Shown one piece after another: positions 1-64,000 of a stretch of DNA of 64,000 nt. Where the stretch lies: positions 558,001 through 622,000 of the forward strand of contig NZ_MZNT01000002.1 of assembly GCF_002042965.1 (NCBI RefSeq). Reading direction: 5' to 3'. Position numbers and translations under genes: made by a program. Source of the DNA: Paenibacillus sp. 32352 (GTDB taxonomy: Bacteria; Bacillota; Bacilli; Paenibacillales; NBRC-103111). The first letter of the stretch is position 1; the number at the start of each line of letters is the position of its first letter. A model generated the notes under the pieces. That model was not told the DNA's origin. It searched no databases and was given only the letters and a program-made list of their open reading frames with translations.

Positions 1-2
1 AT

Positions 3-344
3 CTGGCCGCTTATTGTATCGGATGGGGGGCCGGCGTGTGGCTGGGCATTAAGATAGAAGAATGGATTGCCTTAGGCTATTCTACGCTGCAAATCGTCGT
101 GAATTACGAATCCACTCAATTGCCAATTACGCTTAGGGAAAAGGGCTACGGCGTCACCAGCTGGATGGCAGAAGGAAGAGACGGCCCGCGGCTTGTCATG
201 CAGGTGCTGACGAAACGCAATCAAGAGAAGCGTCTCATGCAGCTCATTCAGGACTTGGCGCCCAAAGCCTTTGTGATTTCCTACGAGCCCCGTACCTTCC
301 GCGGCGGCTTTTGGACCAAACGATTGAAAGACCTCAGAGAATGA
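3..344 (+). CDS. DUF2179 (UPF0316/YebE-like) membrane protein, 3' part
   Basis: The reading frame is open from the first bases of the window, so only the C-terminal part (about 113 residues) is present; the first in-frame start codon visible is a GTG at 36, but the frame continues upstream of it. The visible N-terminal piece (LAAYCIGWGAGVWLGIKIEE) looks like the end of a membrane helix followed by the conserved G-x-K-x-EE turn of UPF0316 proteins. The rest is a soluble alpha/beta domain of the DUF2179 type (GYG..SW.AEGRDG.R). UPF0316 proteins are integral membrane proteins of unknown function, often near purine or nucleotide genes. The stop codon lies inside the stem of a terminator, so the gene ends its transcription unit. 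Family assignment is by recognition of sequence pattern. Confidence 0.7.
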   Translation: MAAYCIGWGAGVWLGIKIEEWIALGYSTLQIVVNYESTQLPITLREKGYGVTSWMAEGRDGPRLVMQVLTKRNQEKRLMQLIQDLAPKAFVISYEPRTFRGGFWTKRLKDLRE

Positions 345-357
345 GGTCTTTTTTTTT
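327..357 (+). terminator. rho-independent terminator of the DUF2179 gene
   Basis: AAAGACCTC (327-335) pairs with GAGGTCTTT (343-351) and is followed by a run of T. The 5' arm overlaps the last codons of the gene. Confidence 0.85.
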
Positions 358-381
358 GCAACGGCCATTCCTCTCTTTCAT

Positions 382-407
382 GTTTCAATTAAGGCTGATT
401 AGGGTAA
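382..407 (+). promoter_or_regulatory. possible SigB-like promoter upstream of opuC-like operon
   Basis: GTTTCA (382-387), a 14-base spacer and GGGTAA (402-407) resemble the SigB consensus GTTTAA-N12-14-GGGTAT. The first gene starts about 33 bases downstream. SigB control of opuC is known in Listeria and Bacillus, but many Paenibacillus lack SigB, so this may be coincidence. Confidence 0.25.
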
Positions 408-439
408 ACCTATACAGTATGAAGGAGTGATGGCAGCGG

Positions 440-1645
440 ATGATTCGTTTTGAACATGTAATGAAACGATATGAAGACGGATATGTCGCCCTCAAAGACA
501 TCAATCTCGAATTTAAAGAGGGAGAATTGACAGTTCTGATCGGCCCAAGCGGCTGCGGGAAAACCACACTGATGAAGCTGATTAATCGTCTGAACAATCC
601 TAGTAAGGGGAAAGTTCTTATACGGGGTAAGGATATCTCGACCATCGATCCTGTGGAGCTGCGGCGCAGTATCGGGTATGTCATTCAAAATATCGGTCTA
701 TTTCCTCACATGACCATAGCGGCTAATGTTGCTGTAGTCCCTAAGCTGCTGCATTGGGATAAGGCTCGTATCGACAGCAGGGTCGACGAACTGCTGCAGC
801 TGGTGAATCTGGAACCGGAGACTTACCGTAACCGCTATCCCGCGGAGCTCAGCGGAGGACAGCAGCAGCGTATCGGCATTATTCGCGCTCTTGCGGCCAA
901 TCCGGATATTATCTTGCTGGATGAACCGTTCAGCGCATTGGATCCAATCAGCCGGGAGCAGCTGCAGGAGGATCTGGTACGCCTTCAGCAAGAGCTGAAG
1001 CAGACCATTGTGTTCGTTACCCACGATATGGATGAGGCTTTGAAGATTGCGGATACGATTGTCCTTATGAAGGACGGGGAAGTCGTTCAGAAGGGACGCC
1101 CGGAGCATATTTTACGTCACCCGGCTAATGAGTTCGTCAAAAGCTTTATTGGAGAAAAGAGGCTTCAGACCGAAGCACCGGGCGAATCCATTTCCGTTGA
1201 CGAAGTATTGACGGAAAATGCGGTCATAGCCTATCCGACCCGAGGGATGGCGGAAGCTATCAAATTGATGGAGAAGCGCCGAGTGGATTCCCTGATTATT
1301 GTGGATCGGAATCGCGTTTTACTCGGGTATGCAACGATATTCCAGGTACTGGACCGGTATCGGGAGGAAAATGCTACCTTGGCGGATGTGATGAAGCCTT
1401 TCGAGCACGTAGTCGAGTCCGGTACGCCTCTAATGACGGCGATCACGATCATGAATGAGCGGGGCTTGCCCTACATACCCGTTGTTCGGGAAGGCAAATT
1501 TGCGGGATTGATGACCAAAGGCAGTATCGTGCGGCATCTTGCCGAAGTCTACACGCCGGCGGAGGAAGTTAATGAGCAGGTGCAAGATGAAAATCCTTCT
1601 GCGGATATGGGAACTACGGATGTGAGGGAGGAGGAAAAGGGATGA
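440..1645 (+). CDS. opuCA: Glycine betaine/carnitine/choline ABC transporter ATPase (OpuCA-like)
   Basis: This is the ATP-binding subunit of an osmoprotectant (quaternary ammonium) importer. The nucleotide-binding domain shows Walker A GPSGCGKTT (residues 35-43), signature LSGGQQQR (137-144), Walker B ending in D161-E162 and the H-loop histidine H195. A pair of CBS domains follows from about residue 250 to 375; in OpuA/OpuC systems these tune activity to ionic strength or c-di-AMP. The length of 401 residues fits OpuCA (about 380). The stop codon overlaps the start of the next gene as ATGA, and the order ATPase-permease-binding protein-permease is that of the B. subtilis opuB/opuC operons. 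The exact substrate cannot be read from the ATPase. Confidence 0.9.
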   Translation: MIRFEHVMKRYEDGYVALKDINLEFKEGELTVLIGPSGCGKTTLMKLINRLNNPSKGKVLIRGKDISTIDPVELRRSIGYVIQNIGLFPHMTIAANVAVVPKLLHWDKARIDSRVDELLQLVNLEPETYRNRYPAELSGGQQQRIGIIRALAANPDIILLDEPFSALDPISREQLQEDLVRLQQELKQTIVFVTHDMDEALKIADTIVLMKDGEVVQKGRPEHILRHPANEFVKSFIGEKRLQTEAPGESISVDEVLTENAVIAYPTRGMAEAIKLMEKRRVDSLIIVDRNRVLLGYATIFQVLDRYREENATLADVMKPFEHVVESGTPLMTAITIMNERGLPYIPVVREGKFAGLMTKGSIVRHLAEVYTPAEEVNEQVQDENPSADMGTTDVREEEKG

Positions 1646-2325
1646 TGAGCTCCTACTTCGATTTTTTGGCCAGCCGGCAGGCGGATATTTTTCAAGCGCT
1701 CAAGGAGCATCTGATGATTTCCTTCGTTTCTGTGCTGCTCGGTGCGATTATTGCGATTCCTATCGGTATTTTATTGGCGGGGAACCGGATAGGCTGGTTG
1801 AACCAACTCGTCTTTGTGATTGCTAACATTTTGCAGACGATACCGAGCCTAGCGCTTCTTGCGATTTTAATTCCGCTGTTAGGGGTAGGCAGAACTCCTG
1901 CTATCTTTGCATTATTTCTGTATTCCTTGATGCCGATATTACGCAATACCTTCGCCGGCTTTCAGTCGGTCGACCCGAATCTGCTGGAGGCGGCTAGAGG
2001 AATGGGGTATAACAAAACCCAGTCCCTGCTTCGTATTCAGCTTCCTTTGGCCTTTCCTTACATCATGTCGGGGATCCGGGTGACGACGGTGTATATCATA
2101 AGCTGGGCAACCTTGGCGACATTAATTGGTGCAGGAGGGCTTGGGCAATTGATCTTTTCAGGGATGGGCACCAATAAAAAGGAACTCATTGTTACCGGAG
2201 CCATCCTGGCCGTGATACTGGCTTTAGTAACAGATTTTATTCTCAGTCTGGCGGAAAAGTGGGTCACCTCCAGCGCCAACCCGGCAGCCCGCCGCACCAA
2301 AGCCTCCCGGGGGGGAAGCCGATGA
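1642..2325 (+). CDS. opuCB: Osmoprotectant ABC transporter permease (OpuCB-like)
   Basis: A 227-residue inner-membrane permease with about five to six hydrophobic segments and the EAA-type loop (LEAARGMGYNKTQSLLRIQLP) that contacts the ATPase. It starts at ATG 1642, overlapping the opuCA stop by four bases; a second ATG at 1645 is equally well placed behind GGGAGGAGG at 1626-1634. Its 3' end overlaps the start of the binding-protein gene in the same ATGA manner, so translation of the three genes is probably coupled. It pairs with the second permease at 3236 to form the channel. Confidence 0.88.
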   Translation: MMSSYFDFLASRQADIFQALKEHLMISFVSVLLGAIIAIPIGILLAGNRIGWLNQLVFVIANILQTIPSLALLAILIPLLGVGRTPAIFALFLYSLMPILRNTFAGFQSVDPNLLEAARGMGYNKTQSLLRIQLPLAFPYIMSGIRVTTVYIISWATLATLIGAGGLGQLIFSGMGTNKKELIVTGAILAVILALVTDFILSLAEKWVTSSANPAARRTKASRGGSR

Positions 2326-3218
2326 ACAGATTCAGGCATATTCTCGTTCTGCTCATGCTGGGAGCGGCTTTCGCGGCATTACTGTCCGGCTGCGGAAAGA
2401 AAGATACGATTATTATCGGTACCCAGACCTTTTCGGAGCCCAAAATTCTCGCTCAGATGCATAAGCTTCTTATTGAGAGCCGTACGGATCTTAAGGTCGA
2501 CGTCCTGCCGGATTTGGCTTCCAGTACTGTAGTATTTCAAGCTATGAAGAACAAGGATATTCAAATGGCGGTCCTGTATACCGGCATGATCTTCGATAAC
2601 TATTTTCCGGTGCAGCCGACCAAGGACCGGGCAAGTGTGCTTCGGCAGGCAAGGGAAGGCTTTGACAAATATTTTGGCATCCATTGGTTCGACCCGTATG
2701 GGTTTGAGAATACGTATGCCTTTACGGTCAGGGATGAGCTTGCCAGGCAGAATCATTTTGAGAAAATATCCGATGTCGGTCCCAAGGCTGCCGATATGAC
2801 ATTAGGAGTTGATACGACGTGGCTTGAGAGGCAGAGTGACGGCTACCCGGCCTTCCGCAAACATTACGGGATAACCTTCGGAAAGACACTGCCGATGGAA
2901 GTGGCTCTAGTGTACAAAGCAGTTGCCAGCAACAACGTCGATATCGTACTGGCTTACTCTACCGACTCACGAATCAAGGAGTATAACCTGAAGTCGCTTC
3001 AGGACGATAAGCAGTTTTTTCCGCCTTATGATGCCGCGCCGGTTGTCCGGAATGATATATTGTCCAAGCATCCCGAGTTGAATGAGATCATCAATATGCT
3101 CGCGGGCAAAATCGATGTGAAAACCATGATCGAGCTCAATTATGAGGTCGATGTGAATAAGCGTAATGAAAGAAAAGTAGCTGAAGAATATTTGCGGAAG
3201 GTCGGATTGCTTCAATAA
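2322..3218 (+). CDS. opuCC: Osmoprotectant-binding lipoprotein (OpuCC-like)
   Basis: A 298-residue extracellular substrate-binding lipoprotein. The start is ATG 2322, overlapping the permease stop; the N-terminus has basic residues, a hydrophobic stretch and the lipobox LLSGC, so the mature protein is lipid-anchored at about Cys25. The core follows the OpuAC fold, with the family landmarks SEPKILAQM, LYTG and FDPYGFENTYAFTV. The family usually has T-R/E-Y-T-G at the LYTG site; here the segment reads AVLYTGMIFD, which may mean altered substrate range. It binds the osmolyte and hands it to the two permeases. The fourth gene of the operon follows after 17 bases. Confidence 0.87.
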   Translation: MNRFRHILVLLMLGAAFAALLSGCGKKDTIIIGTQTFSEPKILAQMHKLLIESRTDLKVDVLPDLASSTVVFQAMKNKDIQMAVLYTGMIFDNYFPVQPTKDRASVLRQAREGFDKYFGIHWFDPYGFENTYAFTVRDELARQNHFEKISDVGPKAADMTLGVDTTWLERQSDGYPAFRKHYGITFGKTLPMEVALVYKAVASNNVDIVLAYSTDSRIKEYNLKSLQDDKQFFPPYDAAPVVRNDILSKHPELNEIINMLAGKIDVKTMIELNYEVDVNKRNERKVAEEYLRKVGLLQ

Positions 3219-3235
3219 AAGAAGGAGAGGTGCGT

Positions 3236-3871
3236 ATGGATTTGTTTTTCCGGTATGTGGGGGAGAATGGCTCCTATTTGTTAGAGCTTGCATACCAGCA
3301 TATCTTAATGGTGCTGTTCGGCTTGCTGCTGGCTCTCGCGGTCGGTGTCCCTCTTGGGATCGTGGCCGCGCGTGTTCCGAGGCTGGCTAACCCGATCCTG
3401 GTTCTGGCTAATGTGATTCAAGTATTCCCAAGCATGGCTCTGCTTGTTTTATTGATGATCGTATTCGGGCTTGGCTTCACCTCTGTTGTGATAGGGCTGT
3501 TCCTGTATTCCTTGCTGCCTGTTATTCGCAATACTTACGTAGGCTTGACGCAAGTCAATCCGGCGTTATTAGAAGCGGGACGGGGGGTTGGAATGAGCGG
3601 AATGCAGCTGCTGTTTCGGGTCCAGCTCCCGCTCGCACTGCCCTTTATATTTACAGGGATCCAGATTGCTGCCGTAATCGCCATTGGGGTTGCTACGATA
3701 GCTCCTTTAATCGGGGGTGAAGGGTTAGGCAGGGAGATTTATGCGGGGATCAATATGGACAATCCTGCAAGATTATATGCGGGTGCCATTCCGGCCGCTC
3801 TGCTGGCTTTGCTGGCCGACTTTCTTCTTGGACGGTTGCAGCGTCGTGTGAAATGGGGAGGAGCTTCGTAG
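3236..3871 (+). CDS. opuCD: Osmoprotectant ABC transporter permease (OpuCD-like)
   Basis: A 211-residue permease, partner of the one at 1642. It has the same hydrophobic profile and an EAA loop (LEAGRGVGMSGMQLLFRVQLP). ATG 3236 is chosen because GAAGGAGAGG (3221-3230) sits just upstream; the GTG at 3230 lies inside that ribosome site. It is the last gene of the operon and is followed by a hairpin terminator at 3897. Confidence 0.87.
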   Translation: MDLFFRYVGENGSYLLELAYQHILMVLFGLLLALAVGVPLGIVAARVPRLANPILVLANVIQVFPSMALLVLLMIVFGLGFTSVVIGLFLYSLLPVIRNTYVGLTQVNPALLEAGRGVGMSGMQLLFRVQLPLALPFIFTGIQIAAVIAIGVATIAPLIGGEGLGREIYAGINMDNPARLYAGAIPAALLALLADFLLGRLQRRVKWGGAS

Positions 3872-3896
3872 TTTGCGGCTCACACAGGCCAACAAT

Positions 3897-3947
3897 CAAG
3901 TCACTTCACCGCCTGGGTTAAGGCAGGAGGAAGTGACTTGTTTCTTT
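3897..3947 (+). terminator. terminator after opuC-like operon
   Basis: CAAGTCACTTC (3897-3907) pairs with GAAGTGACTTG (3930-3940), with an inner CCGCCT/AGGCAGG-type helix, followed by TTTCTTTT. It also lies at the 3' end of the small minus-strand ORF and may serve both directions. Confidence 0.75.
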
Positions 3948-4132
3948 TAGATCGCTTCACGGGCGTAGAGAGGGAGCAGCGGCTGATGCGGCTGTCCAGA
4001 CTTCGGTACAGGCTGGCAAATTCCGGCCGGGTACAGCGTATTGTTCCAATACCGGAAGCCGCTTGTAAACAAGACCTCCTCTTTAGACAGAGCGGGAGGG
4101 TGAAGTTTATTACAACATAGGCAATAATACAT
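3947..4132 (-). CDS. Small Cys-rich protein, possible DUF3973-like
   Basis: A 61-residue ORF in an otherwise empty gap. Its start has a strong ribosome site (AAGGAG, seven bases before ATG). The N-terminus MYYCLCCNKLH carries a CxxC pair, followed by a segment FTSGFRYWNNTLYPAGIC with another Cys, which suggests a small metal-binding fold. I have a partial memory of DUF3973 peptides with this layout, but I am not certain. The ORF ends at a hairpin shared with the opuC-like operon. A different-frame ORF overlaps on the plus strand but has no ribosome site. Confidence 0.45.
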   Translation of the reverse strand: MYYCLCCNKLHPPALSKEEVLFTSGFRYWNNTLYPAGICQPVPKSGQPHQPLLPLYAREAI

Positions 4133-4347
4133 ATTCCTTCTCCTTTCGACATCTGTTACTAATTATAGACAATTTTTAACCTATTCATGTGATTCTAATC
4201 ACTTTTTTATAATTCCATTTTCATCTGAATCGTCACTATTGTCTCACTGCACCAAGAGCCCATGACTGCATACAATGTGAGGAAAACACTCCATAGGCCG
4301 CGATGGAATCAGAACGGGGGTGGCCTAAAAGATGGGGGAGGAACAAG

Positions 4348-5715
4348 ATGCTGTACCCTCTGATAGATAGTATGCTTCTGTATGCGAGGCTGGCCTGGGA
4401 CCAGCCGGATTACGAATCCCAGCAGGCCCTGGAACGTGCGGCACTGGATGCTTATATTTACGGATTTCCGTTGGTACTGATGGATGTTACGAAAAGAACC
4501 GGAGCGGCGGGTCTGACCCAGAAAAACCGCTTTTACCACCAAAAGGTTCTCTCAACTCCCAAATTTACGCAAGTGATCAGACCGAATGTCGATACGCTTT
4601 ATTCATCCGCTTGGCTTGATCTGTCAGCAGGCCCGCTGCTTCTGCATGTCCCCGATACGAACGGCCGTTATTATTTGCTGCCGATGCTGGATGCATGGTC
4701 GAACGTATTCGCTTCGATAGGTGCACGAACGACAGGAACCAAGGAACAAATATTTGTGCTTGCCGGGCCGGGGTGGCAAGGGAATCTGCCGCCTAACCTT
4801 CCTGTCATCCACACTCCCACCAATAAGGTTTGGATAACCGGCCGGATTCAAACGAACGGCCCTCAAGACTACCCGGCTGTTCATGCTATTCAACGGGAGC
4901 TTCATCTGTCCCGGCTCAATCCGCAGGCTCCCGAATTGTTGCAAGATCACCTCATTATAAGCCAGCATTCACCGAAGGACCTGGTGGCTTCTATGGATGC
5001 GGCGCAATTCTTCAACCTTATGATGTCGTTGATGTACCGGAATCCGCCTTATCCGGCTATACAGAGTCCGGAAATGTCGATGAAGCTTCAAGCTCTGGGT
5101 TTAATCCCGAGCCCGAGCTTTCAATTCAGCAGCTTGAATTCCCGCGCTCAAGAGGCTTTAACTAAAGCGGTAGCAGAGGGGCCTAAAGCAATAGAAGCTG
5201 CTGAGCAAAAAATATTCACTGAGAACGAAACGAACGGATGGAGCATGCTGCTGCGTGATATCGGTCATTATGGAACGAACTATATCCAGCGTGCTGTAGT
5301 GGCCAAATCGCTGTTTGGAGCCAACATTCCCGAGGATGCTGTATACGCCTATAATTTTAAGGATAATCAGGGGAATCCTCTGGATGGGAACAACCAATAT
5401 ACGATTCGGTTTCCTCCCGGCCAGACACCTCCGGCACAAGCCTTCTGGTCCATAACGCTGTATAATACTGAAGGCTTTCTAGTGAAAAATTCCCTTAACC
5501 GATATGCTGTCAGCCCGCATCTTGGAAATCTTCAATATAACCGGGACGGCTCCCTTGATATTTATGTTCAGCACGCCAGTCCGGGGACAGAAATTGAATC
5601 GAATTGCCTCCCCGCTCCGGAAGGTCCGTTCAATCTGATGCTGCGAATCTATTGGCCTCAATCTAACGTACTGCATGACCAATGGCATCCGCCTGCGGTC
5701 GCAAGAAGCTTTTGA
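4348..5715 (+). CDS. DUF1254/DUF1214 domain protein
   Basis: A 455-residue protein with the DUF1254 domain in the N-terminal half (AYIYGFPLVLMDVTKR, then RPNVDTLYSSAWLDL, both highly typical) and DUF1214 in the C-terminal third (QAFWSITLYNTEGFLV, near residue 370-390). Proteins of this two-domain type are widespread and mostly uncharacterised. No clear signal peptide is visible, unlike many proteobacterial relatives. Start ATG 4348 follows GGGGGAGG by about seven bases; an upstream in-frame ATG at 4303 lacks a site. It stands alone and ends with a terminator at 5735. Confidence 0.82.
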   Translation: MLYPLIDSMLLYARLAWDQPDYESQQALERAALDAYIYGFPLVLMDVTKRTGAAGLTQKNRFYHQKVLSTPKFTQVIRPNVDTLYSSAWLDLSAGPLLLHVPDTNGRYYLLPMLDAWSNVFASIGARTTGTKEQIFVLAGPGWQGNLPPNLPVIHTPTNKVWITGRIQTNGPQDYPAVHAIQRELHLSRLNPQAPELLQDHLIISQHSPKDLVASMDAAQFFNLMMSLMYRNPPYPAIQSPEMSMKLQALGLIPSPSFQFSSLNSRAQEALTKAVAEGPKAIEAAEQKIFTENETNGWSMLLRDIGHYGTNYIQRAVVAKSLFGANIPEDAVYAYNFKDNQGNPLDGNNQYTIRFPPGQTPPAQAFWSITLYNTEGFLVKNSLNRYAVSPHLGNLQYNRDGSLDIYVQHASPGTEIESNCLPAPEGPFNLMLRIYWPQSNVLHDQWHPPAVARSF

Positions 5716-5734
5716 TCGTAATCAGCTCTTCATT

Positions 5735-5767
5735 ATCCCGGCTATGAATCTATAGTCCGGGATTTCA
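5735..5767 (+). terminator. terminator after DUF1254 gene
   Basis: ATCCCGG-CTAT pairs with ATAG-T-CCGGGAT around the loop GAATCT, followed by a short T stretch. The tail is weak. Confidence 0.55.
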
Positions 5768-5848
5768 CTGTATACGGTCATATCTGGCTTTTCCTTGCAT
5801 ACTAATAGGCATGAAATTGTTGTTGAATCTTGCAGGGGGAGGCTTAAG

Positions 5849-8335
5849 ATGAACGATGAGGTGAATTGGGAAACGCATGTGAAGGCTTTTTTGCCGCCCG
5901 GAGCCGAGCTGGTTGTCATTCCTGCTGCGAACCAAACCGCCGCTATTGCCGCCGCCGATCTGGACGGAGATCAGGTACAAGAAATCGCTGCGGTATATCG
6001 GATGGAGCAGGAGCAGCATCTGATGATTTTGAAATATTGGGATCAAGATTGGATTGTCGCCGATGTCAGGGCGGTTCCGGCTCTGCCGGTTGGTATTATG
6101 CTGGCCGTGCCTGTCATTGACAACAGCAGGAGCAGTCTGATTATCGGCTGGCAGGAGGAAAAGGCTTATCGGCTGTCTGTATATGATTGGACTCCTGCCG
6201 GTCTAAGAGATGTCGTGCCGGGGACGGTATCATTTTCTTTCATGGAAGCAGCGGATATTCCCGGACGTTCAGGCTGGGATGGCATTACAGAGCTTGTTTT
6301 ATGGACTCATGATGAGGCGGATGCGTATCGCGTATCGGTGCTGAGATGGGACGATGGAGAGTTCATTGATGTTACCGATGAGCATCCGCTGTATTACCAC
6401 AAGGTCGTCCGATATTACGAGGGCTTAACGCGGCAGCGTCCTGATGTGCCGCTGTACTGGTACTATTTGGCCGATGCACAGCTGAAGGCTGATATGCCGG
6501 ATTGGGCGCATACCACCATGCAGCATTTGTACCGGTCGGGATTATCGCTTCCGCTGGAGCAGCGGCTTCTAGCCTTACAGCAGGAAATCACGGACAAACG
6601 CCAGCCGGACCCCCGATTCCTATGGCGGATCAAGCTATTCCCCGCGTCGGTCAAAACAACGAGCGGGACCAAGTGGGGATATATCGACAGTAAAGGGAAT
6701 ATGAAGCTGCAGCCTCAATATGATTATGCCTATGATTTTGAAAGCAATGGGCTGGCAAGGGTCCATACGCATGGCCGCACCGGGGTCATCAATGCCTCGG
6801 GTAATTATGTTGTAAGGCCGATATACGATTCGATCGAGGAATTTAAAGAGGGAAGAGCGGTTGTTATTGACAAACAAGGCTTCAAGCTGATGGATGAGTC
6901 GGGACGCATCGTGACCAAAAGAGGATACTCCTACATGGCTTCATTAAGCAACGGCCGAGCTATGTTTGCTATCACGGAGTCATCAGGTTCGAATAAGTAT
7001 GGGTATCTGGATGCGAACGGTAATGAAATCATTCCTGCCCAATACGAATCTGCCGGCATGTTCAGTCATTCCAAAGCAGTTGTGAAGATAAAGAAGAATG
7101 AGTTTGCGTTGATCGGGCTAAACGGCGAGATCCTTGCCAGATATCCTTATGCCTTTGTCGGGGAACTGGGAGACGGTCTGCTTCCTTTCCAGCAGGAAGA
7201 GAACGGTAAATTCGGCTATATAGATGAGAATGGGAAGGTCGTGTTAGAGCCGGCCTATACCGGGGCGCAGTCTTTTTCCGAAGGCCGAGCCGTCGTGAAC
7301 ACGGGTGAAAATTTTACGGCGCAATATGGGCTTATTGACCGCAGCGGCCATACTATCGTTCAACCGGAATATAATGATATTCAGCAGCTCGGTGAACAGA
7401 GGGTGGCGCTTGGCAAAGCCATTGATCCTAATCAGCCGTTCATCGGTTCGATCTATGCTATTGCCGATCATAACGGGAAAATACGGACGGAATTCAAGTA
7501 TTATGAAGTCAATCCGTACCATAAAGGACTGGCATCCGTCTATGACGCGGACCAAACCTATTTCATTGACCGCAGCGGAAATGCCGCTTCCGGTTATCCC
7601 AAGGTAAACGGCAGCGGAACCGTAAAGCTGGAGGACTCCCTGATCCAAGCGAACGTAGACCGCCGATTATCTTATTTGGACCGCTCCGGGAGAGTCGTAT
7701 GGCATCAGAATACGGTCATACCGCTGCGCTTAACGTATAAAGTGAAGGAAGAGAAATATAAGCCCAACCGAAATTATCTGGTCTATTATCCGCAGCTTGA
7801 AGGAATGAGGGAACGAGCAGCCCAGCAGCGCGTCAATGACAGGCTGAAGAGCTTGTCCCAAGTCAAGCCGGTGCCCGCCGGGGAACAATTGAGCTACAGC
7901 TATGACGGGGACTTCGAGATAACCTTTTTCAAGAAAAATCTGCTTGTTGTGGAATTGGACGGCTACAATTATCCTTTCGGGGCTGCTCACGGCATGCCTA
8001 CCAGAGTTTATGCGCATGTGAATGTAGAGGACGGTCAATTCTACGAGCTAAAAGACTTGTTCAAGCCCGGAAGTCCTTACGTTAAGGTGCTTAGTGATAT
8101 CATCGCCCGGCAGATCCGGGAGGATCCCCAATATTCCTATGTGTTTCCTAATACTTATCAGGGCATTAAGCCGGATCAGCCGTTCTATGTTACGGAGCAT
8201 GCGCTGCATATTTATTTTCAGCCTTATGAAATTGCTCCGTACGCGGCCGGCTTTCCGACGTTCACCATTCCGTTTGTGCAGATCATGAGCTTGATTGATG
8301 TCAACGGCAGCTTCTGGAACTCATTTCATCCCTGA
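5849..8335 (+). CDS. WG-repeat protein with C-terminal DUF3298-like domain
   Basis: An 828-residue protein. The first ~190 residues have an FG-GAP-like beta pattern (DLDGDQVQEIAAVYRM). From about residue 270 to 600 there are tandem WG repeats of the form W/F-GYID-x-x-G-x-x-x-x-x-P-x-YD, for example KWGYIDSKGN, KYGYLDANGN, KFGYIDENGK. The C-terminus (about 640-825) resembles DUF3298/DUF4163 domains (NYPFGAAHG, FYELKDLFKPGS). WG repeats are thought to be protein-binding beta units. No signal peptide or membrane segment is seen at the chosen start, ATG 5849, which has GGGGGAGG six bases upstream. That is odd because DUF3298 domains are often extracytoplasmic. A strong hairpin follows at 8353. 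Confidence 0.8.
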   Translation: MNDEVNWETHVKAFLPPGAELVVIPAANQTAAIAAADLDGDQVQEIAAVYRMEQEQHLMILKYWDQDWIVADVRAVPALPVGIMLAVPVIDNSRSSLIIGWQEEKAYRLSVYDWTPAGLRDVVPGTVSFSFMEAADIPGRSGWDGITELVLWTHDEADAYRVSVLRWDDGEFIDVTDEHPLYYHKVVRYYEGLTRQRPDVPLYWYYLADAQLKADMPDWAHTTMQHLYRSGLSLPLEQRLLALQQEITDKRQPDPRFLWRIKLFPASVKTTSGTKWGYIDSKGNMKLQPQYDYAYDFESNGLARVHTHGRTGVINASGNYVVRPIYDSIEEFKEGRAVVIDKQGFKLMDESGRIVTKRGYSYMASLSNGRAMFAITESSGSNKYGYLDANGNEIIPAQYESAGMFSHSKAVVKIKKNEFALIGLNGEILARYPYAFVGELGDGLLPFQQEENGKFGYIDENGKVVLEPAYTGAQSFSEGRAVVNTGENFTAQYGLIDRSGHTIVQPEYNDIQQLGEQRVALGKAIDPNQPFIGSIYAIADHNGKIRTEFKYYEVNPYHKGLASVYDADQTYFIDRSGNAASGYPKVNGSGTVKLEDSLIQANVDRRLSYLDRSGRVVWHQNTVIPLRLTYKVKEEKYKPNRNYLVYYPQLEGMRERAAQQRVNDRLKSLSQVKPVPAGEQLSYSYDGDFEITFFKKNLLVVELDGYNYPFGAAHGMPTRVYAHVNVEDGQFYELKDLFKPGSPYVKVLSDIIARQIREDPQYSYVFPNTYQGIKPDQPFYVTEHALHIYFQPYEIAPYAAGFPTFTIPFVQIMSLIDVNGSFWNSFHP

Positions 8336-8352
8336 TGCGAAGGGGAGACAAA

Positions 8353-8390
8353 AACAGCGCAGATAGAGCGGGATCTGCGTTGTTTTGCGT
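8353..8390 (+). terminator. terminator after WG-repeat gene
   Basis: A 12-bp stem, AACAGCGCAGAT (8353-8364) with ATCTGCGTTGTT (8373-8384), followed by TTGCGTT. It lies between the WG gene and the next start. Confidence 0.6.
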
Positions 8391-8427
8391 TCTATTCTTC
8401 GAGTCCGGTAAAAAAGGAGGAGTTGTT

Positions 8428-9336
8428 ATGCTGTACGATTGTGCCATCATCGGCGGAGGACCGGCAGGCTTGAACGCGGCCCTGGTATTGGGGAGAGCAA
8501 GAAGACAGGTTATCGTCTACGACAGCAATCAGCCGCGCAATGCCGTGACCCGCGAATCGCACGGTTTTTTAACAAGAGACGGGATCGAACCGGCGGAGTT
8601 CCGCCGTCTTGCTCATGCGGATATCGCCAAGTACCCTACGGTTCGCATACAGCATGCCGAGGTGACGATGGTCAATAGAAGCTATGCGGGGTTCGAAGTG
8701 ATTACCTCATATGGAGAGCGGATAGAAGCCCGGAAGCTGATCCTGGCTACGGGTATAAAGGAGATATTTCCGGACATTGCCGGACTTAGCCGATTCTATG
8801 GTCAAAGCTTGTTTAATTGCCCGTATTGCGACGGCTGGGAGCTAAGGGACAAAAGGCTGGTCGTTGTGGCGGAAGGGCCGCACTTGTTTCACGGCAGTAA
8901 AATCATCAGCAATTGGAGCCGTGATTTGCTAATCTGCACGAACGGGCATCGCAGCCTGACACCCGAACAAATAAGGCTTCTTGAGTATAAAGGCATGCGA
9001 GTGATGCAGCAGCCGATAGCGGCCTTTGAAGGCACCGGGGGACAGCTGGAGCAGGTTGTGTTTGCCGATGGAACGCGGGTCCCGAGAGACGGCGGCTTTG
9101 TAACGCCGAAATGGGTCCACGCCGCGCCGTTCGGCGAGTGGCTTGGCTGCTATAAGAATGAGCTGGGCGCTATTGTGACGGATGGCTTCGGCCGCACGAA
9201 TGTCAAAGGGGTCTACGCGGCAGGCGACGCCTCTGTCATCGCACCGTCGCAGCTTATTATTGCCGCAGCGGAAGGAAGCCGGGCGGCCATCGGATTGAAT
9301 GGGGATTTGACAGAAGAGCTGTTTATGCAGTGGTAG
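8428..9336 (+). CDS. Thioredoxin-reductase-like FAD/NAD(P) oxidoreductase
   Basis: A 302-residue flavoprotein of the thioredoxin reductase superfamily. It has an N-terminal FAD-binding motif IGGGPAGLN (residues 8-16), a redox-active pair C131-P-Y-C134 followed by DGWE, and the C-terminal FAD signature GVYAAGDAS. The second, NAD(P)-binding GxGxxG motif is degenerate (VVAEGPHLFHGS). Proteins of this group with CPYCDGWE are usually annotated as NAD(P)/FAD-dependent oxidoreductases; some act on small disulfides such as in holomycin or gliotoxin biosynthesis. No partner thioredoxin is nearby. ATG 8428 follows AAGGAGG by five bases; the frame opens earlier, at 8335, through the upstream terminator. 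Confidence 0.85.
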   Translation: MLYDCAIIGGGPAGLNAALVLGRARRQVIVYDSNQPRNAVTRESHGFLTRDGIEPAEFRRLAHADIAKYPTVRIQHAEVTMVNRSYAGFEVITSYGERIEARKLILATGIKEIFPDIAGLSRFYGQSLFNCPYCDGWELRDKRLVVVAEGPHLFHGSKIISNWSRDLLICTNGHRSLTPEQIRLLEYKGMRVMQQPIAAFEGTGGQLEQVVFADGTRVPRDGGFVTPKWVHAAPFGEWLGCYKNELGAIVTDGFGRTNVKGVYAAGDASVIAPSQLIIAAAEGSRAAIGLNGDLTEELFMQW

Positions 9337-9361
9337 CCAACTGCCGCCGCGGATAATGACG

Positions 9362-9395
9362 AAGGCCATACCGCATATAGAGGAATGGCCTTTTG
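9362..9395. terminator. likely bidirectional terminator between convergent genes
   Basis: AAGGCCAT (9362-9369) pairs with ATGGCCTT (9384-9391) with a short T tail. It separates the flavoprotein gene from the convergent UbiB-like gene. Confidence 0.55.
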
Positions 9396-9405
9396 TGGGC
9401 ATAGT

Positions 9406-11085
9406 CTAGAACCGTCCCGATTTAAAAATCGAGAAAAGAAGAAAGACGAACATGAGCGTGGCTACGCAAAAGCCGATCTCTATAACCGGAAAGTCCCAGA
9501 GCAGGGTGGATTGGCGGCCCAGGGACGAGCCGATAATGAGTCCGACCATAATAATGCTGAACGAGAGCAGGACGATGCTGAACGACAGGCGGTTGCTGAT
9601 CCGGTCCATCTTTTTCATCAACGTATCGAGCTCCGAAATGGAGATATCCAGATGCAGCTTGCCCTTCTTCATCATGCCGAACAGCTCGCGAAGCTTGGAC
9701 GGCATCTCCAGCAGCAACTCGGTATATTCGCTGAACTGGCTCCAGGCATTCCCGGCGAGATTGCGCGGACTGAAGCGTTCAGCGAACAGCTTGCGTCCGA
9801 ACGGTTCAGCAACGCTGACTATGCTGAATGACGGATCCAGAGAGGTTACAACCCCTTCCAGCGTAAGCAGGGTTTTACCCAGCAAGGTCAGATCGGCAGG
9901 GATTCGGATGCGGTGCTCGTATGCAACGCCCAGCAAATCGGTAACCGTTTCTCCCAGCTTAAGCTGGCTGAGAGGAACATCGTAATATTTTTCGCGAAGC
10001 TCGTTGATATCGTTTCGCAGGGTATCCATATCCACTTCATCCGGTATGGCTCCGATTCCTTGAATCGCCTTGATTACGCCCTCCGTGCTGTTGCGCCGCA
10101 AGGCGATGACGAGGGAGCCGAAATGATATTTCATCATAGGCGTCAAACGGCCTACCATGCCAAAGTCGATAAGGCCGATCACCTGATCCGGCAATACCAT
10201 GATATTGCCCGGATGCGGATCCGCATGAAAGAAGCCCTCACCGAAGATTTGCTGGAACACCAGCCGGGTGATTCGCTCGGCGATGACTTTCCTATCGTAG
10301 CCCAATTCGTCCAGCGCTTTATCATCGGTTATTTTGACCCCTGCCAGATAGTCCATCGTTAGTACGTTGGTGCTCGTATAATTCCAATAGATGGACGGCA
10401 GCCTGATCTGTGGATTACGGTGAACAGGCTTCGCCATCCGTTCGGCGTTTCTTCCCTCATTCATATAATCAAGCTCGGCACGCAGAGATTGAGACAATTC
10501 AAAGACCATGTCGCTTACTTGGTATTTCTTGGCCCAAGAGATGCGATGCTCCGCGAGTCTTGACAAGTTTTCCAAAATCTCCAGATCGGTCTCTACGACC
10601 GTCCTGATATTAGGCCGTTGTACTTTAACGGCGACCTGTTCTCCTGAATGGAGCCGGGCAAGATGAACCTGACCTATAGATGCGGCGGCCATTGGGGTCT
10701 CATGAAATTCGGCAAAGAGAGAATCAAAGGGCTCGCCCAGCTCGTTCTCTAGCACTTGCAGCACCTGTTCCATAGGGATGGGAGGGACTTGATCCTGCAG
10801 CTTGACCAGTTCCTCTATGATATCCGCCGGCAGCAAGTCCGGGCGAGTGCTTGCGATTTGGCCTATTTTGACAAAGGTAGGACCCAGCTCCTCGAGGAAA
10901 AGCCGGATCCGTTCTCCGATAGATCGGGAGCGTGCATCCTGCCGCTCCTTCAAGCTGATGCGCGAGCCGGTGAGAAGCTCCGGCAGACCGAGCTCTTTGA
11001 TAAGGAAGCCGAAGCCGTTGCGGGTGAACGCCTTGGCAATATCCCGGTACCGCTGCAAGTGCCGCAGCTTTCGGCCGAAGCTCAT
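9406..11085 (-). CDS. ABC1/UbiB (AarF) family atypical kinase
   Basis: A 559-residue member of the ABC1/ADCK/UbiB family of atypical protein kinase-like ATPases, linked in other organisms to quinone biosynthesis. Family hallmarks are clear: the K-x-G-Q motif (KIGQ, residues 73-76), the alanine-rich loop AAASIGQV (near 133-140), catalytic lysine K154 in VAVKVQ, HADPHPGN and the DFG motif (LIDFGMVG). Two membrane helices close the C-terminus (about 500-555). It overlaps the upstream small gene by ATGA and so forms a two-gene operon on the minus strand. Its substrate in menaquinone-using Firmicutes is not known. Confidence 0.9.
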   Translation of the reverse strand: MSFGRKLRHLQRYRDIAKAFTRNGFGFLIKELGLPELLTGSRISLKERQDARSRSIGERIRLFLEELGPTFVKIGQIASTRPDLLPADIIEELVKLQDQVPPIPMEQVLQVLENELGEPFDSLFAEFHETPMAAASIGQVHLARLHSGEQVAVKVQRPNIRTVVETDLEILENLSRLAEHRISWAKKYQVSDMVFELSQSLRAELDYMNEGRNAERMAKPVHRNPQIRLPSIYWNYTSTNVLTMDYLAGVKITDDKALDELGYDRKVIAERITRLVFQQIFGEGFFHADPHPGNIMVLPDQVIGLIDFGMVGRLTPMMKYHFGSLVIALRRNSTEGVIKAIQGIGAIPDEVDMDTLRNDINELREKYYDVPLSQLKLGETVTDLLGVAYEHRIRIPADLTLLGKTLLTLEGVVTSLDPSFSIVSVAEPFGRKLFAERFSPRNLAGNAWSQFSEYTELLLEMPSKLRELFGMMKKGKLHLDISISELDTLMKKMDRISNRLSFSIVLLSFSIIMVGLIIGSSLGRQSTLLWDFPVIEIGFCVATLMFVFLLFSIFKSGRF

Positions 11086-11429
11086 GGATGGGATGGCGGA
11101 GGGAGCTCAGCAGTTCCGCCGGTTTGCCCCTCAAGCTCCGTGACTCGGCGCTCAAGCTCCCCGATCCGTTGGGTGAGCCGCACATAGTCATCCTTGGTTG
11201 TTAAGTTCGCTTCATGAAGCACTTGGCGTACAGTGCTGCGAATTTTTTCCTCCAGAGAGCTTTGTGCTTCCTTCCCTTTACGAATCAGATCATCCACATA
11301 CTTTTGAGATTCCGCTTTATTGACTTCACCTTTTTTGACCATTTCCTCTACGAATTTCTCTGCCTGTTCCTTACTGGCAACGGCCAGGCCCAAGCCCAGC
11401 GCTACGGCCTTCTCGAATAGTTCTCTCAT
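11082..11429 (-). CDS. Phasin-like coiled-coil small protein
   Basis: A 115-residue helical protein co-transcribed with the UbiB-like gene (4-base overlap). The N-terminus (MRELFEKAVALGLGLAVASK) is amphipathic or hydrophobic, then come charged helices with heptads, ending in a coiled coil (RIGELERRVTELE) and a Pro-rich tail. This matches the short phasin-family or PHA-synthesis-regulator-like proteins often found next to AarF genes in Bacillales. GGAGGG lies upstream of ATG 11429. A longer reading frame exists upstream but lacks a ribosome site. Possibly an accessory or membrane-tethering partner of the kinase (inference from pairing). Confidence 0.7.
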   Translation of the reverse strand: MRELFEKAVALGLGLAVASKEQAEKFVEEMVKKGEVNKAESQKYVDDLIRKGKEAQSSLEEKIRSTVRQVLHEANLTTKDDYVRLTQRIGELERRVTELEGQTGGTAELPPPSHP

Positions 11430-11650
11430 TTCGATTTCCCTCCATACGAATAATGAAGCGGTAAGATGCGCCATTTCATATAGTATACTTAAGTGAGAGA
11501 GGAATTATGTAGGAGCTTGAGCAAGTAGGGTTATTGGGCAGGGAGGGAAATGGATGCTTCTCTCCAGATGGTTGGAGGCGGAATGGCGACGATCGAGGCT
11601 TTCCCGCATCAGGAATCTGATTCCCTGGTAAAGCTGGAAGCTTGCTATGT

Positions 11651-12250
11651 TTAATCTTTTTTCGGCTTCCGAAAATATAGCACTAACAGCGTCAAAATTA
11701 TCAACAGACTAATGGCAGGAGGGAGGAAGGCCTTGTATAAACGGAAGTATCGAATAATGAGATACCATTTCGCTCCCAGCCCGTTACCGGTCATAATGAA
11801 TACGGTAGTCCAGATAAGGGCTCCTGTATAGGAAAAAAATGCGAACTTCTTATAGTTCATATGAGACAAGCCTGCGGTGATTGCAATAAAATGACGCACT
11901 CCGGGAATAAAGTAACCGATGATAAGTAAAATGCTGCCGTACTTCACGAACATGCTCCGCGATTTCTCAATATGCTCTAGATTGACGTGGAGCTTCGCGG
12001 CAAAGCGTTGAATGACGGGGTAGCCCAATTTGGCTCCGATCAAATAGCTTATTGATATTCCGGCGATGGAGCCCGACAATGCGCTGATCATTGCCAATGA
12101 CAGCTTCATAGTTCCCTGTGCTACGTTATAGCCTACGTAGGTTAATAATAATTCATCCGGTATCGGTAATCCGATCACGCCGAACGCTAATGCGAGAAAA
12201 ATGCCGACGTAGCCGAAGCGCGAAAGAAACCAAGTCAAATGTCCGTGCAT
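11651..12250 (-). CDS. DedA family membrane protein
   Basis: A 199-residue DedA/SNARE-associated (VTT) membrane protein with several hydrophobic segments. Family signatures are GLPIPDELLLTYVGYN near the N-terminus, an SYLIGAKLG segment, and the motif F-IPGVRHFIAITAGLSHMNYKKF in the middle. DedA proteins act in lipid recycling, for example flipping undecaprenyl phosphate or phosphatidylethanolamine. Two adjacent ATGs (12253 and 12250) follow AAGGAGG; the second has the better spacing and is chosen. It is a single gene. Confidence 0.85.
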   Translation of the reverse strand: MHGHLTWFLSRFGYVGIFLALAFGVIGLPIPDELLLTYVGYNVAQGTMKLSLAMISALSGSIAGISISYLIGAKLGYPVIQRFAAKLHVNLEHIEKSRSMFVKYGSILLIIGYFIPGVRHFIAITAGLSHMNYKKFAFFSYTGALIWTTVFIMTGNGLGAKWYLIIRYFRLYKAFLPPAISLLIILTLLVLYFRKPKKD

Positions 12251-12442
12251 CATATCCTCCTTCAGCTATGCAGCTTAGCTAATAATTCCCAATATAGCTA
12301 TGCACTCTAACGATAAGGATTATGTATTAACCAATGGATAATAAAAAGAAAACCTCTATCAAAGACTTTTAAAGATGAGCGACCTTAAACATACCACGTT
12401 AGCAAAACTCGCTTCTTTAAAAATATGGATGATTTCGCAAAA

Positions 12443-12472
12443 CAAAAAAAAGGCGGCCTCACGCCGCCTCCT
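12443..12472 (-). terminator. terminator of the Cse60-like/43-aa gene pair
   Basis: On the minus strand AGGCGGC pairs with GCCGCCT (plus-strand arms 12451-12457 and 12463-12469), followed by a run of T (A run 12444-12450 on plus). Confidence 0.85.
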
Positions 12473-12474
12473 TC

Positions 12475-12606
12475 TTATAAGAGCAAGTATAAAAGAATAA
12501 TGATTGCCAAAGCGAGTGTAGATAGCAGGGATAGCCATAGAATAAAAAGTCTGAAATACCGGTCGGAATCCTGTTCTCTATCACGGTTATGCGGGTCAGA
12601 AACCAT
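12475..12606 (-). CDS. Small single-pass membrane protein (43 aa)
   Basis: A previously unlisted 43-residue ORF: a hydrophilic N-terminus (MVSDPHNRDREQDSDRYF) followed by one continuous hydrophobic helix (LFILWLSLLSTLALAIIILL) reaching the C-terminus. An AGGAG site lies ten bases before the ATG, and the stop codon is followed directly by a strong terminator. It lies five bases after the Cse60-like gene, so the two are almost certainly one transcript and both may be sporulation genes (inference from the neighbour). I do not recognise the family. Confidence 0.65.
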   Translation of the reverse strand: MVSDPHNRDREQDSDRYFRLFILWLSLLSTLALAIIILLYLLL

Positions 12607-12611
12607 TTGAA

Positions 12612-12809
12612 CTAATCTCCTGAGCTGTTTGTTCTGTAAACAACGAGGATGGTGCTTCTTTGAACTGCGCTTTTGTCCGGTTTGCTCTTGATCATCGTTC
12701 CATAGCTTATGCTAATGAACTGTTCTTCTTTAAGCGTTGCCAAAAATTCGTTTGCTTTTCTCTCGGCGTAGCTGCTGTCGGAATCAATAAATTCTTTTAC
12801 TTGAATCAT
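12612..12809 (-). CDS. Sporulation protein Cse60-like
   Basis: A 65-residue protein resembling Spore_Cse60 proteins: it begins MIQVKEF, has a helical middle (KANEFLATLKEEQFISISYG) and ends in a beta strand ILVVYR. In B. subtilis cse60 is expressed in the mother cell under SigE; its function is not known. GGGTG lies seven bases upstream of the ATG. It is followed by the 43-residue membrane protein and a terminator. Confidence 0.65.
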   Translation of the reverse strand: MIQVKEFIDSDSSYAERKANEFLATLKEEQFISISYGTMIKSKPDKSAVQRSTILVVYRTNSSGD

Positions 12810-12889
12810 CGCTTTTCACCCTTTATCATCTAATAATGAAGCAGAGGTCATTTATACATTTAATGTAAAATTCCTCTGGAAGTAGCAAA

Positions 12890-12919
12890 GCATTCCGCTC
12901 TCTTTCTAAGAGGGAATGC
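12890..12919. repeat. imperfect inverted repeat in intergenic region
   Basis: GCATTCC (12890-12896) pairs with GGAATGC (12913-12919), with an inner CTCTT/AAGAG helix. It sits in the 310-base gap upstream of the Cse60-like gene and the next plus-strand gene. T tails are poor, so its role is unclear; otherwise this gap shows nothing. Confidence 0.5.
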
Positions 12920-13120
12920 CTTATTAGTCGAAGATACCATACTTGGAATCTTGAGTCAAACATGAAAAAAGTACCAGATAATAGAAAAAGCGAATCCATG
13001 TATCCGCATGACTGCTGTTATAAAGGCAGATTAAAGCTTTGGAGCTTGCATTGCTTATTAACCCCCGCTTGTTTACAATAGAGAAAAAAATAGAGTCTTA
13101 CAATGAATGAGGTGGGTGCA

Positions 13121-13282
13121 ATGCGGTCGGAAGACCAGATCAAACGTATGGTAATTCAATTGGAACAGATGCTTCAAAGGCTGGATACGGATAAGAATCG
13201 GGATGAAATCAAAGAGGTTCATGCCCAGCTGCAAATGCTGCAATGGGTTCTTGACGCTCCTGCCGGCAAATATCATGCTTGA
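13121..13282 (+). CDS. Small helical hypothetical protein (53 aa)
   Basis: A short ORF of 53 residues, rich in Gln, Glu, Leu and Lys, predicted to be almost all helix (QLEQMLQRLD..KEVHAQLQMLQWVLDAP). GAGGTGGG sits five bases before ATG 13121; an in-frame ATG at 13103 lacks a site. The gene is in the same orientation as the following zinc-ribbon gene, about 67 bases upstream of it. Family not recognised. Confidence 0.55.
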   Translation: MRSEDQIKRMVIQLEQMLQRLDTDKNRDEIKEVHAQLQMLQWVLDAPAGKYHA

Positions 13283-13349
13283 TTGTCATAGATAGAAGAG
13301 GAAGTTAGAATTAGTAGTCAGCATAACGAAGAAAAGGTGGACTGCAGCA

Positions 13350-13535
13350 ATGACTCCATGCCCTAACTGCAAAAGAAATACGGAGCTTCAAAAGCAAAAA
13401 TGTCCTCACTGCGGCAAGACCTTTCAGTATACCGTCGCCCAGAAATTTGACCTCATGGCTGAATCTGTGGAGGCTGCCCTTCGATTAGAACTGGAAAGAA
13501 GGAAAAAAGCGCAGAATCATAACCCGGTTATGTAG
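13350..13535 (+). CDS. Small zinc-ribbon protein
   Basis: A 61-residue protein with two CxxC pairs, CPNC (residues 4-7) and CPHC (18-21), separated by 10 residues: a classic zinc ribbon. A charged helix with a basic end (LELERRKKAQ) follows, which may bind nucleic acid or another protein. AAGGTGG lies nine bases upstream of the ATG. It is followed by a hairpin and then the VOC gene. Confidence 0.75.
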   Translation: MTPCPNCKRNTELQKQKCPHCGKTFQYTVAQKFDLMAESVEAALRLELERRKKAQNHNPVM

Positions 13536-13539
13536 CCTG

Positions 13540-13562
13540 AAGGGCCCTTGAAGGTCCTTTTG
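13540..13562 (+). terminator. weak terminator after zinc-ribbon gene
   Basis: AAGGGCC (13540-13546) and GGTCCTT (13553-13559) form a 7-bp stem with one G-U pair, followed by TT. The short tail suggests partial readthrough into the VOC gene. Confidence 0.45.
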
Positions 13563-13577
13563 CGAGGAGGGAAATAG

Positions 13578-13961
<384 letters not shown>

Positions 13962-14008
13962 TTCTCTTCTCTCACCAAGTTGGACAAGATGAAATCAGGT
14001 TAAACAAT

Positions 14009-14037
14009 AAACCCCCCTTCCAACGGAAGGGGGTTCT
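14009..14037. terminator. bidirectional terminator between VOC and YjcZ-like genes
   Basis: AACCCCCCTTCC pairs with GGAAGGGGGTT around a short AAC loop, with T-rich flanks on both sides. It separates convergent genes. Confidence 0.75.
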
Positions 14038-14056
14038 AATGCTATCTTATTTCCAG

Positions 14057-14179
14057 TTAGATCCAAGCGCGGCTAACAATAACCAAAAGGATGAACAATA
14101 CCAAGATAACAGCTGTGCTTGTAAATAGTCCGCCGCCGATGCCGCCTCCGTATCCAAGTCCGCCAACTAATCCACCCAT
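14057..14179 (-). CDS. YjcZ family sporulation-type small protein (40 aa)
   Basis: A 40-residue ORF with a glycine-rich N-terminus (MGGLVGGLGYGGGIGGG) and one hydrophobic helix (STAVILVLFILLVIVSRAWI). This is the standard pattern of YjcZ-type peptides that are abundant in Bacillales and tied to sporulation. GAGAGGAG lies eight bases upstream of the ATG. A second copy of the family occurs at 57057. Confidence 0.8.
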   Translation of the reverse strand: MGGLVGGLGYGGGIGGGLFTSTAVILVLFILLVIVSRAWI

Positions 14180-14307
14180 TGTTGGATTCTCCTCTCACTA
14201 ACATAGTTTAGGGGGTATTGCGTAATCCCAAATCTAAGATATGTAAATCCAGCAGGTGATGCTTGGACATATGTCATCGAAGTACAAATGGGGCTGCAGT
14301 ATAGAAA

Positions 14308-14460
14308 TCATCCAACCGGCTTTGGAAGCGGGACCTTTTTTTCGGTAACCGTAACCGTGTAGGTATGTCGGATCGTATTGTTTGCTTTCCACATCTCATA
14401 CCGAATCGTCGGGATACCTAGTTGAAGAATAATACGATCGCAATCCAAGGGTTGCTTCAT
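14308..14460 (-). CDS. Small hypothetical protein (50 aa)
   Basis: A 50-residue ORF with a strong ribosome site (ACAGGAGG) and ATG 14460. The N-terminal half (MKQPLDCDRIILQLGIPTIR) is followed by a beta-like HTYTVTVTEKK segment and a Pro-rich tail. It lies between the YjcZ-like gene and a terminator hairpin facing the same way. Family not recognised. Confidence 0.55.
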   Translation of the reverse strand: MKQPLDCDRIILQLGIPTIRYEMWKANNTIRHTYTVTVTEKKVPLPKPVG

Positions 14461-14495
14461 CTTCTGTACCTCCTGTCCTTGGTTTATAGTTGTCT

Positions 14496-14531
14496 AAAAA
14501 AAGAAATGCCACCTTTCCGCAGAAAGGTGGC
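14496..14531 (-). terminator. perfect 10-bp hairpin with T tail on the minus strand
   Basis: GCCACCTTTC (14508-14517) pairs perfectly with GAAAGGTGGC (14522-14531); the plus-strand A-rich stretch 14496-14503 gives a T tail in the minus direction. No convincing gene precedes it on the minus strand, so it may end an unrecognised small RNA or peptide transcript. Confidence 0.6.
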
Positions 14532-14551
14532 CGGGTTGCACTACTCGCTCC

Positions 14552-14583
14552 ATCGAATCTAAGTGCCCATATACAGATTCGAT
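14552..14583. repeat. 9-bp inverted repeat
   Basis: ATCGAATCT (14552-14560) and AGATTCGAT (14575-14583) form a perfect inverted repeat just beyond the hairpin at 14508-14531. Role unknown; it could be an operator or part of a structured RNA. Confidence 0.5.
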
Positions 14584-14697
14584 CTCATTGCTTGCCTGAA
14601 ACCATAATACCAAAAAATCGGAACACATTCTGTTTGAAAATACACAGAAACTAACATTTACGAAGTAAAAATAGGGAATCAGGCAAGAGATACAATA

Positions 14698-14726
14698 TTG
14701 CGGAATTAAATGTTATATGGTAATAT
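14698..14726 (+). promoter_or_regulatory. SigA-type promoter of ABC-F leader
   Basis: TTGCGG (14698-14703), a 17-base spacer, TAATAT (14721-14726). Transcription would start near 14733, about 37 bases before the leader ORF. Confidence 0.6.
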
Positions 14727-14769
14727 TTATGTTATTATTTCCATTCGAATCGGTGAAGGAGGTGTCAAT

Positions 14770-14904
14770 ATGTTGCAAGTTACTGAGCGTAGCAAATGGT
14801 CCCTATTCTGGGTGCATCTGACTACGATCGTATTCCGTTCTGCTGTAAACGGGAGAGGTCTGTCTTCTTACGGTAACTGCAACATTTTGACCCATCCAAT
14901 CTAA
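14770..14904 (+). CDS. Leader peptide of ABC-F gene (44 aa)
   Basis: A 44-residue ORF with a near-perfect ribosome site (AAGGAGGTG, five bases before ATG 14770). It lies between a good promoter and an intrinsic terminator that precedes an ABC-F gene. Its last codons (TTG ACC CAT) contain a sequence complementary to the 5' arm of that terminator. Leader peptides in this position control vmlR, msr and vga-type ABC-F genes by drug-induced ribosome stalling. The peptide itself (MLQVTERSKWSLFWVHLTT...) resembles nothing I know, and its role as a regulator is inferred from the layout. Confidence 0.6.
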   Translation: MLQVTERSKWSLFWVHLTTIVFRSAVNGRGLSSYGNCNILTHPI

Positions 14905-14935
14905 TCGGCCGCCGGCTCCATGCCGGTATGATTAG
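14901..14935 (+). promoter_or_regulatory. leader hairpin between leader ORF and terminator
   Basis: CTAATC/GATTAG outer pairs with GCCGGC (14911-14916) pairing GCCGGT (14922-14927). It begins at the leader stop codon and could bring the antiterminator strand 14885-14895 close to the terminator. Confidence 0.5.
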
Positions 14936-14951
14936 TATGATCAGGCGCGTG

Positions 14952-14993
14952 AAGCCATGGGTAAAAGGTTGCCTTTTGCCTGTGGCTTTTTTG
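14952..14993 (+). terminator. attenuator terminator upstream of ABC-F gene
   Basis: A 17-bp stem with three G-U pairs: 14952-14968 with 14972-14988, loop TTG, then a T run. The 5' arm contains ATGGGTAAAA (14957-14966), which can pair instead with TTTTGACCCAT (14885-14895) inside the leader ORF, with one bulged G. Confidence 0.7.
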
Positions 14994-15031
14994 TGCTGTC
15001 CAACACTAAATCGAATGTGAGCGTGAGGAAT

Positions 15032-16951
15032 ATGTTACTATGTGCAATGGATAAATTGAGTAAATCCTGGGGCGGTACGCCTGTGATTCAACAGCTGTCA
15101 TTGGAAATCCAGGAGGGTGACCGGATTGGAATGGTTGGCCCTAACGGATGCGGTAAAACCACACTGATGAAGCTTATGGCAGGGATAGAGACTCCTGATG
15201 GCGGGATAATTCATTATAAAAAGGGGAGCCGTACGGCTCTTCTTGAACAAATACCGGATTACGACCCGAGGACTACGGTGAAGGGCGTTCTTCAGGAAGC
15301 GTTCGCCAATCTGTATAAGATGCAGGAGCGAATGTCGGAATTGGAGGTAAGGATGGCGAACCCTCTCGAAGCAGATAAAGCCTTGATTGAATATGGGAAG
15401 CTGCAGGAGGCCTTCGCCTCCGCCGGCGGATATGAGATTGAAGCGAATCTTTCCAGGGTAGCTAACGGACTAGGGATTTCGCATCTCCTGCACCATGCAT
15501 TCGGACATTTGAGCGGGGGAGAGCGAACCAAGGTCTGTCTGGCTCACATCCTGCTGCTCAATCCGGATTTGCTTCTTCTGGATGAGCCTACGAATCATTT
15601 GGATTTGAATGCTGTGGAATGGCTGGAGGGTTACTTGCAGCAATACACCGGGAGTGTCGTGGTTGTGTCCCATGACCGATATTTTCTGGATCGGGTTGTG
15701 AATAAGATCTTTGATATAGAGGGCGGAGCCATTGATGTGTATCATGGCAACTATTCTTATTTTGTGGAGGAAAAGGAGCGCCGATTGCTGCTCGAATTTG
15801 CATCCTATCAGGAACAGCAGAAGAAGATCAAGAAGATGGAGGAGGCGATCAAGCGAATGCGGATTTGGGCTGCGCAAGCGGATAATCCTAACATGTTCAA
15901 GCGTGCTGCAGCCATGCAAAAAGCACTAGACCGCATGGAGAAGCTGACCAAGCCGGTTCTTGAACGCAAGAAGATCGGATTGATGCTCGAATCGGGGGAC
16001 CGAAGCGGCAATGACGTGCTGAAGCTGGAGCAGGTAGGTAAAGTCATTGACAGAAACGGCAAGAAGCAGCTTCTGTTCGATCAGCTTGATATGCTGATCC
16101 GGCATCAGGATTATGCAGCCATTGTCGGTGAAAACGGAAGCGGCAAGTCCACCATCCTGAAAATGATTGCGTCCGAACTTCAGCCGGATCACGGGAAGGT
16201 CACCTTAGGCAGCGGAGTCAGAATAGGCTACCTGGCTCAGCAGGATGCGTTCGGAGATGAAGACATGACGATGCTCGATGCGTATCGGCAGGTGGTTATG
16301 GTAGATGAAGGAGAGGCGCGTCAGCGGCTTGCCGGGTTTTTATTCTATGGCGCCGCCGTGTTCCGCAAGCTGAAAAGCTTGAGCGGCGGTGAACGCATGC
16401 GGCTCCGATTAGCGCAGCTCATGGCACAAGACGTGAATGTACTGCTGCTCGACGAGCCTACGAACCATTTGGACATTGATTCCCGCGAGGCGCTCGAAGA
16501 CACCTTACAGAGATTTACAGGCACCGTCCTTTGCGTTTCGCATGACAGGTACTTTTTGAATAAACTGTTCGATGTTACTTATTGGCTTGAGCATGGGAGA
16601 CTGACGAAATTTGTCGGCCGATATGATGATGCAAGGGCAAAACGCGAGGAGTTGAGCCAGTCTCTGAGGCCTTCCCATAGCGAACCGATGGTAAAAGAGA
16701 ATGATTCAAAGAAGGCTCGGGAATCCAAAGAGCGGACACATAGTTCCAGGGAGCTGCAGGAAAGGGATAAAAAGCATGCTAAGCTGGAAACCGACATTGA
16801 ATCGCTGGAGCGAAAGATTACGTTGTTGGATGAGGCGATGCTGCTTGAAACGGATTCCGGCAAGCTATTCGCTATGCATAGCGAGAAAATGATCCTGGAA
16901 GCAGAGAGGGAGCTTCTGTACCAGCAGTGGGAGCTCCTCTCCGGGGAATAA
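15032..16951 (+). CDS. ABC-F family ATPase (ribosome-associated; possible antibiotic resistance)
   Basis: A 639-residue protein with two ATP-binding cassettes in one chain and no membrane segments, the ABC-F layout. The first cassette has GPNGCGKTT (residues 36-44), LSGGERTKV and LLLDEPTNHLDLNAVEWLE; the second has GENGSGKST, LSGGERMRL and LLLDEPTNHLDIDSREALE. They are joined by a charged linker (KKIKKMEEAIKRMRIWAAQ) that enters the ribosomal E site, and a C-terminal coiled coil (from about residue 545) follows. ABC-F proteins act on stalled or drug-bound ribosomes. ATG 15032 is preferred; the upstream in-frame ATG at 14957 lies inside the attenuator stem. Subfamily cannot be fixed by eye, but the leader and attenuator favour a drug-responsive member. 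Confidence 0.87.
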   Translation: MLLCAMDKLSKSWGGTPVIQQLSLEIQEGDRIGMVGPNGCGKTTLMKLMAGIETPDGGIIHYKKGSRTALLEQIPDYDPRTTVKGVLQEAFANLYKMQERMSELEVRMANPLEADKALIEYGKLQEAFASAGGYEIEANLSRVANGLGISHLLHHAFGHLSGGERTKVCLAHILLLNPDLLLLDEPTNHLDLNAVEWLEGYLQQYTGSVVVVSHDRYFLDRVVNKIFDIEGGAIDVYHGNYSYFVEEKERRLLLEFASYQEQQKKIKKMEEAIKRMRIWAAQADNPNMFKRAAAMQKALDRMEKLTKPVLERKKIGLMLESGDRSGNDVLKLEQVGKVIDRNGKKQLLFDQLDMLIRHQDYAAIVGENGSGKSTILKMIASELQPDHGKVTLGSGVRIGYLAQQDAFGDEDMTMLDAYRQVVMVDEGEARQRLAGFLFYGAAVFRKLKSLSGGERMRLRLAQLMAQDVNVLLLDEPTNHLDIDSREALEDTLQRFTGTVLCVSHDRYFLNKLFDVTYWLEHGRLTKFVGRYDDARAKREELSQSLRPSHSEPMVKENDSKKARESKERTHSSRELQERDKKHAKLETDIESLERKITLLDEAMLLETDSGKLFAMHSEKMILEAERELLYQQWELLSGE

Positions 16952-16970
16952 AAGGATATTCTGTTCTTAA

Positions 16971-16997
16971 TCCCAGATTATGAAACATAATCTGGGA
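16971..16997. repeat. perfect 12-bp hairpin after ABC-F gene
   Basis: TCCCAGATTATG and CATAATCTGGGA are perfect inverted repeats around AAA. No T tail follows, so it is not a standard terminator; it may be an RNA processing or stability hairpin, or an operator for the next gene. Confidence 0.6.
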
Positions 16998-17045
16998 AAG
17001 TACGTAATGAACTGTACGACATACTCACCACTGGAGGTTGATGGT

Positions 17046-17882
17046 ATGAATGCAGAAGTGACCAAAATTCCCAAGAGGCCTAACGTTGGCTTCGTCGTGA
17101 CGTCCGTTTTTATAGCGCTGCTGATCGTCATCATCGGATTGAACAGCTTTGCATCCGTACAATACGGGCATGTGGGACTGTACAAAACGTTCGGCAAGTT
17201 AAATGACGAGATACTTGGCCCTGGAATACACTTGAAGCTTCCTTTCGTTCAAAGCGTTATTCAGGTCAACACCCAGGTTACCAAAGCAGAGACGGATACG
17301 TCCGCTTCGTCCAAGGACCTTCAGCCGGTTTCTACGCATGTTGCCGTTAACTACTCTGTCAACAAAGAGGCTGCCTTTAATTTGATGAAGAATATTGGAG
17401 GCAATTTTGACTCGGTTATTATCTCGCCGGCAATCCAAGAGATCGTCAAGGAGGTAACGGCCAAATATCCTGCGGAGGATTTGATTGCCAAGCGGGATGT
17501 CGTTGCGGGAGAAATCAGCGATCATTTGACGAAACGTCTGGCCAAATACGATCTGATCGTGAACGATATTAACATCGTGAACTTTAAATTCTCAGATGCC
17601 TTCAACCAGTCGATCGAAGCCAAGCAGGTGGCGCAGCAGCAAGCATTGAAAGCGGAGAACGATTTGAAGCGTATTGAGATTGAAGCCAAGCAGAAAATTA
17701 CGCAGGCCCAAGCCGAGGCGGAATCGTTGAAGCTGAAGAAGCAGGAGATCACGCCGGATTTGGTTCAGCTTAAGCAGATTGAAGTGCAGGAGAAAGCACT
17801 GGAGAAATGGGATGGCCGTCTTCCGAGTGTGACCGGAGGCGCAACACCGTTTATCGACCTGAACTCGTTAGGCAGCAAATAA
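17046..17882 (+). CDS. SPFH/prohibitin family membrane protein
   Basis: A 278-residue protein with an N-terminal membrane helix (VGFVVTSVFIALLIVIIGLNSF, residues about 13-34) followed by an SPFH/Band 7 domain (YGHVGLYKTFGK, IHLKLPFVQSV) and a long charged coiled coil (AEAESLKLKKQE). Prohibitin-like proteins form membrane scaffold rings. The chosen start ATG 17046 has GGAGG eight bases upstream. It is a single gene following the hairpin at 16971. Confidence 0.85.
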   Translation: MNAEVTKIPKRPNVGFVVTSVFIALLIVIIGLNSFASVQYGHVGLYKTFGKLNDEILGPGIHLKLPFVQSVIQVNTQVTKAETDTSASSKDLQPVSTHVAVNYSVNKEAAFNLMKNIGGNFDSVIISPAIQEIVKEVTAKYPAEDLIAKRDVVAGEISDHLTKRLAKYDLIVNDINIVNFKFSDAFNQSIEAKQVAQQQALKAENDLKRIEIEAKQKITQAQAEAESLKLKKQEITPDLVQLKQIEVQEKALEKWDGRLPSVTGGATPFIDLNSLGSK

Positions 17883-18037
17883 AACCGCGAGCACGCGCTC
17901 TCGACACACATGGACAAAAATGGTAAATTGGAGGAGGGGTTATCAGCCTTTCCTCCCTAAACAGTTGAGGCATTAATGGTAATTACTGGATTGCCATATT
18001 CCATGAATGCAATATGCTTCCTCTATGATTTGGTTCT

Positions 18038-18083
18038 AAACCGCATATAAGGGACTGATGACCCTATAAGGCGGTTTTTTTAT
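18038..18083 (+). terminator. terminator upstream of SAP-domain gene
   Basis: AAACCGC (18038-18044) pairs with GCGGTTT (18071-18077), with further inner pairing, followed by a T run. It probably ends the SPFH transcript. Confidence 0.7.
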
Positions 18084-18110
18084 TACTGCCTAAGGAGACG
18101 AACGAAGAAT

Positions 18111-18728
18111 ATGCGACCGGACTTTTCATTAGAGATGACCATCGAGCAATTCGAACATCATTATTGGTATAAAAAGGAGCTGGAGGAGCTATGCCGCAAT
18201 CACGGGATATCCTCTGCCGGAACCAAGGCGGAGCTGGAGCAGCGAATCAAGAATGTCTTGAGCGGAAAAACTCCGGTTGACAGCAGGAAAATGAATTCAG
18301 CGATCCGAAAGAGGCGTCAGGCAGAACAGCCGTTATCGCTTCATACCAAGCTCATTCCCGAAGGATTTAAGTTCAATGCGAAGGCCAGAGAATTTTTCGC
18401 TCATTACTACAAGGTACCCAAGTTTTCCTTTACCAAGGAGATGGCAGCAGCTCTGAGGGAAGCCGAACGACAGGGCGATATGGATATGACGGTGTCGGAT
18501 CTGATTGCTATTTATGAGGGCCCTAAGCTGATCCAAGGACCAGAGGAGCGGACCTATCAGTGGAATTATTTCGTTAAGGAGTTCAATAAAGACCCGCTGG
18601 CACAAGGCCTGAAACAGGATCGGATGAAAATCGCCGCCGAATTATGGAAGCTCGTAAGGGATAATCCGGATGATAAGCAATACTCCACAACCCTATTGGC
18701 GAATTACCTCAAGAAACAGGAAGGATGA
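18111..18728 (+). CDS. SAP domain protein with C-terminal DUF6434-like region
   Basis: A 205-residue cytosolic protein. Residues 12-48 match a SAP-like helix-turn-helix (ELEELCRNHGISSAGTKAELEQRI), a motif used for DNA binding. The remainder (about 75-205) is a helical domain with HTKLIPEGFKFNAKAREFF and YQWNYFVKEFNKDP, as seen in DUF6434/SAP proteins of Firmicutes. Function is not known. AAGGAG sits about twelve bases before ATG 18111; ATG 18135 is an alternative start. Confidence 0.75.
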   Translation: MRPDFSLEMTIEQFEHHYWYKKELEELCRNHGISSAGTKAELEQRIKNVLSGKTPVDSRKMNSAIRKRRQAEQPLSLHTKLIPEGFKFNAKAREFFAHYYKVPKFSFTKEMAAALREAERQGDMDMTVSDLIAIYEGPKLIQGPEERTYQWNYFVKEFNKDPLAQGLKQDRMKIAAELWKLVRDNPDDKQYSTTLLANYLKKQEG

Positions 18729-18777
18729 GGAAGATATGGAATCGGTTCTAACAAATTCGAATTCCTAAAATACATAT

Positions 18778-18792
18778 TGCAATCGATTTCAT
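18778..18792 (-). promoter_or_regulatory. operator-like site 3 (reverse orientation)
   Basis: TGCAATCGATTTCAT reads on the minus strand as ATGAAATCGATTGCA, one to two bases different from the two sites downstream. Confidence 0.4.
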
Positions 18793-18922
18793 AACCCGAT
18801 ATACTCAACTCATCAACCAGAAAACAAGAGAGATGCAATGGTTTAGCAAAAAAAACAAAGGTTTTTCATGACGATAAAGGAGGGGGAAGACATTTCAAGT
18901 TAGGGATTTTTTAAGAGAAAAT

Positions 18923-18938
18923 ATGAAATCGATTACAT
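18923..18938 (+). promoter_or_regulatory. operator-like site 1
   Basis: ATGAAATCGATTACAT, a near palindrome around CG that resembles LacI-family operators. It is identical to the site at 19048. Confidence 0.55.
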
Positions 18939-19047
18939 TTCGTTTTGTGTTAAGGCTTTTGGAAGTTAGGGCATGGTGTCACTAAAAAGCTGAGAAGGTA
19001 CATGAATTGTAAGCATGTGGGGAAAAGAATTGCTTTATCGCAATATT

Positions 19048-19063
19048 ATGAAATCGATTACAT
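19048..19063 (+). promoter_or_regulatory. operator-like site 2
   Basis: ATGAAATCGATTACAT, an exact 16-base repeat of 18923-18938, only 31 bases before the GH30 start codon. Confidence 0.55.
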
Positions 19064-19093
19064 AAATAAGTAAAAGAGCGAGGAAGGTAGCAT

Positions 19094-20449
19094 ATGTTTA
19101 AAGCAAAAGCATGGGTAACGACATATGATTTATCCAGAAAATTGGAGTTAGACCGCGTGTATTCCATACCAAGTTCTGACGCACCCGCAGGCGCTGCTTA
19201 CCGCATTCATGTGAATGCGGGCAGGACCTATCAAGAGATGGACGGTTTTGGCGCTTCATCTACAGATGCTTCGGCGTACCTCCTTCATGCCAGATTGGAT
19301 GCGTCTTCGCGGGAGCAGGTGATGAAGAAGCTGTTCGATCGTACCGAAGGTATTGGAATGACTTTCATCCGTCAGCCTATGGGTGCCTGTGATTTTAATC
19401 ATGAAATCTACAGCTATAATGACTTGCAGCCGAATGAGACCGATTTTGCATTGGAAAAGTTTTCGATTGACCATGACCGAAGGCATATCCTTCCGCTGCT
19501 GCAAGAGGCTTTGCGGATTTCGAGCCATCTTAAAATCATGGCATCGCCATGGAGTCCGCCAGGCTGGATGAAATCCTCCGGCGAGATGATAGGAGGAAGA
19601 TTGAAGCCGGAATGCTATGATGTTTATGCCGATTACTTTGTCCGCTTTATTCAAGCGTATGAACGGGAAGGGATAACGATCTATGCGGTTACTGTGCAGA
19701 ACGAGCCCGGTTACGAGCCGTCGCAATATCCCGGGATGCTCATGTCGCCGGAGGAGCAGATAGCATTCATTAAGCGGTTAGGGCCGGCTTTTCGTCAAAA
19801 TCATATTTTCGCGCTGATTCTTTGCTATGACCATAACTGGGATATCCTGGATTATGCCGAGAAGGTACTCGGAGATCCAGAAGTTAGCAAATATGTAGCT
19901 GGCTCCGCGTGGCATTGTTATGGAGGCAGGCATGAGGCGATGTCGGTGATTCAACAGCAATTTCCGGATAAGGGGATTTGGTTTACCGAAGCTTCAGGAG
20001 GAGAGTGGATTCCTCCCATGAAGGCGGCATTTCAGGACCAGATGAAACACGTGATCCGGTGCTGCAGGAACGGCTCCAAGTCGATCGTATGGTGGAATAT
20101 CGCGTTGGATGAGAACAATGGACCGACCGTATTGAAGAGAAGTACATGCAGAGGTTTATTGAGAATTACTCAAGATACAGGTGAGATTGATTACAACCTG
20201 GATTATTATACTTTGGGACATATCAGCAAGTTTGTTGTGCCAGGCGCAGTGCGCATCGAATCGAATACATACGAGGATGAACTGGAGACGGTATCCTTCA
20301 GCAATCCGGACGGGTCAATCGTCGTTATTGTCTCCAATCGGACGCCGTTGACACAATCAACAGAGATTCAAATCAGTTCTGAACGGTTTACATATGTAAT
20401 TCCCGGGGATAGCGCGGCAACGCTTCAATTCATACTACATGAAGAGTAA
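19094..20449 (+). CDS. Glycoside hydrolase family 30 (glucosylceramidase-like)
   Basis: A 451-residue GH30 enzyme with the (beta/alpha)8 barrel and C-terminal beta domain. The fold starts at QEMDGFGAS. The general acid/base is probably E204 in VQNEPGYE and the nucleophile E299 in WFTEASGGEW. FIRQPMGACDF and SPWSPPGWMKSSG are also typical of the family. There is no signal peptide, so it acts on imported glycosides. AGGAAGG lies upstream of ATG 19094. Three operator-like repeats upstream suggest control by a LacI-type regulator that is not in this window. The next gene encodes a sugar-binding lipoprotein. Confidence 0.88.
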   Translation: MFKAKAWVTTYDLSRKLELDRVYSIPSSDAPAGAAYRIHVNAGRTYQEMDGFGASSTDASAYLLHARLDASSREQVMKKLFDRTEGIGMTFIRQPMGACDFNHEIYSYNDLQPNETDFALEKFSIDHDRRHILPLLQEALRISSHLKIMASPWSPPGWMKSSGEMIGGRLKPECYDVYADYFVRFIQAYEREGITIYAVTVQNEPGYEPSQYPGMLMSPEEQIAFIKRLGPAFRQNHIFALILCYDHNWDILDYAEKVLGDPEVSKYVAGSAWHCYGGRHEAMSVIQQQFPDKGIWFTEASGGEWIPPMKAAFQDQMKHVIRCCRNGSKSIVWWNIALDENNGPTVLKRSTCRGLLRITQDTGEIDYNLDYYTLGHISKFVVPGAVRIESNTYEDELETVSFSNPDGSIVVIVSNRTPLTQSTEIQISSERFTYVIPGDSAATLQFILHEE

Positions 20450-20575
20450 AGCCTAAGGGGCATGCTCCCATTAGAGATCGGTGAGAACCGGGGAATTCAC
20501 GTCTTTGAGAGGCTAATCACATACCCGCGGCTCGTATGAAGGTGGATTTTTATTTTTCTACTAGGAGGAAAAAGC

Positions 20576-21913
20576 ATGTTTAGAAAATGGACTTTGGCAG
20601 CGTTTTCTTTACTATGGTTCATCCTGAGCGGATGCGGCGGCGGAGCTCCCATGGAAGAAGAAGCAGCGAGCGGCAGCAAGCCTCATGAGCCGATTACCTT
20701 GCAAGCCTATGCCTATGCCGGAGCTTTAAATCAGGATGATTTCGAAAAGTACGTGGCTGCCCCGCTGAAAGCGAAGTTCCCTTACATCACCCTGGAATAT
20801 GTCCCGAACGGCAAAGGCACAAGCCCGAAGGAGCTGGTGACCGCAGGCGCCATGCCGGATATCGTCATGACAGGCCTGCGACAGCTTATAACCTTTCAGG
20901 AGCTGGATGTGCCCGTGGATTTAAGGAAGCTGGCCAAGAAGCATCAACTGGACCTGTCCCGATACCGGCAGGATGCTATAGAAGCGATAACGAGCTATGG
21001 AACCAAGGGAGAGCTGTATGCCGTTCCGTTCTATGTTAACTTTTATGCAATGCTGTACAATAAAGACTTATTCGACCGGTTTTCGGTACCATATCCGACG
21101 GACCAGATGACGTGGGATGAGGTCAAGGTGCTTGCTGCGAAGCTGAGCAGAGTACAGGACGGCGTTACCTACAATGGGATGCAGCCTGCGGATACGATTG
21201 ATACGTTCGGGCTAGGATTATCGGTTCCTTTTATAGATGAGCAGACAGGCAGAGCCAAGGTAGCGACTGACGAATGGAGGAAAGTGTTTGAAATCGCCAA
21301 AGAGTTCAATACGATTCCCGGCAACGAACCGAAGGATCCCAAAAATATGTACAAAGCGGTCGATCAATTTTTTAAGGATAAGAACATCGCCATGATGCCG
21401 TATTTTGGCACGAGGCTTCAGGTGGCTGCGAAATCGGACGCGGAGCTAGGCTTCCAATGGGATGTGGTTGCGTTCCCAAGCTTCAAGGAAACTCCCGGCA
21501 AGACAGCCGAGGTGGATGCTCAGGTGTTCGCCTTGTCCAAGACGAGCCAATATCCGGATGAGGCATTCAAGGTCATTCAATATTTAACGGCTTCCGAGGA
21601 AATTCAGGCGAGCTTCGTGAAGCTCGGAAGAGCGCTTCCTTCCTTAAAGGATGATAAATTGCTTGCACACTTTGGAGAAGAGTATCCGGTACTGAAAAGC
21701 AAAAATGTACAGAGTATTTTCAAAAGCACCACCAAGACTCCGCACAAAACACATAAGTACGATGATCTTGTCCGCGGGAAAATAAAAAATGCCTTTGTGG
21801 AGCATTTAAACGGCCTGGACATAAACTCGGCGCTGAGAAAGACTGAGGAGGAGGCTAATAAGGAAATCGAAGCATTGGAGAAAAAATTATCATCAAAGCT
21901 TTCTTTATGCTGA
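20576..21913 (+). CDS. ABC transporter sugar-binding lipoprotein (orphan)
   Basis: A 445-residue extracellular solute-binding protein (family 1). The N-terminus has a signal peptide with lipobox ILSGC and a Gly/Glu-rich linker. The body is a typical carbohydrate-binding fold (NGKGTSPKELVTAGAMPDIV, AVPFYVNFYAMLYNKDLFD). AGGAGG is eight bases before ATG. No permease genes follow; the next gene is a DNA ligase, so it must use permeases encoded elsewhere or be a sensor. It follows GH30 by 126 bases and may be co-expressed with it. Confidence 0.83.
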   Translation: MFRKWTLAAFSLLWFILSGCGGGAPMEEEAASGSKPHEPITLQAYAYAGALNQDDFEKYVAAPLKAKFPYITLEYVPNGKGTSPKELVTAGAMPDIVMTGLRQLITFQELDVPVDLRKLAKKHQLDLSRYRQDAIEAITSYGTKGELYAVPFYVNFYAMLYNKDLFDRFSVPYPTDQMTWDEVKVLAAKLSRVQDGVTYNGMQPADTIDTFGLGLSVPFIDEQTGRAKVATDEWRKVFEIAKEFNTIPGNEPKDPKNMYKAVDQFFKDKNIAMMPYFGTRLQVAAKSDAELGFQWDVVAFPSFKETPGKTAEVDAQVFALSKTSQYPDEAFKVIQYLTASEEIQASFVKLGRALPSLKDDKLLAHFGEEYPVLKSKNVQSIFKSTTKTPHKTHKYDDLVRGKIKNAFVEHLNGLDINSALRKTEEEANKEIEALEKKLSSKLSLC

Positions 21914-22040
21914 ATTAGGCAGGTTTGCGATGACATGTGATGGTATGTAGATATAGGACTTTCATAAACAGACATAACGATAGTCAACAGGTTACAATCC
22001 GTCCCTTTTTGGTAAAAATGAGGATATGAGGTGATTCCTG

Positions 22041-22949
22041 TTGCAGGTTTTTACACCGTTTCAGCCAATGAACGTCAGTATTCAACATGAGCCGTTTGAC
22101 GATCCTCAATACTTATTTGAGCCCAAATGGGACGGCTGGCGTATTGTGATCCATAAGCAAGGAAGCCGGATTGAGGCTTACACACGTCATGGGAATAAGG
22201 TGACGAAGAAGTTTCCCGAGCTCAAACAGGCTGTATCGGCTATTCAGGCTCATACTGCGATTTTGGATTGTGAAGGGATCGTTATGCGAGACGGGAGACC
22301 CGTGTTTGACGATTTCAGCTACCGTGGACGACTCAGCAGCTCCATGAGGATAGCGCAAGCGGTTGCGACACATCCGGTAACTTTTGTAGCTTTTGACTTG
22401 CTGTTCACGGAGCGCGAGCATAGCAATGAGCCGCTAATGGAACGAAAGGCACGACTGCATGAGCTCCTCGTTCCTAACTCCGTCATTATGCCGACCCTGT
22501 ATGTAATGGAGAGAGGGAAGGCTTTGTTCGAGCTGACTCGGGAACGGGACATGGAAGGCATCGTGGCCAAACGAACGGATTCTATCTATAAGCCGGGCAC
22601 GTTGAGCCGGGATTGGGTTAAAATCAAGCATTTTAAAACCATTGACGCTGTTATCCTTGGTTTCCGGACGAAGCCCTTCGCGCTGGTGATCGGGCTGCAG
22701 TTCCGTACCGTCAAGAACAAGCCTGTCGGAGTGGTGGAATTCGGACTTACTTATGAAGATAAAGAGCGTTTTATGGAGCTGTCCAAGGACCTTTATCTCG
22801 AGCATGACAAGCAAACCCAATGGATTCAGCCCAAGCTGTGCTGCCGCATCCAATATTTGGAGCGATCGGACACTCATCAGCTTAGGACAACGATATTTAA
22901 GCAATTTTTGCCGGATAAAAAACCGGAGGACTGCATTTGGCATTCCTGA
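22041..22949 (+). CDS. Stand-alone ATP-dependent DNA ligase (LigD ligase-type)
   Basis: A 302-residue ATP-dependent DNA ligase. The nucleotidyl-transfer lysine is K29 in motif I (FEPKWDGWR). Other motifs are DCEGIV (III-like), FVAFDLLF, DMEGIVAKR (IV) and WVKIK (V), followed by an OB-fold domain. It resembles the ligase domain of bacterial LigD in non-homologous end joining but lacks the polymerase and nuclease domains, and no Ku gene is adjacent. The start is TTG 22041, supported by GAGGTGATT upstream. Confidence 0.85.
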   Translation: MQVFTPFQPMNVSIQHEPFDDPQYLFEPKWDGWRIVIHKQGSRIEAYTRHGNKVTKKFPELKQAVSAIQAHTAILDCEGIVMRDGRPVFDDFSYRGRLSSSMRIAQAVATHPVTFVAFDLLFTEREHSNEPLMERKARLHELLVPNSVIMPTLYVMERGKALFELTRERDMEGIVAKRTDSIYKPGTLSRDWVKIKHFKTIDAVILGFRTKPFALVIGLQFRTVKNKPVGVVEFGLTYEDKERFMELSKDLYLEHDKQTQWIQPKLCCRIQYLERSDTHQLRTTIFKQFLPDKKPEDCIWHS

Positions 22950-23017
22950 ACGTCTCGAAGAATTGAGAACCTTATCCAGTCTATGATACTATGAATAAGA
23001 AAACGAATAAGAATTTC

Positions 23018-23101
23018 ACTAGGGGTGCTGATGCAGCTGAGAAAGGCGGGAGCCTTAACCCTTATACCTGATCTAGGTAATGCTAGCGAAGGGAAGTGGA
23101 C
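23018..23101 (+). ncRNA. TPP riboswitch (THI element)
   Basis: The conserved THI-box elements are present: AGGGGTGCTGATGCAGCTGA, then GAGA around 23040, ACCCTTATACCTGATCTAGG and the closing AATGCTAGCGAAGGGAAGT. It lies upstream of the thiamin salvage genes and is followed by a strong terminator at 23129, so it most likely lowers transcription when thiamin pyrophosphate is abundant. Confidence 0.93.
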
Positions 23102-23128
23102 GCCACGGTAGTGCTGTGCTGCGCGCGT

Positions 23129-23160
23129 AAACCACTTTGTCCTGCGAAGTGGTTTTTTTG
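23129..23160 (+). terminator. TPP-riboswitch-controlled terminator
   Basis: AAACCACTT (23129-23137) pairs with AAGTGGTTT (23147-23155), followed by a T run, between the THI element and ylmB. Confidence 0.85.
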
Positions 23161-23224
23161 CTGCCATCGTATTCTGCTGAACAATGGAATAGTGAGGGTA
23201 TCCGTATGAACAGGAGGAGAAGGA

Positions 23225-24499
23225 TTGAGTCAGGTATTGGAAGCTTTAATCAGGCAGGTCGAGGAGAGGCAGAAAGAGCTGGTGCAGCTAGCCTCACAGC
23301 TGATACGATATAAGACCCCGGCGCCTCCGGCCAGAAATACAGAGGAGGCCCAGCAGTTTATCGCACAATTCCTGGAGCTTCACGGGTTTACGGTTGATCA
23401 ATGGGAAGTGTATCCGGGAGACCCGAACGTCGTCGGTATCAAACAAGGACAAGCCTCCGATCAATTCAAGAGCTTGATCCTTAACGGCCACGTGGATGTG
23501 GCAGAAGTAAGTGCGGACGAGTCATGGGAAACCTCTCCGTTCGAGCCGATTGTCAAAGACGGCGTCCTCATTGGCCGTGGGGCCTCGGACATGAAAGGCG
23601 GGCTGGCGGGGGCGCTCTTTGCCATCCAGCTGCTGGACGAAACGGGCATTAAACTGCCCGGAGACTTGATGTTCCAATCGGTAATAGGTGAAGAAGTCGG
23701 AGAAGCAGGTACCCTCCAATGCTGCAAGCGCGGATATCAAGCCGATTTTGCAGTTGTTGTCGATACGAGCGATCTTCATATTCAAGGGCAAGGCGGAGTT
23801 ATTACCGGTTGGATCACCGTGAAAAGCAAGAAGACGTTTCATGATGCGACCCGGAAAAATATGATTCATGCCGGAGGCGGAATCCTAGGGGCCAGCGCGA
23901 TCGAGAAGATGATGAAGCTCTTGCAAGGGCTTCAGGAGCTTGAGAGACATTGGGCGGTTATGAAGAGCTATCCGGGGTTTGCGCCAGGGACTAATACGAT
24001 CAATCCGGCCGTTATCGAAGGAGGCAGGCATGCGGCGTTTATTGCCGACGAATGCAGACTGTGGATCACCGTTCATTTTTATCCGAATGAAACCTATGAG
24101 AGTGTATGCCGGGACATTGAAGAGCATCTGAACCGGGTAGCGCAAGCGGATCCGTGGCTTAGGGAGAATCCGCCGCAATACGAATGGGGAGGCTCTTCCA
24201 TGATAGAGGATCGGGGAGAAATCTTCCCTTCTTTGGAAGTGGATCCGAATCATCCTGCAGTCCAGCTGCTTGGTTCAGCCCATGAAACCATATTAGGCCA
24301 GTCGGCTGTGGTGGATGTCTCTCCTTCGGTAACGGATGGGGGATGGTTTGGGGATGCAGGGATTCCGGCCGCAATTTATGGCCCGGGAGATTTAAAAAAC
24401 GCTCATGCGGTCAATGAACAAGTATCTATAGAGCAGCTGGTTCAATTTACGAAGGTTATGCTGAAGTTCATATACGAATGGGGACACACGGCGAAATAA
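23225..24499 (+). CDS. ylmB: Formylaminopyrimidine deformylase-like M20 peptidase (YlmB-type)
   Basis: A 424-residue M20/ArgE-family metallohydrolase. Zinc ligands and catalytic residues are visible in LILNGHVDVAE, GRGASDMKGG, GEEVGEAGT and HAVNEQ. It resembles acetylornithine deacetylases. Position after a TPP riboswitch and before tenA indicates B. subtilis YlmB, which deformylates N-formyl-4-amino-5-aminomethyl-2-methylpyrimidine during salvage of degraded thiamin. TTG 23225 is the start, seven bases after AGGAGG. Without this context it would be called an acetylornithine deacetylase-like protein. Confidence 0.85.
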   Translation: MSQVLEALIRQVEERQKELVQLASQLIRYKTPAPPARNTEEAQQFIAQFLELHGFTVDQWEVYPGDPNVVGIKQGQASDQFKSLILNGHVDVAEVSADESWETSPFEPIVKDGVLIGRGASDMKGGLAGALFAIQLLDETGIKLPGDLMFQSVIGEEVGEAGTLQCCKRGYQADFAVVVDTSDLHIQGQGGVITGWITVKSKKTFHDATRKNMIHAGGGILGASAIEKMMKLLQGLQELERHWAVMKSYPGFAPGTNTINPAVIEGGRHAAFIADECRLWITVHFYPNETYESVCRDIEEHLNRVAQADPWLRENPPQYEWGGSSMIEDRGEIFPSLEVDPNHPAVQLLGSAHETILGQSAVVDVSPSVTDGGWFGDAGIPAAIYGPGDLKNAHAVNEQVSIEQLVQFTKVMLKFIYEWGHTAK

Positions 24500-24533
24500 A
24501 GTGACGCTGGAACCCGTTGGAGGAGGAATAGAG

Positions 24534-25202
24534 ATGAAGTTTTCCGAGTATTTGTTAGAAAAACTGCAGCCGGTCTGGCGCAGCAATCATGACCACCCGT
24601 TTGTTCAAAAGATGGGCAAGGGAACGCTGGAGCTGGAAAAATTCCGGTTTTATATGATTCAGGATTACATTTATTTGATCGATTATGCGAAGCTGTTTGC
24701 GCTAGGTGCTGTAAAAGCGACGGATTTGACGACGATGGGCACGTTCGCCGCACTATTGCATTCTACCATGAATGAGGAGATGGCGCTGCACCGGGCTTAT
24801 GCCGCCAAATTCGGAATTTCCGAGGAGGAACTGGAGCAAGCGCAGCCGTCACCTATCACACTGGCTTATACTCACTATATGCTGCATGCCGCTCAGAACG
24901 GATCCTTGGCAGAGCTGGTCTCCGCTCTCCTGCCTTGTATGTGGAGCTACTGGGAGATCGGCAAGGAGCTTGCCCGAATCCCAGGTTCCACCGAACACGA
25001 ATGGTATGGAGAATGGATTCGAATGTACAGCTCGGAGGAATTCGGCACTCTGGCTATGTGGTGTATCGACCTGCTCGACCAGCTGGCTGAAGGCAAGCCT
25101 CAGAGAGAGCTGAATCGGCTGGAGGAGATCTTTGCGACGACTACACGATTTGAATATTTATTCTGGGATATGGCTTACCGTAAGGAAATGTGGCCGTCCT
25201 GA
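24534..25202 (+). CDS. tenA: Aminopyrimidine aminohydrolase (thiaminase II) TenA
   Basis: A 222-residue TenA protein. It hydrolyses 4-amino-5-aminomethyl-2-methylpyrimidine, the product of YlmB, to HMP for thiamin synthesis. The catalytic Cys is at position 135 (ALLPCMWSYWEIG), exactly as in B. subtilis TenA; EEMALHRAYAAKFG is typical. GGAGGAGG lies upstream of ATG 24534, 34 bases after the ylmB stop codon, so the two are an operon under the riboswitch. A terminator follows. Confidence 0.93.
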   Translation: MKFSEYLLEKLQPVWRSNHDHPFVQKMGKGTLELEKFRFYMIQDYIYLIDYAKLFALGAVKATDLTTMGTFAALLHSTMNEEMALHRAYAAKFGISEEELEQAQPSPITLAYTHYMLHAAQNGSLAELVSALLPCMWSYWEIGKELARIPGSTEHEWYGEWIRMYSSEEFGTLAMWCIDLLDQLAEGKPQRELNRLEEIFATTTRFEYLFWDMAYRKEMWPS

Positions 25203-25206
25203 GTTG

Positions 25207-25236
25207 AGCCGGGCAGAATGACCCGGCTTTCTTTAT
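25207..25236 (+). terminator. terminator after tenA
   Basis: AGCCGGG (25207-25213) pairs with CCCGGCT (25222-25228), followed by TTCTTTAT. It separates tenA from the convergent AraC gene. Confidence 0.75.
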
Positions 25237-25244
25237 ATTCGCTT

Positions 25245-26075
25245 TTATCTTCTGCCGGCTCCATTACGGTAGGCTCTGGGAGAGATTCCCGTATGCTTCT
25301 TGAAGGATTTGGAGAAGTGGTACACATCACTGAAGCCGGTTACAGCAGCAATATTCGCCAGTGAATCGTCGGTGTTGATCAATAAATCCTTGGCCTTATC
25401 GAGTCTTCGTTTGTAAATATACTGCATGGGGGTAATGCCCAAATGCGTCTTCATAAATTGGTACAAATAATTCGTATTAAAATGCATTATGTCCGCCAGC
25501 TGCTCAATCTTAATGTCCTTATCCATATGCTGGTCGATATACTCTGTTACTTTTTGCAGCTTCAGAACGGAAGCGGGAGCTACGGACTTGATACCGGTAC
25601 TGACGCAATGATCGATAAAGCAGCTAATGATATCGTAAATAGCGGATTTGACTCGCAGCGACATAGAGGAAGCCTGCCAGGACAGCGTCTGCTCCATTCT
25701 ATGAAAAGCCTGTACAATACCTGTACATTCCTCTGTATTCATAACGTAAGGAAGCCCATAATATTGAAACAGCGGGGAGAACATAACATTGGATGTAAAA
25801 TGACACCAGTACTTGGTATAGGTGTTGGAGCTGACGGTTGAGAAGGAATGCAGTGTTCCGGCCGGTATGAATACGAATTGACCCGGCGCAGGATAAACAT
25901 CCTGATCGTGAATGCGGATCCAGCCTTCTCCGTCGCATATGAAGTACATTTTATTGTACTCGGGCTTTAGATTCTGATAGCCCCAATCAGGCCGGCAGCG
26001 GGTAAACCCTCCGTTTAATAAATGGATTTGCAAGTCAGCTACATAGTTGTAGATCAGGTCTTTTCTGTTCTCCAT
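25245..26075 (-). CDS. AraC family transcriptional regulator
   Basis: A 276-residue regulator with an N-terminal cupin-like ligand domain (VYPAPGQFVFIPAGTLHSF) and two C-terminal helix-turn-helix motifs (IKIEQLADIMHFNTNYLYQFMKTHLG and SLANIAAVTGFSDVYHFSKSFKKHTGISPRAYR, near residues 185-270). ATG 26075 is preferred; the in-frame GTG at 26087 sits on the purine-rich site. Single gene, convergent with tenA; its target is not evident nearby. Confidence 0.85.
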   Translation of the reverse strand: MENRKDLIYNYVADLQIHLLNGGFTRCRPDWGYQNLKPEYNKMYFICDGEGWIRIHDQDVYPAPGQFVFIPAGTLHSFSTVSSNTYTKYWCHFTSNVMFSPLFQYYGLPYVMNTEECTGIVQAFHRMEQTLSWQASSMSLRVKSAIYDIISCFIDHCVSTGIKSVAPASVLKLQKVTEYIDQHMDKDIKIEQLADIMHFNTNYLYQFMKTHLGITPMQYIYKRRLDKAKDLLINTDDSLANIAAVTGFSDVYHFSKSFKKHTGISPRAYRNGAGRR

Positions 26076-26276
26076 CCAGGCATTCACCCTCTCTTGTCAA
26101 AAGCAGGAACCGATTCTATTTTAATATAAAACCGGCGGGAATTGAATGCTACCGAAATGAGAAATGACACCCATTGATGGAGACATGGCCAAAGTGATGC
26201 TGGAGCATCCGGCCTAATAGTAAAGCGATTTAAAGATGTACCCATGTCAAAAGGGTTACTTGGCCATAAAGTGAAA

Positions 26277-26302
26277 CAGGAGGCTTGGGCAGCCTCCTGC
26301 TT
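26277..26302 (-). terminator. terminator of MrpR-like remnant
   Basis: CAGGAGGCT pairs with AGCCTCCTG (26277-26285/26291-26299). In the minus direction it is followed by a TTTCACTTT stretch. Confidence 0.6.
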
Positions 26303-26304
26303 AC

Positions 26305-26796
26305 TTACGCATATGCTTTTTCCATGTACTCCAGCTTTAAAGCCGTTAAATGGGTAAGCTCCGGTGTGGAGAAAAACTCTGCCAGTCTGCGCAGCCTCAT
26401 ATAAATCGTGCGGAGCACGACGGAATCCATATCCGTAATCATGCTTTGGTTAGCGATATAATCCTGAAGGCTGACTTTGATAAGAAAGTCGCTTTCCCGC
26501 AAATTAACAGATAATTGCTTACTCGGGTTATAACCGTTATAAAGGATATATTTGGTCTGCTGCAGCGCATTTTGATACAGCTCAACACATCTTTTGGTAA
26601 CAGGGACTTGTCTCTTCAATCCATATGAATCCTTAACGACCAGAAGTCGGTTAGCCGCATCCAAAGAATCCTTTTTTAAGTACACGATCTCGTGGGTGCC
26701 TATCCCTTCCATAAGCAAACGAATGATAATCGCATCTTGCGGATTGATGCATTGAGACTCAATAAAATTAATTTTTTCAAAAATAATAATAGCAAA
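26305..26796 (-). pseudogene. Truncated MrpR-like (tyrosine-recombinase fold) gene
   Basis: An open frame of about 163 codons running from a TGA at 26797-26799 to a stop at 26305. It resembles the C-terminal half of phage lytic-cycle repressor MrpR/YopR proteins, which have a tyrosine-recombinase-like fold (INPQDAIIIRLLMEGIGTHE, KDSYGLKRQVPV, YIANQSMITD, VVLRTIYMRLRRLAEFF). No ATG with a ribosome site begins it: the first start-like codons are TTG 26718 or ATG 26712, both deep inside the domain, and the conserved segment upstream (FIESQCINPQDA) has no start. The N-terminal helical domain is missing. It is probably a decayed fragment of a prophage or mobile element regulator, although its own terminator is intact. 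Confidence 0.55.
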
Positions 26797-26799
26797 TCA

Positions 26800-27495
26800 T
26801 CCCTTCAGTTTGTGTTAATGGGGTTTACTTGGAATATTTTACAATAACCGTTCCATTATTCATACGATGTAAAACAGGAAGTTTTGTCGTATGTTGACTT
26901 TCTTCTAAAATACTTTATGACAAGAGTTTTGGTAATATTACTGAAATTTTGGGTTTTTACAATAAGTGCTTAACGATGGTTGCCCGAAATGAGGGAACTA
27001 GCCTTCCAAAAGGCGGGATATTGAGGTGGAATGTAGAAAAATTTTAAGGGACGAGACTCGTTATTTTGACAATTAGCATGCTGGTGATGAGCCGGCGAAG
27101 GAAGGGGGGGAGCTCAGATCGTTCTTACCATATGTGGATAAGACATCGGGCTATAGGAGAGCAAAGTAACTCTTAAATAACCTGTGGTTAAATAAAGTGA
27201 CGTTTCGACTGATTTTTAGTACAGCTAATAGACAATTTACGGTCACACAAATATTTAAACAATGATTTCGACAACCAGGGCACTGTATTTCATCATTTGT
27301 CGATTTGGATTTAACAAGAATGCTGCATTGTCGTTGACCATACAGTGATCCTTAACTCATAGTCAGTTTAGGTGTGAAATTAGGGAAGGTTTATAGTAAA
27401 ATAATGGTATATGCTAGTCAAAGCAATCATAGGCTTCAAACGGTGCCTGAAGGCAAGATATTACCCAACCAAGTGATAAGAAAGAAGGGACATGG
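26800..27495. other. AT-rich non-coding gap
   Basis: About 700 bases with no convincing ORF, ribosome site or terminator. A weak TTGACC-17-TCATAG promoter-like pair lies at 27334-27362. This may be the decayed flank of the MrpR fragment plus the pepF promoter region. Confidence 0.4.
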
Positions 27496-29187
27496 ATGAA
27501 ATTTCAAGATTACCTGTATGAGCGTCCGAATATGGAGCAGTTTGCCCGTGATTTTGCCGTATTACTAGAGAAGTTCTCAGCTGCCGGGACTTTTGAAGAG
27601 CAAGACGCGGCTATGAGCGCCATCAATGCTGCGAGAAGAGATGTTTCATCCATGCTTACGATCGCCCGCATCCGGCATTCGATCAATACGACAGATCCGT
27701 TCTATAAAGGGGAGCAGGATTACATAGACGAACAGTCCCCTGTATATCAAGGCTTAATTACAGATTATTACAAAGCGTTGGCTGAATCCAAATTCCGTCC
27801 GCAGCTCGAAGCCAAGTGGGGGCGGCAGCTGTTCGCGACAGCCGAGCTGTCACAGAAGACATTCCATCCGACCATCGTAGAGGATTTGAAGGAAGAAAAT
27901 AAAAAATCAAGCGAATACGTGAAGCTGGTGGCATCTGCCAAGATTGAATTTGACGGACAGGAGCGGACGCTTTCCCAGCTGTCGCCTTTCATGCAATCGA
28001 CCGATAGGGATATTCGCAAAAGAGCGACCGATGCAAGGTACTCTTTCTTTGAAGCCAATGAAGCAGCAGTGGACGAAATCTATGATCATCTGGTGCGTCT
28101 CCGTACGCAAATTGCACGAAAACTCGGCTACCGCAATTTTATCGAGCTTGGCTATGCCCGCATGAATCGGACCGATTATGGACCGGAGCAGGTCACCAAG
28201 TTCCGCGAGCAGGTGCTGGAGCATATCGTGCCTGCGGCATCGGAGTTGAGCGAACGTAAACGTATCCGGCTCGGTCTGGATAAGCTGCGTTATTACGACG
28301 GTTTGTCGTTCCTGACCGGAAATCCTAAGCCTAAGGGAGATCCGAATTGGATCGTGGAGCAGGCTAGGGTGATGTACTCCGAGATGTCCCCGGAGACGGA
28401 TGAATTTTTCCGTTTCATGCTGGACAACGGTCTCATGGATTTGGAGAGCAAGCCGGGCAAGCGGGTAGGCGGTTATTGCACATATATCGGATCGCATAAA
28501 GCTCCGTTTATTTTTTCCAACTTTAACGGGACCTCGCACGATGTCGACGTGCTGACGCATGAAGCGGGGCATGCATTCCAATCGTATATGAGCCGCGATC
28601 TGGCTGTGCCGGAATATCTGCACCCGACACTGGATGCATGTGAGATCCATTCGATGAGCATGGAATTCCTTGCGTGGCCCTGGATGGAATCTTTCTTTAA
28701 GGAAGATACCGATAAATACAAGTTCTCCCACCTGGGAAGTGCGATAACGTTCATTCCTTACGGAGTTGCTGTCGATGAATTCCAGCACATCATATATGAA
28801 AATCCGGATATGACACCGGCGGAGCGGAAAAAAGCTTGGAGGGACGTAGAGCGTAAATATGTGCCAAGCCGCGTGTACGATGATATGCCGTTTTTGGAGC
28901 GTGGAGGCTTCTGGCACCAGCAGCAGCATATTTTCAAAAGTCCGTTCTACTATATTGATTATACGCTGGCACAGATTTGCTCCTTGCAATATTGGAAGCT
29001 TGCCAACGATGACCGTGAAGCGGCCTGGGCTAGTTACTTGAAGCTATGCCGTGCCGGCGGCAGCGGATCGTTCACCGAATTAGTGAAGCTTGCCGGACTT
29101 CGTTCCCCGTTCGAAGAGAGCTGCATTGCTCCTATTATTGGCGATATTCGGGCATGGCTTAATGCCGTCGATGATACGAAGCTTTGA
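27496..29187 (+). CDS. pepF: M3 family oligoendopeptidase (PepF-like)
   Basis: A 563-residue zinc metallopeptidase of family M3. The active site HEAGH has zinc ligands H355 and H359 and catalytic E356; the third ligand is likely E383 in CEIHSMS. It degrades short peptides in the cytosol. GAAGGG lies upstream of ATG 27496. It is followed by a terminator at 29222. Confidence 0.9.
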   Translation: MKFQDYLYERPNMEQFARDFAVLLEKFSAAGTFEEQDAAMSAINAARRDVSSMLTIARIRHSINTTDPFYKGEQDYIDEQSPVYQGLITDYYKALAESKFRPQLEAKWGRQLFATAELSQKTFHPTIVEDLKEENKKSSEYVKLVASAKIEFDGQERTLSQLSPFMQSTDRDIRKRATDARYSFFEANEAAVDEIYDHLVRLRTQIARKLGYRNFIELGYARMNRTDYGPEQVTKFREQVLEHIVPAASELSERKRIRLGLDKLRYYDGLSFLTGNPKPKGDPNWIVEQARVMYSEMSPETDEFFRFMLDNGLMDLESKPGKRVGGYCTYIGSHKAPFIFSNFNGTSHDVDVLTHEAGHAFQSYMSRDLAVPEYLHPTLDACEIHSMSMEFLAWPWMESFFKEDTDKYKFSHLGSAITFIPYGVAVDEFQHIIYENPDMTPAERKKAWRDVERKYVPSRVYDDMPFLERGGFWHQQQHIFKSPFYYIDYTLAQICSLQYWKLANDDREAAWASYLKLCRAGGSGSFTELVKLAGLRSPFEESCIAPIIGDIRAWLNAVDDTKL

Positions 29188-29221
29188 TATGGTTAGGTAG
29201 TATGGCTTTGATGTATTTAGG

Positions 29222-29247
29222 AAAAGCAGCACAAGCTGCTTTTTCTT
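29222..29247 (+). terminator. terminator after pepF
   Basis: AAAAGCAGC (29222-29230) pairs with GCTGCTTTT (29235-29243), followed by TCTT. Confidence 0.8.
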
Positions 29248-29289
29248 ATGTACATAGATAATCAACAAGAAGCAGAGGAGAACGGGTGC

Positions 29290-30951
29290 GTGGGAATTAC
29301 GGTGAGAGAAGCAATGCAATGGGGAGGTCTGGCCCGGTGCAAAGTTGTTGCAGGGGAAGCCGGCCTGGACCGGATTATTGATTCGGTTACCATTATGGAG
29401 GTGCCCGACGTCATTCGCTGGCTGAACGGGAATGTGCTGCTGCTGACCAGCTTATATCCAATTAAGGAAGATGAAAAAGCCATACGCAGTTTAGTTCCGC
29501 AGCTGGTAGAAGCGGGAAATTCGGCGTTGGCTGTAAAAACTCAAGCATATGTGGACCAGATTCCCGAATGGATTATTCAGTCCGGGAATCGCTGGAGCTT
29601 TCCCATCATCGAGATTCCGAATGATATTGCTTATTTGGATATTATGACCCCATTGATGCCGCACCTTTTACACAAACCAGACCTTGCACAATCAAGAATG
29701 GAAGATTTTTTTCAATGGCTGAAGGAGCTTGCACTGGGTGGTAAGGGGATCTCGGATTTGACGAATGCGATGGAACAAATGACAGGAAATCCGGTAACGG
29801 TAGGTTCAGAGCTAGATTCCATAGTATGTAACAAGGGGATGGATATCGCCTCGCTTACACGCCGCGAACGCCATGAATTAATGGCTGCCAAGCGTCCTAT
29901 CCGCATGCAGCGGCTATTGAACAATAAGCCTACCCCCTGCATCGTCGCTCCATTGCTATGGAATGAGGAAGTATGGGGGGATATTACGTGCTGGCAGACG
30001 ACAAGAGAGTTTATAGAGCAGGATTATCAAATACTGGATCGGGCAATGACGCTAATAGCCTTGGAATTTCATAAGCTAATAACGAAGAGTGACCTGGAAC
30101 AATCGTTAAAAAACCATTTTCTAACCGATTTATTGTTAAGCAGGCGGCTGGATAAGGCAGAAGCGTTGGATAAAGGGAGCAGATTCGGCTGGGATTTGTC
30201 ACGAAGTTTTCAAGTCGTCTGTATTCGCACAGAATCATCTCAGCACACACCGAATAAGTATGCGCTGGAGCGCTCCGAGAGCCGGAGAAGGCTCATGTAC
30301 AAGCTGAATTCCTTTTTCCGGCTGACCGGGCCAACCGTTATTGTGACTGAAGTGAAGGAGTTCATCGTGATCCTGCTTCCCAGGGAGATGGAGGAGGATG
30401 GGCTTACGCTTCCTTATCCGAAGGACCCTTTAAAGGATAGCTTGATTCGTCAAATGGAAGCTATAAGAGAACAACTGGCTCCCGTAGTGGAGGAAACGGA
30501 CAGGATTCATGCAGGCATCGGCCGCTTTTATGGCGGGCTAGACGGAATCCATAAGGGATATGAGGAGGCAGTGAAAGCAATAAGTCTCGGAACAACCCTT
30601 TCCAATAGAAAGGCAGTCCATTTTGAAGATCTGGGGATCTATCGTTTGCTGCATTCCGTGAGCAATCAAGAAGAGCTGAAGAGCCTTCATTCGGAAACGG
30701 TCGGGAGGCTCGATGCCTATGATTCGGTTCATGAATCGGAGCTGACGGCAACCTTGAAGCAATATTTTGAATGCAACGGCTCCATATCGGTGACAGCTAA
30801 AAAGCTGTATGTTCATGTAAACACGATAAAATACCGTCTCCAAAAAATTGAACAACTCACTGGATGCAGCGTACATGACTCCGGTCAGCAATTGCTTCTT
30901 CATATGGGGTTGAAAATGGATGACATTCTAAAGCGCGAATCGAACGATTAG
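29290..30951 (+). CDS. PucR family transcriptional regulator
   Basis: A 553-residue regulator with an N-terminal PucR/purine-catabolism domain (ITVREAMQW, LDRIIDSVTIMEVPDVIRWL), a GGDEF-like central region and a C-terminal PucR-type helix-turn-helix (LTATLKQYFECNGSISVTAKKLYVHVNTIKYRLQKIE). GTG 29290 is preferred because AGAGGAG lies nine bases upstream; the longer frame from ATG 29248 begins inside the pepF terminator. PucR proteins control purine or amino-acid catabolism. A terminator follows. The only nucleotide gene nearby is pyrE, so a link is speculative. Confidence 0.82.
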   Translation: MGITVREAMQWGGLARCKVVAGEAGLDRIIDSVTIMEVPDVIRWLNGNVLLLTSLYPIKEDEKAIRSLVPQLVEAGNSALAVKTQAYVDQIPEWIIQSGNRWSFPIIEIPNDIAYLDIMTPLMPHLLHKPDLAQSRMEDFFQWLKELALGGKGISDLTNAMEQMTGNPVTVGSELDSIVCNKGMDIASLTRRERHELMAAKRPIRMQRLLNNKPTPCIVAPLLWNEEVWGDITCWQTTREFIEQDYQILDRAMTLIALEFHKLITKSDLEQSLKNHFLTDLLLSRRLDKAEALDKGSRFGWDLSRSFQVVCIRTESSQHTPNKYALERSESRRRLMYKLNSFFRLTGPTVIVTEVKEFIVILLPREMEEDGLTLPYPKDPLKDSLIRQMEAIREQLAPVVEETDRIHAGIGRFYGGLDGIHKGYEEAVKAISLGTTLSNRKAVHFEDLGIYRLLHSVSNQEELKSLHSETVGRLDAYDSVHESELTATLKQYFECNGSISVTAKKLYVHVNTIKYRLQKIEQLTGCSVHDSGQQLLLHMGLKMDDILKRESND

Positions 30952-30954
30952 CCA

Positions 30955-30979
30955 AACCGACGAAAGTCGGTTTTTTATT
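30955..30979 (+). terminator. terminator after pucR-like gene
   Basis: AACCGAC GAAA GTCGGTT followed by TTTTAT: a stable GNRA-loop hairpin. Confidence 0.85.
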
Positions 30980-31062
30980 TTGTCCATTCCGACATAGGCT
31001 TTCTCCTCACGGATGGGTATGATACGAGAGGGTTACTACTAAACGTGATTATTGGAGGTTCT

Positions 31063-31593
31063 ATGAACAAACAGAAACTGGAGAAAGCTATCTATGCTGC
31101 AGCTCATCTAACAGGCAGCTTCAAGCTTCGGTCAGGACAAGTGTCGAATCAATATTTTGATAAGTTTCAATTTGAATCGAATCCCAAGTTATTGTCTGCC
31201 ATCGCCAAGGAGCTCACGGCATTACTGCCGCAGGACACCGAAATCATTGCCGGCATTGAGCTGGGGGGAATCCCTATTGCAACGGCTTTGTCGCTGGCAA
31301 CAGGCCTGCCTGTGGTGTTCGTCCGGAAAGAAGCTAAAACCTATGGGACTTGCAAGCTGGCGGAAGGAGTAGACATCAGGGGGAAACGAGTATGCATCAT
31401 TGAGGATGTTGTGACGACAGGCGGACAAATTCGGCTTAGTGCCAAAGCGCTTGCAGGGTATGGGGCAAAATTAGATGCAGTTCTCTGCGTTATCGAACGA
31501 GGGCAGAGCGGCAGAACGAATCTGGAACAAGACGGGTTGACATTAGTATCGTTGTTTCAAATGGGCCAAGCTGAGGTTAGGACTCTACAATAA
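31063..31593 (+). CDS. pyrE: Orotate phosphoribosyltransferase (PyrE-like)
   Basis: A 176-residue type I phosphoribosyltransferase. It carries the PRPP loop VCIIEDVVTTGGQ (about residues 110-122) and the OPRTase-type N-terminus (TGSFKLRSGQVSNQYFDKFQ). It would convert orotate and PRPP to OMP. It lies outside any pyr operon here, so it may be a second copy or a related salvage enzyme. GGAGG sits four bases before ATG 31063. Its size is slightly short for PyrE (about 210). Confidence 0.75.
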   Translation: MNKQKLEKAIYAAAHLTGSFKLRSGQVSNQYFDKFQFESNPKLLSAIAKELTALLPQDTEIIAGIELGGIPIATALSLATGLPVVFVRKEAKTYGTCKLAEGVDIRGKRVCIIEDVVTTGGQIRLSAKALAGYGAKLDAVLCVIERGQSGRTNLEQDGLTLVSLFQMGQAEVRTLQ

Positions 31594-31680
31594 AAGTCAT
31601 ATAGTGACAACGGGATTCGAGCGTATTTTTACTAGATTGCTGATACGATGGGAGAAATAGATTCATAGGAGGGCTAATAG

Positions 31681-31941
31681 ATGCAGGAGATCTATGGAGT
31701 ATATGCCGTGGCCGCAGTTCTAATCGGCATTATGCTGATGCTATGTTTCGATGTCGTGATCAAAAATAGGGAGATTCTTAATACGTTCAAGAGCCATGAA
31801 ACGAAGGTTGTACCCGATACCAAGCATCAAGCCAGTATGCCGGTTTATCCGCTCTATATCGATTGTTCCTCCGACCTCATCCATAATCGGGAAGGGTACG
31901 AAACCGCTGATCACCCTATAGAGATTAAACAAGGTGCATAA
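31681..31941 (+). CDS. Small membrane-anchored hypothetical protein (86 aa)
   Basis: An 86-residue protein with one N-terminal hydrophobic helix (VYAVAAVLIGIMLMLCFDVVI) and a polar C-terminal tail. GGAGGG precedes ATG 31681, and a terminator follows at 31969. Family not recognised. Confidence 0.55.
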   Translation: MQEIYGVYAVAAVLIGIMLMLCFDVVIKNREILNTFKSHETKVVPDTKHQASMPVYPLYIDCSSDLIHNREGYETADHPIEIKQGA

Positions 31942-31968
31942 GGAAGCGCAATAATGGTACTTATAAAC

Positions 31969-32000
31969 AAAAGCCCGCGGCTTATGGCCCCGGGCTTTGT
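31969..32000. terminator. bidirectional terminator between convergent genes
   Basis: AAAGCCC pairs with GGGCTTT around CGCGGCTTATGGCCC, with T-rich ends. It lies between the 86-residue gene and the SLH gene. Confidence 0.7.
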
Positions 32001-32014
32001 CTTCATGCTGCTCG

Positions 32015-33643
32015 TTAATTTTGCTTCACAACGGTTACGTCTGCATAGGCGCGCTTATCGTTAAACAGAACGGATACCAGAGTAAACCTGGTTACGTTGC
32101 CTGTAATTTGTACATTACCGGCTTTGTCGAAAGTGACGGTACCGACAGGTCCGTTCTGCGGATCCCCAGTAATATCTTCAGCTGTGAAATAGGTGTTCAA
32201 AGCGAAGTTGTAGTAGGCAATTTCGTCTTGTTCATATTCGGTGCCGAAATTATCGGTCACTTTCAAATCCATCTTCTCATATCCGTTGAATTGGCTGGAA
32301 TAAACTCCGTTAGTCACTGTGGCATAAGCCGTAATCGAAGTGGTTCTAGCTTCCACGGTTTGAGCAGAGATTGCGGTATTGGTTACAGTAACCGGAATAG
32401 AGACTTGGTTCCTCTCTCCGCTGATAGTTGCATAAGTAACATGTATGGTTGCTGTACCTGCTTTGTCTCCAAGAATGTAGCCTTTATGATCGGCAGATAC
32501 TGCTGCCTTCACTACACTCGGATTCGAAGAGGTAATAGTTTGAACAAGTCCAGGGGTCGTTACTTCTTCTCCTGACTCGTTCGTAACGGTTATTTCAACT
32601 TCTTTGGCCAATTTGCTGAGAGTCGGATCTTCCGCTTCTGCTTTGGGTACAGAGCCGTTGCTGCCTGTAGCGGCGGAGGTTAAGTTGGAATCGATGACGC
32701 TGCTCAGTTCATAGGAAGATGCCGTTGAATATTTGTACTTTCCTGTAGACGTAATAGTCCCTACCGTAAAGGAACCCGTAGCCGTCTTAATGGAAGCTGT
32801 GTCGAGACCCCCAAGAGTGACCGAGTAGCTGCCATTGCTCAGCTTCGTATCGCCAGTTAATGTTAGTGTGGCCGAATCATTGCTGAATGCCCAAGCAGTA
32901 CTAGTTGCCACAACGGATCCGTCCTTGCTGAGTGTCAAAGTAGCCTTTGTCGCGTCCACGGCTTTGTCCAGCTTGACCTGGACCGCTTGATCGCCGGATG
33001 CCTGGACGGAAGTCACAGACACTTGTTTATTTTCTGCTGAAGGGGAAGAAGGGAGGGAACCATACGCTCCTACCACCAGGTCTTCCCGGGTGGCAACAGC
33101 ATCCCCGGCTTTATCACCAGGGTGGATATTGGCTTCCTTGGCTTGCTTAACCGCGTCAGCATACCATGGCGTACCCGTGGTATTCACCGTTTTGCCCAGT
33201 CCCTTGAGGAATACAGTATCGAGCTGCCCAACCGTTACATTTTCTCCTGGAGCAAAGGTAGTGTCGGTCATTCCGTCAATAAGTCCCGCTTTTTTGGCCG
33301 CTTCGATATAAGGAATGGCCCACCCGTTGGCGGTGTCATCCGAACGGACATCCGTGAAGCTGGAGGCTTGAACGGCAGCATCAACTTTTAAACCGAACAC
33401 TAAAGCTGCGACCTTAGCGAATTGGGCTCTGGTCATATTCTGGGAGATGCCGAAGCTATCCTCCGATACGCCTTCAAAGATTCCCTGCGCGAGCAAGGTA
33501 TCCAGCTTGGTTTTCAGGGCGGTATCTACATTAACAAGATCTTTATAATCAGCGGTAGTTTTCGTTGTATTCGCCAATGCCGTCGAGGAGAGCATAGAAA
33601 GGGCAACAGCGGCGGTGGTTAGCAGGGTTAAGCCTTTTTTCAT
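32015..33643 (-). CDS. S-layer homology domain protein
   Basis: A 542-residue exported protein. A signal peptide (MKKGLTLLTTAAVALSMLSSTALA) is followed by three SLH motifs (about residues 30-190: YKDLVNVDTALKTKL.., FTDV..NGWAIPYIEAAKKAGLIDGM, WYADAVKQAKEAN). These anchor proteins to pyruvylated cell wall polymers. The rest is beta-rich, Thr/Ser-rich, with Ig-like segments (KLDKAVDATKATLTLSKDGS, QVSIPVTVTN). ATG 33643 is chosen since GGAGG lies upstream; an in-frame ATG at 33661 would place extra residues before the signal peptide. Likely a surface or structural protein. Confidence 0.88.
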   Translation of the reverse strand: MKKGLTLLTTAAVALSMLSSTALANTTKTTADYKDLVNVDTALKTKLDTLLAQGIFEGVSEDSFGISQNMTRAQFAKVAALVFGLKVDAAVQASSFTDVRSDDTANGWAIPYIEAAKKAGLIDGMTDTTFAPGENVTVGQLDTVFLKGLGKTVNTTGTPWYADAVKQAKEANIHPGDKAGDAVATREDLVVGAYGSLPSSPSAENKQVSVTSVQASGDQAVQVKLDKAVDATKATLTLSKDGSVVATSTAWAFSNDSATLTLTGDTKLSNGSYSVTLGGLDTASIKTATGSFTVGTITSTGKYKYSTASSYELSSVIDSNLTSAATGSNGSVPKAEAEDPTLSKLAKEVEITVTNESGEEVTTPGLVQTITSSNPSVVKAAVSADHKGYILGDKAGTATIHVTYATISGERNQVSIPVTVTNTAISAQTVEARTTSITAYATVTNGVYSSQFNGYEKMDLKVTDNFGTEYEQDEIAYYNFALNTYFTAEDITGDPQNGPVGTVTFDKAGNVQITGNVTRFTLVSVLFNDKRAYADVTVVKQN

Positions 33644-33890
33644 ATAAGGTTGTTCCTCCATTAAAAATAGTTCTATTAATATATAATCATACTATTTTGT
33701 CAGATCAAATGCCAACTCTTTTAGTGTATGGTAATATGTAGCAATGATGTAAGTAAGTTGATGAAGGGAGCGAAGAGAATTTGAATATTGGTCATATCGA
33801 TAAGGACTTTGAGTTTGTATCCTATATGAGGAAGCTAGGGAGTCATAACTTACAAGAAGGCAGTAATGGTTAGAATGGAGGGGATGTTAA

Positions 33891-34373
33891 GTGGCTGGAG
33901 TTAGAGTATTCGTGCTGGATGAAGAGGATCGTCTATTATTAGTTCAAAGCGATTATAAGAAACAGGGGCCTGAGCATATGATTTGGGTGATACCAGGCGG
34001 GGGCATTGAGCCGGGGGAATATAGCAGAGATGCAGCGATTCGTGAAGTCAAGGAAGAAACAGGACTTGACATAAGGGTGGAACGACTTCTTTGGGTTGTT
34101 GAAGAGAAAGAACCGGACGGTGAGGTCGACTATTGCCATTATTTTTTGGCGGAAGTGACTGGAGGGCAGCTGAGCAAGGGATACGATCCTGAATGGGATA
34201 TGGAGAACCAGGTTATTATGGATGTTCAGTTTTTCAGCAGGGAGGACATGTCCAAGTTGTCTAACGTGTACCCCGAGGCAGCTTTGGATGAGTTCTGGGA
34301 CTTGGCAGGTTCGGCTCCAACCCACGATCCATGGAGAAGCAGACCGTCGAGAGGATTTGGTTGTAGAAAGTAA
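33891..34373 (+). CDS. Nudix hydrolase
   Basis: A 160-residue protein with a complete Nudix box G-x5-E-x7-REUxEExGU (GGGIEPGEYSRDAA.. REVKEETGLDI, about residues 36-61). It hydrolyses a nucleoside diphosphate linked to another moiety; the substrate is not readable. GTG 33891 follows AGGGGATGTTAA. A hairpin terminator lies at 34401. Confidence 0.87.
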   Translation: MAGVRVFVLDEEDRLLLVQSDYKKQGPEHMIWVIPGGGIEPGEYSRDAAIREVKEETGLDIRVERLLWVVEEKEPDGEVDYCHYFLAEVTGGQLSKGYDPEWDMENQVIMDVQFFSREDMSKLSNVYPEAALDEFWDLAGSAPTHDPWRSRPSRGFGCRK

Positions 34374-34399
34374 TAACAATGATTAGGATGCAAGGGCTG

Positions 34400-34428
34400 A
34401 CCGCTGTCGTTCGGTCTTTTTTTATTCT
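34400..34428 (+). terminator. terminator after Nudix gene
   Basis: GACCG pairs with CGGTC around a CTGTCGTT loop, followed by seven T. Confidence 0.65.
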
Positions 34429-34521
34429 CTCATTTCAAAAACAGGAAATAAAGCTGCCATGACATTCTCTTTATCTTGTAACACTTTCCATTTAATGTTA
34501 TATCGTAAAGGAGAGTGAACG

Positions 34522-35355
34522 ATGAACCGTCACGAATCAACCTATCATTTTAAAAATACCGGTGCAGGCACTGAAGCCGAATTGGCCAGGCTGCACTCCC
34601 AAGTTCATATGAGCTGGGAGAAGGAATTCCGATTGCTGCGCTGGTTTGGATTAAAGGACGGAATGCATATTCTCGAAGCGGGCTGCGGACCCGGATTCTA
34701 CACGGAGCAGTTGCTCGATCATTGGCCCGGGAGTAAGGTGACAGCTCTGGATGTTGACGGTTTTTTGCTGGATCAGGCCAGAAACCGGACGAAGGATATC
34801 CCTGCTCATCAGCTGCAATTTGTACAAGCCTCTATTATGGAAACGGGTGTGAAGGATCAGACATTTGATTTTATTATTGTCAGGCTGTTGTTTCTCCATT
34901 TGTATGAACCGCTGAAAGCTGCTGTGGAACTTTACAGGGTTCTGAAGCCCGGCGGGAAGCTGGTCATTATCGATATTGACGATGGAGTATTTGGTACGCT
35001 ATCTCCCGAGATGGAGAGTCTGCCCGTCATTATGAGTAAATTGGCTGCATCGCAAAAAAAGAACGGCGGGAATCGGCATATGGGGAGGGCACTGCCGCGA
35101 CTTTTAAAGGAAGCGGGATTTATCCATGTAGATCTGGAGGCGGTTGTACAGCATACCGAGATTGCCGGAAAAGACGGGTTCAGCCGGCAGCTAGACCCCA
35201 AACGGTTTGAATGCTTTCTTCAACGTGGCGTCATCACCCAAGAGGAATTTAAGCAAATGAAGAGCTGGTATAAAGCGTTTCAAGAGCGTTCCGACGCATC
35301 TGCAATGATGATTTTTCTGATGGCTTGCGGGACAAAGCCGTGCAGTAAGGAATGA
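34522..35355 (+). CDS. Class I SAM-dependent methyltransferase
   Basis: A 277-residue methyltransferase. Motif I is ILEAGCGPGFYTEQ (about residues 52-65), the acidic motif II end VTALDVDG, and motif VI KPGGKLVIIDIDDG. AAAGGAG lies upstream of ATG 34522. It lacks obvious partner genes; the substrate is unknown. Confidence 0.85.
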   Translation: MNRHESTYHFKNTGAGTEAELARLHSQVHMSWEKEFRLLRWFGLKDGMHILEAGCGPGFYTEQLLDHWPGSKVTALDVDGFLLDQARNRTKDIPAHQLQFVQASIMETGVKDQTFDFIIVRLLFLHLYEPLKAAVELYRVLKPGGKLVIIDIDDGVFGTLSPEMESLPVIMSKLAASQKKNGGNRHMGRALPRLLKEAGFIHVDLEAVVQHTEIAGKDGFSRQLDPKRFECFLQRGVITQEEFKQMKSWYKAFQERSDASAMMIFLMACGTKPCSKE

Positions 35356-35377
35356 TTTTGTACGAAGGAGTGAGGAG

Positions 35378-35851
35378 GTGTTTAAGCCGATGTTGGGAAA
35401 TAAGCGTATCCCTTCGCCCACTATGAAAATGGTAAGCTTGGGCTTATTGTACATAGCGTTGTTTGCGGCAAGCGGCTGTGCCGGATTAGGAGATTACGAT
35501 ATTTCATTACCTGGCGGTTATTCGGTTGTCAGGACATCCGCCCATGAAGTAGCGATACGTAAACAGGAAGGTGAAGGAGCCTGGGGAGGGGAGATCGTTC
35601 CCGCTAAGGTTGTCCAGGTCGGTTGGGATGACCGGTATATTTTGGCAAAGCAAGTAGGACTAAGGAATGACCCCAAGAGAACCGACGGCTCTTATCAAAT
35701 ACCGGATGAGACCATCGTGGCTTTTTGGATCGTTGATCCGCAGACGAAAGAGGTTTACGGTCCAATGACAGAGGAAAACTTTGCGGCGAGAAAAAAGGCT
35801 TTGGGGATTGAGGAGAGTGTCACTTTAAAAGCAGTAGACTCATTGAATTAA
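35378..35851 (+). CDS. Lipoprotein, DUF3997-like
   Basis: A 157-residue exported lipoprotein. A hydrophobic segment (MVSLGLLYIALFAASGC) ends in a lipobox Cys at about residue 33. The mature part (GLGDYDISLPGGYSVVRTSAHEVAI, GWDDRYILAKQ, FWIVDPQTKEVYGPMTEENF) resembles DUF3997 proteins of unknown function. GTG 35378 has GAAGGAG upstream; ATG 35390 and ATG 35423 are alternatives. Its terminator has been split by a 205-bp repeat. Confidence 0.65.
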   Translation: MFKPMLGNKRIPSPTMKMVSLGLLYIALFAASGCAGLGDYDISLPGGYSVVRTSAHEVAIRKQEGEGAWGGEIVPAKVVQVGWDDRYILAKQVGLRNDPKRTDGSYQIPDETIVAFWIVDPQTKEVYGPMTEENFAARKKALGIEESVTLKAVDSLN

Positions 35852-35876
35852 TCGGCAAGGAAAGTGAGCATAAAAA

Positions 35877-35893
35877 GAACAGCCAAGGCTGTT
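35877..35893. repeat. left 17-bp direct repeat (half of split terminator)
   Basis: GAACAGCCAAGGCTGTT, itself a palindrome, identical to 36099-36115. It is preceded by AAAAA but is not followed by a T run. Confidence 0.85.
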
Positions 35894-36098
35894 GAGTCTG
35901 TCGAGAAAACTAGTTTTGCGAGAACTTTGCTAAATATGGAGGTGGGGTATTCCTCGGAAGAGTTTACGTCCGCCTTTGAAACCCGTGAAAATACCACTAA
36001 ATCTGATCCCTTTCACGGGTTTCAACAGCGGCTGGAGGGGCATACCCCACCGTAGTATATTAGCAATAGTTCAAGCCTTATAGGTTTCTCGACAATCT
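35894..36098 (+). mobile_element. MITE-like 205-bp palindromic element, copy A
   Basis: A 205-base non-coding element between two perfect 17-bp direct repeats. It has inverted ends (TGTCGAGAAA 35899-35908 with TTTCTCGACA 36085-36094), inner arms GGTGGGGTAT (35941-35950) with ATACCCCACC (36042-36051) and a 13-bp central hairpin arm GAAACCCGTGAAA (35978-35990) with TTTCACGGGTTTC (36011-36023). A related copy in the opposite orientation lies at 48721-48925; 35 bases (35961-35995) and 24 bases (36009-36032) are identical between copies. No ORF is conserved. It lies inside the terminator shared by two convergent genes. Confidence 0.8.
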
Positions 36099-36120
36099 GA
36101 ACAGCCAAGGCTGTTCTTTT
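36099..36120 (+). terminator. right direct repeat with terminator T tail
   Basis: GAACAGCCAAGGCTGTT followed by CTTTT. With AAAAAGAAC on the left copy it reconstructs an uninterrupted hairpin AAAAGAACAGCC/GGCTGTTCTTTT. Confidence 0.75.
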
Positions 36121-36138
36121 ATGTATGCTGCAGGCCGC

Positions 36139-36462
36139 TTAGGTGCCGGTAAGCTTCAAACCGATCACACCGACAATGACCAAGCCGATAAAAAAGAGGC
36201 GCTTCGGAGATTTGGATTCCTTATACAGCCAAATACCGACGATCGCCGCTCCGGCTGCCCCTATCCCTGTCCAGATGCTGTACGCGGTACCGATAGGAAT
36301 ATGCACCAGTGCCTTCGATAAGAAGTAAAAGCTCAACCCCATCGAAGGGATACAAGCCAAAGTCCAATATAATCTTCGAAAGCCCTCGGATTTTTTTATT
36401 AGAATCACACCAATAATTTCCATGAAGCCGGCTAGAAGCAAGAAAACCCACGACACGCCCAT
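36139..36462 (-). CDS. Small multidrug resistance transporter subunit (YkkD-like)
   Basis: A 107-residue four-helix SMR protein. The essential membrane Glu is E15 (GFMEIIGV); PIGTAYSIWTGIGAAGAAIVG is the family signature. Its start overlaps the stop of the second SMR gene, indicating a heterodimer of the YkkCD/EbrAB type. Substrates may be guanidinium-type or quaternary cations. No ykkC guanidine riboswitch is visible upstream of the pair. Confidence 0.87.
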   Translation of the reverse strand: MGVSWVFLLLAGFMEIIGVILIKKSEGFRRLYWTLACIPSMGLSFYFLSKALVHIPIGTAYSIWTGIGAAGAAIVGIWLYKESKSPKRLFFIGLVIVGVIGLKLTGT

Positions 36463-36815
36463 CAGCTCCTTTCTTTTTCTTTCTGAGGCTGTTCTGTCTC
36501 CGATACGCTCAGCTTGAGACCCAGGAGACCTGCCAGGAGCACAACGATAAAAAAGATCCTCAGCCCGTCCCGCGGCTCACCTAAAAATAACATCCCCACA
36601 ATAACCGTCCCAGCGGCTCCGATTCCGGTAAACACCGCATAGGCGGTACCGATAGGAAGCTGAGTCATAGATTTGGTGAACAAGTAGAAGCTGATTACGA
36701 TACAGAGGATGGTTAACACAGATGGCACCAGCACGGTAAAGCTATGTGTATATTTAAGCCCCGTAGCCCAACCTACGTCCATAAGTCCCCCTAATACTAC
36801 GTAAAGCCACGCCAT
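36462..36815 (-). CDS. Small multidrug resistance transporter subunit (YkkC-like)
   Basis: A 117-residue SMR protein. PIGTAYAVFTGIGAAGTVIVG is conserved, but the position of the essential Glu reads Asp13 (GLMDVGW). Such E-to-D change is known to alter proton coupling in SMR proteins; here only one of the paired subunits carries it. It is first in the operon, with AAAGGAG upstream of ATG 36815. Confidence 0.87.
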   Translation of the reverse strand: MAWLYVVLGGLMDVGWATGLKYTHSFTVLVPSVLTILCIVISFYLFTKSMTQLPIGTAYAVFTGIGAAGTVIVGMLFLGEPRDGLRIFFIVVLLAGLLGLKLSVSETEQPQKEKERS

Positions 36816-36883
36816 TCTTATGAACTCCTTTCTTTACCCATTGCATGCAAAAAGCACCTTCTGGAACATTTTATATCATTATT

Positions 36884-36912
36884 ACAATACTGTCTGGAAG
36901 CAGCTTTTTCAA
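36884..36912 (-). promoter_or_regulatory. promoter of SMR pair
   Basis: On the minus strand: TTGAAA (36912-36907), a 17-base spacer, TATTGT (36889-36884). Confidence 0.45.
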
Positions 36913-37026
36913 ATTTATTTCCGCTCGGGTTCGACAAAATGAGAAAATGTACTCTATGATTGGGCAAAACTTCCTGTTATATTAGTACATAAAGCGACAA
37001 AGCCATTATATGAATGAGGTATTCTA

Positions 37027-38133
37027 ATGAAGCTACAGCCATTGAAGAAAGCCATCGTTACTATTCTTGCATTTGGACTCCTTGCTTCCCCTGCGATAAA
37101 TGTGGAAGCTGCAGCGAATTCCAATGCGATTGTGACGGCAACTTCACTCTATGTCCGCAGCAAACCGGATATCCAATCTTCCATCGTGGGGTCCTTAAAG
37201 CAAAATACGGTCGTCGTCACATCCCAGGAATCGTACGGATGGATCAAGATCAAAGCAGGGAGCCTGAACGGTTGGGTAGCAGGACAATATTTAAAAATGC
37301 AAAATGGTATACCGTCGGACAAGCTTACGAGCACCAGTACAAAAAGCTCGGACACGGCTAAGAAAGGAACGGTTACCGTTCTTGCTGATTCGCTGCATAT
37401 GCGCAAAGGGCCCGGAACTCAACATGCTGTCGTAAGCGTTCTATCCTCGGGTCATTCCTTGTCCGTGCTTGACTCATCACAAGACTGGGTCCAGGTCCGA
37501 ACGGCCGAAGGAGCTACCGGTTGGGTGATGGGGAAGTACGTAGGCAAAGCATCGGCCAACAACGTATCGGTATCCTCGAACAGTCCGGGCCTGAAGGGGA
37601 AGAGGATTGTAGTGGACCCTGGGCATGGCGGCGGCGATACAGGGACTCAGGGGAAGAAATACGGAACGAATGAAAAATCATTGAATTTGTCTACGGCCCG
37701 TTATTTGGCAGATCAATTGCGAAAAGCCGGCGCCCAGGTGACCATGACCCGCACACGTGATGAGGAGAATCCGAATTTATCCGCGAGAGTCTCCGTCAGC
37801 GAGAAGAACCGCGCGGACGCTTTTGTCAGCATCCATTACAACTCCTCGCCGAAAGCGAATTCCGGCACATTAACCTTTTTCTACTCAAGCTCCAAGGATA
37901 TGCCTTTAGCCAGAAAAATAGAAGCTCGGCTGGATCGTGCGCTGGATTTGAAAAGCAACGGGATATCCTATGGCAATTACCATGTGCTTCGGGAAAATGC
38001 TCAGCCGTCCGTTCTCGTGGAGCTTGGATTTTTGTCCAATGCCAAGGATGAGCAGCTTGTCCGTACCGCTGCCTATCAAAAGAAAGCGGCCGATGCGATT
38101 GTTAACGGCTTGCAGGATTACTTCAACGGATAA
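37027..38133 (+). CDS. N-acetylmuramoyl-L-alanine amidase with two SH3 domains
   Basis: A 368-residue exported cell wall hydrolase. A signal peptide covers about residues 1-30; two bacterial SH3 domains follow (ATSLYVRSKPD.., ADSLHMRKGPG..), then an Amidase_3 catalytic domain from about residue 190. Zinc and catalytic residues are H in VDPGHGG, E in NEKSLNL, H in SIHYN and E in VLVELGFLSN. It cuts the bond between MurNAc and the peptide in peptidoglycan. GAGGT lies upstream of ATG 37027, and a terminator follows. Confidence 0.92.
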   Translation: MKLQPLKKAIVTILAFGLLASPAINVEAAANSNAIVTATSLYVRSKPDIQSSIVGSLKQNTVVVTSQESYGWIKIKAGSLNGWVAGQYLKMQNGIPSDKLTSTSTKSSDTAKKGTVTVLADSLHMRKGPGTQHAVVSVLSSGHSLSVLDSSQDWVQVRTAEGATGWVMGKYVGKASANNVSVSSNSPGLKGKRIVVDPGHGGGDTGTQGKKYGTNEKSLNLSTARYLADQLRKAGAQVTMTRTRDEENPNLSARVSVSEKNRADAFVSIHYNSSPKANSGTLTFFYSSSKDMPLARKIEARLDRALDLKSNGISYGNYHVLRENAQPSVLVELGFLSNAKDEQLVRTAAYQKKAADAIVNGLQDYFNG

Positions 38134-38140
38134 ATGAAAG

Positions 38141-38167
38141 GTTGCTGCTTATGCAGCAGCTTTTTTC
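38141..38167 (+). terminator. terminator after amidase gene
   Basis: GTTGCTGC (38141-38148) pairs with GCAGCAGC (38153-38160), with six T after it. Confidence 0.85.
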
Positions 38168-38420
38168 GTTTCATCCATCTGACATATACTCCTTCCAAAC
38201 TGTCTTCTTTATCAGTATCCATGAAATTTCGACTCCTTGATCTCCATGGACTACCGACGCCACTTGAAGATCCCTACCTCCCATGACACCGTTGCTCCAG
38301 GCAAGAAAGGTCAGCATGAATCTATTTCTACTAGATTAATTAATGAGTCTAGCAATTTCACCCAATCTTTGAAACTATCACTTGCATACAATGTGCTATC
38401 ACTATCAAGGAGGTTATGTA

Positions 38421-38759
38421 ATGAAAAAACAAGTGAAATCAAAAGTAAGCAGAAAAGCGGTTGGGAGAAAAATAGTCCTTCGTCCAAGCAACGCCCGTGC
38501 TACTCAAAACCTTGGAAATGGCTTCCGGCGTACCGTGTTCAGCTCACGACGGATCCCTGCCCACAGCTTCCTTTCGATTACTTTCACTGCAGGTACCGGC
38601 AGGGTAGTCATTAATGCAGGTTGGACGATTACCGGTTTCGCATCCGCCTGGCCGACAGATAGCTTCCCGGCCACAGATACTGTCTGGATCTTGATTATCG
38701 AAAATCCTACAGACAACGATCGATTTGTGACTCCGTACCTGATTACCAAAACACGTTAA
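38421..38759 (+). CDS. Small basic hypothetical protein (112 aa)
   Basis: A 112-residue protein with a Lys/Arg-rich N-terminus (MKKQVKSKVSRKAVGRKIVLR) and a beta-rich remainder (RVVINAGWTITGFASAWP, TVWILIIENPTDNDRFVTPYLITKTR). AAGGAGG is seven bases before ATG 38421. No signal peptide is obvious. It ends convergently with the trypsin-like protease gene and shares a terminator with it. Family not recognised; it could be a spore-associated or surface protein (guess). Confidence 0.6.
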   Translation: MKKQVKSKVSRKAVGRKIVLRPSNARATQNLGNGFRRTVFSSRRIPAHSFLSITFTAGTGRVVINAGWTITGFASAWPTDSFPATDTVWILIIENPTDNDRFVTPYLITKTR

Positions 38760-38782
38760 TGGAATCTGCCTGAAAGTAAACA

Positions 38783-38820
38783 ACCCGGCACCTGAAGAGT
38801 GCCGGGTTCTATTCTATTTT
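38783..38820. terminator. bidirectional terminator
   Basis: AACCCGGCAC pairs with GTGCCGGGTT around CTGAAGA, with T-rich flanks, between the convergent genes. Confidence 0.8.
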
Positions 38821-39881
38821 TTAGCAGCAGCTGTTCTGCTTCTAGCCGAGATGATTCGTATGGAAGCCAGCTCTCTAGCCGTTAAACGGCGGGCAAAGGC
38901 CGGATTACCGTTGGTTTTCACGTTTTTGACGATTCCGGCACCATTGGGACGGGCAACCCGCAAACGAAATCGTCTCATGAACCAGTCTACCGGAAAGGCG
39001 ATAGAGGTTAGGCCGTCCTCGGTACCTGCGAAATTGACCGCAGCTGCGAAATTGTCAGCTCTCCTGAGCCATACGGAACCCGAATCACCGGGAAGAGAGA
39101 CGGGGCTGGCACCTACAATGACCGATTGATTCCGAAAGGTGATTACGCCCAGATTCCCCCCATAATCGACTAGAACATCCGTATTAACGGAATCAACCCT
39201 TCCGAATCGCAGTCCTGTTGTACGGCCAACCTTTTTGAAGCGATCCCCGACTCTATACGAGGTTACATAGCCTGGGACAACGCCGACTGTAGCATAGCGG
39301 GGAGTGACTATAGCGTTGCGGACCGGCAGGGAGATAGCCGCATCTATAAAGTTAGTGGCGTTCCTTCTCAGCAGTGCGTATCGGGAGAGAAATCCGACTC
39401 TATCTATCACCGGTCTTCCATTATCCGCCCCTCCGGGCTGCAATGTTTCGGCACGTACATTGGAATTTAAGGGGTTAGTAAGTACGTGAGTGTTACTGAA
39501 AATGTAACGCTGGTTCGCTCCGGGGAAATTGGTGACAATCAGTCCTGCGGTTCCGGACCCGGCTGCCGTCCCAATACTGTACCCTGCCTGGACAGGGCGT
39601 ATACGACCCTGGAAATTGGCATGGGAGCGTATTTTTCCTGTTCGGACAACCCGGATCGGAACCTGTACGTTTTTACCCTTTACACTTATGGTAACGGTTG
39701 AAGCGATTCCTAAAGCAACTGCAGACAAAGCGTCGGCATAAATAATGACCGCCGCGCCTTTTTTCGGCCGTTCGGGATCATGGTAGCCTACGCCGACCCC
39801 CTGTACTTTGGAATGTTTTAGCAAGGTTGGCGCCATTCGCTCCTTCATGGCATAAGCTGCAGCAAAAGTGGCCAAGCTCAT
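38814..39881 (-). CDS. Trypsin-like serine protease (chymotrypsin fold)
   Basis: A 355-residue protein with a chymotrypsin-like catalytic triad: H132 in SNTHVL, D180 in FIDAAIS and S267 in PGDSGS. The N-terminus up to residue 35 is helical and lacks a clear signal peptide. The C-terminal tail is basic (ARRLTARELASIRIISARSRTAAAKK). It resembles bacterial NAL1-like or S1-like peptidases found in Firmicutes, usually of unknown target. ATG 39881 is taken as start, with GTG 39884 just before it. Confidence 0.7.
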   Translation of the reverse strand: MSLATFAAAYAMKERMAPTLLKHSKVQGVGVGYHDPERPKKGAAVIIYADALSAVALGIASTVTISVKGKNVQVPIRVVRTGKIRSHANFQGRIRPVQAGYSIGTAAGSGTAGLIVTNFPGANQRYIFSNTHVLTNPLNSNVRAETLQPGGADNGRPVIDRVGFLSRYALLRRNATNFIDAAISLPVRNAIVTPRYATVGVVPGYVTSYRVGDRFKKVGRTTGLRFGRVDSVNTDVLVDYGGNLGVITFRNQSVIVGASPVSLPGDSGSVWLRRADNFAAAVNFAGTEDGLTSIAFPVDWFMRRFRLRVARPNGAGIVKNVKTNGNPAFARRLTARELASIRIISARSRTAAAKK

Positions 39882-40073
39882 CACCTAACTCTCTCTTAGA
39901 ATACGATAGTGTATTAAACATGAAGAGAAAGTGATTGGGTTGTTGAACCGAGGAACATGTTTATCCTAACGCAGGCATTGGCAAATCGCCGAAAAGGGCG
40001 CATTTTCGACAAAGTTATACAATTTTCTTCGTTTCTTGCTATAATAGGCATGGAGCGGGGTGGGTACAGATAG

Positions 40074-41819
40074 ATGAATTTTACTAGAACGATTCCTCTG
40101 AAAACATCTCTTGTTTTTATCATCATGATTATTGCGTTAAACACATCGTATTATTTGCACTATAAGACGCTGCTTGAAGATAATCAGAAAGAGAAGATGG
40201 CAATCCTGTATAGCAGCATCAAAACGAACATGGAACAGACAGCGGCAGGAGAGAAATTCGTAGAAGACTTGATAGGCGAGAACCTCCGGACGGCGGCCAT
40301 TGCCGCCAAAATAGCTTTGGACCCGGATATACATAATATAGAGAATCAGGATTTGGTCGAACTAAAGAAGCTGATCGGGGTAGACGAAATCACTCTTTTT
40401 GCTAGAGCAGGGGATGACATCGTAGGTCAAAAATCTTCCGATCCCAAGGATCTTAATGTAAGCTCCAAGGGTTGGGACCATTATTTTTCCGCATTTCAGC
40501 AATTATTCGCTCGTGAACCTGTGAATGTCGGCATTGGTCAAGCTCTTGACAACTATTGGAGTGGTCCGAGGGACACAGCAACGACCAGTCAGTCCGAGAT
40601 TAATAAATGGGGCTATTATTACGACGGAACGACCAATTATATTATCAATCCCTTTGTTCATGATACGAATTTCCGGAAGTATCAGCAGATAACCGGTGTG
40701 GAGGATACGATTCAGCGAGTGATGAACGACAATCCGCATATCGCGCTTGAAGTGGCTATTTTGAATGCAGACAAATTCATGGATCATACTCTTCCTGAGA
40801 GTATTCCGACGCCGAGCAATTGGTTCTCTGCAAGAGAAGTATACTTTGGTTCTTATGATTATAGGGACCCGGAAGAAAAGCAATATGCCCAATTGGCATT
40901 GACCAAGGATACGACGGTGTTCTATGTGACGGAATCCAAAGGGAAGTCCGTGATGAAAAGCTTTACCCCGATCCATAATTCCTATTTGAAATACAACGCG
41001 ATGAGCTCTCCGCCCCTGATTGCGATCACATCGGACTACTCGGAAGTTAACAACATTCTTCATAAGCATTTAATCCAGATTATATGGTTTATGAGCGTCT
41101 GTACCTTGCTGGCTGTTGTTATCGTGTTCGCTATCTTTTGGATTTTTAAAAGAACAAAAGACCGAGATCTTCAAGACGTACAAGAAGCCTATGTTGGGAA
41201 TATTGAGACCTTGTTTCAATCCGTCAGGGAGCAGCGGCATGATTTTATCAATCATATTCAAACGATCCATGGGTTCCTGGCCCTTCAAAATTACGATGAG
41301 CTCAGGAAGTATACGAATACGCTGGTTGGAGAAATTAGAGTCGTGAATGAGCTGGTCAATTTGAAGGATCCGGCTCTCATTGCTTTGATTCAGGCTAAGT
41401 ATGCCCAAGCCGAATCTTTGAACATCCATTTCGAGTACGATTTTCAGCATATGGAATTGTTAAAGAAAAGTCCGATCAAGGCGACGGATGTCGTCAAAAT
41501 GTTGAGCAATCTGATCGATAATGCGTTTGATGCGACTTCCGCTTTGGAACCGTGCGAGCGTAATGTCACCGTTAAAGGGTCGATAGTCAACAACCGGCTG
41601 GAGTTCATAGTCCGCAATACAGGCCCTATGATTCCGCTTGAAGCCCGGGGACAGCTATTCGAATCGGGCTATTCATCGAAGCCATCCGGCAAAAATTCCG
41701 GCTTGGGCCTGCATATCGTCAAGCAGCTTGTGAGCAGGTATAAGGGCTCGGTACGGTATCATAGCGATTCTAGCGGAACTGAATTCGTCATCGCCATCCC
41801 CATCACGCCATCACTATAA
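40074..41819 (+). CDS. Sensor histidine kinase (Spo0B-like/CitA-like H box)
   Basis: A 581-residue membrane sensor kinase. One helix at about 12-30 and a second at about 325-350 frame an extracellular sensor domain. The phosphoacceptor is H389 in QRHDFINHIQ, typical of the Spo0B-like alpha-helical kinases (DcuS/CitA, AgrC-type). The ATPase domain has NLIDNAFDAT and NSGLGLHIVKQL. No response regulator gene adjoins it: an orphan or a partner elsewhere. GGGGTGGG lies upstream of ATG 40074. Confidence 0.85.
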   Translation: MNFTRTIPLKTSLVFIIMIIALNTSYYLHYKTLLEDNQKEKMAILYSSIKTNMEQTAAGEKFVEDLIGENLRTAAIAAKIALDPDIHNIENQDLVELKKLIGVDEITLFARAGDDIVGQKSSDPKDLNVSSKGWDHYFSAFQQLFAREPVNVGIGQALDNYWSGPRDTATTSQSEINKWGYYYDGTTNYIINPFVHDTNFRKYQQITGVEDTIQRVMNDNPHIALEVAILNADKFMDHTLPESIPTPSNWFSAREVYFGSYDYRDPEEKQYAQLALTKDTTVFYVTESKGKSVMKSFTPIHNSYLKYNAMSSPPLIAITSDYSEVNNILHKHLIQIIWFMSVCTLLAVVIVFAIFWIFKRTKDRDLQDVQEAYVGNIETLFQSVREQRHDFINHIQTIHGFLALQNYDELRKYTNTLVGEIRVVNELVNLKDPALIALIQAKYAQAESLNIHFEYDFQHMELLKKSPIKATDVVKMLSNLIDNAFDATSALEPCERNVTVKGSIVNNRLEFIVRNTGPMIPLEARGQLFESGYSSKPSGKNSGLGLHIVKQLVSRYKGSVRYHSDSSGTEFVIAIPITPSL

Positions 41820-41836
41820 TTTTAAGGAGGAACTAT

Positions 41837-42793
41837 ATGTTACCCATCAAATGGGGTGTACTAGGTTACGCCCGTATTGCTAAAAATTCCGTCATCCCTG
41901 CCATTCTTAAATCGGAGAACAGCGCACTTCAAGCTGTAGCTACACGCAGTGAGGAGAAGCAGAACGAATGCCGTGAATTATTCCAATGTTCCCGTTTTTA
42001 CAACGACTATGACGCTCTTCTAGATGATCCGGAGATCGACGCGGTCTATATTCCTCTGCCGAATTCCATGCATAAGGAATGGGCGATAAAAGCGATGCAA
42101 AAAGGCAAGCATGTTCTCTGTGAGAAGCCTATGGCCTTGAATGCGGCTGAATGTGCGGAAATGATCCGTACTGCGGAACAAAATCAAGTTCTTCTAATGG
42201 AAGCCTTCATGTATCGTTACACGGATCGAACGAAGAAGGTCCAAGAGATAGTGGAGAGCGGAGAAATAGGTGAGGTTCGGTATATCCAATCTACTTTCCG
42301 TTTCTTGCTGGACCGTCCGAATACGATCAAGGTTCAGCCGGAGCTGGGAGGCGGATCGTTGTATGATGTCGGCTCCTATCCTGTGAATTTCGTTGGAATG
42401 ATCATGAACCAGCTGCCGGAGTCCTGTGTGACGGAATGTGTCAAGGAGAATGGGGTCGATGTCCTGTTCTCGGCACTTTTAAAATACCCTAATGGCGTGA
42501 TCGCCAGCATTAGCAGCGGTTTTAATGCCTTCAATCAAATGAATTCCGAAATTATCGGTACGAAGGGCAGAATAGAAGTCCCTGATACCTTTCAGGGAAG
42601 CGATGGCACGATTCGTGTTGTCACTACGGAGGGAGTTCGCCAGGTACCGGTCGAGGAATCGGATCGTTACACCTTGCAGGTAACGGATTTTGCAGACGCT
42701 ATTGCAAATCATCGCAAGCCGCTGGTGTCTCTGGAGGAATCCTACCGCAACATGCAGGTCATTGATTTATTATTGAACCAAATGAGGGGCTAA
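41837..42793 (+). CDS. Gfo/Idh/MocA family oxidoreductase
   Basis: A 318-residue NAD(P)-dependent sugar or inositol dehydrogenase-like enzyme. The Rossmann start is GVLGYARIAKN (the third Gly of the usual GxGxxG is replaced by Ala-Arg-Ile, as in many members); CEKPMALNAAEC is the family signature with catalytic Lys97-Pro; GGGSLYDVGSYPVNF is also typical. AAGGAGG lies upstream of ATG. It follows the kinase gene by 17 bases, so it may be co-transcribed with it. A terminator lies at 42822. Confidence 0.87.
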   Translation: MLPIKWGVLGYARIAKNSVIPAILKSENSALQAVATRSEEKQNECRELFQCSRFYNDYDALLDDPEIDAVYIPLPNSMHKEWAIKAMQKGKHVLCEKPMALNAAECAEMIRTAEQNQVLLMEAFMYRYTDRTKKVQEIVESGEIGEVRYIQSTFRFLLDRPNTIKVQPELGGGSLYDVGSYPVNFVGMIMNQLPESCVTECVKENGVDVLFSALLKYPNGVIASISSGFNAFNQMNSEIIGTKGRIEVPDTFQGSDGTIRVVTTEGVRQVPVEESDRYTLQVTDFADAIANHRKPLVSLEESYRNMQVIDLLLNQMRG

Positions 42794-42821
42794 ATCCCCA
42801 AAGACCCATTATAAAGTAAAC

Positions 42822-42872
42822 AGCGCCGCTTAGGGCTCATCGTTGCAGATGGCTCCTGACGGCGCTTTTTTA
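42822..42872 (+). terminator. terminator after oxidoreductase
   Basis: AGCGCCG (42822-42828) pairs with CGGCGCT (42860-42866), with a long loop and T run. Confidence 0.65.
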
Positions 42873-43105
42873 TCGTCTATTTGTAGCCTGTGCTAAAGAA
42901 CAGAGCCTGCCTTTGGAGCTCTGCTAACCTTAAAGGCGGCAGCTACGAACAGTTGATTGATGGCAGCATGGATGACGGCATTTTTTTGTCCCTGATAGAC
43001 AAGCTGGAAAAAAGAAGCATAAATCAGAGCGTTATGACTAAAAATAATAGGGTAATAAGAGACAGGAAGAAATTGCCGATTGTACAAGCCAGGAGGTTGG
43101 TATTG

Positions 43106-44404
43106 ATGCCGCAACAGAACGAGCGGGCAACATCCCGAAAAATAACGGCCAATATTTTTAAAGGATCGGTCGGAAATTTAATTGAATGGTATGACTGGTA
43201 TGTCTATGCAGCTTTTGCCGTCTATTTTTCCTCCGAGTTTTTCCCCAAGGGAGATGCGACAAGCCAGCTGTTGAATACAGCCGCCATATTTGCGGTAGGC
43301 TTCCTGATGAGGCCGATTGGCAGCCTGCTGCTGGGACAGTACGCCGACCGATTTGGACGCCGGGCTGCGTTGACGCTCTCTATCACCATCATGGCAGGAG
43401 GCTCCCTAATTATTGCTTTTACTCCGAGCTACAGCACTATTGGAATCTTTGCACCGATCATCCTTGTCATCGCACGGCTGCTTCAAGGTCTCTCTTTGGG
43501 AGGAGAATACGGCACTTCAGCCACCTATTTATCGGAAATGGCAAGCAGCGGCAGACGCGGTTTCTATTCCAGCTTTCAATATGTCACGTTAATTGCGGGA
43601 CAATTGATAGCGCTTGGCGTTCAAATCATTCTTCAGCAGGTATTAAACGAGTCGGAGATGAAAGCGTGGGGCTGGCGTATCCCCTTCGTCATTGGGGCGT
43701 TCGGGGCATTAGCGGTTCTGTGGCTCCGCCGGACCATGGACGAATCGGACCAGTTCAAGAAGATGGACGCCAAGAGCCGGCAGAAGGCCGGAACCATCCG
43801 CGCCTTAATGAAGCATCCTAAAGCGGTGATGACGGTAGTCGGCCTCACACTGGGCGGAACCGTCGCCTTCTATACCTACACGACCTATTTGCAAAAATTT
43901 ATGGTCAACACGGTTGGGTTGAATAAAGAAGTGGTCAGCTGGATCAACTTCATTGCTCTGCTGGTGTTTGTCGTACTCCAGCCGCTTGCCGGCGCGCTAT
44001 CCGATCGGATCGGACGCCGCCCGCTGCTGCTTGGGTTCGGACTTTTTGGCACGCTTCTGACGGTGCCGTTGTTTCTGTTGATGGAGAGGGTGACCCAGCC
44101 TGTCGGCGCTTTTATCCTGATGCTTATCGGTCTCATTATCGTGACAGGCTATACGTCCATTAATGCCATTGTGAAGGCTGAATTGTTTCCAACCGAAATT
44201 CGAGCGCTTGGCGTAGGATTCCCTTATGGGCTTACCGTTGCGATTTTTGGCGGAACCGCGGAATTCATTGCTTTGTGGTTCAAATCGATAGGAAGCGAAT
44301 CGCTCTATTATTATTATGTTGCTTTGTGCATATTTCTCAGCTTCATCGTGTATTGGAGGATGGGCGAATCCTCCAGGAAGTCTTACATAGAGAGCGAAAA
44401 ATGA
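43106..44404 (+). CDS. MFS transporter, metabolite:proton symporter type
   Basis: A 432-residue twelve-helix transporter of the metabolite:H+ symporter branch (KgtP/ProP/ShiA-like). The first helix has the signature GNLIEWYDWYVYAAFAVYF, and the loop 2-3 motif is GQYADRFGRRAAL. The substrate is likely a carboxylate, osmolyte or shikimate-like acid. AGGAGG lies nine bases upstream of ATG 43106; the longer frame to 42890 has no site. A terminator follows. Confidence 0.87.
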   Translation: MPQQNERATSRKITANIFKGSVGNLIEWYDWYVYAAFAVYFSSEFFPKGDATSQLLNTAAIFAVGFLMRPIGSLLLGQYADRFGRRAALTLSITIMAGGSLIIAFTPSYSTIGIFAPIILVIARLLQGLSLGGEYGTSATYLSEMASSGRRGFYSSFQYVTLIAGQLIALGVQIILQQVLNESEMKAWGWRIPFVIGAFGALAVLWLRRTMDESDQFKKMDAKSRQKAGTIRALMKHPKAVMTVVGLTLGGTVAFYTYTTYLQKFMVNTVGLNKEVVSWINFIALLVFVVLQPLAGALSDRIGRRPLLLGFGLFGTLLTVPLFLLMERVTQPVGAFILMLIGLIIVTGYTSINAIVKAELFPTEIRALGVGFPYGLTVAIFGGTAEFIALWFKSIGSESLYYYYVALCIFLSFIVYWRMGESSRKSYIESEK

Positions 44405-44413
44405 GTTCGACAG

Positions 44414-44448
44414 AAAAAGGTCCCGCGGGAAGCAGGGCCTTTTTTCTT
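44414..44448 (+). terminator. terminator after MFS gene
   Basis: AAAGGTCCC pairs with GGGCCTTT (one G-U), followed by T run. Confidence 0.7.
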
Positions 44449-44592
44449 TGTGTGTGGGCTTTTGAAATTCATGAACATCTGATAATTTGCTTCGGTACCT
44501 TGCTTACCGGATTCCACATTATTCCATAAGTTAGGTTACTCAAAAAGCCTGGTCCGCTATGTGGAGTTATATTTCGTTTTGAACAATGAGGC

Positions 44593-45954
44593 TTATTTCG
44601 GCTCCGCCCACGTTCGGCCTCCGTCTTGGGTAATGATCGTTTGGCCCTTCCGCAGCATCCAACCGTACCCGTCCGATCGTAAGAAAAATTGCTCTGTTCC
44701 TTCCAGATTTGTGTCCGTTTCGATCGGCTTCCAATCTTCCTTATTATAAACATCCATCGTATAGATCGTTTTCCCGTCAGTGGAGATCGCCCGGCCGTTA
44801 ATCAGCAAATCAAAATGAAGCACCGGCGGAGCCTGCACATCCTTCAGACGGTAAGGGAGAGGCTGCCAGCTGTCTCCGCTGTCACGGCTTTCGTAAAGCA
44901 CGTAGGCCCGATTCTCTCCTTTGACGAATTCCGCGATAAAGAGACCGTGATTATTGTTCTCTATATCAAAGACGGGTGGAAGCGTATTGGCGTAACCGTC
45001 TTTGAATTCATCAGGGATCTCAACATGCTGTAGACTCCAGGTTTTTCCTCCGTCTTTGGTGCGGAATAACGGAAAGGTATCCGGACCGTGATAGGTTGCA
45101 GTGATCCAGCCCTCCTGCGGAACGCGATAGGATAGGCCTGTCGGATACCCGTTGATTTTGTCCGTAATATCTCCGACCTGACTCCACGATTTGCCTCTGT
45201 CTGAGGTTTTGTACAGCATTTTGTACATCTGGCCCAAAGCAGGGGAGGAGGTTACGAGGACGTAGCTGGCATCAAAATAATTTGCATTGCTCTGAACAGT
45301 TACATCCGGAGATCCCTCCCAAGCCTCGGTGATAGGCAGGGGTGTCGTTTCCCAACCCGTACGTGTACCGGAGCCATCCTCGGTAGGATGAGTAACGAGA
45401 ATTTGTCCTGAAGCCGTTCTGTAGAAGGCGAACCCCGTCATAGGATTTTGAAATTCAGCCTTAAGAAGCTGATCTTCTTCACTTACACCATCAGGTTCCT
45501 CCAACTCCCACGATTTCCCGGAGTCCCATGTATGCATGAGTTTCCCTTCCGAAACCCCGTAGCCTTCATTACCGCCCATGCCTGTTATATAGGCAATAGG
45601 TCCAGTCTGGGATTGCTGCGGCGGCATAGAAAGGATTTGCTCCACCGGGGATGAAGCTGGTGCTGGCGTTACTGCCGTACCGGGCGTTGAGGAGGGGACG
45701 ACCGTAATTAACGGCAACGCTTCCGTAGTGATCGACTTCGGGATAGCAGGTTCGGGGGTCGCCGCAGCAGAAGGTTGAGGTGTTTGCGCCGGTACCGGTG
45801 TAATTGTACTTGTATTCGTGGATTGCTGCGCTGTCTCCGGAGACTTAGGCAGAGCGGTTGGCTGTACCGCAAAATCTTCCGGGTTAGCTTGACAGCCGCC
45901 TAGTAGTAAGCTTCCGGCAATGGTGAAGGTGAAAATAGATCGTTTGGGGGTCAT
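44593..45954 (-). CDS. Lipoprotein with BNR/sialidase-like repeats
   Basis: A 453-residue exported lipoprotein. Signal peptide ends in LLLGGC (lipobox). A long Pro/Thr/Ser/Ala-rich linker (about residues 30-120) precedes a beta-propeller with BNR-like repeats of the form S-x-D-x-G-x-T/S-W (TWDSGKSWEL, TSDRGKSWSQV, TKDGGKTWSL, SRDSGDSWQPL, TQDGGRTWAE). Such propellers occur in photosystem II assembly-like and sialidase-like proteins; no catalytic residues can be called. ATG 45954 has AAGGAG eleven bases upstream. Confidence 0.78.
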   Translation of the reverse strand: MTPKRSIFTFTIAGSLLLGGCQANPEDFAVQPTALPKSPETAQQSTNTSTITPVPAQTPQPSAAATPEPAIPKSITTEALPLITVVPSSTPGTAVTPAPASSPVEQILSMPPQQSQTGPIAYITGMGGNEGYGVSEGKLMHTWDSGKSWELEEPDGVSEEDQLLKAEFQNPMTGFAFYRTASGQILVTHPTEDGSGTRTGWETTPLPITEAWEGSPDVTVQSNANYFDASYVLVTSSPALGQMYKMLYKTSDRGKSWSQVGDITDKINGYPTGLSYRVPQEGWITATYHGPDTFPLFRTKDGGKTWSLQHVEIPDEFKDGYANTLPPVFDIENNNHGLFIAEFVKGENRAYVLYESRDSGDSWQPLPYRLKDVQAPPVLHFDLLINGRAISTDGKTIYTMDVYNKEDWKPIETDTNLEGTEQFFLRSDGYGWMLRKGQTIITQDGGRTWAEPK

Positions 45955-46161
45955 AGCTTCCGTCACTCCTTTTTTCATACCAATTAGACGCAGCCTCCGC
46001 AGAAATGGTTTCAGTTCTAGCGGATCGTATGACAAATAAAAAGAACAAGAAAATGTTCTATTGAAATTCTTGATTTTGTTACTATACGCTTGGCGATTTC
46101 CTTGATAAAGTATAATTCAGCCCGGTCGTTTCACCCACAATGACAATGAGGAGCATCTCCT

Positions 46162-47919
46162 ATGCGTTTCCCTACTACACGCTTTCTCCCATCAACAATT
46201 AAAAATAAGCTGTTTTTGGCATTTATTTTGCTGATTCTGCTGCCGTTTTCCATTCTCAACGTGTATAACTTCAAGAAGATGGAGGGGGTTCTCCGTCTCA
46301 AGGTAAGTGAGCAGAGCCAGGAGGAGCTGGAGAGGATGAAGCGATCGTTCGAAGAAATGATGAAGACGACCTTCCGTACCTTCACTCTGCTTGAACAGGA
46401 TCCGAACATTTCCTCCATGCTGATCGATCCGCAAAAATACGATGCCTACGATACACAGGCAAATTTGGAAAATAAATTTAAAGCGATTACAAGCAGTATT
46501 TTCCTGGGAAGTCCTTCGGTCTATTACACGGTCCTGGATGCGAAGGGACATTACTATACATCATATAAGCCTCTTGAAATGCTGGACTATAAGCACTTTA
46601 CCGGTCAGAGCTGGTATCGCGGGCTGATGGAAAATCCGCAAAAATTTCAATGGTCCCTGGAGAAAAATTATGTTCATAAGGATGAATCCACCAGCCCGCA
46701 GTTTCTTAGTGTCTCTACGACATTCAAACGAAGCGACGGGAGCGTATTCGCCTATGTCAAGGTAAGCATCGATTATTTGGACTGGTTCCGCTCGGTCACC
46801 GCGACAACCACCTCCTCTCAGGAGTATTTGCTGCTTGATGAGAAGCGGCAGGTTGTCGCCCAGAACGCTTCTACTCCTTTTGATGCAGGTGAATGGAGCG
46901 CACTGGCTCGTCATTCCTTCGAGAGCGGCTACGATATGAATGAGAATTATATATTGAATTATTGTTATATCCCCATGCTGGATTGGTATTTGATCAAGCA
47001 AGTTCCGAAGGATATTGTCTATGCGGAAATCGATAAGCTGAAGCGCTCTTTCTTTATTTCGTTCTTTGCATTTACGATGGCATTTATCGCGATAACGTTC
47101 TTGATAGCGGCCAAGATTACCCAACCGCTGAAGCAAATTCAGCAGAAAATGCAGGAAATGGTCCGCAAAAATTTGAAGGTCCGTCTGCCGGAGGATCGCT
47201 ATCGCGGGGAATTCAAGCAATTGACTCAAACCTTCAACCAGATGGTAGGTGATATGAATGATTTGATAGCCCGGCTGAAGTCGGAGGAGCGGCAGAAGGA
47301 AGCGGTGCATTTTCAAATGCTGCTGTCGCAGACGAACCCGCATTTCTTGCTGAACACTTTAAACACAATCAAATGGATTGCACTCGGCAAACAGGATGAA
47401 GAGATTGCGGAAATCTGTATTAGCCTCGGCAAGCTGCTTGAAGCAAGTCTTAACTCGGAGGTCGATCTGATTCATTTGAAGGAGGAGCGGGAGCTGGTCG
47501 AATCGTACATTTATATCCAAAGCTACAGGTATAAGCAAAGCTATACGGTACATTTTGAGATCGAAGATTCGCTGCAGTTTGCTCTTGTACCTAAGCTGAG
47601 CCTTCAGCCCCTGGTCGAGAACAGCATCCAGCACGGTTTTGCAGGCATGAGAGAGCATGGGGAAATATGGATCAGGGCGTATGAGGACGGCGGCAGCCTT
47701 GTAGTACAGGTGGAGGATAATGGGGTTGGAAGGAGACGGGCGGAACAGGATAAGAAGCCGTCCCAGCGGCGCGGCGGCATCGGGCTCAGCAACCTGAAGC
47801 AAAGATTGTATTTGCTCTTCAAGGATAAGGCTGGTCTTCAGGTGGATGACTTGTCTTCAGGCACTCGGGTTCAATTTTCCCTGCCGATGCTGCTGTCTAT
47901 GCCCTATCGGAAGGAGTGA
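46162..47919 (+). CDS. YesM-family sensor histidine kinase
   Basis: A 585-residue membrane kinase. TM1 at about 15-35 and TM2 at about 290-312 flank an extracellular sensor domain; HAMP follows, then His_kinase with H394 in QTNPHFLLNTLN, and a HATPase domain (LQPLVENSIQHGF, DNGVGRRR, GIGLSNLKQRL). This is the LytS/YesM type common in Paenibacillus. It overlaps the upstream part of the response regulator gene and pairs with it to control the adjacent ABC importer. Confidence 0.9.
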   Translation: MRFPTTRFLPSTIKNKLFLAFILLILLPFSILNVYNFKKMEGVLRLKVSEQSQEELERMKRSFEEMMKTTFRTFTLLEQDPNISSMLIDPQKYDAYDTQANLENKFKAITSSIFLGSPSVYYTVLDAKGHYYTSYKPLEMLDYKHFTGQSWYRGLMENPQKFQWSLEKNYVHKDESTSPQFLSVSTTFKRSDGSVFAYVKVSIDYLDWFRSVTATTTSSQEYLLLDEKRQVVAQNASTPFDAGEWSALARHSFESGYDMNENYILNYCYIPMLDWYLIKQVPKDIVYAEIDKLKRSFFISFFAFTMAFIAITFLIAAKITQPLKQIQQKMQEMVRKNLKVRLPEDRYRGEFKQLTQTFNQMVGDMNDLIARLKSEERQKEAVHFQMLLSQTNPHFLLNTLNTIKWIALGKQDEEIAEICISLGKLLEASLNSEVDLIHLKEERELVESYIYIQSYRYKQSYTVHFEIEDSLQFALVPKLSLQPLVENSIQHGFAGMREHGEIWIRAYEDGGSLVVQVEDNGVGRRRAEQDKKPSQRRGGIGLSNLKQRLYLLFKDKAGLQVDDLSSGTRVQFSLPMLLSMPYRKE

Positions 47920-47927
47920 CGGTTCCT

Positions 47928-48704
47928 ATGAGGACTGTGTTGTTAGTGGAGGATGAGGTGTTCGTGCGCGAATCCGTTCGTCGTATTATCGACTGGGAGA
48001 AGCTGGGATTTACCGTCATAGGCGAAGCAGGCGACGGTGAAGAAGCGTTGAGCCTGATTCGGGAGCATAAGCCGGACGTTGTCATCTCCGATATTATAAT
48101 GCCCCGGTTGAATGGGGTCGAGCTGCTCAAGCAGGTGCGGGAGGAAGGGAACGATGCCCGCTTCATCATGCTCTCGTGTATGAGTGACTTCGATTATGTC
48201 AGGCAGGCCATGGAGTACGGCGCTTCGAATTATATTTTAAAGCTGTCCATGAAGGTTCAATCGTTGTATGAAGCTTTGGAGAAGGTAGAGCATGAGTTGA
48301 ATATAAGAAGCCGGCGGGAAGCCTCCCGGACTTCCAATGCGTCTGAGAAGACATGCGTTCTAACCGATCACCCGGAGATGAACAAAATATTGACGTATCT
48401 TCACGAACGTTACCATGAGGACGTTTCGTTAGGGACATTGGCACAATATGTTGCTATGGACTTGAAGTATGTAAGCCAGCTGTTCAAAAAGAAAACCGGC
48501 GATACCTTCGTCCATTACTTGCACCGGCTGCGGATCGAGCAGGCCCAAAAGCTGCTTGAGACGACCCGGATGCCGATAAGTGAAGTAGGGGAGAAGGTAG
48601 GATTTCTGAACGATAATTATTTTATCAAAATTTTTCGCAGGTTTTGTCATATGACCCCTCAAAATTACCGGAAGCTGAAGCAGCAGAGCGCGGGAGTAGA
48701 ATAG
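47928..48704 (+). CDS. Response regulator, AraC type (YesN-like)
   Basis: A 258-residue regulator. The receiver domain has the phosphoacceptor D55 in DVVISDIIMP and conserved acidic E8-D9. Two AraC-type helix-turn-helix motifs follow (SLGTLAQYVAMDLKYVSQLFKKKTG and PISEVGEKVGFLNDNYFIKIFRRFCHMTPQNYR). ATG 47928 is eleven bases after AAGGAG, which lies in the kinase stop region; GTG 47916 is inside that site. Its terminator is split by copy B of the 205-bp repeat. Confidence 0.9.
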   Translation: MRTVLLVEDEVFVRESVRRIIDWEKLGFTVIGEAGDGEEALSLIREHKPDVVISDIIMPRLNGVELLKQVREEGNDARFIMLSCMSDFDYVRQAMEYGASNYILKLSMKVQSLYEALEKVEHELNIRSRREASRTSNASEKTCVLTDHPEMNKILTYLHERYHEDVSLGTLAQYVAMDLKYVSQLFKKKTGDTFVHYLHRLRIEQAQKLLETTRMPISEVGEKVGFLNDNYFIKIFRRFCHMTPQNYRKLKQQSAGVE

Positions 48705-48720
48705 AACAAGATTTTGTTCT
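48703..48720. repeat. left 18-bp direct repeat (half of split terminator)
   Basis: AGAACAAGATTTTGTTCT, identical to 48926-48943. It is palindromic and overlaps the response regulator stop codon, with no T run after it. Confidence 0.85.
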
Positions 48721-48925
48721 GAATCTGTTGAGAAACCTATAGAGCATGTACTTTGCCAATATACTCCGGTGGGGTATCCCTCTCCGGCCGCTGTTGAAAC
48801 CCGTGAAAGGTGATTCTATTTAGCGGTATTTTCACGGGTTTCAAAGGCGGACGTAAACTCCTCCGAGGCAAACCCCACCTCCCTATGTAGCATAGTTCAT
48901 GCAAAAAGGGTTTCTCAACAACCTG
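48721..48925 (-). mobile_element. MITE-like 205-bp palindromic element, copy B
   Basis: The second copy, in the opposite orientation to copy A and the same length. Identical blocks are 48825-48859 and 48787-48810 (reverse complements of 35961-35995 and 36009-36032). Ends are the inverted pair GAATCTGTTGAGAAACC and GGTTTCTCAACAACCTG. It is inserted in the terminator of the response regulator gene, flanked by perfect 18-bp copies of the hairpin core. Confidence 0.8.
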
Positions 48926-48952
48926 AGAACAAGATTTTGTTCTATTTTTTTT
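48926..48952 (+). terminator. right direct repeat with terminator T tail
   Basis: AGAACAAGATTTTGTTCT followed by ATTTTTTTT. The response regulator transcript must cross the element to reach it. Confidence 0.8.
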
Positions 48953-49075
48953 GAAATAAATGCAAGAAATCGGTCTATAAAGCAATGGATTTTGTTCATT
49001 ATCGCAGCTTTCCGGCTTTGCTATAGTTAGCTATGTAATCGAGAACGACTTGAATTTCCAGGGAGGTCACGCAAA

Positions 49076-50407
49076 ATGAACAAAAGAAACCTATCGCTTT
49101 CCATGCTTTCGTTGACTCTAGCGGCCGGTATGCTTGCAGGATGCAGCACTGGGGTGAAGACAGAGCCGCCCAAAGAGACGGCACAGGGGGGTTCAGCAAC
49201 GGCACCGCCTGACAAGCCGATCACTCTTAGCTTCTGGGGCGGCGTACCGGCGGAGAATGGCCCGCAGGCCGTCATTGACGCATGGAACAAAGAAAATCCA
49301 AACATTCAAGTGAAGTATGAGCGCTATGTCAATGATGATGCGGGCAACCTGAAGCTGGATACCGCCTTGATTGCGGAGCAGGGAGTGGATATCTTCGTCA
49401 ATTACACGACACCCGCTTTGAAAAAAAGAATCGATAACGGCGTTGCGCTTGATCTATCGTCGTTTACCGACTACAGCATTGATCAGAAAATGGGCCCACA
49501 GGCAGCTGAATGGAAAATTAATGGAAAATACTACGGGGTTCCTACCAAACGGAATATCTTTTTTATGTGGCTCAACAAGGACGCGCTGGACAAAGCGGGA
49601 TTAAAAGTACCGACGGATTGGACATGGCAGGATCTTCAGGATTATGCAGCCAAGCTGAAAACGGATAAACGCTATGGATTGGTCCAAAGTACCGAGGTTT
49701 ACCCGGATGCAATGGATGGGTCGCTCGCAGCCTCCAAATATGTCAAAGCAGATGGTACCTCCGATTTCAATAACCCGATTGTCGGTACATGGCTGGAAAC
49801 GCTGAACCAAATGATGAAGGATGGCAAATCAACGCCGCCTCTCGGAGAGCAGCTGACGACCAAGATGCCGGTAGAAACTGTCTTCCTCAAAGGGGATGCA
49901 GCGATGCTCAATGCAGGAGAGTGGATATTCCGCAGCTCTAACGATAGGAAAGCGAATCCTCGAGAGTTTAAAATTGCCTTCGCACCGGTGCCTAAAGTGT
50001 CCAAGGATCAAACGAATTTCAAAATCCGCGGAGGCCTAGGAGATGTCATCTCTATCGCGGCCAAAAGTAAAAATAAGGAAGCGGCCTGGAAATTCCTTAA
50101 ATGGTATGCGGACGGCGGGATGCTGCCGATGGCATCCGGAGGACGGCTCCCCGCATCCAAAGACGCCAACGTAGCCGAAGCGACGAAGCTTCTGCTTGGA
50201 AATGCTGCGGACACCTACGATCAGGAATCGCTCAATAAAGTCGTGTTCGGACAATTCGATACGTATAACCGTGATTTGCCGCAGCAGGTTCTTGATCTGC
50301 GCAGAGAAGAGTATGAAAAGTTCTTCCTGGGCAAGCAGGACATTAAGGGGACCCTGGATACGATGGCCAAACGTCATAATGATTTTTTGAATCAAAATAA
50401 AAAGTAG
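49076..50407 (+). CDS. Sugar ABC transporter substrate-binding lipoprotein
   Basis: A 443-residue solute-binding protein (family 1). Signal peptide with lipobox MLAGC; FWGGVPAENGPQAVIDAWNKENP and YYGVPTKRNIFFMWLNKDALDKAGL are typical carbohydrate-binding segments. GGGAGG lies upstream of ATG 49076. It is the first gene of a binding protein-permease-permease set with no ATPase, the usual arrangement with a shared MsmX-like ATPase. Confidence 0.9.
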   Translation: MNKRNLSLSMLSLTLAAGMLAGCSTGVKTEPPKETAQGGSATAPPDKPITLSFWGGVPAENGPQAVIDAWNKENPNIQVKYERYVNDDAGNLKLDTALIAEQGVDIFVNYTTPALKKRIDNGVALDLSSFTDYSIDQKMGPQAAEWKINGKYYGVPTKRNIFFMWLNKDALDKAGLKVPTDWTWQDLQDYAAKLKTDKRYGLVQSTEVYPDAMDGSLAASKYVKADGTSDFNNPIVGTWLETLNQMMKDGKSTPPLGEQLTTKMPVETVFLKGDAAMLNAGEWIFRSSNDRKANPREFKIAFAPVPKVSKDQTNFKIRGGLGDVISIAAKSKNKEAAWKFLKWYADGGMLPMASGGRLPASKDANVAEATKLLLGNAADTYDQESLNKVVFGQFDTYNRDLPQQVLDLRREEYEKFFLGKQDIKGTLDTMAKRHNDFLNQNKK

Positions 50408-50490
50408 AAAGCCGCAAAAGGAGGCTCAATGCAGGAGCTTCCTTTTGTACTAAATGAAGGATAGATTCAGAAATGCCGGGAGGTCATCAC

Positions 50491-51372
50491 ATGAACAACA
50501 GCTGGATGAAACGTCAGAGAAATATCGGGATGCTGTTTATTGCGCCGAACATGCTGGGCGTTCTCGCCTTTTATATACTGCCTGCTCTATTCTCGCTAGG
50601 GCTTGTGTTTACGGATTGGAAATTCGGGAACCCCGTCTTTCATTTCATTGGTCTGGACAATGTCAAACGGCTGCTTCATGACGAGTTGTTTTATATAGCA
50701 TTGAAGAATACGGCGATCTTTTTGCTCTCCGTACCGGTGTCCATGATGCTTGGCTTTATCGTCGCCATTATTTTGAACAACATGGTGTACATGAAAGGAC
50801 TGCTGCGGGCCATGTACTTCATGCCGTATATTACAAGCGGTGTGGCCATAGGGTTCGTCTGGATGCTTCTGTTTCATCCGACGCAGGGGCCGATCAACCA
50901 GTTTTTGACGAAAATCGGAATACAGCATCCGCCGCAATGGTTCGGGTCAATGGAAACGTCCATGTACGCGATGGATGTGATCTGGATCTGGTTTCTGCTC
51001 GGATATAACATGATTATTTATTTGGCGGCTCTGCAGGAGATATCGGGTGACTTATTGGAGGCGGCCAGGATAGACGGGGCGCATAGCTGGACGATCATCA
51101 GAAGGATTGTGTTCCCGCTTGTAAGTCCTACTACCTTCCTGCTGCTGATTACGGGCTTGATTATGACGATCAAAACCTTCGGCATTATTGAAGCGACAAC
51201 GCAAGGAGGGCCTGGGAACAGCACGACGATTTTATCATTGTTCGTTTACAAAACCGCCTTTTCATACTACGAAATGGGATATGCCTCGGCGATCTCCTGG
51301 GCATTGTTTCTTATTATTCTCTTTATCACGCTGATCCAGTGGTATGGACAGAAAAAATGGGTTCATTATTAA
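50491..51372 (+). CDS. Sugar ABC transporter permease 1
   Basis: A 293-residue permease with six helices, of the LplB/MalF (shorter) type; the EAA loop is LLEAARIDGAHSWTIIRRIVFPLVSP. GGGAGG is seven bases before ATG 50491; an in-frame ATG at 50473 is upstream. Confidence 0.9.
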   Translation: MNNSWMKRQRNIGMLFIAPNMLGVLAFYILPALFSLGLVFTDWKFGNPVFHFIGLDNVKRLLHDELFYIALKNTAIFLLSVPVSMMLGFIVAIILNNMVYMKGLLRAMYFMPYITSGVAIGFVWMLLFHPTQGPINQFLTKIGIQHPPQWFGSMETSMYAMDVIWIWFLLGYNMIIYLAALQEISGDLLEAARIDGAHSWTIIRRIVFPLVSPTTFLLLITGLIMTIKTFGIIEATTQGGPGNSTTILSLFVYKTAFSYYEMGYASAISWALFLIILFITLIQWYGQKKWVHY

Positions 51373-51394
51373 CGGAAAGAGGGTAAGCAATAAA

Positions 51395-52249
51395 ATGACG
51401 GGCGGACAACAAAGGCTGCAATTGAAATCCATTCCTATAGGGAAGCTGCTCTTAACTCTAATCATGCTGGTTCTGGCGGTGTCAACCGTACTGCCTTTTT
51501 TGTGGATGATCAGCACTTCCTTCAAAACGCCGGCAGAAGTCTTTGATTACCCGATATCTTGGATTCCGAAGCATTGGGTAATGGAGCATCATGAAAAAAT
51601 ATGGCTCGGGGAAAACAGCTTCATCAGGTACTATTTGAATTCGCTCAAGATAGCGATTGTATCTACGGCGGGAGCAACCTTCCTATCGGCGTTCGCCGCC
51701 TACGGGTTCTCCCGGGTGGAATTCAAGGGCAGGGATGCATTGTTTGTACTTTATTTATCCATGATGATGGTGCCTCCCCAGGTGCTTTTTGTACCCAAAT
51801 TTATCATGTTTAACTGGTTCGGCATTTATAATACGCATTGGGCATTGATATTGCCCGGTATGTTCACGATTCTCGGTGTGTTTCTGATGCGGCAATTTAT
51901 GATCTCGATTCCGAAGGAAATATCGGAGTCGGCCTTTATCGACGGGGCAGGGCATTTTCGAATCTTTTGGCAGCTGATGCTACCATTGGCGAAGCCGGCT
52001 CTTGCTACTCTGGCCATTATTGATTTCTCATGGCATTGGAACGATTATGAGAACGCGATCGTCTTTTTGATCGACCGGAAGCTGTTTACCGTACCGTTAG
52101 GACTGCAAAATTTCATTCTGGAGTTCAATATTGACTATAATGGCATGATGGCTGCAACTTCGGCAGGAATCATCCCGATTCTGATTGTCTTCCTGCTGGG
52201 GCAAAAGTATATTATTCAAGGCGTATCCAATACGGCGGTAAAAGGATAA
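51395..52249 (+). CDS. Sugar ABC transporter permease 2
   Basis: A 284-residue permease of the MalG/AraQ type, with EAA loop ISESAFIDGAGHFRIFWQLMLPLAKP and C-terminal VKG. GAGGG lies upstream of ATG 51395. It closes the operon and is followed by a strong terminator. Confidence 0.9.
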   Translation: MTGGQQRLQLKSIPIGKLLLTLIMLVLAVSTVLPFLWMISTSFKTPAEVFDYPISWIPKHWVMEHHEKIWLGENSFIRYYLNSLKIAIVSTAGATFLSAFAAYGFSRVEFKGRDALFVLYLSMMMVPPQVLFVPKFIMFNWFGIYNTHWALILPGMFTILGVFLMRQFMISIPKEISESAFIDGAGHFRIFWQLMLPLAKPALATLAIIDFSWHWNDYENAIVFLIDRKLFTVPLGLQNFILEFNIDYNGMMAATSAGIIPILIVFLLGQKYIIQGVSNTAVKG

Positions 52250-52258
52250 AGCGTAAAG

Positions 52259-52297
52259 ATCCACTCCGGTGCAATAGCAGAAGGAGTGGATTTTTTG
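52259..52297 (+). terminator. terminator after sugar ABC operon
   Basis: ATCCACTCC (52259-52267) pairs with GGAGTGGAT (52283-52291), followed by six T. Confidence 0.85.
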
Positions 52298-52345
52298 CGT
52301 TATGCGCGGAATGCATACAGTAACATGAGGGGCAACATAAAAGGA

Positions 52346-52376
52346 AGCGCCCTTTATGGTTTTTCATAAGGGCGCC
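52346..52376 (-). terminator. terminator after FAD oxidoreductase gene
   Basis: GCGCCCTT..ATG pairs with CAT..AAGGGCGC. In the minus direction it is followed by TTCCTTTTAT. Confidence 0.65.
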
Positions 52377-52396
52377 TAATCTATTAACTGATTAGT

Positions 52397-54646
52397 TTAC
52401 TCGTAGCAGCGAACCTCGACGATTTCCGCCCGATCGCTGCCGTTTGTTGAACTTATCACGATCCGAAGCTTGCCGGTGGTTACGGCGGCAGGGAGTCTAT
52501 GGATTTTTTTGCGGATATGGTTGCTCTGCTCTTCCACTAGCGTAATCCATTCCTCCTGAACCCATGCTTGTATTTTATAATCTTTGACAAGCTCTGGAAT
52601 GACTTCGAACGGGGTACGGTGATGGTGAAGATTGATTAAGTCCTCATTCACGTCGTCATTGAAGGTGATGTGTATGCAGCTGATCCTGGCGGGCTCCTTC
52701 CAATGCAGCTCCAGCCATTCCGGCTTGCCTTGCGTCATAGGCTGTGACGACCACATATGCGGCCCCCCGTAAGGACGGAGATAGCCGTCTGTCGCTTTGG
52801 ATGCGGCAAGTGCATCGGAAGGGGAACGAAGCTTGAAGCAAAACGGACTTCTAACGAAGGATTTGCCGCTCCACTCGATAACAGGTTGATGCTGGTGCAT
52901 CTCCCCGAAATCATGAGAGCTTTGTGCATCCATCGCATGTTGGAAGGAAAGTACGCCGCTTAGCGGGCGATCCGACAAATGCAGCGATAGATCCGGATTA
53001 TGCTTAATGATGATAAAAGCATTCTGTGCTTGCTCCGGATGCCAGCATAGATCCGCCGCAATCCACTGCTTAGCACCTGCAGTAACGCTAACCTTGACGG
53101 AGGTTACGTGCGTATGGGGGACATAGTTTTGAGGCATCCCTGTGCTCCACAGCTCAAGCTGAAGCTCAGTCTCACATGCAGCGTCGACAAGCAGCTCGAT
53201 ACCTTCCATGCAGGGATCGACAGGTACGATCAAGCCGTAGTCCTTAGCCATTGCAACTGCTCCTTTGGATTGTACCAACTCAAGCTGCGTAAGCGAGCTA
53301 GAAGCATTCACCTCTGCGCGAAGCGCCAAATCTGACGCATCGGTGTTGTTCAGGCCGAGAACGGATGCATCCTGGCGCAGCAGCGTCTGCTGAAGCTCGT
53401 GCAAGTGCTCGGCGTGTAGAAGACGGGGAGTAATATTTTTCATAGAGCACAACGCGGCCCCGGTTCCCGCTGCTTCTCCCATGACCGCACAGGTTGCCAT
53501 AACCCGGGTCGTGCCGAATGCCACATGGGAAGCACTGATATTGCGGCCTGCCATCAGCATATTGCTTACGTTGGCAGAGTAGAGGGACCGGAAAGGAATA
53601 TGGTAGCTTCCATCCATATGCATATGCTTGGACCCCTTGGAGGTCGAGTACATTCCTTGCGGAGGATGAAGGTCGATGGACCATCCGCCGAAGGCTACGC
53701 GGTCCTCAAACTCTGCCTGAGCAATCACATCATTTTGATTCAGCACGTAATCGCCGATAAAGCGTCTATATTCTCTTTTGCCTGGTAAGGAGCCAATCCA
53801 TTCCAATGTCAGGTTGTCGGCATTGAAACGGCCTGAATTTTTGATGTAATCCCAAATGCCATAAATAACCGAAGACAGCTCGTCACGAATTCGCTCATTA
53901 TCATGAACGGTGTCCAATTCTCCGCCCCATTCGATCCACCAGTAGGCGCAGCCATTATCGCCGCTTCGAATGACACGGTTTAAGGGAATCGGAGTTCGGG
54001 TAATATCCTTGGCAAAGCTCGGCGCTATATATTTCACCGGATGCCCGGCATCCTTCGTATAGAACAAGAGGGTGCTGCCCAGCGTAACCTCGTCACTTAC
54101 TAACGGTGCCCATTCTTCCTCGTACTCTTCCTGAGCCTCCCTGCCGATGCGGTACTTGGCCCCCGCAAGAAAACCGACGAGCCCATCTCCGGTGCAATCG
54201 AGGTACATTTTGCTTTCAAAGCGAATGTTCCGTTCTGAGCCCATCATCCAGCCGGTAACCGATGTGATCGTGCGATTGTGTTCATCACCGGCCGCTTCCA
54301 CTTCATGTACATCCGTATTAAGGAAGAGGGTTATATTGCTTTCCGCCTTCACCTTCTCCAAAATGACCAAATCCCATAGATACGGGTTTCCATCGATATT
54401 GCGGTACTGATTTTCCACAAACAGCTCCCCCATAATACCGGTTTCACGAGCATACCGATGAACGCCATGGGAGGTTGCGCCGCAAACCCAGACCCGCACC
54501 TCGCTGCTGGAATTCCCGCCCAGGACGGGACGGTTTTGCACGAGAGAGACGGTTTGACCTAGTCGCGCCGCAGCGATAGCGGCACAAACACCGGCCAACC
54601 CTCCGCCGATCACTGTAATATCCGAGACAATGGTTTCATATCGCAT
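52397..54646 (-). CDS. FAD-dependent oxidoreductase (FAD_oxidored family)
   Basis: A 749-residue flavoprotein. The FAD-binding site is VIGGGLAGVCAAIAAARLG near the N-terminus, followed by LGGNSSSEVRVW, and further GDGLVGFLAGA and RNISASHVAFGTTRVMATCAVMGEAAGTGAAL. The C-terminal ~250 residues are beta-rich with a discoidin/F5-8-like look (GKPEWLELHWKEPARISCIHITF). Related proteins act on carbohydrate-derived substrates in Paenibacillus catabolic clusters. It lies next to the sugar importer and diverges from an AraC gene, which suggests both serve one substrate. It has no signal peptide. Confidence 0.8.
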   Translation of the reverse strand: MRYETIVSDITVIGGGLAGVCAAIAAARLGQTVSLVQNRPVLGGNSSSEVRVWVCGATSHGVHRYARETGIMGELFVENQYRNIDGNPYLWDLVILEKVKAESNITLFLNTDVHEVEAAGDEHNRTITSVTGWMMGSERNIRFESKMYLDCTGDGLVGFLAGAKYRIGREAQEEYEEEWAPLVSDEVTLGSTLLFYTKDAGHPVKYIAPSFAKDITRTPIPLNRVIRSGDNGCAYWWIEWGGELDTVHDNERIRDELSSVIYGIWDYIKNSGRFNADNLTLEWIGSLPGKREYRRFIGDYVLNQNDVIAQAEFEDRVAFGGWSIDLHPPQGMYSTSKGSKHMHMDGSYHIPFRSLYSANVSNMLMAGRNISASHVAFGTTRVMATCAVMGEAAGTGAALCSMKNITPRLLHAEHLHELQQTLLRQDASVLGLNNTDASDLALRAEVNASSSLTQLELVQSKGAVAMAKDYGLIVPVDPCMEGIELLVDAACETELQLELWSTGMPQNYVPHTHVTSVKVSVTAGAKQWIAADLCWHPEQAQNAFIIIKHNPDLSLHLSDRPLSGVLSFQHAMDAQSSHDFGEMHQHQPVIEWSGKSFVRSPFCFKLRSPSDALAASKATDGYLRPYGGPHMWSSQPMTQGKPEWLELHWKEPARISCIHITFNDDVNEDLINLHHHRTPFEVIPELVKDYKIQAWVQEEWITLVEEQSNHIRKKIHRLPAAVTTGKLRIVISSTNGSDRAEIVEVRCYE

Positions 54647-54776
54647 AGTTCCGAGAACACCTCACTGTTGAATTATTATATATCCTTGATTTCATTGTAA
54701 GATACATCATTTTCTTTTTACATACATGGAGTTACAATAGACATATACTTTATTTCACAATTAAGCAGGTGGTTTT

Positions 54777-55559
54777 TTGTCATTCCGCGATATGGAGTTA
54801 AAGCTGATTTCGCATGTGTATTGGTACCAAAAGCCCGAATTCATGCTCCCATCCGATACTTATCCTTGCTGGACTTTGTTTGCGGTAGAGGACGGCCGAT
54901 TTCATTACTCTATAGGGGAGGAGAGTGGAGAGGCCGGGTTTGGCGATATGGTTCTTTGCCCGCCTAACATGCCTTTTATCAGAAGAACGCTGGAGCCTTT
55001 AACCTTTCATTTTCTTCAATTTGTATGGCTGATGGAGCCTTCTTATTTGGAAGAAGGACGATGGAATGGCAAGCTTACCGTAAGAGATACGGAGCGTTTG
55101 AGTTCTAACTACAAATATTTGAGGACAATAACCGGGTGGGATGAAGTGAGTATGCTGCATAAGCAGCACATGCTGAGCGATATGCTGAGACTGGTTATCC
55201 TGGAGCAAGGTGCCCGGGATGTTGGGAGTACTCAACGCGACACACTTATGGATGAGGCTAGAAAAAGGTTGACCGAAAGAGCCTACAACAACTTCTCCAT
55301 GAAGGAATTGTCGGATCAGCTTAAGCTTACACCGGTACAATTCACTCGCAGATTCCGCAAAGCCTTTGGTGAAACTCCATCAGAGCTGCTGAACGAAATC
55401 AGGCTTACCCGAGCCAGGCATTTGCTGGAAGGGACGACGCTGAAGCTAGACGAAATCGCCGAGCAGTGCGGATATGAGAACGGATTTTATTTGAGCCGGG
55501 TTTTCTCGAAGAAAACCGGAATGCCTCCATCTGTATATCGGAGCTTGTACAGGGTGTAG
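54777..55559 (+). CDS. AraC family transcriptional regulator
   Basis: A 260-residue regulator with a cupin-type N-terminal domain (WTLFAVEDGRFHYSI, GDMVLCPPNMPF) and a C-terminal AraC domain (FSMKELSDQLKLTPVQFTRRFRKAFGETP, KLDEIAEQCGYENGFYLSRVFSKKTGMPPSVYR). The start is TTG 54777, five bases after AGGTGG; ATG 54792 is an alternative. It diverges from the FAD oxidoreductase gene and probably controls it (inference). Confidence 0.85.
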   Translation: MSFRDMELKLISHVYWYQKPEFMLPSDTYPCWTLFAVEDGRFHYSIGEESGEAGFGDMVLCPPNMPFIRRTLEPLTFHFLQFVWLMEPSYLEEGRWNGKLTVRDTERLSSNYKYLRTITGWDEVSMLHKQHMLSDMLRLVILEQGARDVGSTQRDTLMDEARKRLTERAYNNFSMKELSDQLKLTPVQFTRRFRKAFGETPSELLNEIRLTRARHLLEGTTLKLDEIAEQCGYENGFYLSRVFSKKTGMPPSVYRSLYRV

Positions 55560-55672
55560 GGAAGAATGGCGGCGACAATATTGGAAAGATAATCCCCTTT
55601 GGTATATACTGGGATTTACGAGCTTGAGAATAGGTTCTCGCATTAGGAATCTTACCAAAAGGACTGAGCGAT

Positions 55673-55891
55673 ATGAGGCTTCCATACAAAATAGGGTATA
55701 TCGGCTGTCTTGTATGGCTGTTATGTTTATTTTGCGCCTTCGTCATCTGTGATGACTATGACGATTTGATGATGACCTGGATTGTTGTTGCGACGGCCGT
55801 AGGCCTGATCCTATTTCCTGCCTATTTCATTGCCGTTCTTGTCTTTTATAGCTTGAGCTGTTTCGTTGTAAGAATCCGACGGGGGGATTAA
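55673..55891 (+). CDS. Small two-helix membrane protein (72 aa)
   Basis: A 72-residue protein with two hydrophobic segments (IGCLVWLLCLFCAFVI and WIVVATAVGLILFPAYFIAV) split by an acidic loop (CDDYDDLMM) and a basic C-terminus. The ribosome site (AAGGA) is weak and distant. Family not recognised. Confidence 0.5.
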   Translation: MRLPYKIGYIGCLVWLLCLFCAFVICDDYDDLMMTWIVVATAVGLILFPAYFIAVLVFYSLSCFVVRIRRGD

Positions 55892-55989
55892 GGGGGAAGG
55901 CGCCACTCGAACTTGGAGGAAAATGGAGAGTTACATAAAAATAACGATTTTTGGAACGAAATAGCCGATTCATAGTCTGCCAAAACAAA

Positions 55990-56018
55990 AAGGACCGCAC
56001 ATAGCGGTTTTTTACTTT
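55990..56018. terminator. short terminator-like hairpin
   Basis: ACCGC pairs with GCGGT around ACATA, followed by TTTTTAC. Apart from this, 55892-56224 shows nothing clear. Confidence 0.5.
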
Positions 56019-56224
56019 TATAAAGTGATTATCCGGAATCCAATAACGAACGGTTTGCCAAAAACAAGCAATGATAAGGTGTCGTGTTTTTACAATACAG
56101 GTTTTCTCGATTTTGATAGGATAATACAGATCAAGACTTATTTCGCAAGGTGGGGTAGTGCACACTTGAAGTGGATTAAATTGATGAGGTTTGTGTCCGC
56201 TTGAATGATTAGGAGGCGATCCAT

Positions 56225-56818
56225 GTGGTAAAAAAATCAAGTGACTTGCCGGTCATTTCCTTCGCCGATCCGCTGTCTTTTGAGAGCTGGCTCGAAGTGA
56301 ATTGCGAAATCTCACCCGGCATCCGATTACAGATTGCGAAAAAGAACTCCGGCGTCGTTACCATTTCCTATAACGAAGCGCTCGAAGTTGCCTTATGTTA
56401 TGGATGGATAGACAGTCAGAAAGAAGCTTTCGATGAGAAAACATGGCTGCAGCGGTTCACTCCGCGCGGGGCCAAAAGCATCTGGTCGAAAGTCAATAAA
56501 GACAAGGCGGAACTGCTGATCCTAAACGGGAGAATGAAGACTCCAGGATATAAGGCAATTGAAGAAGCCAAAAAGAACGGGAACTGGGATAAGGCCTACG
56601 AATCACAAAGCATCGCCTCACTGCCTGAGGACTTCGCAATCGAGTTGGAGCGCAGCGCCAAGGCTAAGGCGTTCTACGATACGCTTGACAGACAAAATAA
56701 ATACGCGATCTTGTTTCGAATTCACAATGCCAAAAAGAAAGAAACTCGAGAAAAGCGGATCCGGCAGTTCATTCAAATGTTGGAGGAAGGCAAAAAAATC
56801 TATCCTTCATCCTCTTAA
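56225..56818 (+). CDS. YdeI/OmpD-associated family protein
   Basis: A 197-residue protein of the YdeI family (bacteriocin-protection-like). Typical segments are YNEALEVALCYGWIDSQKEAFDEKTWLQRFTPRGAKSIWSKVN and the C-terminal AKKKETREKRIRQFIQMLEEGKKI. The molecular role is unknown. GTG 56225 is eight bases after AGGAGG. Confidence 0.82.
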   Translation: MVKKSSDLPVISFADPLSFESWLEVNCEISPGIRLQIAKKNSGVVTISYNEALEVALCYGWIDSQKEAFDEKTWLQRFTPRGAKSIWSKVNKDKAELLILNGRMKTPGYKAIEEAKKNGNWDKAYESQSIASLPEDFAIELERSAKAKAFYDTLDRQNKYAILFRIHNAKKKETREKRIRQFIQMLEEGKKIYPSSS

Positions 56819-57023
56819 GACAGATGAACAAGAATCAGAAATCGTTCCAAACTTTACACAAATTATGACAAAGAGATTACAATGAAGACGGACTAAAAAC
56901 CGGATGCCGCACTTATTATGCAGTACCCGGATGTCATGAAGGGGCCCGAGATAGATGGTCAAGAGACTTAGGCGAATCAGAGAGCCCCGTATACAGTAAG
57001 TTGAATAAAAAGGGAGACGGCCC

Positions 57024-57056
57024 ATGTTCCAGTTACTAAGAGCATGGGCTAAAAAA
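57024..57056 (-). terminator. terminator of second YjcZ-like gene
   Basis: GCCCATG pairs with CATGGGC (on plus 57020-57050 region); in the minus direction T-rich sequence CTCCCTTTTTAT follows. Confidence 0.5.
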
Positions 57057-57149
57057 TTAGATAAAACAGCCACAAAGGACAATGACTAACAGAATATAAA
57101 GAACCAAAATAGTTCCAGTGCTTGTAAAGATTCCACCTACACCACCCAT
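57057..57149 (-). CDS. YjcZ family sporulation-type small protein (30 aa)
   Basis: A 30-residue ORF: MGGVGGIFTS followed by a hydrophobic helix (TGTILVLYILLVIVLCGCFI). It has the same pattern as the 40-residue peptide at 14057. AAGGAGG lies seven bases upstream of the ATG. The region 57150-57435 upstream holds only the ArsR-type promoter. Confidence 0.75.
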   Translation of the reverse strand: MGGVGGIFTSTGTILVLYILLVIVLCGCFI

Positions 57150-57349
57150 TTTGAATCCTCCTTCCAATTTGTCTTGAGGTTGTTACCCCAAAATCAGGTT
57201 ATGCGGGATACATATCTAATGTTTGGACGTTTGTCATGGGGTCACATTTATCATTGAGAAAATGCTCGAAACAATACCAAGCGATGTCTTTCATCCTGGC
57301 ACCTATCCCAACAAGATGAAATTTAGACAGTAAGTACGAACAAAAACCA

Positions 57350-57378
57350 TTGACAAATGCATTGAAATGGGATAAATT
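57350..57378 (+). promoter_or_regulatory. SigA promoter of ArsR-DUF2087 gene
   Basis: TTGACA (57350-57355), 17-base spacer, TAAATT (57373-57378). A perfect consensus -35. Confidence 0.65.
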
Positions 57379-57392
57379 GTATTTTAATCAAT

Positions 57393-57404
57393 ATCTAATT
57401 AGAT
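57393..57404. promoter_or_regulatory. 12-bp palindromic operator-like site
   Basis: ATCTAATTAGAT, fifteen bases downstream of the -10 box and about 30 bases before the start codon. A candidate autoregulatory site for the ArsR-type protein. Confidence 0.45.
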
Positions 57405-57435
57405 GAATATTTAAATTAAAAGGTGTGATACTAGG

Positions 57436-58041
57436 ATGCAGTTAGATAAGCTCGTCACTTACCACAAGGCACTTGCAGATCCTACGCGTATCAAGATGCT
57501 GCTCCTGCTTGCGGATGGGGAGTTGAACGGCCAAGTACTGGCCGAGAAATGCTTCTTATCGGCGGCTACGATTACTCATCATGCAGCCAAGCTGAGAGAA
57601 GCGGGATTGATCAATGAGCGAAGAGATAAGAATACGATTTACTTCTCCCTCAATCATTACTTTATCAAAAGCAATGCAATGGCAACGGTCGACTTCATTT
57701 ATAAGAAACAGACGGGAACAGGAGGGACGGAACCTATGGATGAGAAAAACAAGCGTTTGGCGGCTTCGGTGATCAAAAATTTTATGACCTCCGATGGAAG
57801 ATTGAAGCATATCCCGGCACAGCTAAAGAAAAAGCTGATCGTACTTGAGCATTTGGTGCTTCAGTTAGAGCAGGGGCGCCGGTATTCGGAGAAAGAAGTG
57901 AATGAATTTATTAAAACGTATCACGATGATTTTGCTACGATCCGCAGAGAGTTTATTATGCATCAATTTTTATATAGAGAAAATGAGGTCTACGAAGTGA
58001 ATCCGCGTGAGCTGTGGGCTCGGTGGGAGACGCTCGCATAA
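57436..58041 (+). CDS. ArsR-family regulator with DUF2087 domain
   Basis: A 201-residue protein. The N-terminal half is an ArsR-type winged helix (LADPTRIKMLLLLADGELNGQVLAEKCFLSAATITHHAAKLREAGLI). The C-terminal part is DUF2087-like (IKNFMTSDGRLKHIPAQLKKKLIVLEHLV, YHDDFATIRREFI). No metal-binding CxC is seen. AGGTG is a weak ribosome site before ATG 57436. A palindrome in the promoter suggests autoregulation. Confidence 0.83.
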   Translation: MQLDKLVTYHKALADPTRIKMLLLLADGELNGQVLAEKCFLSAATITHHAAKLREAGLINERRDKNTIYFSLNHYFIKSNAMATVDFIYKKQTGTGGTEPMDEKNKRLAASVIKNFMTSDGRLKHIPAQLKKKLIVLEHLVLQLEQGRRYSEKEVNEFIKTYHDDFATIRREFIMHQFLYRENEVYEVNPRELWARWETLA

Positions 58042-58099
58042 GGACAGAGGAGCTGTAAAGAAACCGGATGCCCTGCAAAGTGCACCCGGTTCTATTCTG

Positions 58100-59101
58100 T
58101 CAGGCCATGGTTTCCAGCATTGGCAGCGTAACTTGATATTGAAGCGCTTCCTGATGCAAGTAACGTCGAAACTCTTCTACAATATATTGCGCCATGCGTG
58201 TGACTTCAGACGGGTTGCTGCCCGCGATATGAGGGGTTAATATCACATTATCCAGCTGCAACAGTTCACTGTCCGGCCGAACAGGCTCGGGATAAGTGAC
58301 ATCCAGCACCGCGGTTCTGGTCGGCACATCCCGTAGGGCCCGGGCTAAATCTTCCTCAACGACCTGCAGGCCCCGTGCAGTGTTGATGAAGGTTGCGTTG
58401 GGGAGCATGAGGTCAAAATGCTCTTTATTTAGCATACCGACCGTTGCCGGGAGGTTAGCCAAGTGATTCGAGATGGTGTGGCATTCAGAGAATATTGCAG
58501 TGAGCTCTTTCTTTTGAACCCCTAGCTTATGTGCCGCAGCTTCGGGCAAAAAAGGATCAAACACATCGATGTTCACCTGATAGGGCTTTAACAGCTCAAT
58601 GACCTTCTTGCCGATCATGCCGGCACCAAGAATTCCGACGCGGGCATTCCAATTCCCGGGGAACGTCTTGGCATACATCGAGGCTTCGCGTCTATTCGAT
58701 TTGCACATCCGGGCGCTTTGATAAAAGCCCTTATTGGCCAGCACAATCTGTGCCGCCGTATATTCGGCAACCGGAACGGCGTTAGCGGCCCATGCACTCA
58801 CTACAGTAACATTTTGATGGAGAAAAGGTCTTGCAAAAAACTGTACACTGCCCGCTGCATAAAATAGCGCTTTCAAATTAGGCAGGTAATGCTGAATTTC
58901 TTCGCGGGTCAGCAAGGACATCCCCCAAGTAGAAAAAGCGACTTCGATCGTTCTCAAAGCCGCAGCATGCTCCTCCAAATTGTCCTTGTGAATGATGGCC
59001 GGATAGAAATCCGCCAATGTGCGAAGTTCCTCCTGAATGTGACTGTTATATACCCCGTGGATTCTTGCTTCGTTTCCTATAAATATAGCTCGCTTCTTCA
59101 C
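58100..59101 (-). CDS. D-2-hydroxyacid dehydrogenase
   Basis: A 333-residue NAD-dependent dehydrogenase. The Rossmann motif is GILGAGMIGKKV; catalytic residues are R in FINTARGLQV, E in VTYPEPV and H in LTPHIAGS. Substrate is not readable. The start is GTG 59101, five bases after GGTGGG. Single gene, convergent with the ArsR-type gene. Confidence 0.86.
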   Translation of the reverse strand: MKKRAIFIGNEARIHGVYNSHIQEELRTLADFYPAIIHKDNLEEHAAALRTIEVAFSTWGMSLLTREEIQHYLPNLKALFYAAGSVQFFARPFLHQNVTVVSAWAANAVPVAEYTAAQIVLANKGFYQSARMCKSNRREASMYAKTFPGNWNARVGILGAGMIGKKVIELLKPYQVNIDVFDPFLPEAAAHKLGVQKKELTAIFSECHTISNHLANLPATVGMLNKEHFDLMLPNATFINTARGLQVVEEDLARALRDVPTRTAVLDVTYPEPVRPDSELLQLDNVILTPHIAGSNPSEVTRMAQYIVEEFRRYLHQEALQYQVTLPMLETMA

Positions 59102-59328
59102 TTCATCCCACCGCCCTAGAAATACGTATGGTCACAAGAGGCTGGTCGTAGCTGCTATCTAACCCTGATTATACATCAGAATGTTGGAATAGTATCGGTC
59201 ATGTGAGCTATTTATTTTGGAAAATAGGTACGTATCGCAAACTTCCCCCAATACATCGTTCTCTTTTGTTATAATGGAAGAAACTAGAGCAGAATGTAAT
59301 TTTGACTTACAGGTAAGGATGTGTAGCG

Positions 59329-60291
59329 ATGATGAAGATTTATACCGTGGAGGAAAGGGATTCGCTTCTGACCAGACTGAATGACCGGCAAAGGCGGTAT
59401 TTGCATGAGGATATGCTGAGAGGACGGCGAACGGTTTTTGCGAACGTAATGTCCCGTCAAAAAGGATATTTTATTCCTGAAGGCGCTTCGTTCGAGGATA
59501 TTGAACAGTTATTAACTTCATGGGTCTATGTGAATTATATCGATGCGGGTCATGTAACTTCCGAGTTGAAATGTGAATGCGGAAGAGCCTTGAGGTACCA
59601 GCATATTGTGCAAAATAAAGAAGATGGAACCATCAAGAAGTTCGGTATCGATCATTTGCAGCTGCACACCGGAATTGACGCCAAAATTGTGGCAGAAATC
59701 TTAAAAGGCTTTGACGCGATAGACTTCGAGCTGGACGAGCTTCTAGCCAAAGTGGAGAACGGGTGGACCATTGAACAGGAACGCCTTCCCGACTTGCAGG
59801 AGCTTGAGCTTCCGAAGGATATACAAACACATCTGGAGCTTGAGCTGCCCTTGCTGGCACGCCAAGTAGCCCGCCTTCGCAGGCTGGCTAATGAGCAAAT
59901 CGTGTCCAGAAGCATGCAAACAGCAAAGAAAGACATTTCCCACGTGCCGCCTCAGGCAGAGGATGACATTATTCAACTTGATCTATTTGCCATGGAGGAG
60001 GCATCACCTGAAGCAGCTGTCAAGAGCAGTGCGGTTGGCTCGGGTTCCATAGACCAGCTGACAGACAAGCAGAAGCTGGCGATATTGAAGATGCTGCAGG
60101 AAGGGGTATCCAGCGCACGTACCTTATGCGAGCTGCTGATCAAGCAGCATGGCGCCTCGGGACAACGATTCGAGTATTCAATGACCCAAAAGCCGCAAAT
60201 CTACCCGATTGTCTGCATGTTCGTAGATTCTTGCAGCAATGCGGTACTGGTCCGCGGCAATCAGGAAGACCGGTTTTATGAATGGGTTTGA
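59329..60291 (+). CDS. DUF3895-like hypothetical protein
   Basis: A 320-residue cytosolic protein. A short Cys pair (CECGRALRYQHIVQNKEDGTIKKFGIDHLQLHTGI, about residues 85-120) looks like a half zinc site. The C-terminal part (about 255-320) contains KLAILKMLQEGVSSARTLCELLIKQHG. I associate this with DUF3895-type proteins of Bacillales, but not with certainty. AAGGA lies upstream of two adjacent ATGs (59329 and 59332). Confidence 0.6.
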   Translation: MMKIYTVEERDSLLTRLNDRQRRYLHEDMLRGRRTVFANVMSRQKGYFIPEGASFEDIEQLLTSWVYVNYIDAGHVTSELKCECGRALRYQHIVQNKEDGTIKKFGIDHLQLHTGIDAKIVAEILKGFDAIDFELDELLAKVENGWTIEQERLPDLQELELPKDIQTHLELELPLLARQVARLRRLANEQIVSRSMQTAKKDISHVPPQAEDDIIQLDLFAMEEASPEAAVKSSAVGSGSIDQLTDKQKLAILKMLQEGVSSARTLCELLIKQHGASGQRFEYSMTQKPQIYPIVCMFVDSCSNAVLVRGNQEDRFYEWV

Positions 60292-60397
60292 CCGGTTGCC
60301 CTTACGTAATTTATTGTTAGGCTTGAACCAGCAGCTGTTCGTCCTTGCATGAACCTCCCGGAGCTTTGAACCCTAGCGTACAAACAGTTCTCATCGT

Positions 60398-60428
60398 TGT
60401 ACATGATTCCAGTCATGTACATTTTTTG
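60398..60428 (+). terminator. terminator after DUF3895-like gene
   Basis: TGTACATGA (60398-60406) pairs perfectly with TCATGTACA (60413-60421), followed by six T. Confidence 0.85.
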
Positions 60429-60431
60429 TTT

Positions 60432-60454
60432 AGAACGGATACTAAGTCCGTTCT
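60432..60454. repeat. 8-bp inverted repeat
   Basis: AGAACGGA (60432-60439) and TCCGTTCT (60447-60454) directly follow the terminator. No T run. Possibly an operator. Confidence 0.45.
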
Positions 60455-60549
60455 CAGAGTTCCAATCGGGCTACCACTGATTTCCGTCGACGGCAACCAC
60501 CCATGTCAATGGGATATAGGTCACGTCTTGGAGCTTTCCTGGAAAATAG

Positions 60550-60578
60550 TTAACAAATGTTGGATAACTCGTTATACT
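60550..60578 (+). promoter_or_regulatory. promoter-like pair before long DUF975 leader
   Basis: TTAACA (60550-60555), 17-base spacer, TATACT (60573-60578). It would start a leader of about 470 bases. Confidence 0.4.
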
Positions 60579-60784
60579 TAGAAAGGTCAGTTCGTTACGA
60601 AACTTCCTGATAATGGACAATTCATGTACATAACGGACAATAGGTGGGAGGCGGCCAGATCAGCGTTCTGAGGCTTCAATCAACATAGGCGTGATGAATG
60701 ACCTAAACAATCGTGACTCTGGTCCCTGTGGTTATGGAGCTGACATCGTTATAATGACAACGAACTTGTAAAAAAAGGAGGATA

Positions 60785-60838
60785 ATGGATTTGAAAGGAA
60801 GGCGCAAGAGGCTTGTATCCTTTACTTTTGGCAGGTGA
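60785..60838 (+). CDS. Possible 17-aa basic leader peptide
   Basis: MDLKGRRKRLVSFTFGR, preceded by AAAAAAGGAGG at ideal spacing. It lies within the leader of the DUF975 gene. Such a perfect ribosome site on so short an ORF is unusual; it could be a leader peptide, a tiny protein or chance. Confidence 0.35.
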   Translation: MDLKGRRKRLVSFTFGR

Positions 60839-61057
60839 AACGATGGTGCCTTAGTGGAATCCCGGCGAATGCTTGAGTTCTACGCCTTCCTTCGGGGGCA
60901 TAACATGATAGTCGGGGCCGAACATTCTTATAGGGGACAAGGAAAGCCGAATGGCACTGAACGATAGATCGGCAACCGGAATCTTACATGCCTGAGATTT
61001 GCTAGGGGATAACCACCCCTGACTAATGATATTATGAAAAGGGAGGAGACTGCAGGG

Positions 61058-61801
61058 ATGTGGACTCGCAAACAACTGAAAGACAGAGCAAAGAACGTAC
61101 TTAGAACTTCGTATTGGAAGGCGTTTCTAGCCAGCCTCCTGCTGGGCGTTGTAACCGGCGGACTTCCAAGCTGTTCATTCAATGGCGGAGGAAGCGGGAA
61201 AAATCAGGACTTTCCTTTCTTTTCCGGAAATCTTGGCGATGAATTTGACGGCTTCATGTATGCTATTCTGGTTGGCATTATTGTGGTTGCTATTATCGTA
61301 GTTCTTATTTCGATAGCTCTTCGAATTTTCGTTTGTAATCCTTTAGAGGTGGGCATACGGAAATATTTCACGCAGTCGGCCCGAGAGGATGTCAACATGA
61401 ACTACATGGGCTACGGCTTTTCGAAAGGGAACTACGTTGTCATCATGAAAGCGATGCTTTGGCGCATGTTCCTTAACTTCCTCTGGTACCTGCTGCTCAT
61501 TATTCCGGGTATCGTGAAATACTACGCTTATAGTATGACACCGTACCTGTTGGCAGATCAGCCTCATCTCGGAACCAAGCGTGCTGTAGAGCTGAGCAAC
61601 AGGATGACGAGAGGCCACAAATGGAGAATGTTCGTATTGGACCTTTCCTTCCTCGGCTGGTACCTCTTGGGGACGATCGCCTTGTTCATCGGGGTATTAT
61701 TCGTTCTGCCTTATGTGAATGCCACGCAGGCGGAACTGTATTTGGAGCTTCGCCAGCGGGCCATGGATGATGGAATCATCGATAGATCGGAACTGGAGTA
61801 A
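61058..61801 (+). CDS. DUF975 membrane protein
   Basis: A 247-residue integral membrane protein that begins MWTRKQLKDRAKNVLRTSYWKAFL, the usual opening of DUF975 proteins. Four to five hydrophobic segments are present, with IPGIVKYYAYSMTPYLLAD and FVLDLSFLGWYLLG as family marks. Function is unknown. ATG 61058 is nine bases after GGGAGGAG; ATG 61034 lies further upstream. A terminator follows. Confidence 0.83.
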   Translation: MWTRKQLKDRAKNVLRTSYWKAFLASLLLGVVTGGLPSCSFNGGGSGKNQDFPFFSGNLGDEFDGFMYAILVGIIVVAIIVVLISIALRIFVCNPLEVGIRKYFTQSAREDVNMNYMGYGFSKGNYVVIMKAMLWRMFLNFLWYLLLIIPGIVKYYAYSMTPYLLADQPHLGTKRAVELSNRMTRGHKWRMFVLDLSFLGWYLLGTIALFIGVLFVLPYVNATQAELYLELRQRAMDDGIIDRSELE

Positions 61802-61804
61802 GGA

Positions 61805-61838
61805 AAGAAGCTGTCGAGCGATCGGCAGCTTTTTTTGC
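61805..61838 (+). terminator. terminator after DUF975 gene
   Basis: AAGCTGTCGA pairs with (A)TCGGCAGCTT (one G-U), followed by seven T. Confidence 0.8.
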
Positions 61839-61886
61839 ACTCTAAAATATCTAAATTTTTGGGGTCTGATGGACCAGCCCTGATCG

Positions 61887-62753
61887 TCAATTAAGAAACT
61901 TGGATGACTCAATGAATTGAACAAATTTTAGCAGCGCGCTGGTGTATACCGATTCCCGCTTATACACAAACCAAACCTGCAATTCCCGATACCCTTCGGG
62001 AAGGCGGTGGGAAGCGATCAAGCCTGCCTCTTCCGCTTTGGAAATCGATGATTTTGGCAACAAAGACACACCGAGGCCAGAAGATACCCCGTTTAGAATG
62101 ACCTCCAGCGTTCCAAACTCCATAATGTTTATGGAGGTCAATCCGCTTTCCCTTAGAAAATGCTCAGCCTTTGCTCGATGAGAGCAGCCGACGTCAAAGA
62201 ACAGCATTGGTTTGGTAAGCAAAACATGGACGTCATGGTTCCCCGGTTCCGAAATAAGCACCAATTCATCTGTATAAACGGCAACATGCTCTATTTCTGC
62301 CAAGTCGACGGGTCCGTACACAAACGCACCATCAAGATCAAATTTAAGCACTTTCTGCAGAAGGCTGTGAGTTTCCCCTGTAATAAGCGAAAGATGAACA
62401 TCGGGGAAATAGGAGTGATACTCGGTCAATAATGGGGCCAGGTGAGAGGCCGCTGCCGTTTCAATGGAACCTAACCGCAAGGGGCCGGTGGGATGCTCCG
62501 AGTATTGTGTTGATTTTATTGCTTCGTCCATTAAAGACAAAATTTGATCTGCATATTTCAATAAATTTTCGCCGGCAGGTGTCAGCGTCATTCCCCGATT
62601 GGACCGGTGAAAAAGGGGGACTTTCAACTGATTCTCAAGATCCTGTATCCGGGTGGTTACATTTGATTGAACGTAGTTCAAGATTTTAGCGGCCTTTGTA
62701 ATACTGCCTTCACGAGCGACAGTTTGAAATATTTTCAAATCACTGATTTCCAT
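61887..62753 (-). CDS. LysR family transcriptional regulator
   Basis: A 288-residue regulator. The N-terminal winged helix-turn-helix is MEISDLKIFQTVAREGSITKAAKILNYVQSNVTTRIQDLE; a substrate-binding domain follows. ATG 62753 is eight bases after AGGTGA; ATG 62759 lies too close. It diverges from the quinone oxidoreductase gene and probably regulates it. Confidence 0.86.
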   Translation of the reverse strand: MEISDLKIFQTVAREGSITKAAKILNYVQSNVTTRIQDLENQLKVPLFHRSNRGMTLTPAGENLLKYADQILSLMDEAIKSTQYSEHPTGPLRLGSIETAAASHLAPLLTEYHSYFPDVHLSLITGETHSLLQKVLKFDLDGAFVYGPVDLAEIEHVAVYTDELVLISEPGNHDVHVLLTKPMLFFDVGCSHRAKAEHFLRESGLTSINIMEFGTLEVILNGVSSGLGVSLLPKSSISKAEEAGLIASHRLPEGYRELQVWFVYKRESVYTSALLKFVQFIESSKFLN

Positions 62754-62888
62754 TTCCATATCACCTGCTTGGTATGACCATTTTTGATAGTCACATTCGC
62801 TTTTGATCATTTTACAGGATTTTATCCTCCCATTACAATTTTTTTGTGGGTCTTCAGAATAAGATTCAGATGTGAGGGAGGAATAGAG

Positions 62889-63878
62889 ATGAAAGCAATC
62901 GTACATTCCGGCCAAAGAGGCTTGAACGGATTAGCTTATAAAGACGTTATTGAAAGACAGCCTGGATATGGGGAAGTAAAAGTAATGCTGAAATCAGCCG
63001 GCTTGAACCATCGGGATTTGTTCGTTATGGAAGGCCGAGGAGAGCAGGATGCTCCCCTGATTATCGGTTCGGATGGAGCCGGCAGGATTGTAGAGATAGG
63101 CGAAGGTGTAACTGGTCTTACAGTGGGTTCTGAAGTGATTATAAATCCGTGTATCGGGTGGGAATCCCCAAATGAAGTTCCTTCGGTTCCATCTATTGTT
63201 GGTGGCCCGTCGGATGGCACGTTCACAGAGTACATCATCCTTCCTTCCCGCAATGTGTTCATTAAGCCGGCGTACTTGTCATGGGAAGAAGCGGGCGCCC
63301 TGCCTTTGTCGGCCTTGACAGCCTATAGGGCATTATTTACGAAAGGACAGCTGCGGCAGGAAGAGCATGTTCTTATTCCCGGCATTGGAGGCGGGGTAGC
63401 AACCTTTGCGATGCTCATGGCATTAGCGGCAGGGGCAAGAGTCAGTGTCACATCACGACATGAAGAGAAAAGACAAGCCGCCCTCGCACAAGGGGCTCAT
63501 TTTGCGTTCGATACCCATTGCAACTGGAAGGAAAGGATGAACGGACGCACCGTGGATCTCATTCTTGATAGCATCGGACCTGCAACGTTTCCCAAATACT
63601 TTGATGTCATAAAACCAAACGGCCGGATCGTGACATTTGGAGCAAGCTCGGGGGATCGGATAGAACTTCCAATCCGTGACATTTTCTTCCCCCAAATCAG
63701 TATCATCGGCACCTCCATGGGAAGCAGGGAAGAGTTTGCGGATATGCTGAAATTCATGGAACAGCATTCGCTTCACCCGATTATTGATCGAGTCTATCCT
63801 TTACAAGACACGCTTCAGGCCTTCCACCGAATGCAGCAAGGGGAACAGCTGGGCAATATTTCGATAAAAATAGAGTAA
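62889..63878 (+). CDS. Zinc-type alcohol dehydrogenase/quinone oxidoreductase-like (MDR)
   Basis: A 329-residue medium-chain dehydrogenase. The GroES-like domain has [14 protein letters not shown] and [15 protein letters not shown]; the Rossmann domain has [27 protein letters not shown] and [18 protein letters not shown] is seven bases before ATG 62889. The divergent LysR gene is its likely regulator. Confidence 0.86.
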
Positions 63879-63952
63879 GTAGTTTTGAAAAACACGAGTC
63901 TGTCAGTGCATGCCAAAAATGGCTTTCGTGCATCGATATTCCAGGCATTACG

Positions 63953-63968
63953 GAGTGACTGATCACTC
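63953..63968. promoter_or_regulatory. 16-bp palindromic operator-like site at window end
   Basis: GAGTGA CTGA TCACTC, located about 12 bases before TTTGATTATAAT, which contains TATAAT. It resembles TetR-type operators and probably controls a gene beyond the window. Confidence 0.4.
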
Positions 63969-64000
63969 AACAAGAAAATTTGATTATAATCAATTTATCG

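Follow-up and report, generated by a model that had tools for sequence, protein, structure and literature searches.

A short IS1182-type element lying between duplicated, mostly terminator-like hairpins in Paenibacillus sp. 32352

We identified two copies of a 205-bp element in the window, the 64,000-nt stretch of Paenibacillus sp. 32352 that was analysed (assembly GCF_002042965.1, contig NZ_MZNT01000002.1, positions 558,001 to 622,000 of the forward strand). Each copy is enclosed by direct repeats of a hairpin (Table 1). The element is very probably a MITE that is moved in trans by a subgroup of IS1182-family DDE transposases, and this subgroup would target DNA palindromes, most of them terminator-like. 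Comparison across genomes shows that the duplicated hairpin is single at what appears to be the empty site, and that the duplication, which is centred on the dyad, differs in length between targets.

Table 1. Positions in the window of the two element copies, their flanking repeats and the features around copy B
Feature	Position	Strand	Remarks
Copy A of the element	35894..36098	-	205 bp; orientation opposite to copy B
Copy A, left hairpin repeat, GAACAGCCAAGGCTGTT	35877..35893	+	17 bp
Copy A, right hairpin repeat, GAACAGCCAAGGCTGTT	36099..36115	+	17 bp
Response regulator gene, Response_reg + AraC-type HTH (PF00072 + PF12833)	47916..48704	+	Upstream of copy B
Copy B, left target-hairpin repeat, AGAACAAGATTTTGTTCT	48703..48720	+	Exact 18-bp direct repeat
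Copy B, non-autonomous IS1182-type element	48721..48925	+	205 bp; ends GAATCTGTTGAGAAACC ... GGTTTCTCAACAACCTG
Structured core of the element	48762..48876	+	Covariance model R1, 121.6 bits; model alignment includes copy B
Copy B, right target-hairpin repeat, AGAACAAGATTTTGTTCT	48926..48943	+	Exact 18-bp direct repeat
T8 run of the original terminator-like site	48945..48952	+	Present at the L111 empty site too
Extracellular solute-binding protein gene	49076..50407	+	Downstream of copy B

Copy B has the features of a MITE: it is short, lacks a transposase gene, has terminal inverted repeats and flanking direct repeats, and occurs in many copies. No ORF of at least 30 aa lies fully within it, and five ORFs cross its edges. 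The element is near-palindromic and folds as a single long hairpin; the fold energy of copy B with its flanks (48690-48960) is -117 kcal/mol (z -11). A known RNA family was rejected, as the best scores of the element or its core against curated Rfam families were 19.8 (gathering 98) and 28.1 (gathering 155), far under gathering. The left repeat starts within the stop codon of the response regulator gene, overlapping it by two bases, and the right repeat is followed by an A and then T8. The preliminary description placed copy B in the terminator of this gene. The hairpin and T8 do lie directly 3′ of the gene and the same layout occurs in a relative, so we infer a terminator from form; a pattern scan of 48600-49060 found no consensus terminator. 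The scan asks for three G-C pairs and the stem has two.

The two copies are identical in 173 of 208 alignment columns (83% global identity). As had been described, they are equal in size and opposite in orientation, copy B lies between identical 18-bp duplications, and the palindromes that flank A and B are different, unrelated hairpin cores. Of the two shared blocks reported as 35 and 24 bases, the second was recovered at that length and the first measured 36 bp, these being the longest exact blocks in common. The adjoining repeat scored 18 for copy B and 16 for copy A (locus L028). For comparison, 600 draws of mismatched left and right flank pairs gave a mean score of 0.4, a 99% value of 5 and a maximum of 10.

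A second genome of the genus (G006) carries, after a matching response regulator gene, a single hairpin (AGAACAAGAAATTGTTCT) followed by T8 and no element (locus L111). The response regulator DNA of the two genomes is 74% identical over 319 nt, and on the far side of the L111 hairpin the match resumes in the following gene. Because gene order is shared, we infer that L111 is the orthologous empty site of copy B. The hairpin is single there and present on both sides of the element here, which shows, at the level of the compared DNA, that copy B is an insertion. For copy A, neither a filled nor an empty orthologue was found in 12 other genomes of the genus, apart from a match of 35 nt in G007, with a query (118 nt) much shorter than that used for copy B (1201 nt).

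The likely source of the mobilising enzyme was indicated by the ends of the element. Over 67 bp, its end matches DNA (L031, E 3e-16) that adjoins a truncated transposase gene of the same genome, and this gene itself abuts a terminator-like hairpin. The best model for the L031 fragment is the IS1182 transposase (211.8 bits, positions 297-486 of 488, under the cut-off of 270). An intact relative in G030 (L084), with DUF772 and DDE domains, reached 446.7 bits against the IS1182 model NF033551 (cut-off 270), and the element shares the ends CAGRCTGTCGAGAAA with the IS1182-type ISs of relatives. A DUF772 cluster is annotated as two IS1182 transposase genes in a section of PMC3711429. In its own genome, a 70-contig draft from which a copy could be missing, we found no intact IS1182 transposase, with two partial matches to PF13751; the mobilising enzyme is thus absent from this genome, lost, in an assembly gap, or missed. 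For a MITE, an intact autonomous partner in its genome is usual but no prerequisite. We also checked 41 ISs for the organisation of their transposase genes (L141-L192, L087 and L065) and found both motifs in 36. In 33 of the 36, two overlapping frames related by a -1 shift make up the transposase, and the overlap holds A AAA AAG or another A-run heptamer; the remaining three have it in frame. The split arrangement looks like programmed frameshifting.

The related ISs lie at sites of the same kind. In G004, of the same genus, a 1.55-kb IS sits between 24-bp copies of a hairpin with a T run. G027 has 15 IS matches, 13 of them complete at both known ends (L100 and L108 are each without one). These 13 ISs occupy 13 different sites, all measure 1546 bp, and every one has an exact repeat, of 13, 14, 21, 21, 22, 23, 26, 26, 26, 26, 27, 38 and 45 bp. 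The dyad is offset from the repeat centre by 0 in 12 of them and by 0.5 in one. The left end of one G027 IS (L087, CAGCCTGTTGAAAAACCCAACAGGCTACTTTTT) itself consists of a hairpin and then a T run, resembling the targets.

One scan of species genomes yielded 79 further loci, of which 10 were too short around the match and 69 were examined; palindromy was no criterion in their selection. An exact repeat of at least 13 bp beside the terminal repeat was found at 37 of the 69, in Paenibacillus, Cohnella, Bacillus, Clostridium, Thermobrachium and three metagenome bins, and these were used in the analysis. No repeat next to the terminal repeat was detected at 26, many of which are partial or at contig ends. 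Also left out were four loci with 10-11 bp repeats only, L195 (a 75-bp internal tandem repeat) and L179, an IS of Bacillus mojavensis with a 14-bp repeat that is not palindromic and counts against the palindrome reading. Taken together, the parent IS group duplicates palindromes as the short element does.

We combined 66 exact repeats from 13 short elements and 53 ISs (13 from G027, the 37 loci above and three from other members of the family). Their target sequences differ widely, and duplications as short as 13 bp and as long as 52 bp occur. The dyad falls exactly at the repeat centre in 56 of the 66 and no further than 1.5 bases from it in any, and palindromy beats same-letter shuffles at p <= 0.01 in 55, with 11 that do not. 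At the 42 sites with a repeat score of at least 9, centring was within 1 for 39 and within 2 for 41, with L010 at 3.5. As the duplication spans 13-52 bp and remains centred on the dyad, its length follows the target and not a fixed stagger. The preliminary description held that target choice follows structure, as a palindrome before a T run, and not sequence. The palindrome survives as a strong tendency, with the 11 repeats above and L179 as exceptions. The T run does not hold up as a requirement, since an A/T run, common as it is, is absent at 8 of 53 IS sites (threshold of five in eight). The element showed no evident preference for one orientation with respect to the T run: of 29 cases, 15 are T-rich on the right and 18 A-rich on the left, with seven counted in both groups and three in neither.

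Where the repeat ends is less sharply defined than where it is centred. Pairing reaches 90-92% at positions two to seven counted inwards from the repeat edge, with a G-C share of 49-75% among the pairs. It falls to 73% at the edge position, where G-C makes up 17% of the pairs. Pairs outside the repeat are mostly A-T, with G-C shares of 0.24, 0, 0.05 and 0.11 at the first four positions. The edges therefore lie close to where the stem meets the A/T tracts. Across all sites, longer repeats go with a wider span to the outermost G-C pair (r 0.56, rho 0.69, n = 66), and no such correlation was seen within G027 (r 0.20, p 0.51, n = 13), so that a law tying repeat length to stem length within one IS was rejected for this genome. 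Both edges fall 0-2 nt beyond the outermost G-C pair at 35 of the 66 sites and many perfect stems run past the repeat edge; "foot of the stem" is for this reason an approximate term. Symmetry about the dyad is thus well shown, and an exact edge rule is not.

DDE transposases normally produce a target duplication of nearly fixed length. For the present group we propose that an IS1182-type transposase acts in trans on the short element and that the palindromic target is a hairpin or cruciform, probably attacked in its cruciform form. The 3′ ends of the element would be joined at the 5′ feet of the two opposed stem-loops, and gap repair would then leave the full palindrome on both sides. The hairpin copy next to the T run would rebuild the terminator, and insertion may therefore do little harm and allow a high copy number. 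In more general form, we consider it somewhat more likely than not that a DDE clade of Paenibacillaceae, Bacillus and Clostridia positions both of its strand-transfer points according to how the target folds. In that case the target hairpin, and not the shape of the enzyme complex, would dictate the duplication of 13-52 bp, and terminators would be the usual niche since they are rebuilt.

The transposase may instead read palindromic double-stranded DNA, through two subunits or at junctions of A-tracts and T-tracts, and make a symmetric staggered cut with no extruded hairpin. The repeat starts with A in 52 of the 66 sites and ends with T in 41, and the A-T pairs beyond its edge also suit such recognition. 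Repeats of 13-52 bp, however, far exceed the usual DDE stagger, and the IS sites devoid of an A/T run also speak against it, so we regard this explanation as rather unlikely.

The draft genome (7.93 Mb, 70 contigs) holds many more copies than the two in the window. Searches with copies B and A and a core pattern found 47 loci, a number to be read as at least 47 as no more than 40 candidates were scored in two of the searches. The core of the element occurs at a minimum of 129 places according to a covariance model, which gave 132 matches at E <= 0.001 with 150 of 2554 first-look candidates scored; two antisense echoes and one 48-nt fragment were subtracted, and two of the 129 places lie at contig ends and may belong to a single copy. 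Across the family, matches to the 205-bp element were found in 29 of 104 genomes (own genome included) and 8 of 22 genera, and many of them cover the core alone. Four own copies (L046, L051, L058 and L062) are about 243 bp long and not 205. One of these, L058, has an exact 19-bp repeat together with the central 46-nt sequence of the youngest copies, so the longer form has apparently moved as well. A second, more diverged subfamily (L279-L338) ends in ...GTTGAGAAACCTGAAAATCTGAAAAATTGC and lies largely between terminator-like hairpins as judged by eye.

Tabulating the flanking repeats of all copies, a check proposed in the preliminary description, supported duplication as the rule. After L023 and L024 (contig ends) were dropped, 45 own copies had both flanks, and in 33 of them the adjoining direct repeat scores higher than the 99% value of the mismatched flank pairs (34 with gaps allowed). 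That description also regarded copies at non-palindromic sites or without flanking repeats as evidence against structural target choice, and there are such cases: a significant repeat is absent in 11-12 of the 45, and among the related ISs L179 has its non-palindromic repeat. None of the copies without a repeat is in the set that is at least 98% identical, and several have hairpins altered on both sides, as seen by eye. A wider, less sensitive repeat test was passed by 36 of another 80 core matches (L279-L358) for which 250-nt flanks were available, and 33 of these 36 contain a hairpin.

The position of the 45 copies was compared with mechanically called ORFs of at least 90 aa. No such ORF spans a copy, and 43 copies lie 3′ of at least one. 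By these ORFs, 14 copies are between convergent, 29 between tandem and two between divergent ORFs. IS1182 is listed in a portion of PMC9208149 among the families over-represented between convergent genes.

The youngest copies, which share at least 98% identity with L021, are L019-L024, L028 and L049; two of them, L023 and L024, are pieces at contig ends. As these copies sit in several clearly different hairpins, recent movement of the element is likely. L023 and L024, at the end of contig C18 and the start of contig C11, carry the same element with matching hairpin repeats, and the two contigs may adjoin in the chromosome.

After insertion, the two hairpin copies seem to change mainly where pairing is unaffected. 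In 14 own copies with differing repeats (score >=9, at least 14 nt, recognisable stem), 17 of 21 differences between paired hairpins are in the loop (expected 4.7, p 2e-8), and both stems therefore stay paired. Their upkeep reflects either selection on both hairpins or palindrome-dependent correction of the stems. The idea that the hairpin beside the T run is the better preserved was rejected: it is the more stable of the two in five cases, less stable in seven and equal in six (n = 18).

The apparent retention of both stems, and covariation in the stems of the core (below), would suit an element that is kept as a working part of the terminator, its longer 3′ hairpin stabilising mRNA, so that host selection would explain the places in which it is found. 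However, all six two-flank copies of the set that is at least 98% identical are already in hairpins, and autonomous ISs of other genera do likewise. Targeting therefore comes first, and we judge host selection an improbable explanation of the placement. Spread of the element with its hairpins inside a larger repeat, by chance or homologous recombination and with no target duplication, accords with the likeness of some hairpins (L049, L055 and the contig-end pieces L023/L024) but conflicts with the single hairpin at the empty site and with copies at least 98% identical between clearly different hairpins (L019, L020, L022 and L028), and hardly merits consideration.

The covariance model of the structured core (R1) is based on 43 cores, of which 14 come from this genome. 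RNAalifold on these cores gave 21 pairs, 13 of which have changes on both sides, and ten pairs of the inner stem are standard in 38-43 of the 43 cores. The invariance of CGCT.TTG/CAAAGGCG comes at least partly from the selection of cores, which required those parts. The inner core of about 115 nt recurs in elements with other terminal repeats (L138, L220, L240, L243, L228 and L236). The core elements of G033 have GTGTTCAAAAAGTT-like ends and, by eye, no hairpin repeats. The core may be a structured module common to several MITE families.

If the duplicated length is read off the target, as we propose for palindrome-targeting IS1182-type transposases, "integration by DNA shape" becomes open to testing with target palindromes. 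The presence of a non-coding element at so many places in the genome with little damage, given that none of the 45 copies examined is spanned by a called ORF of at least 90 aa, would thereby be explained. The copies also provide natural data on the evolution of duplicated terminator hairpins.

Among known systems, the pneumococcal RUP, BOX and SPRITE repeats presumably have parent ISs other than that of the present element. They are likewise small, non-autonomous intergenic repeats, some with terminator-like parts, and differ from the present element in that excerpts of the sources do not describe hairpin duplication (PMC3049150, PMC10969869). ISs that enter REP sequences also have intergenic palindromes as targets, although, by the account in part of PMC1525189, those palindromes are conserved and the ones reported here vary from site to site. 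ISPse1 (PMC3281130) and ISCaa15 (PMC3196728) are IS1182 by name and, in the sections concerned, have 4-bp repeats in contrast to the palindromes of 13-52 bp duplicated here; the family is therefore mixed. Within open-licence literature represented by excerpts, we found no description of whole stem-loop duplication by IS1182-type elements. Knowledge published beyond those papers, ISfinder above all, could make an IS1182 subgroup that duplicates hairpins, and its short element, less novel.

The closest relatives are IS1272 and TnSha1/TnSha2 of staphylococci. As far as passages of PMC5678879 and PMC4923244 describe them, they resemble the present group in belonging to the IS1182 family, in targeting inverted repeats of differing sequence, several of them confirmed terminators, and in inserting in both orientations. 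A review by Siguier et al. is noted in a passage of PMC5678879 as reporting palindrome targeting for some IS1182 members, with no detailed data there. The text seen of PMC4923244 places TnSha1/IS1272 in hairpins, of which five of seven are confirmed terminators, and the hairpin is partly deleted. The targets described here are similarly palindromes of differing sequence, dyad-central at 56 of 66 sites and with L179 as the exception. The outcome of insertion is different: IS1272 and TnSha1 remove all or part of the stem-loop with no duplication, whereas the present group duplicates the whole stem-loop, and the hairpin is found on both flanks instead of being replaced. In the relevant part of PMC5678879, pathway a, which removes the stem-loop, is the model for IS1272, and pathway b, which duplicates it and is drawn in Fig 13, is given as a possibility of which no example was found there. 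The apparent hairpin duplication by the elements reported here fits pathway b.
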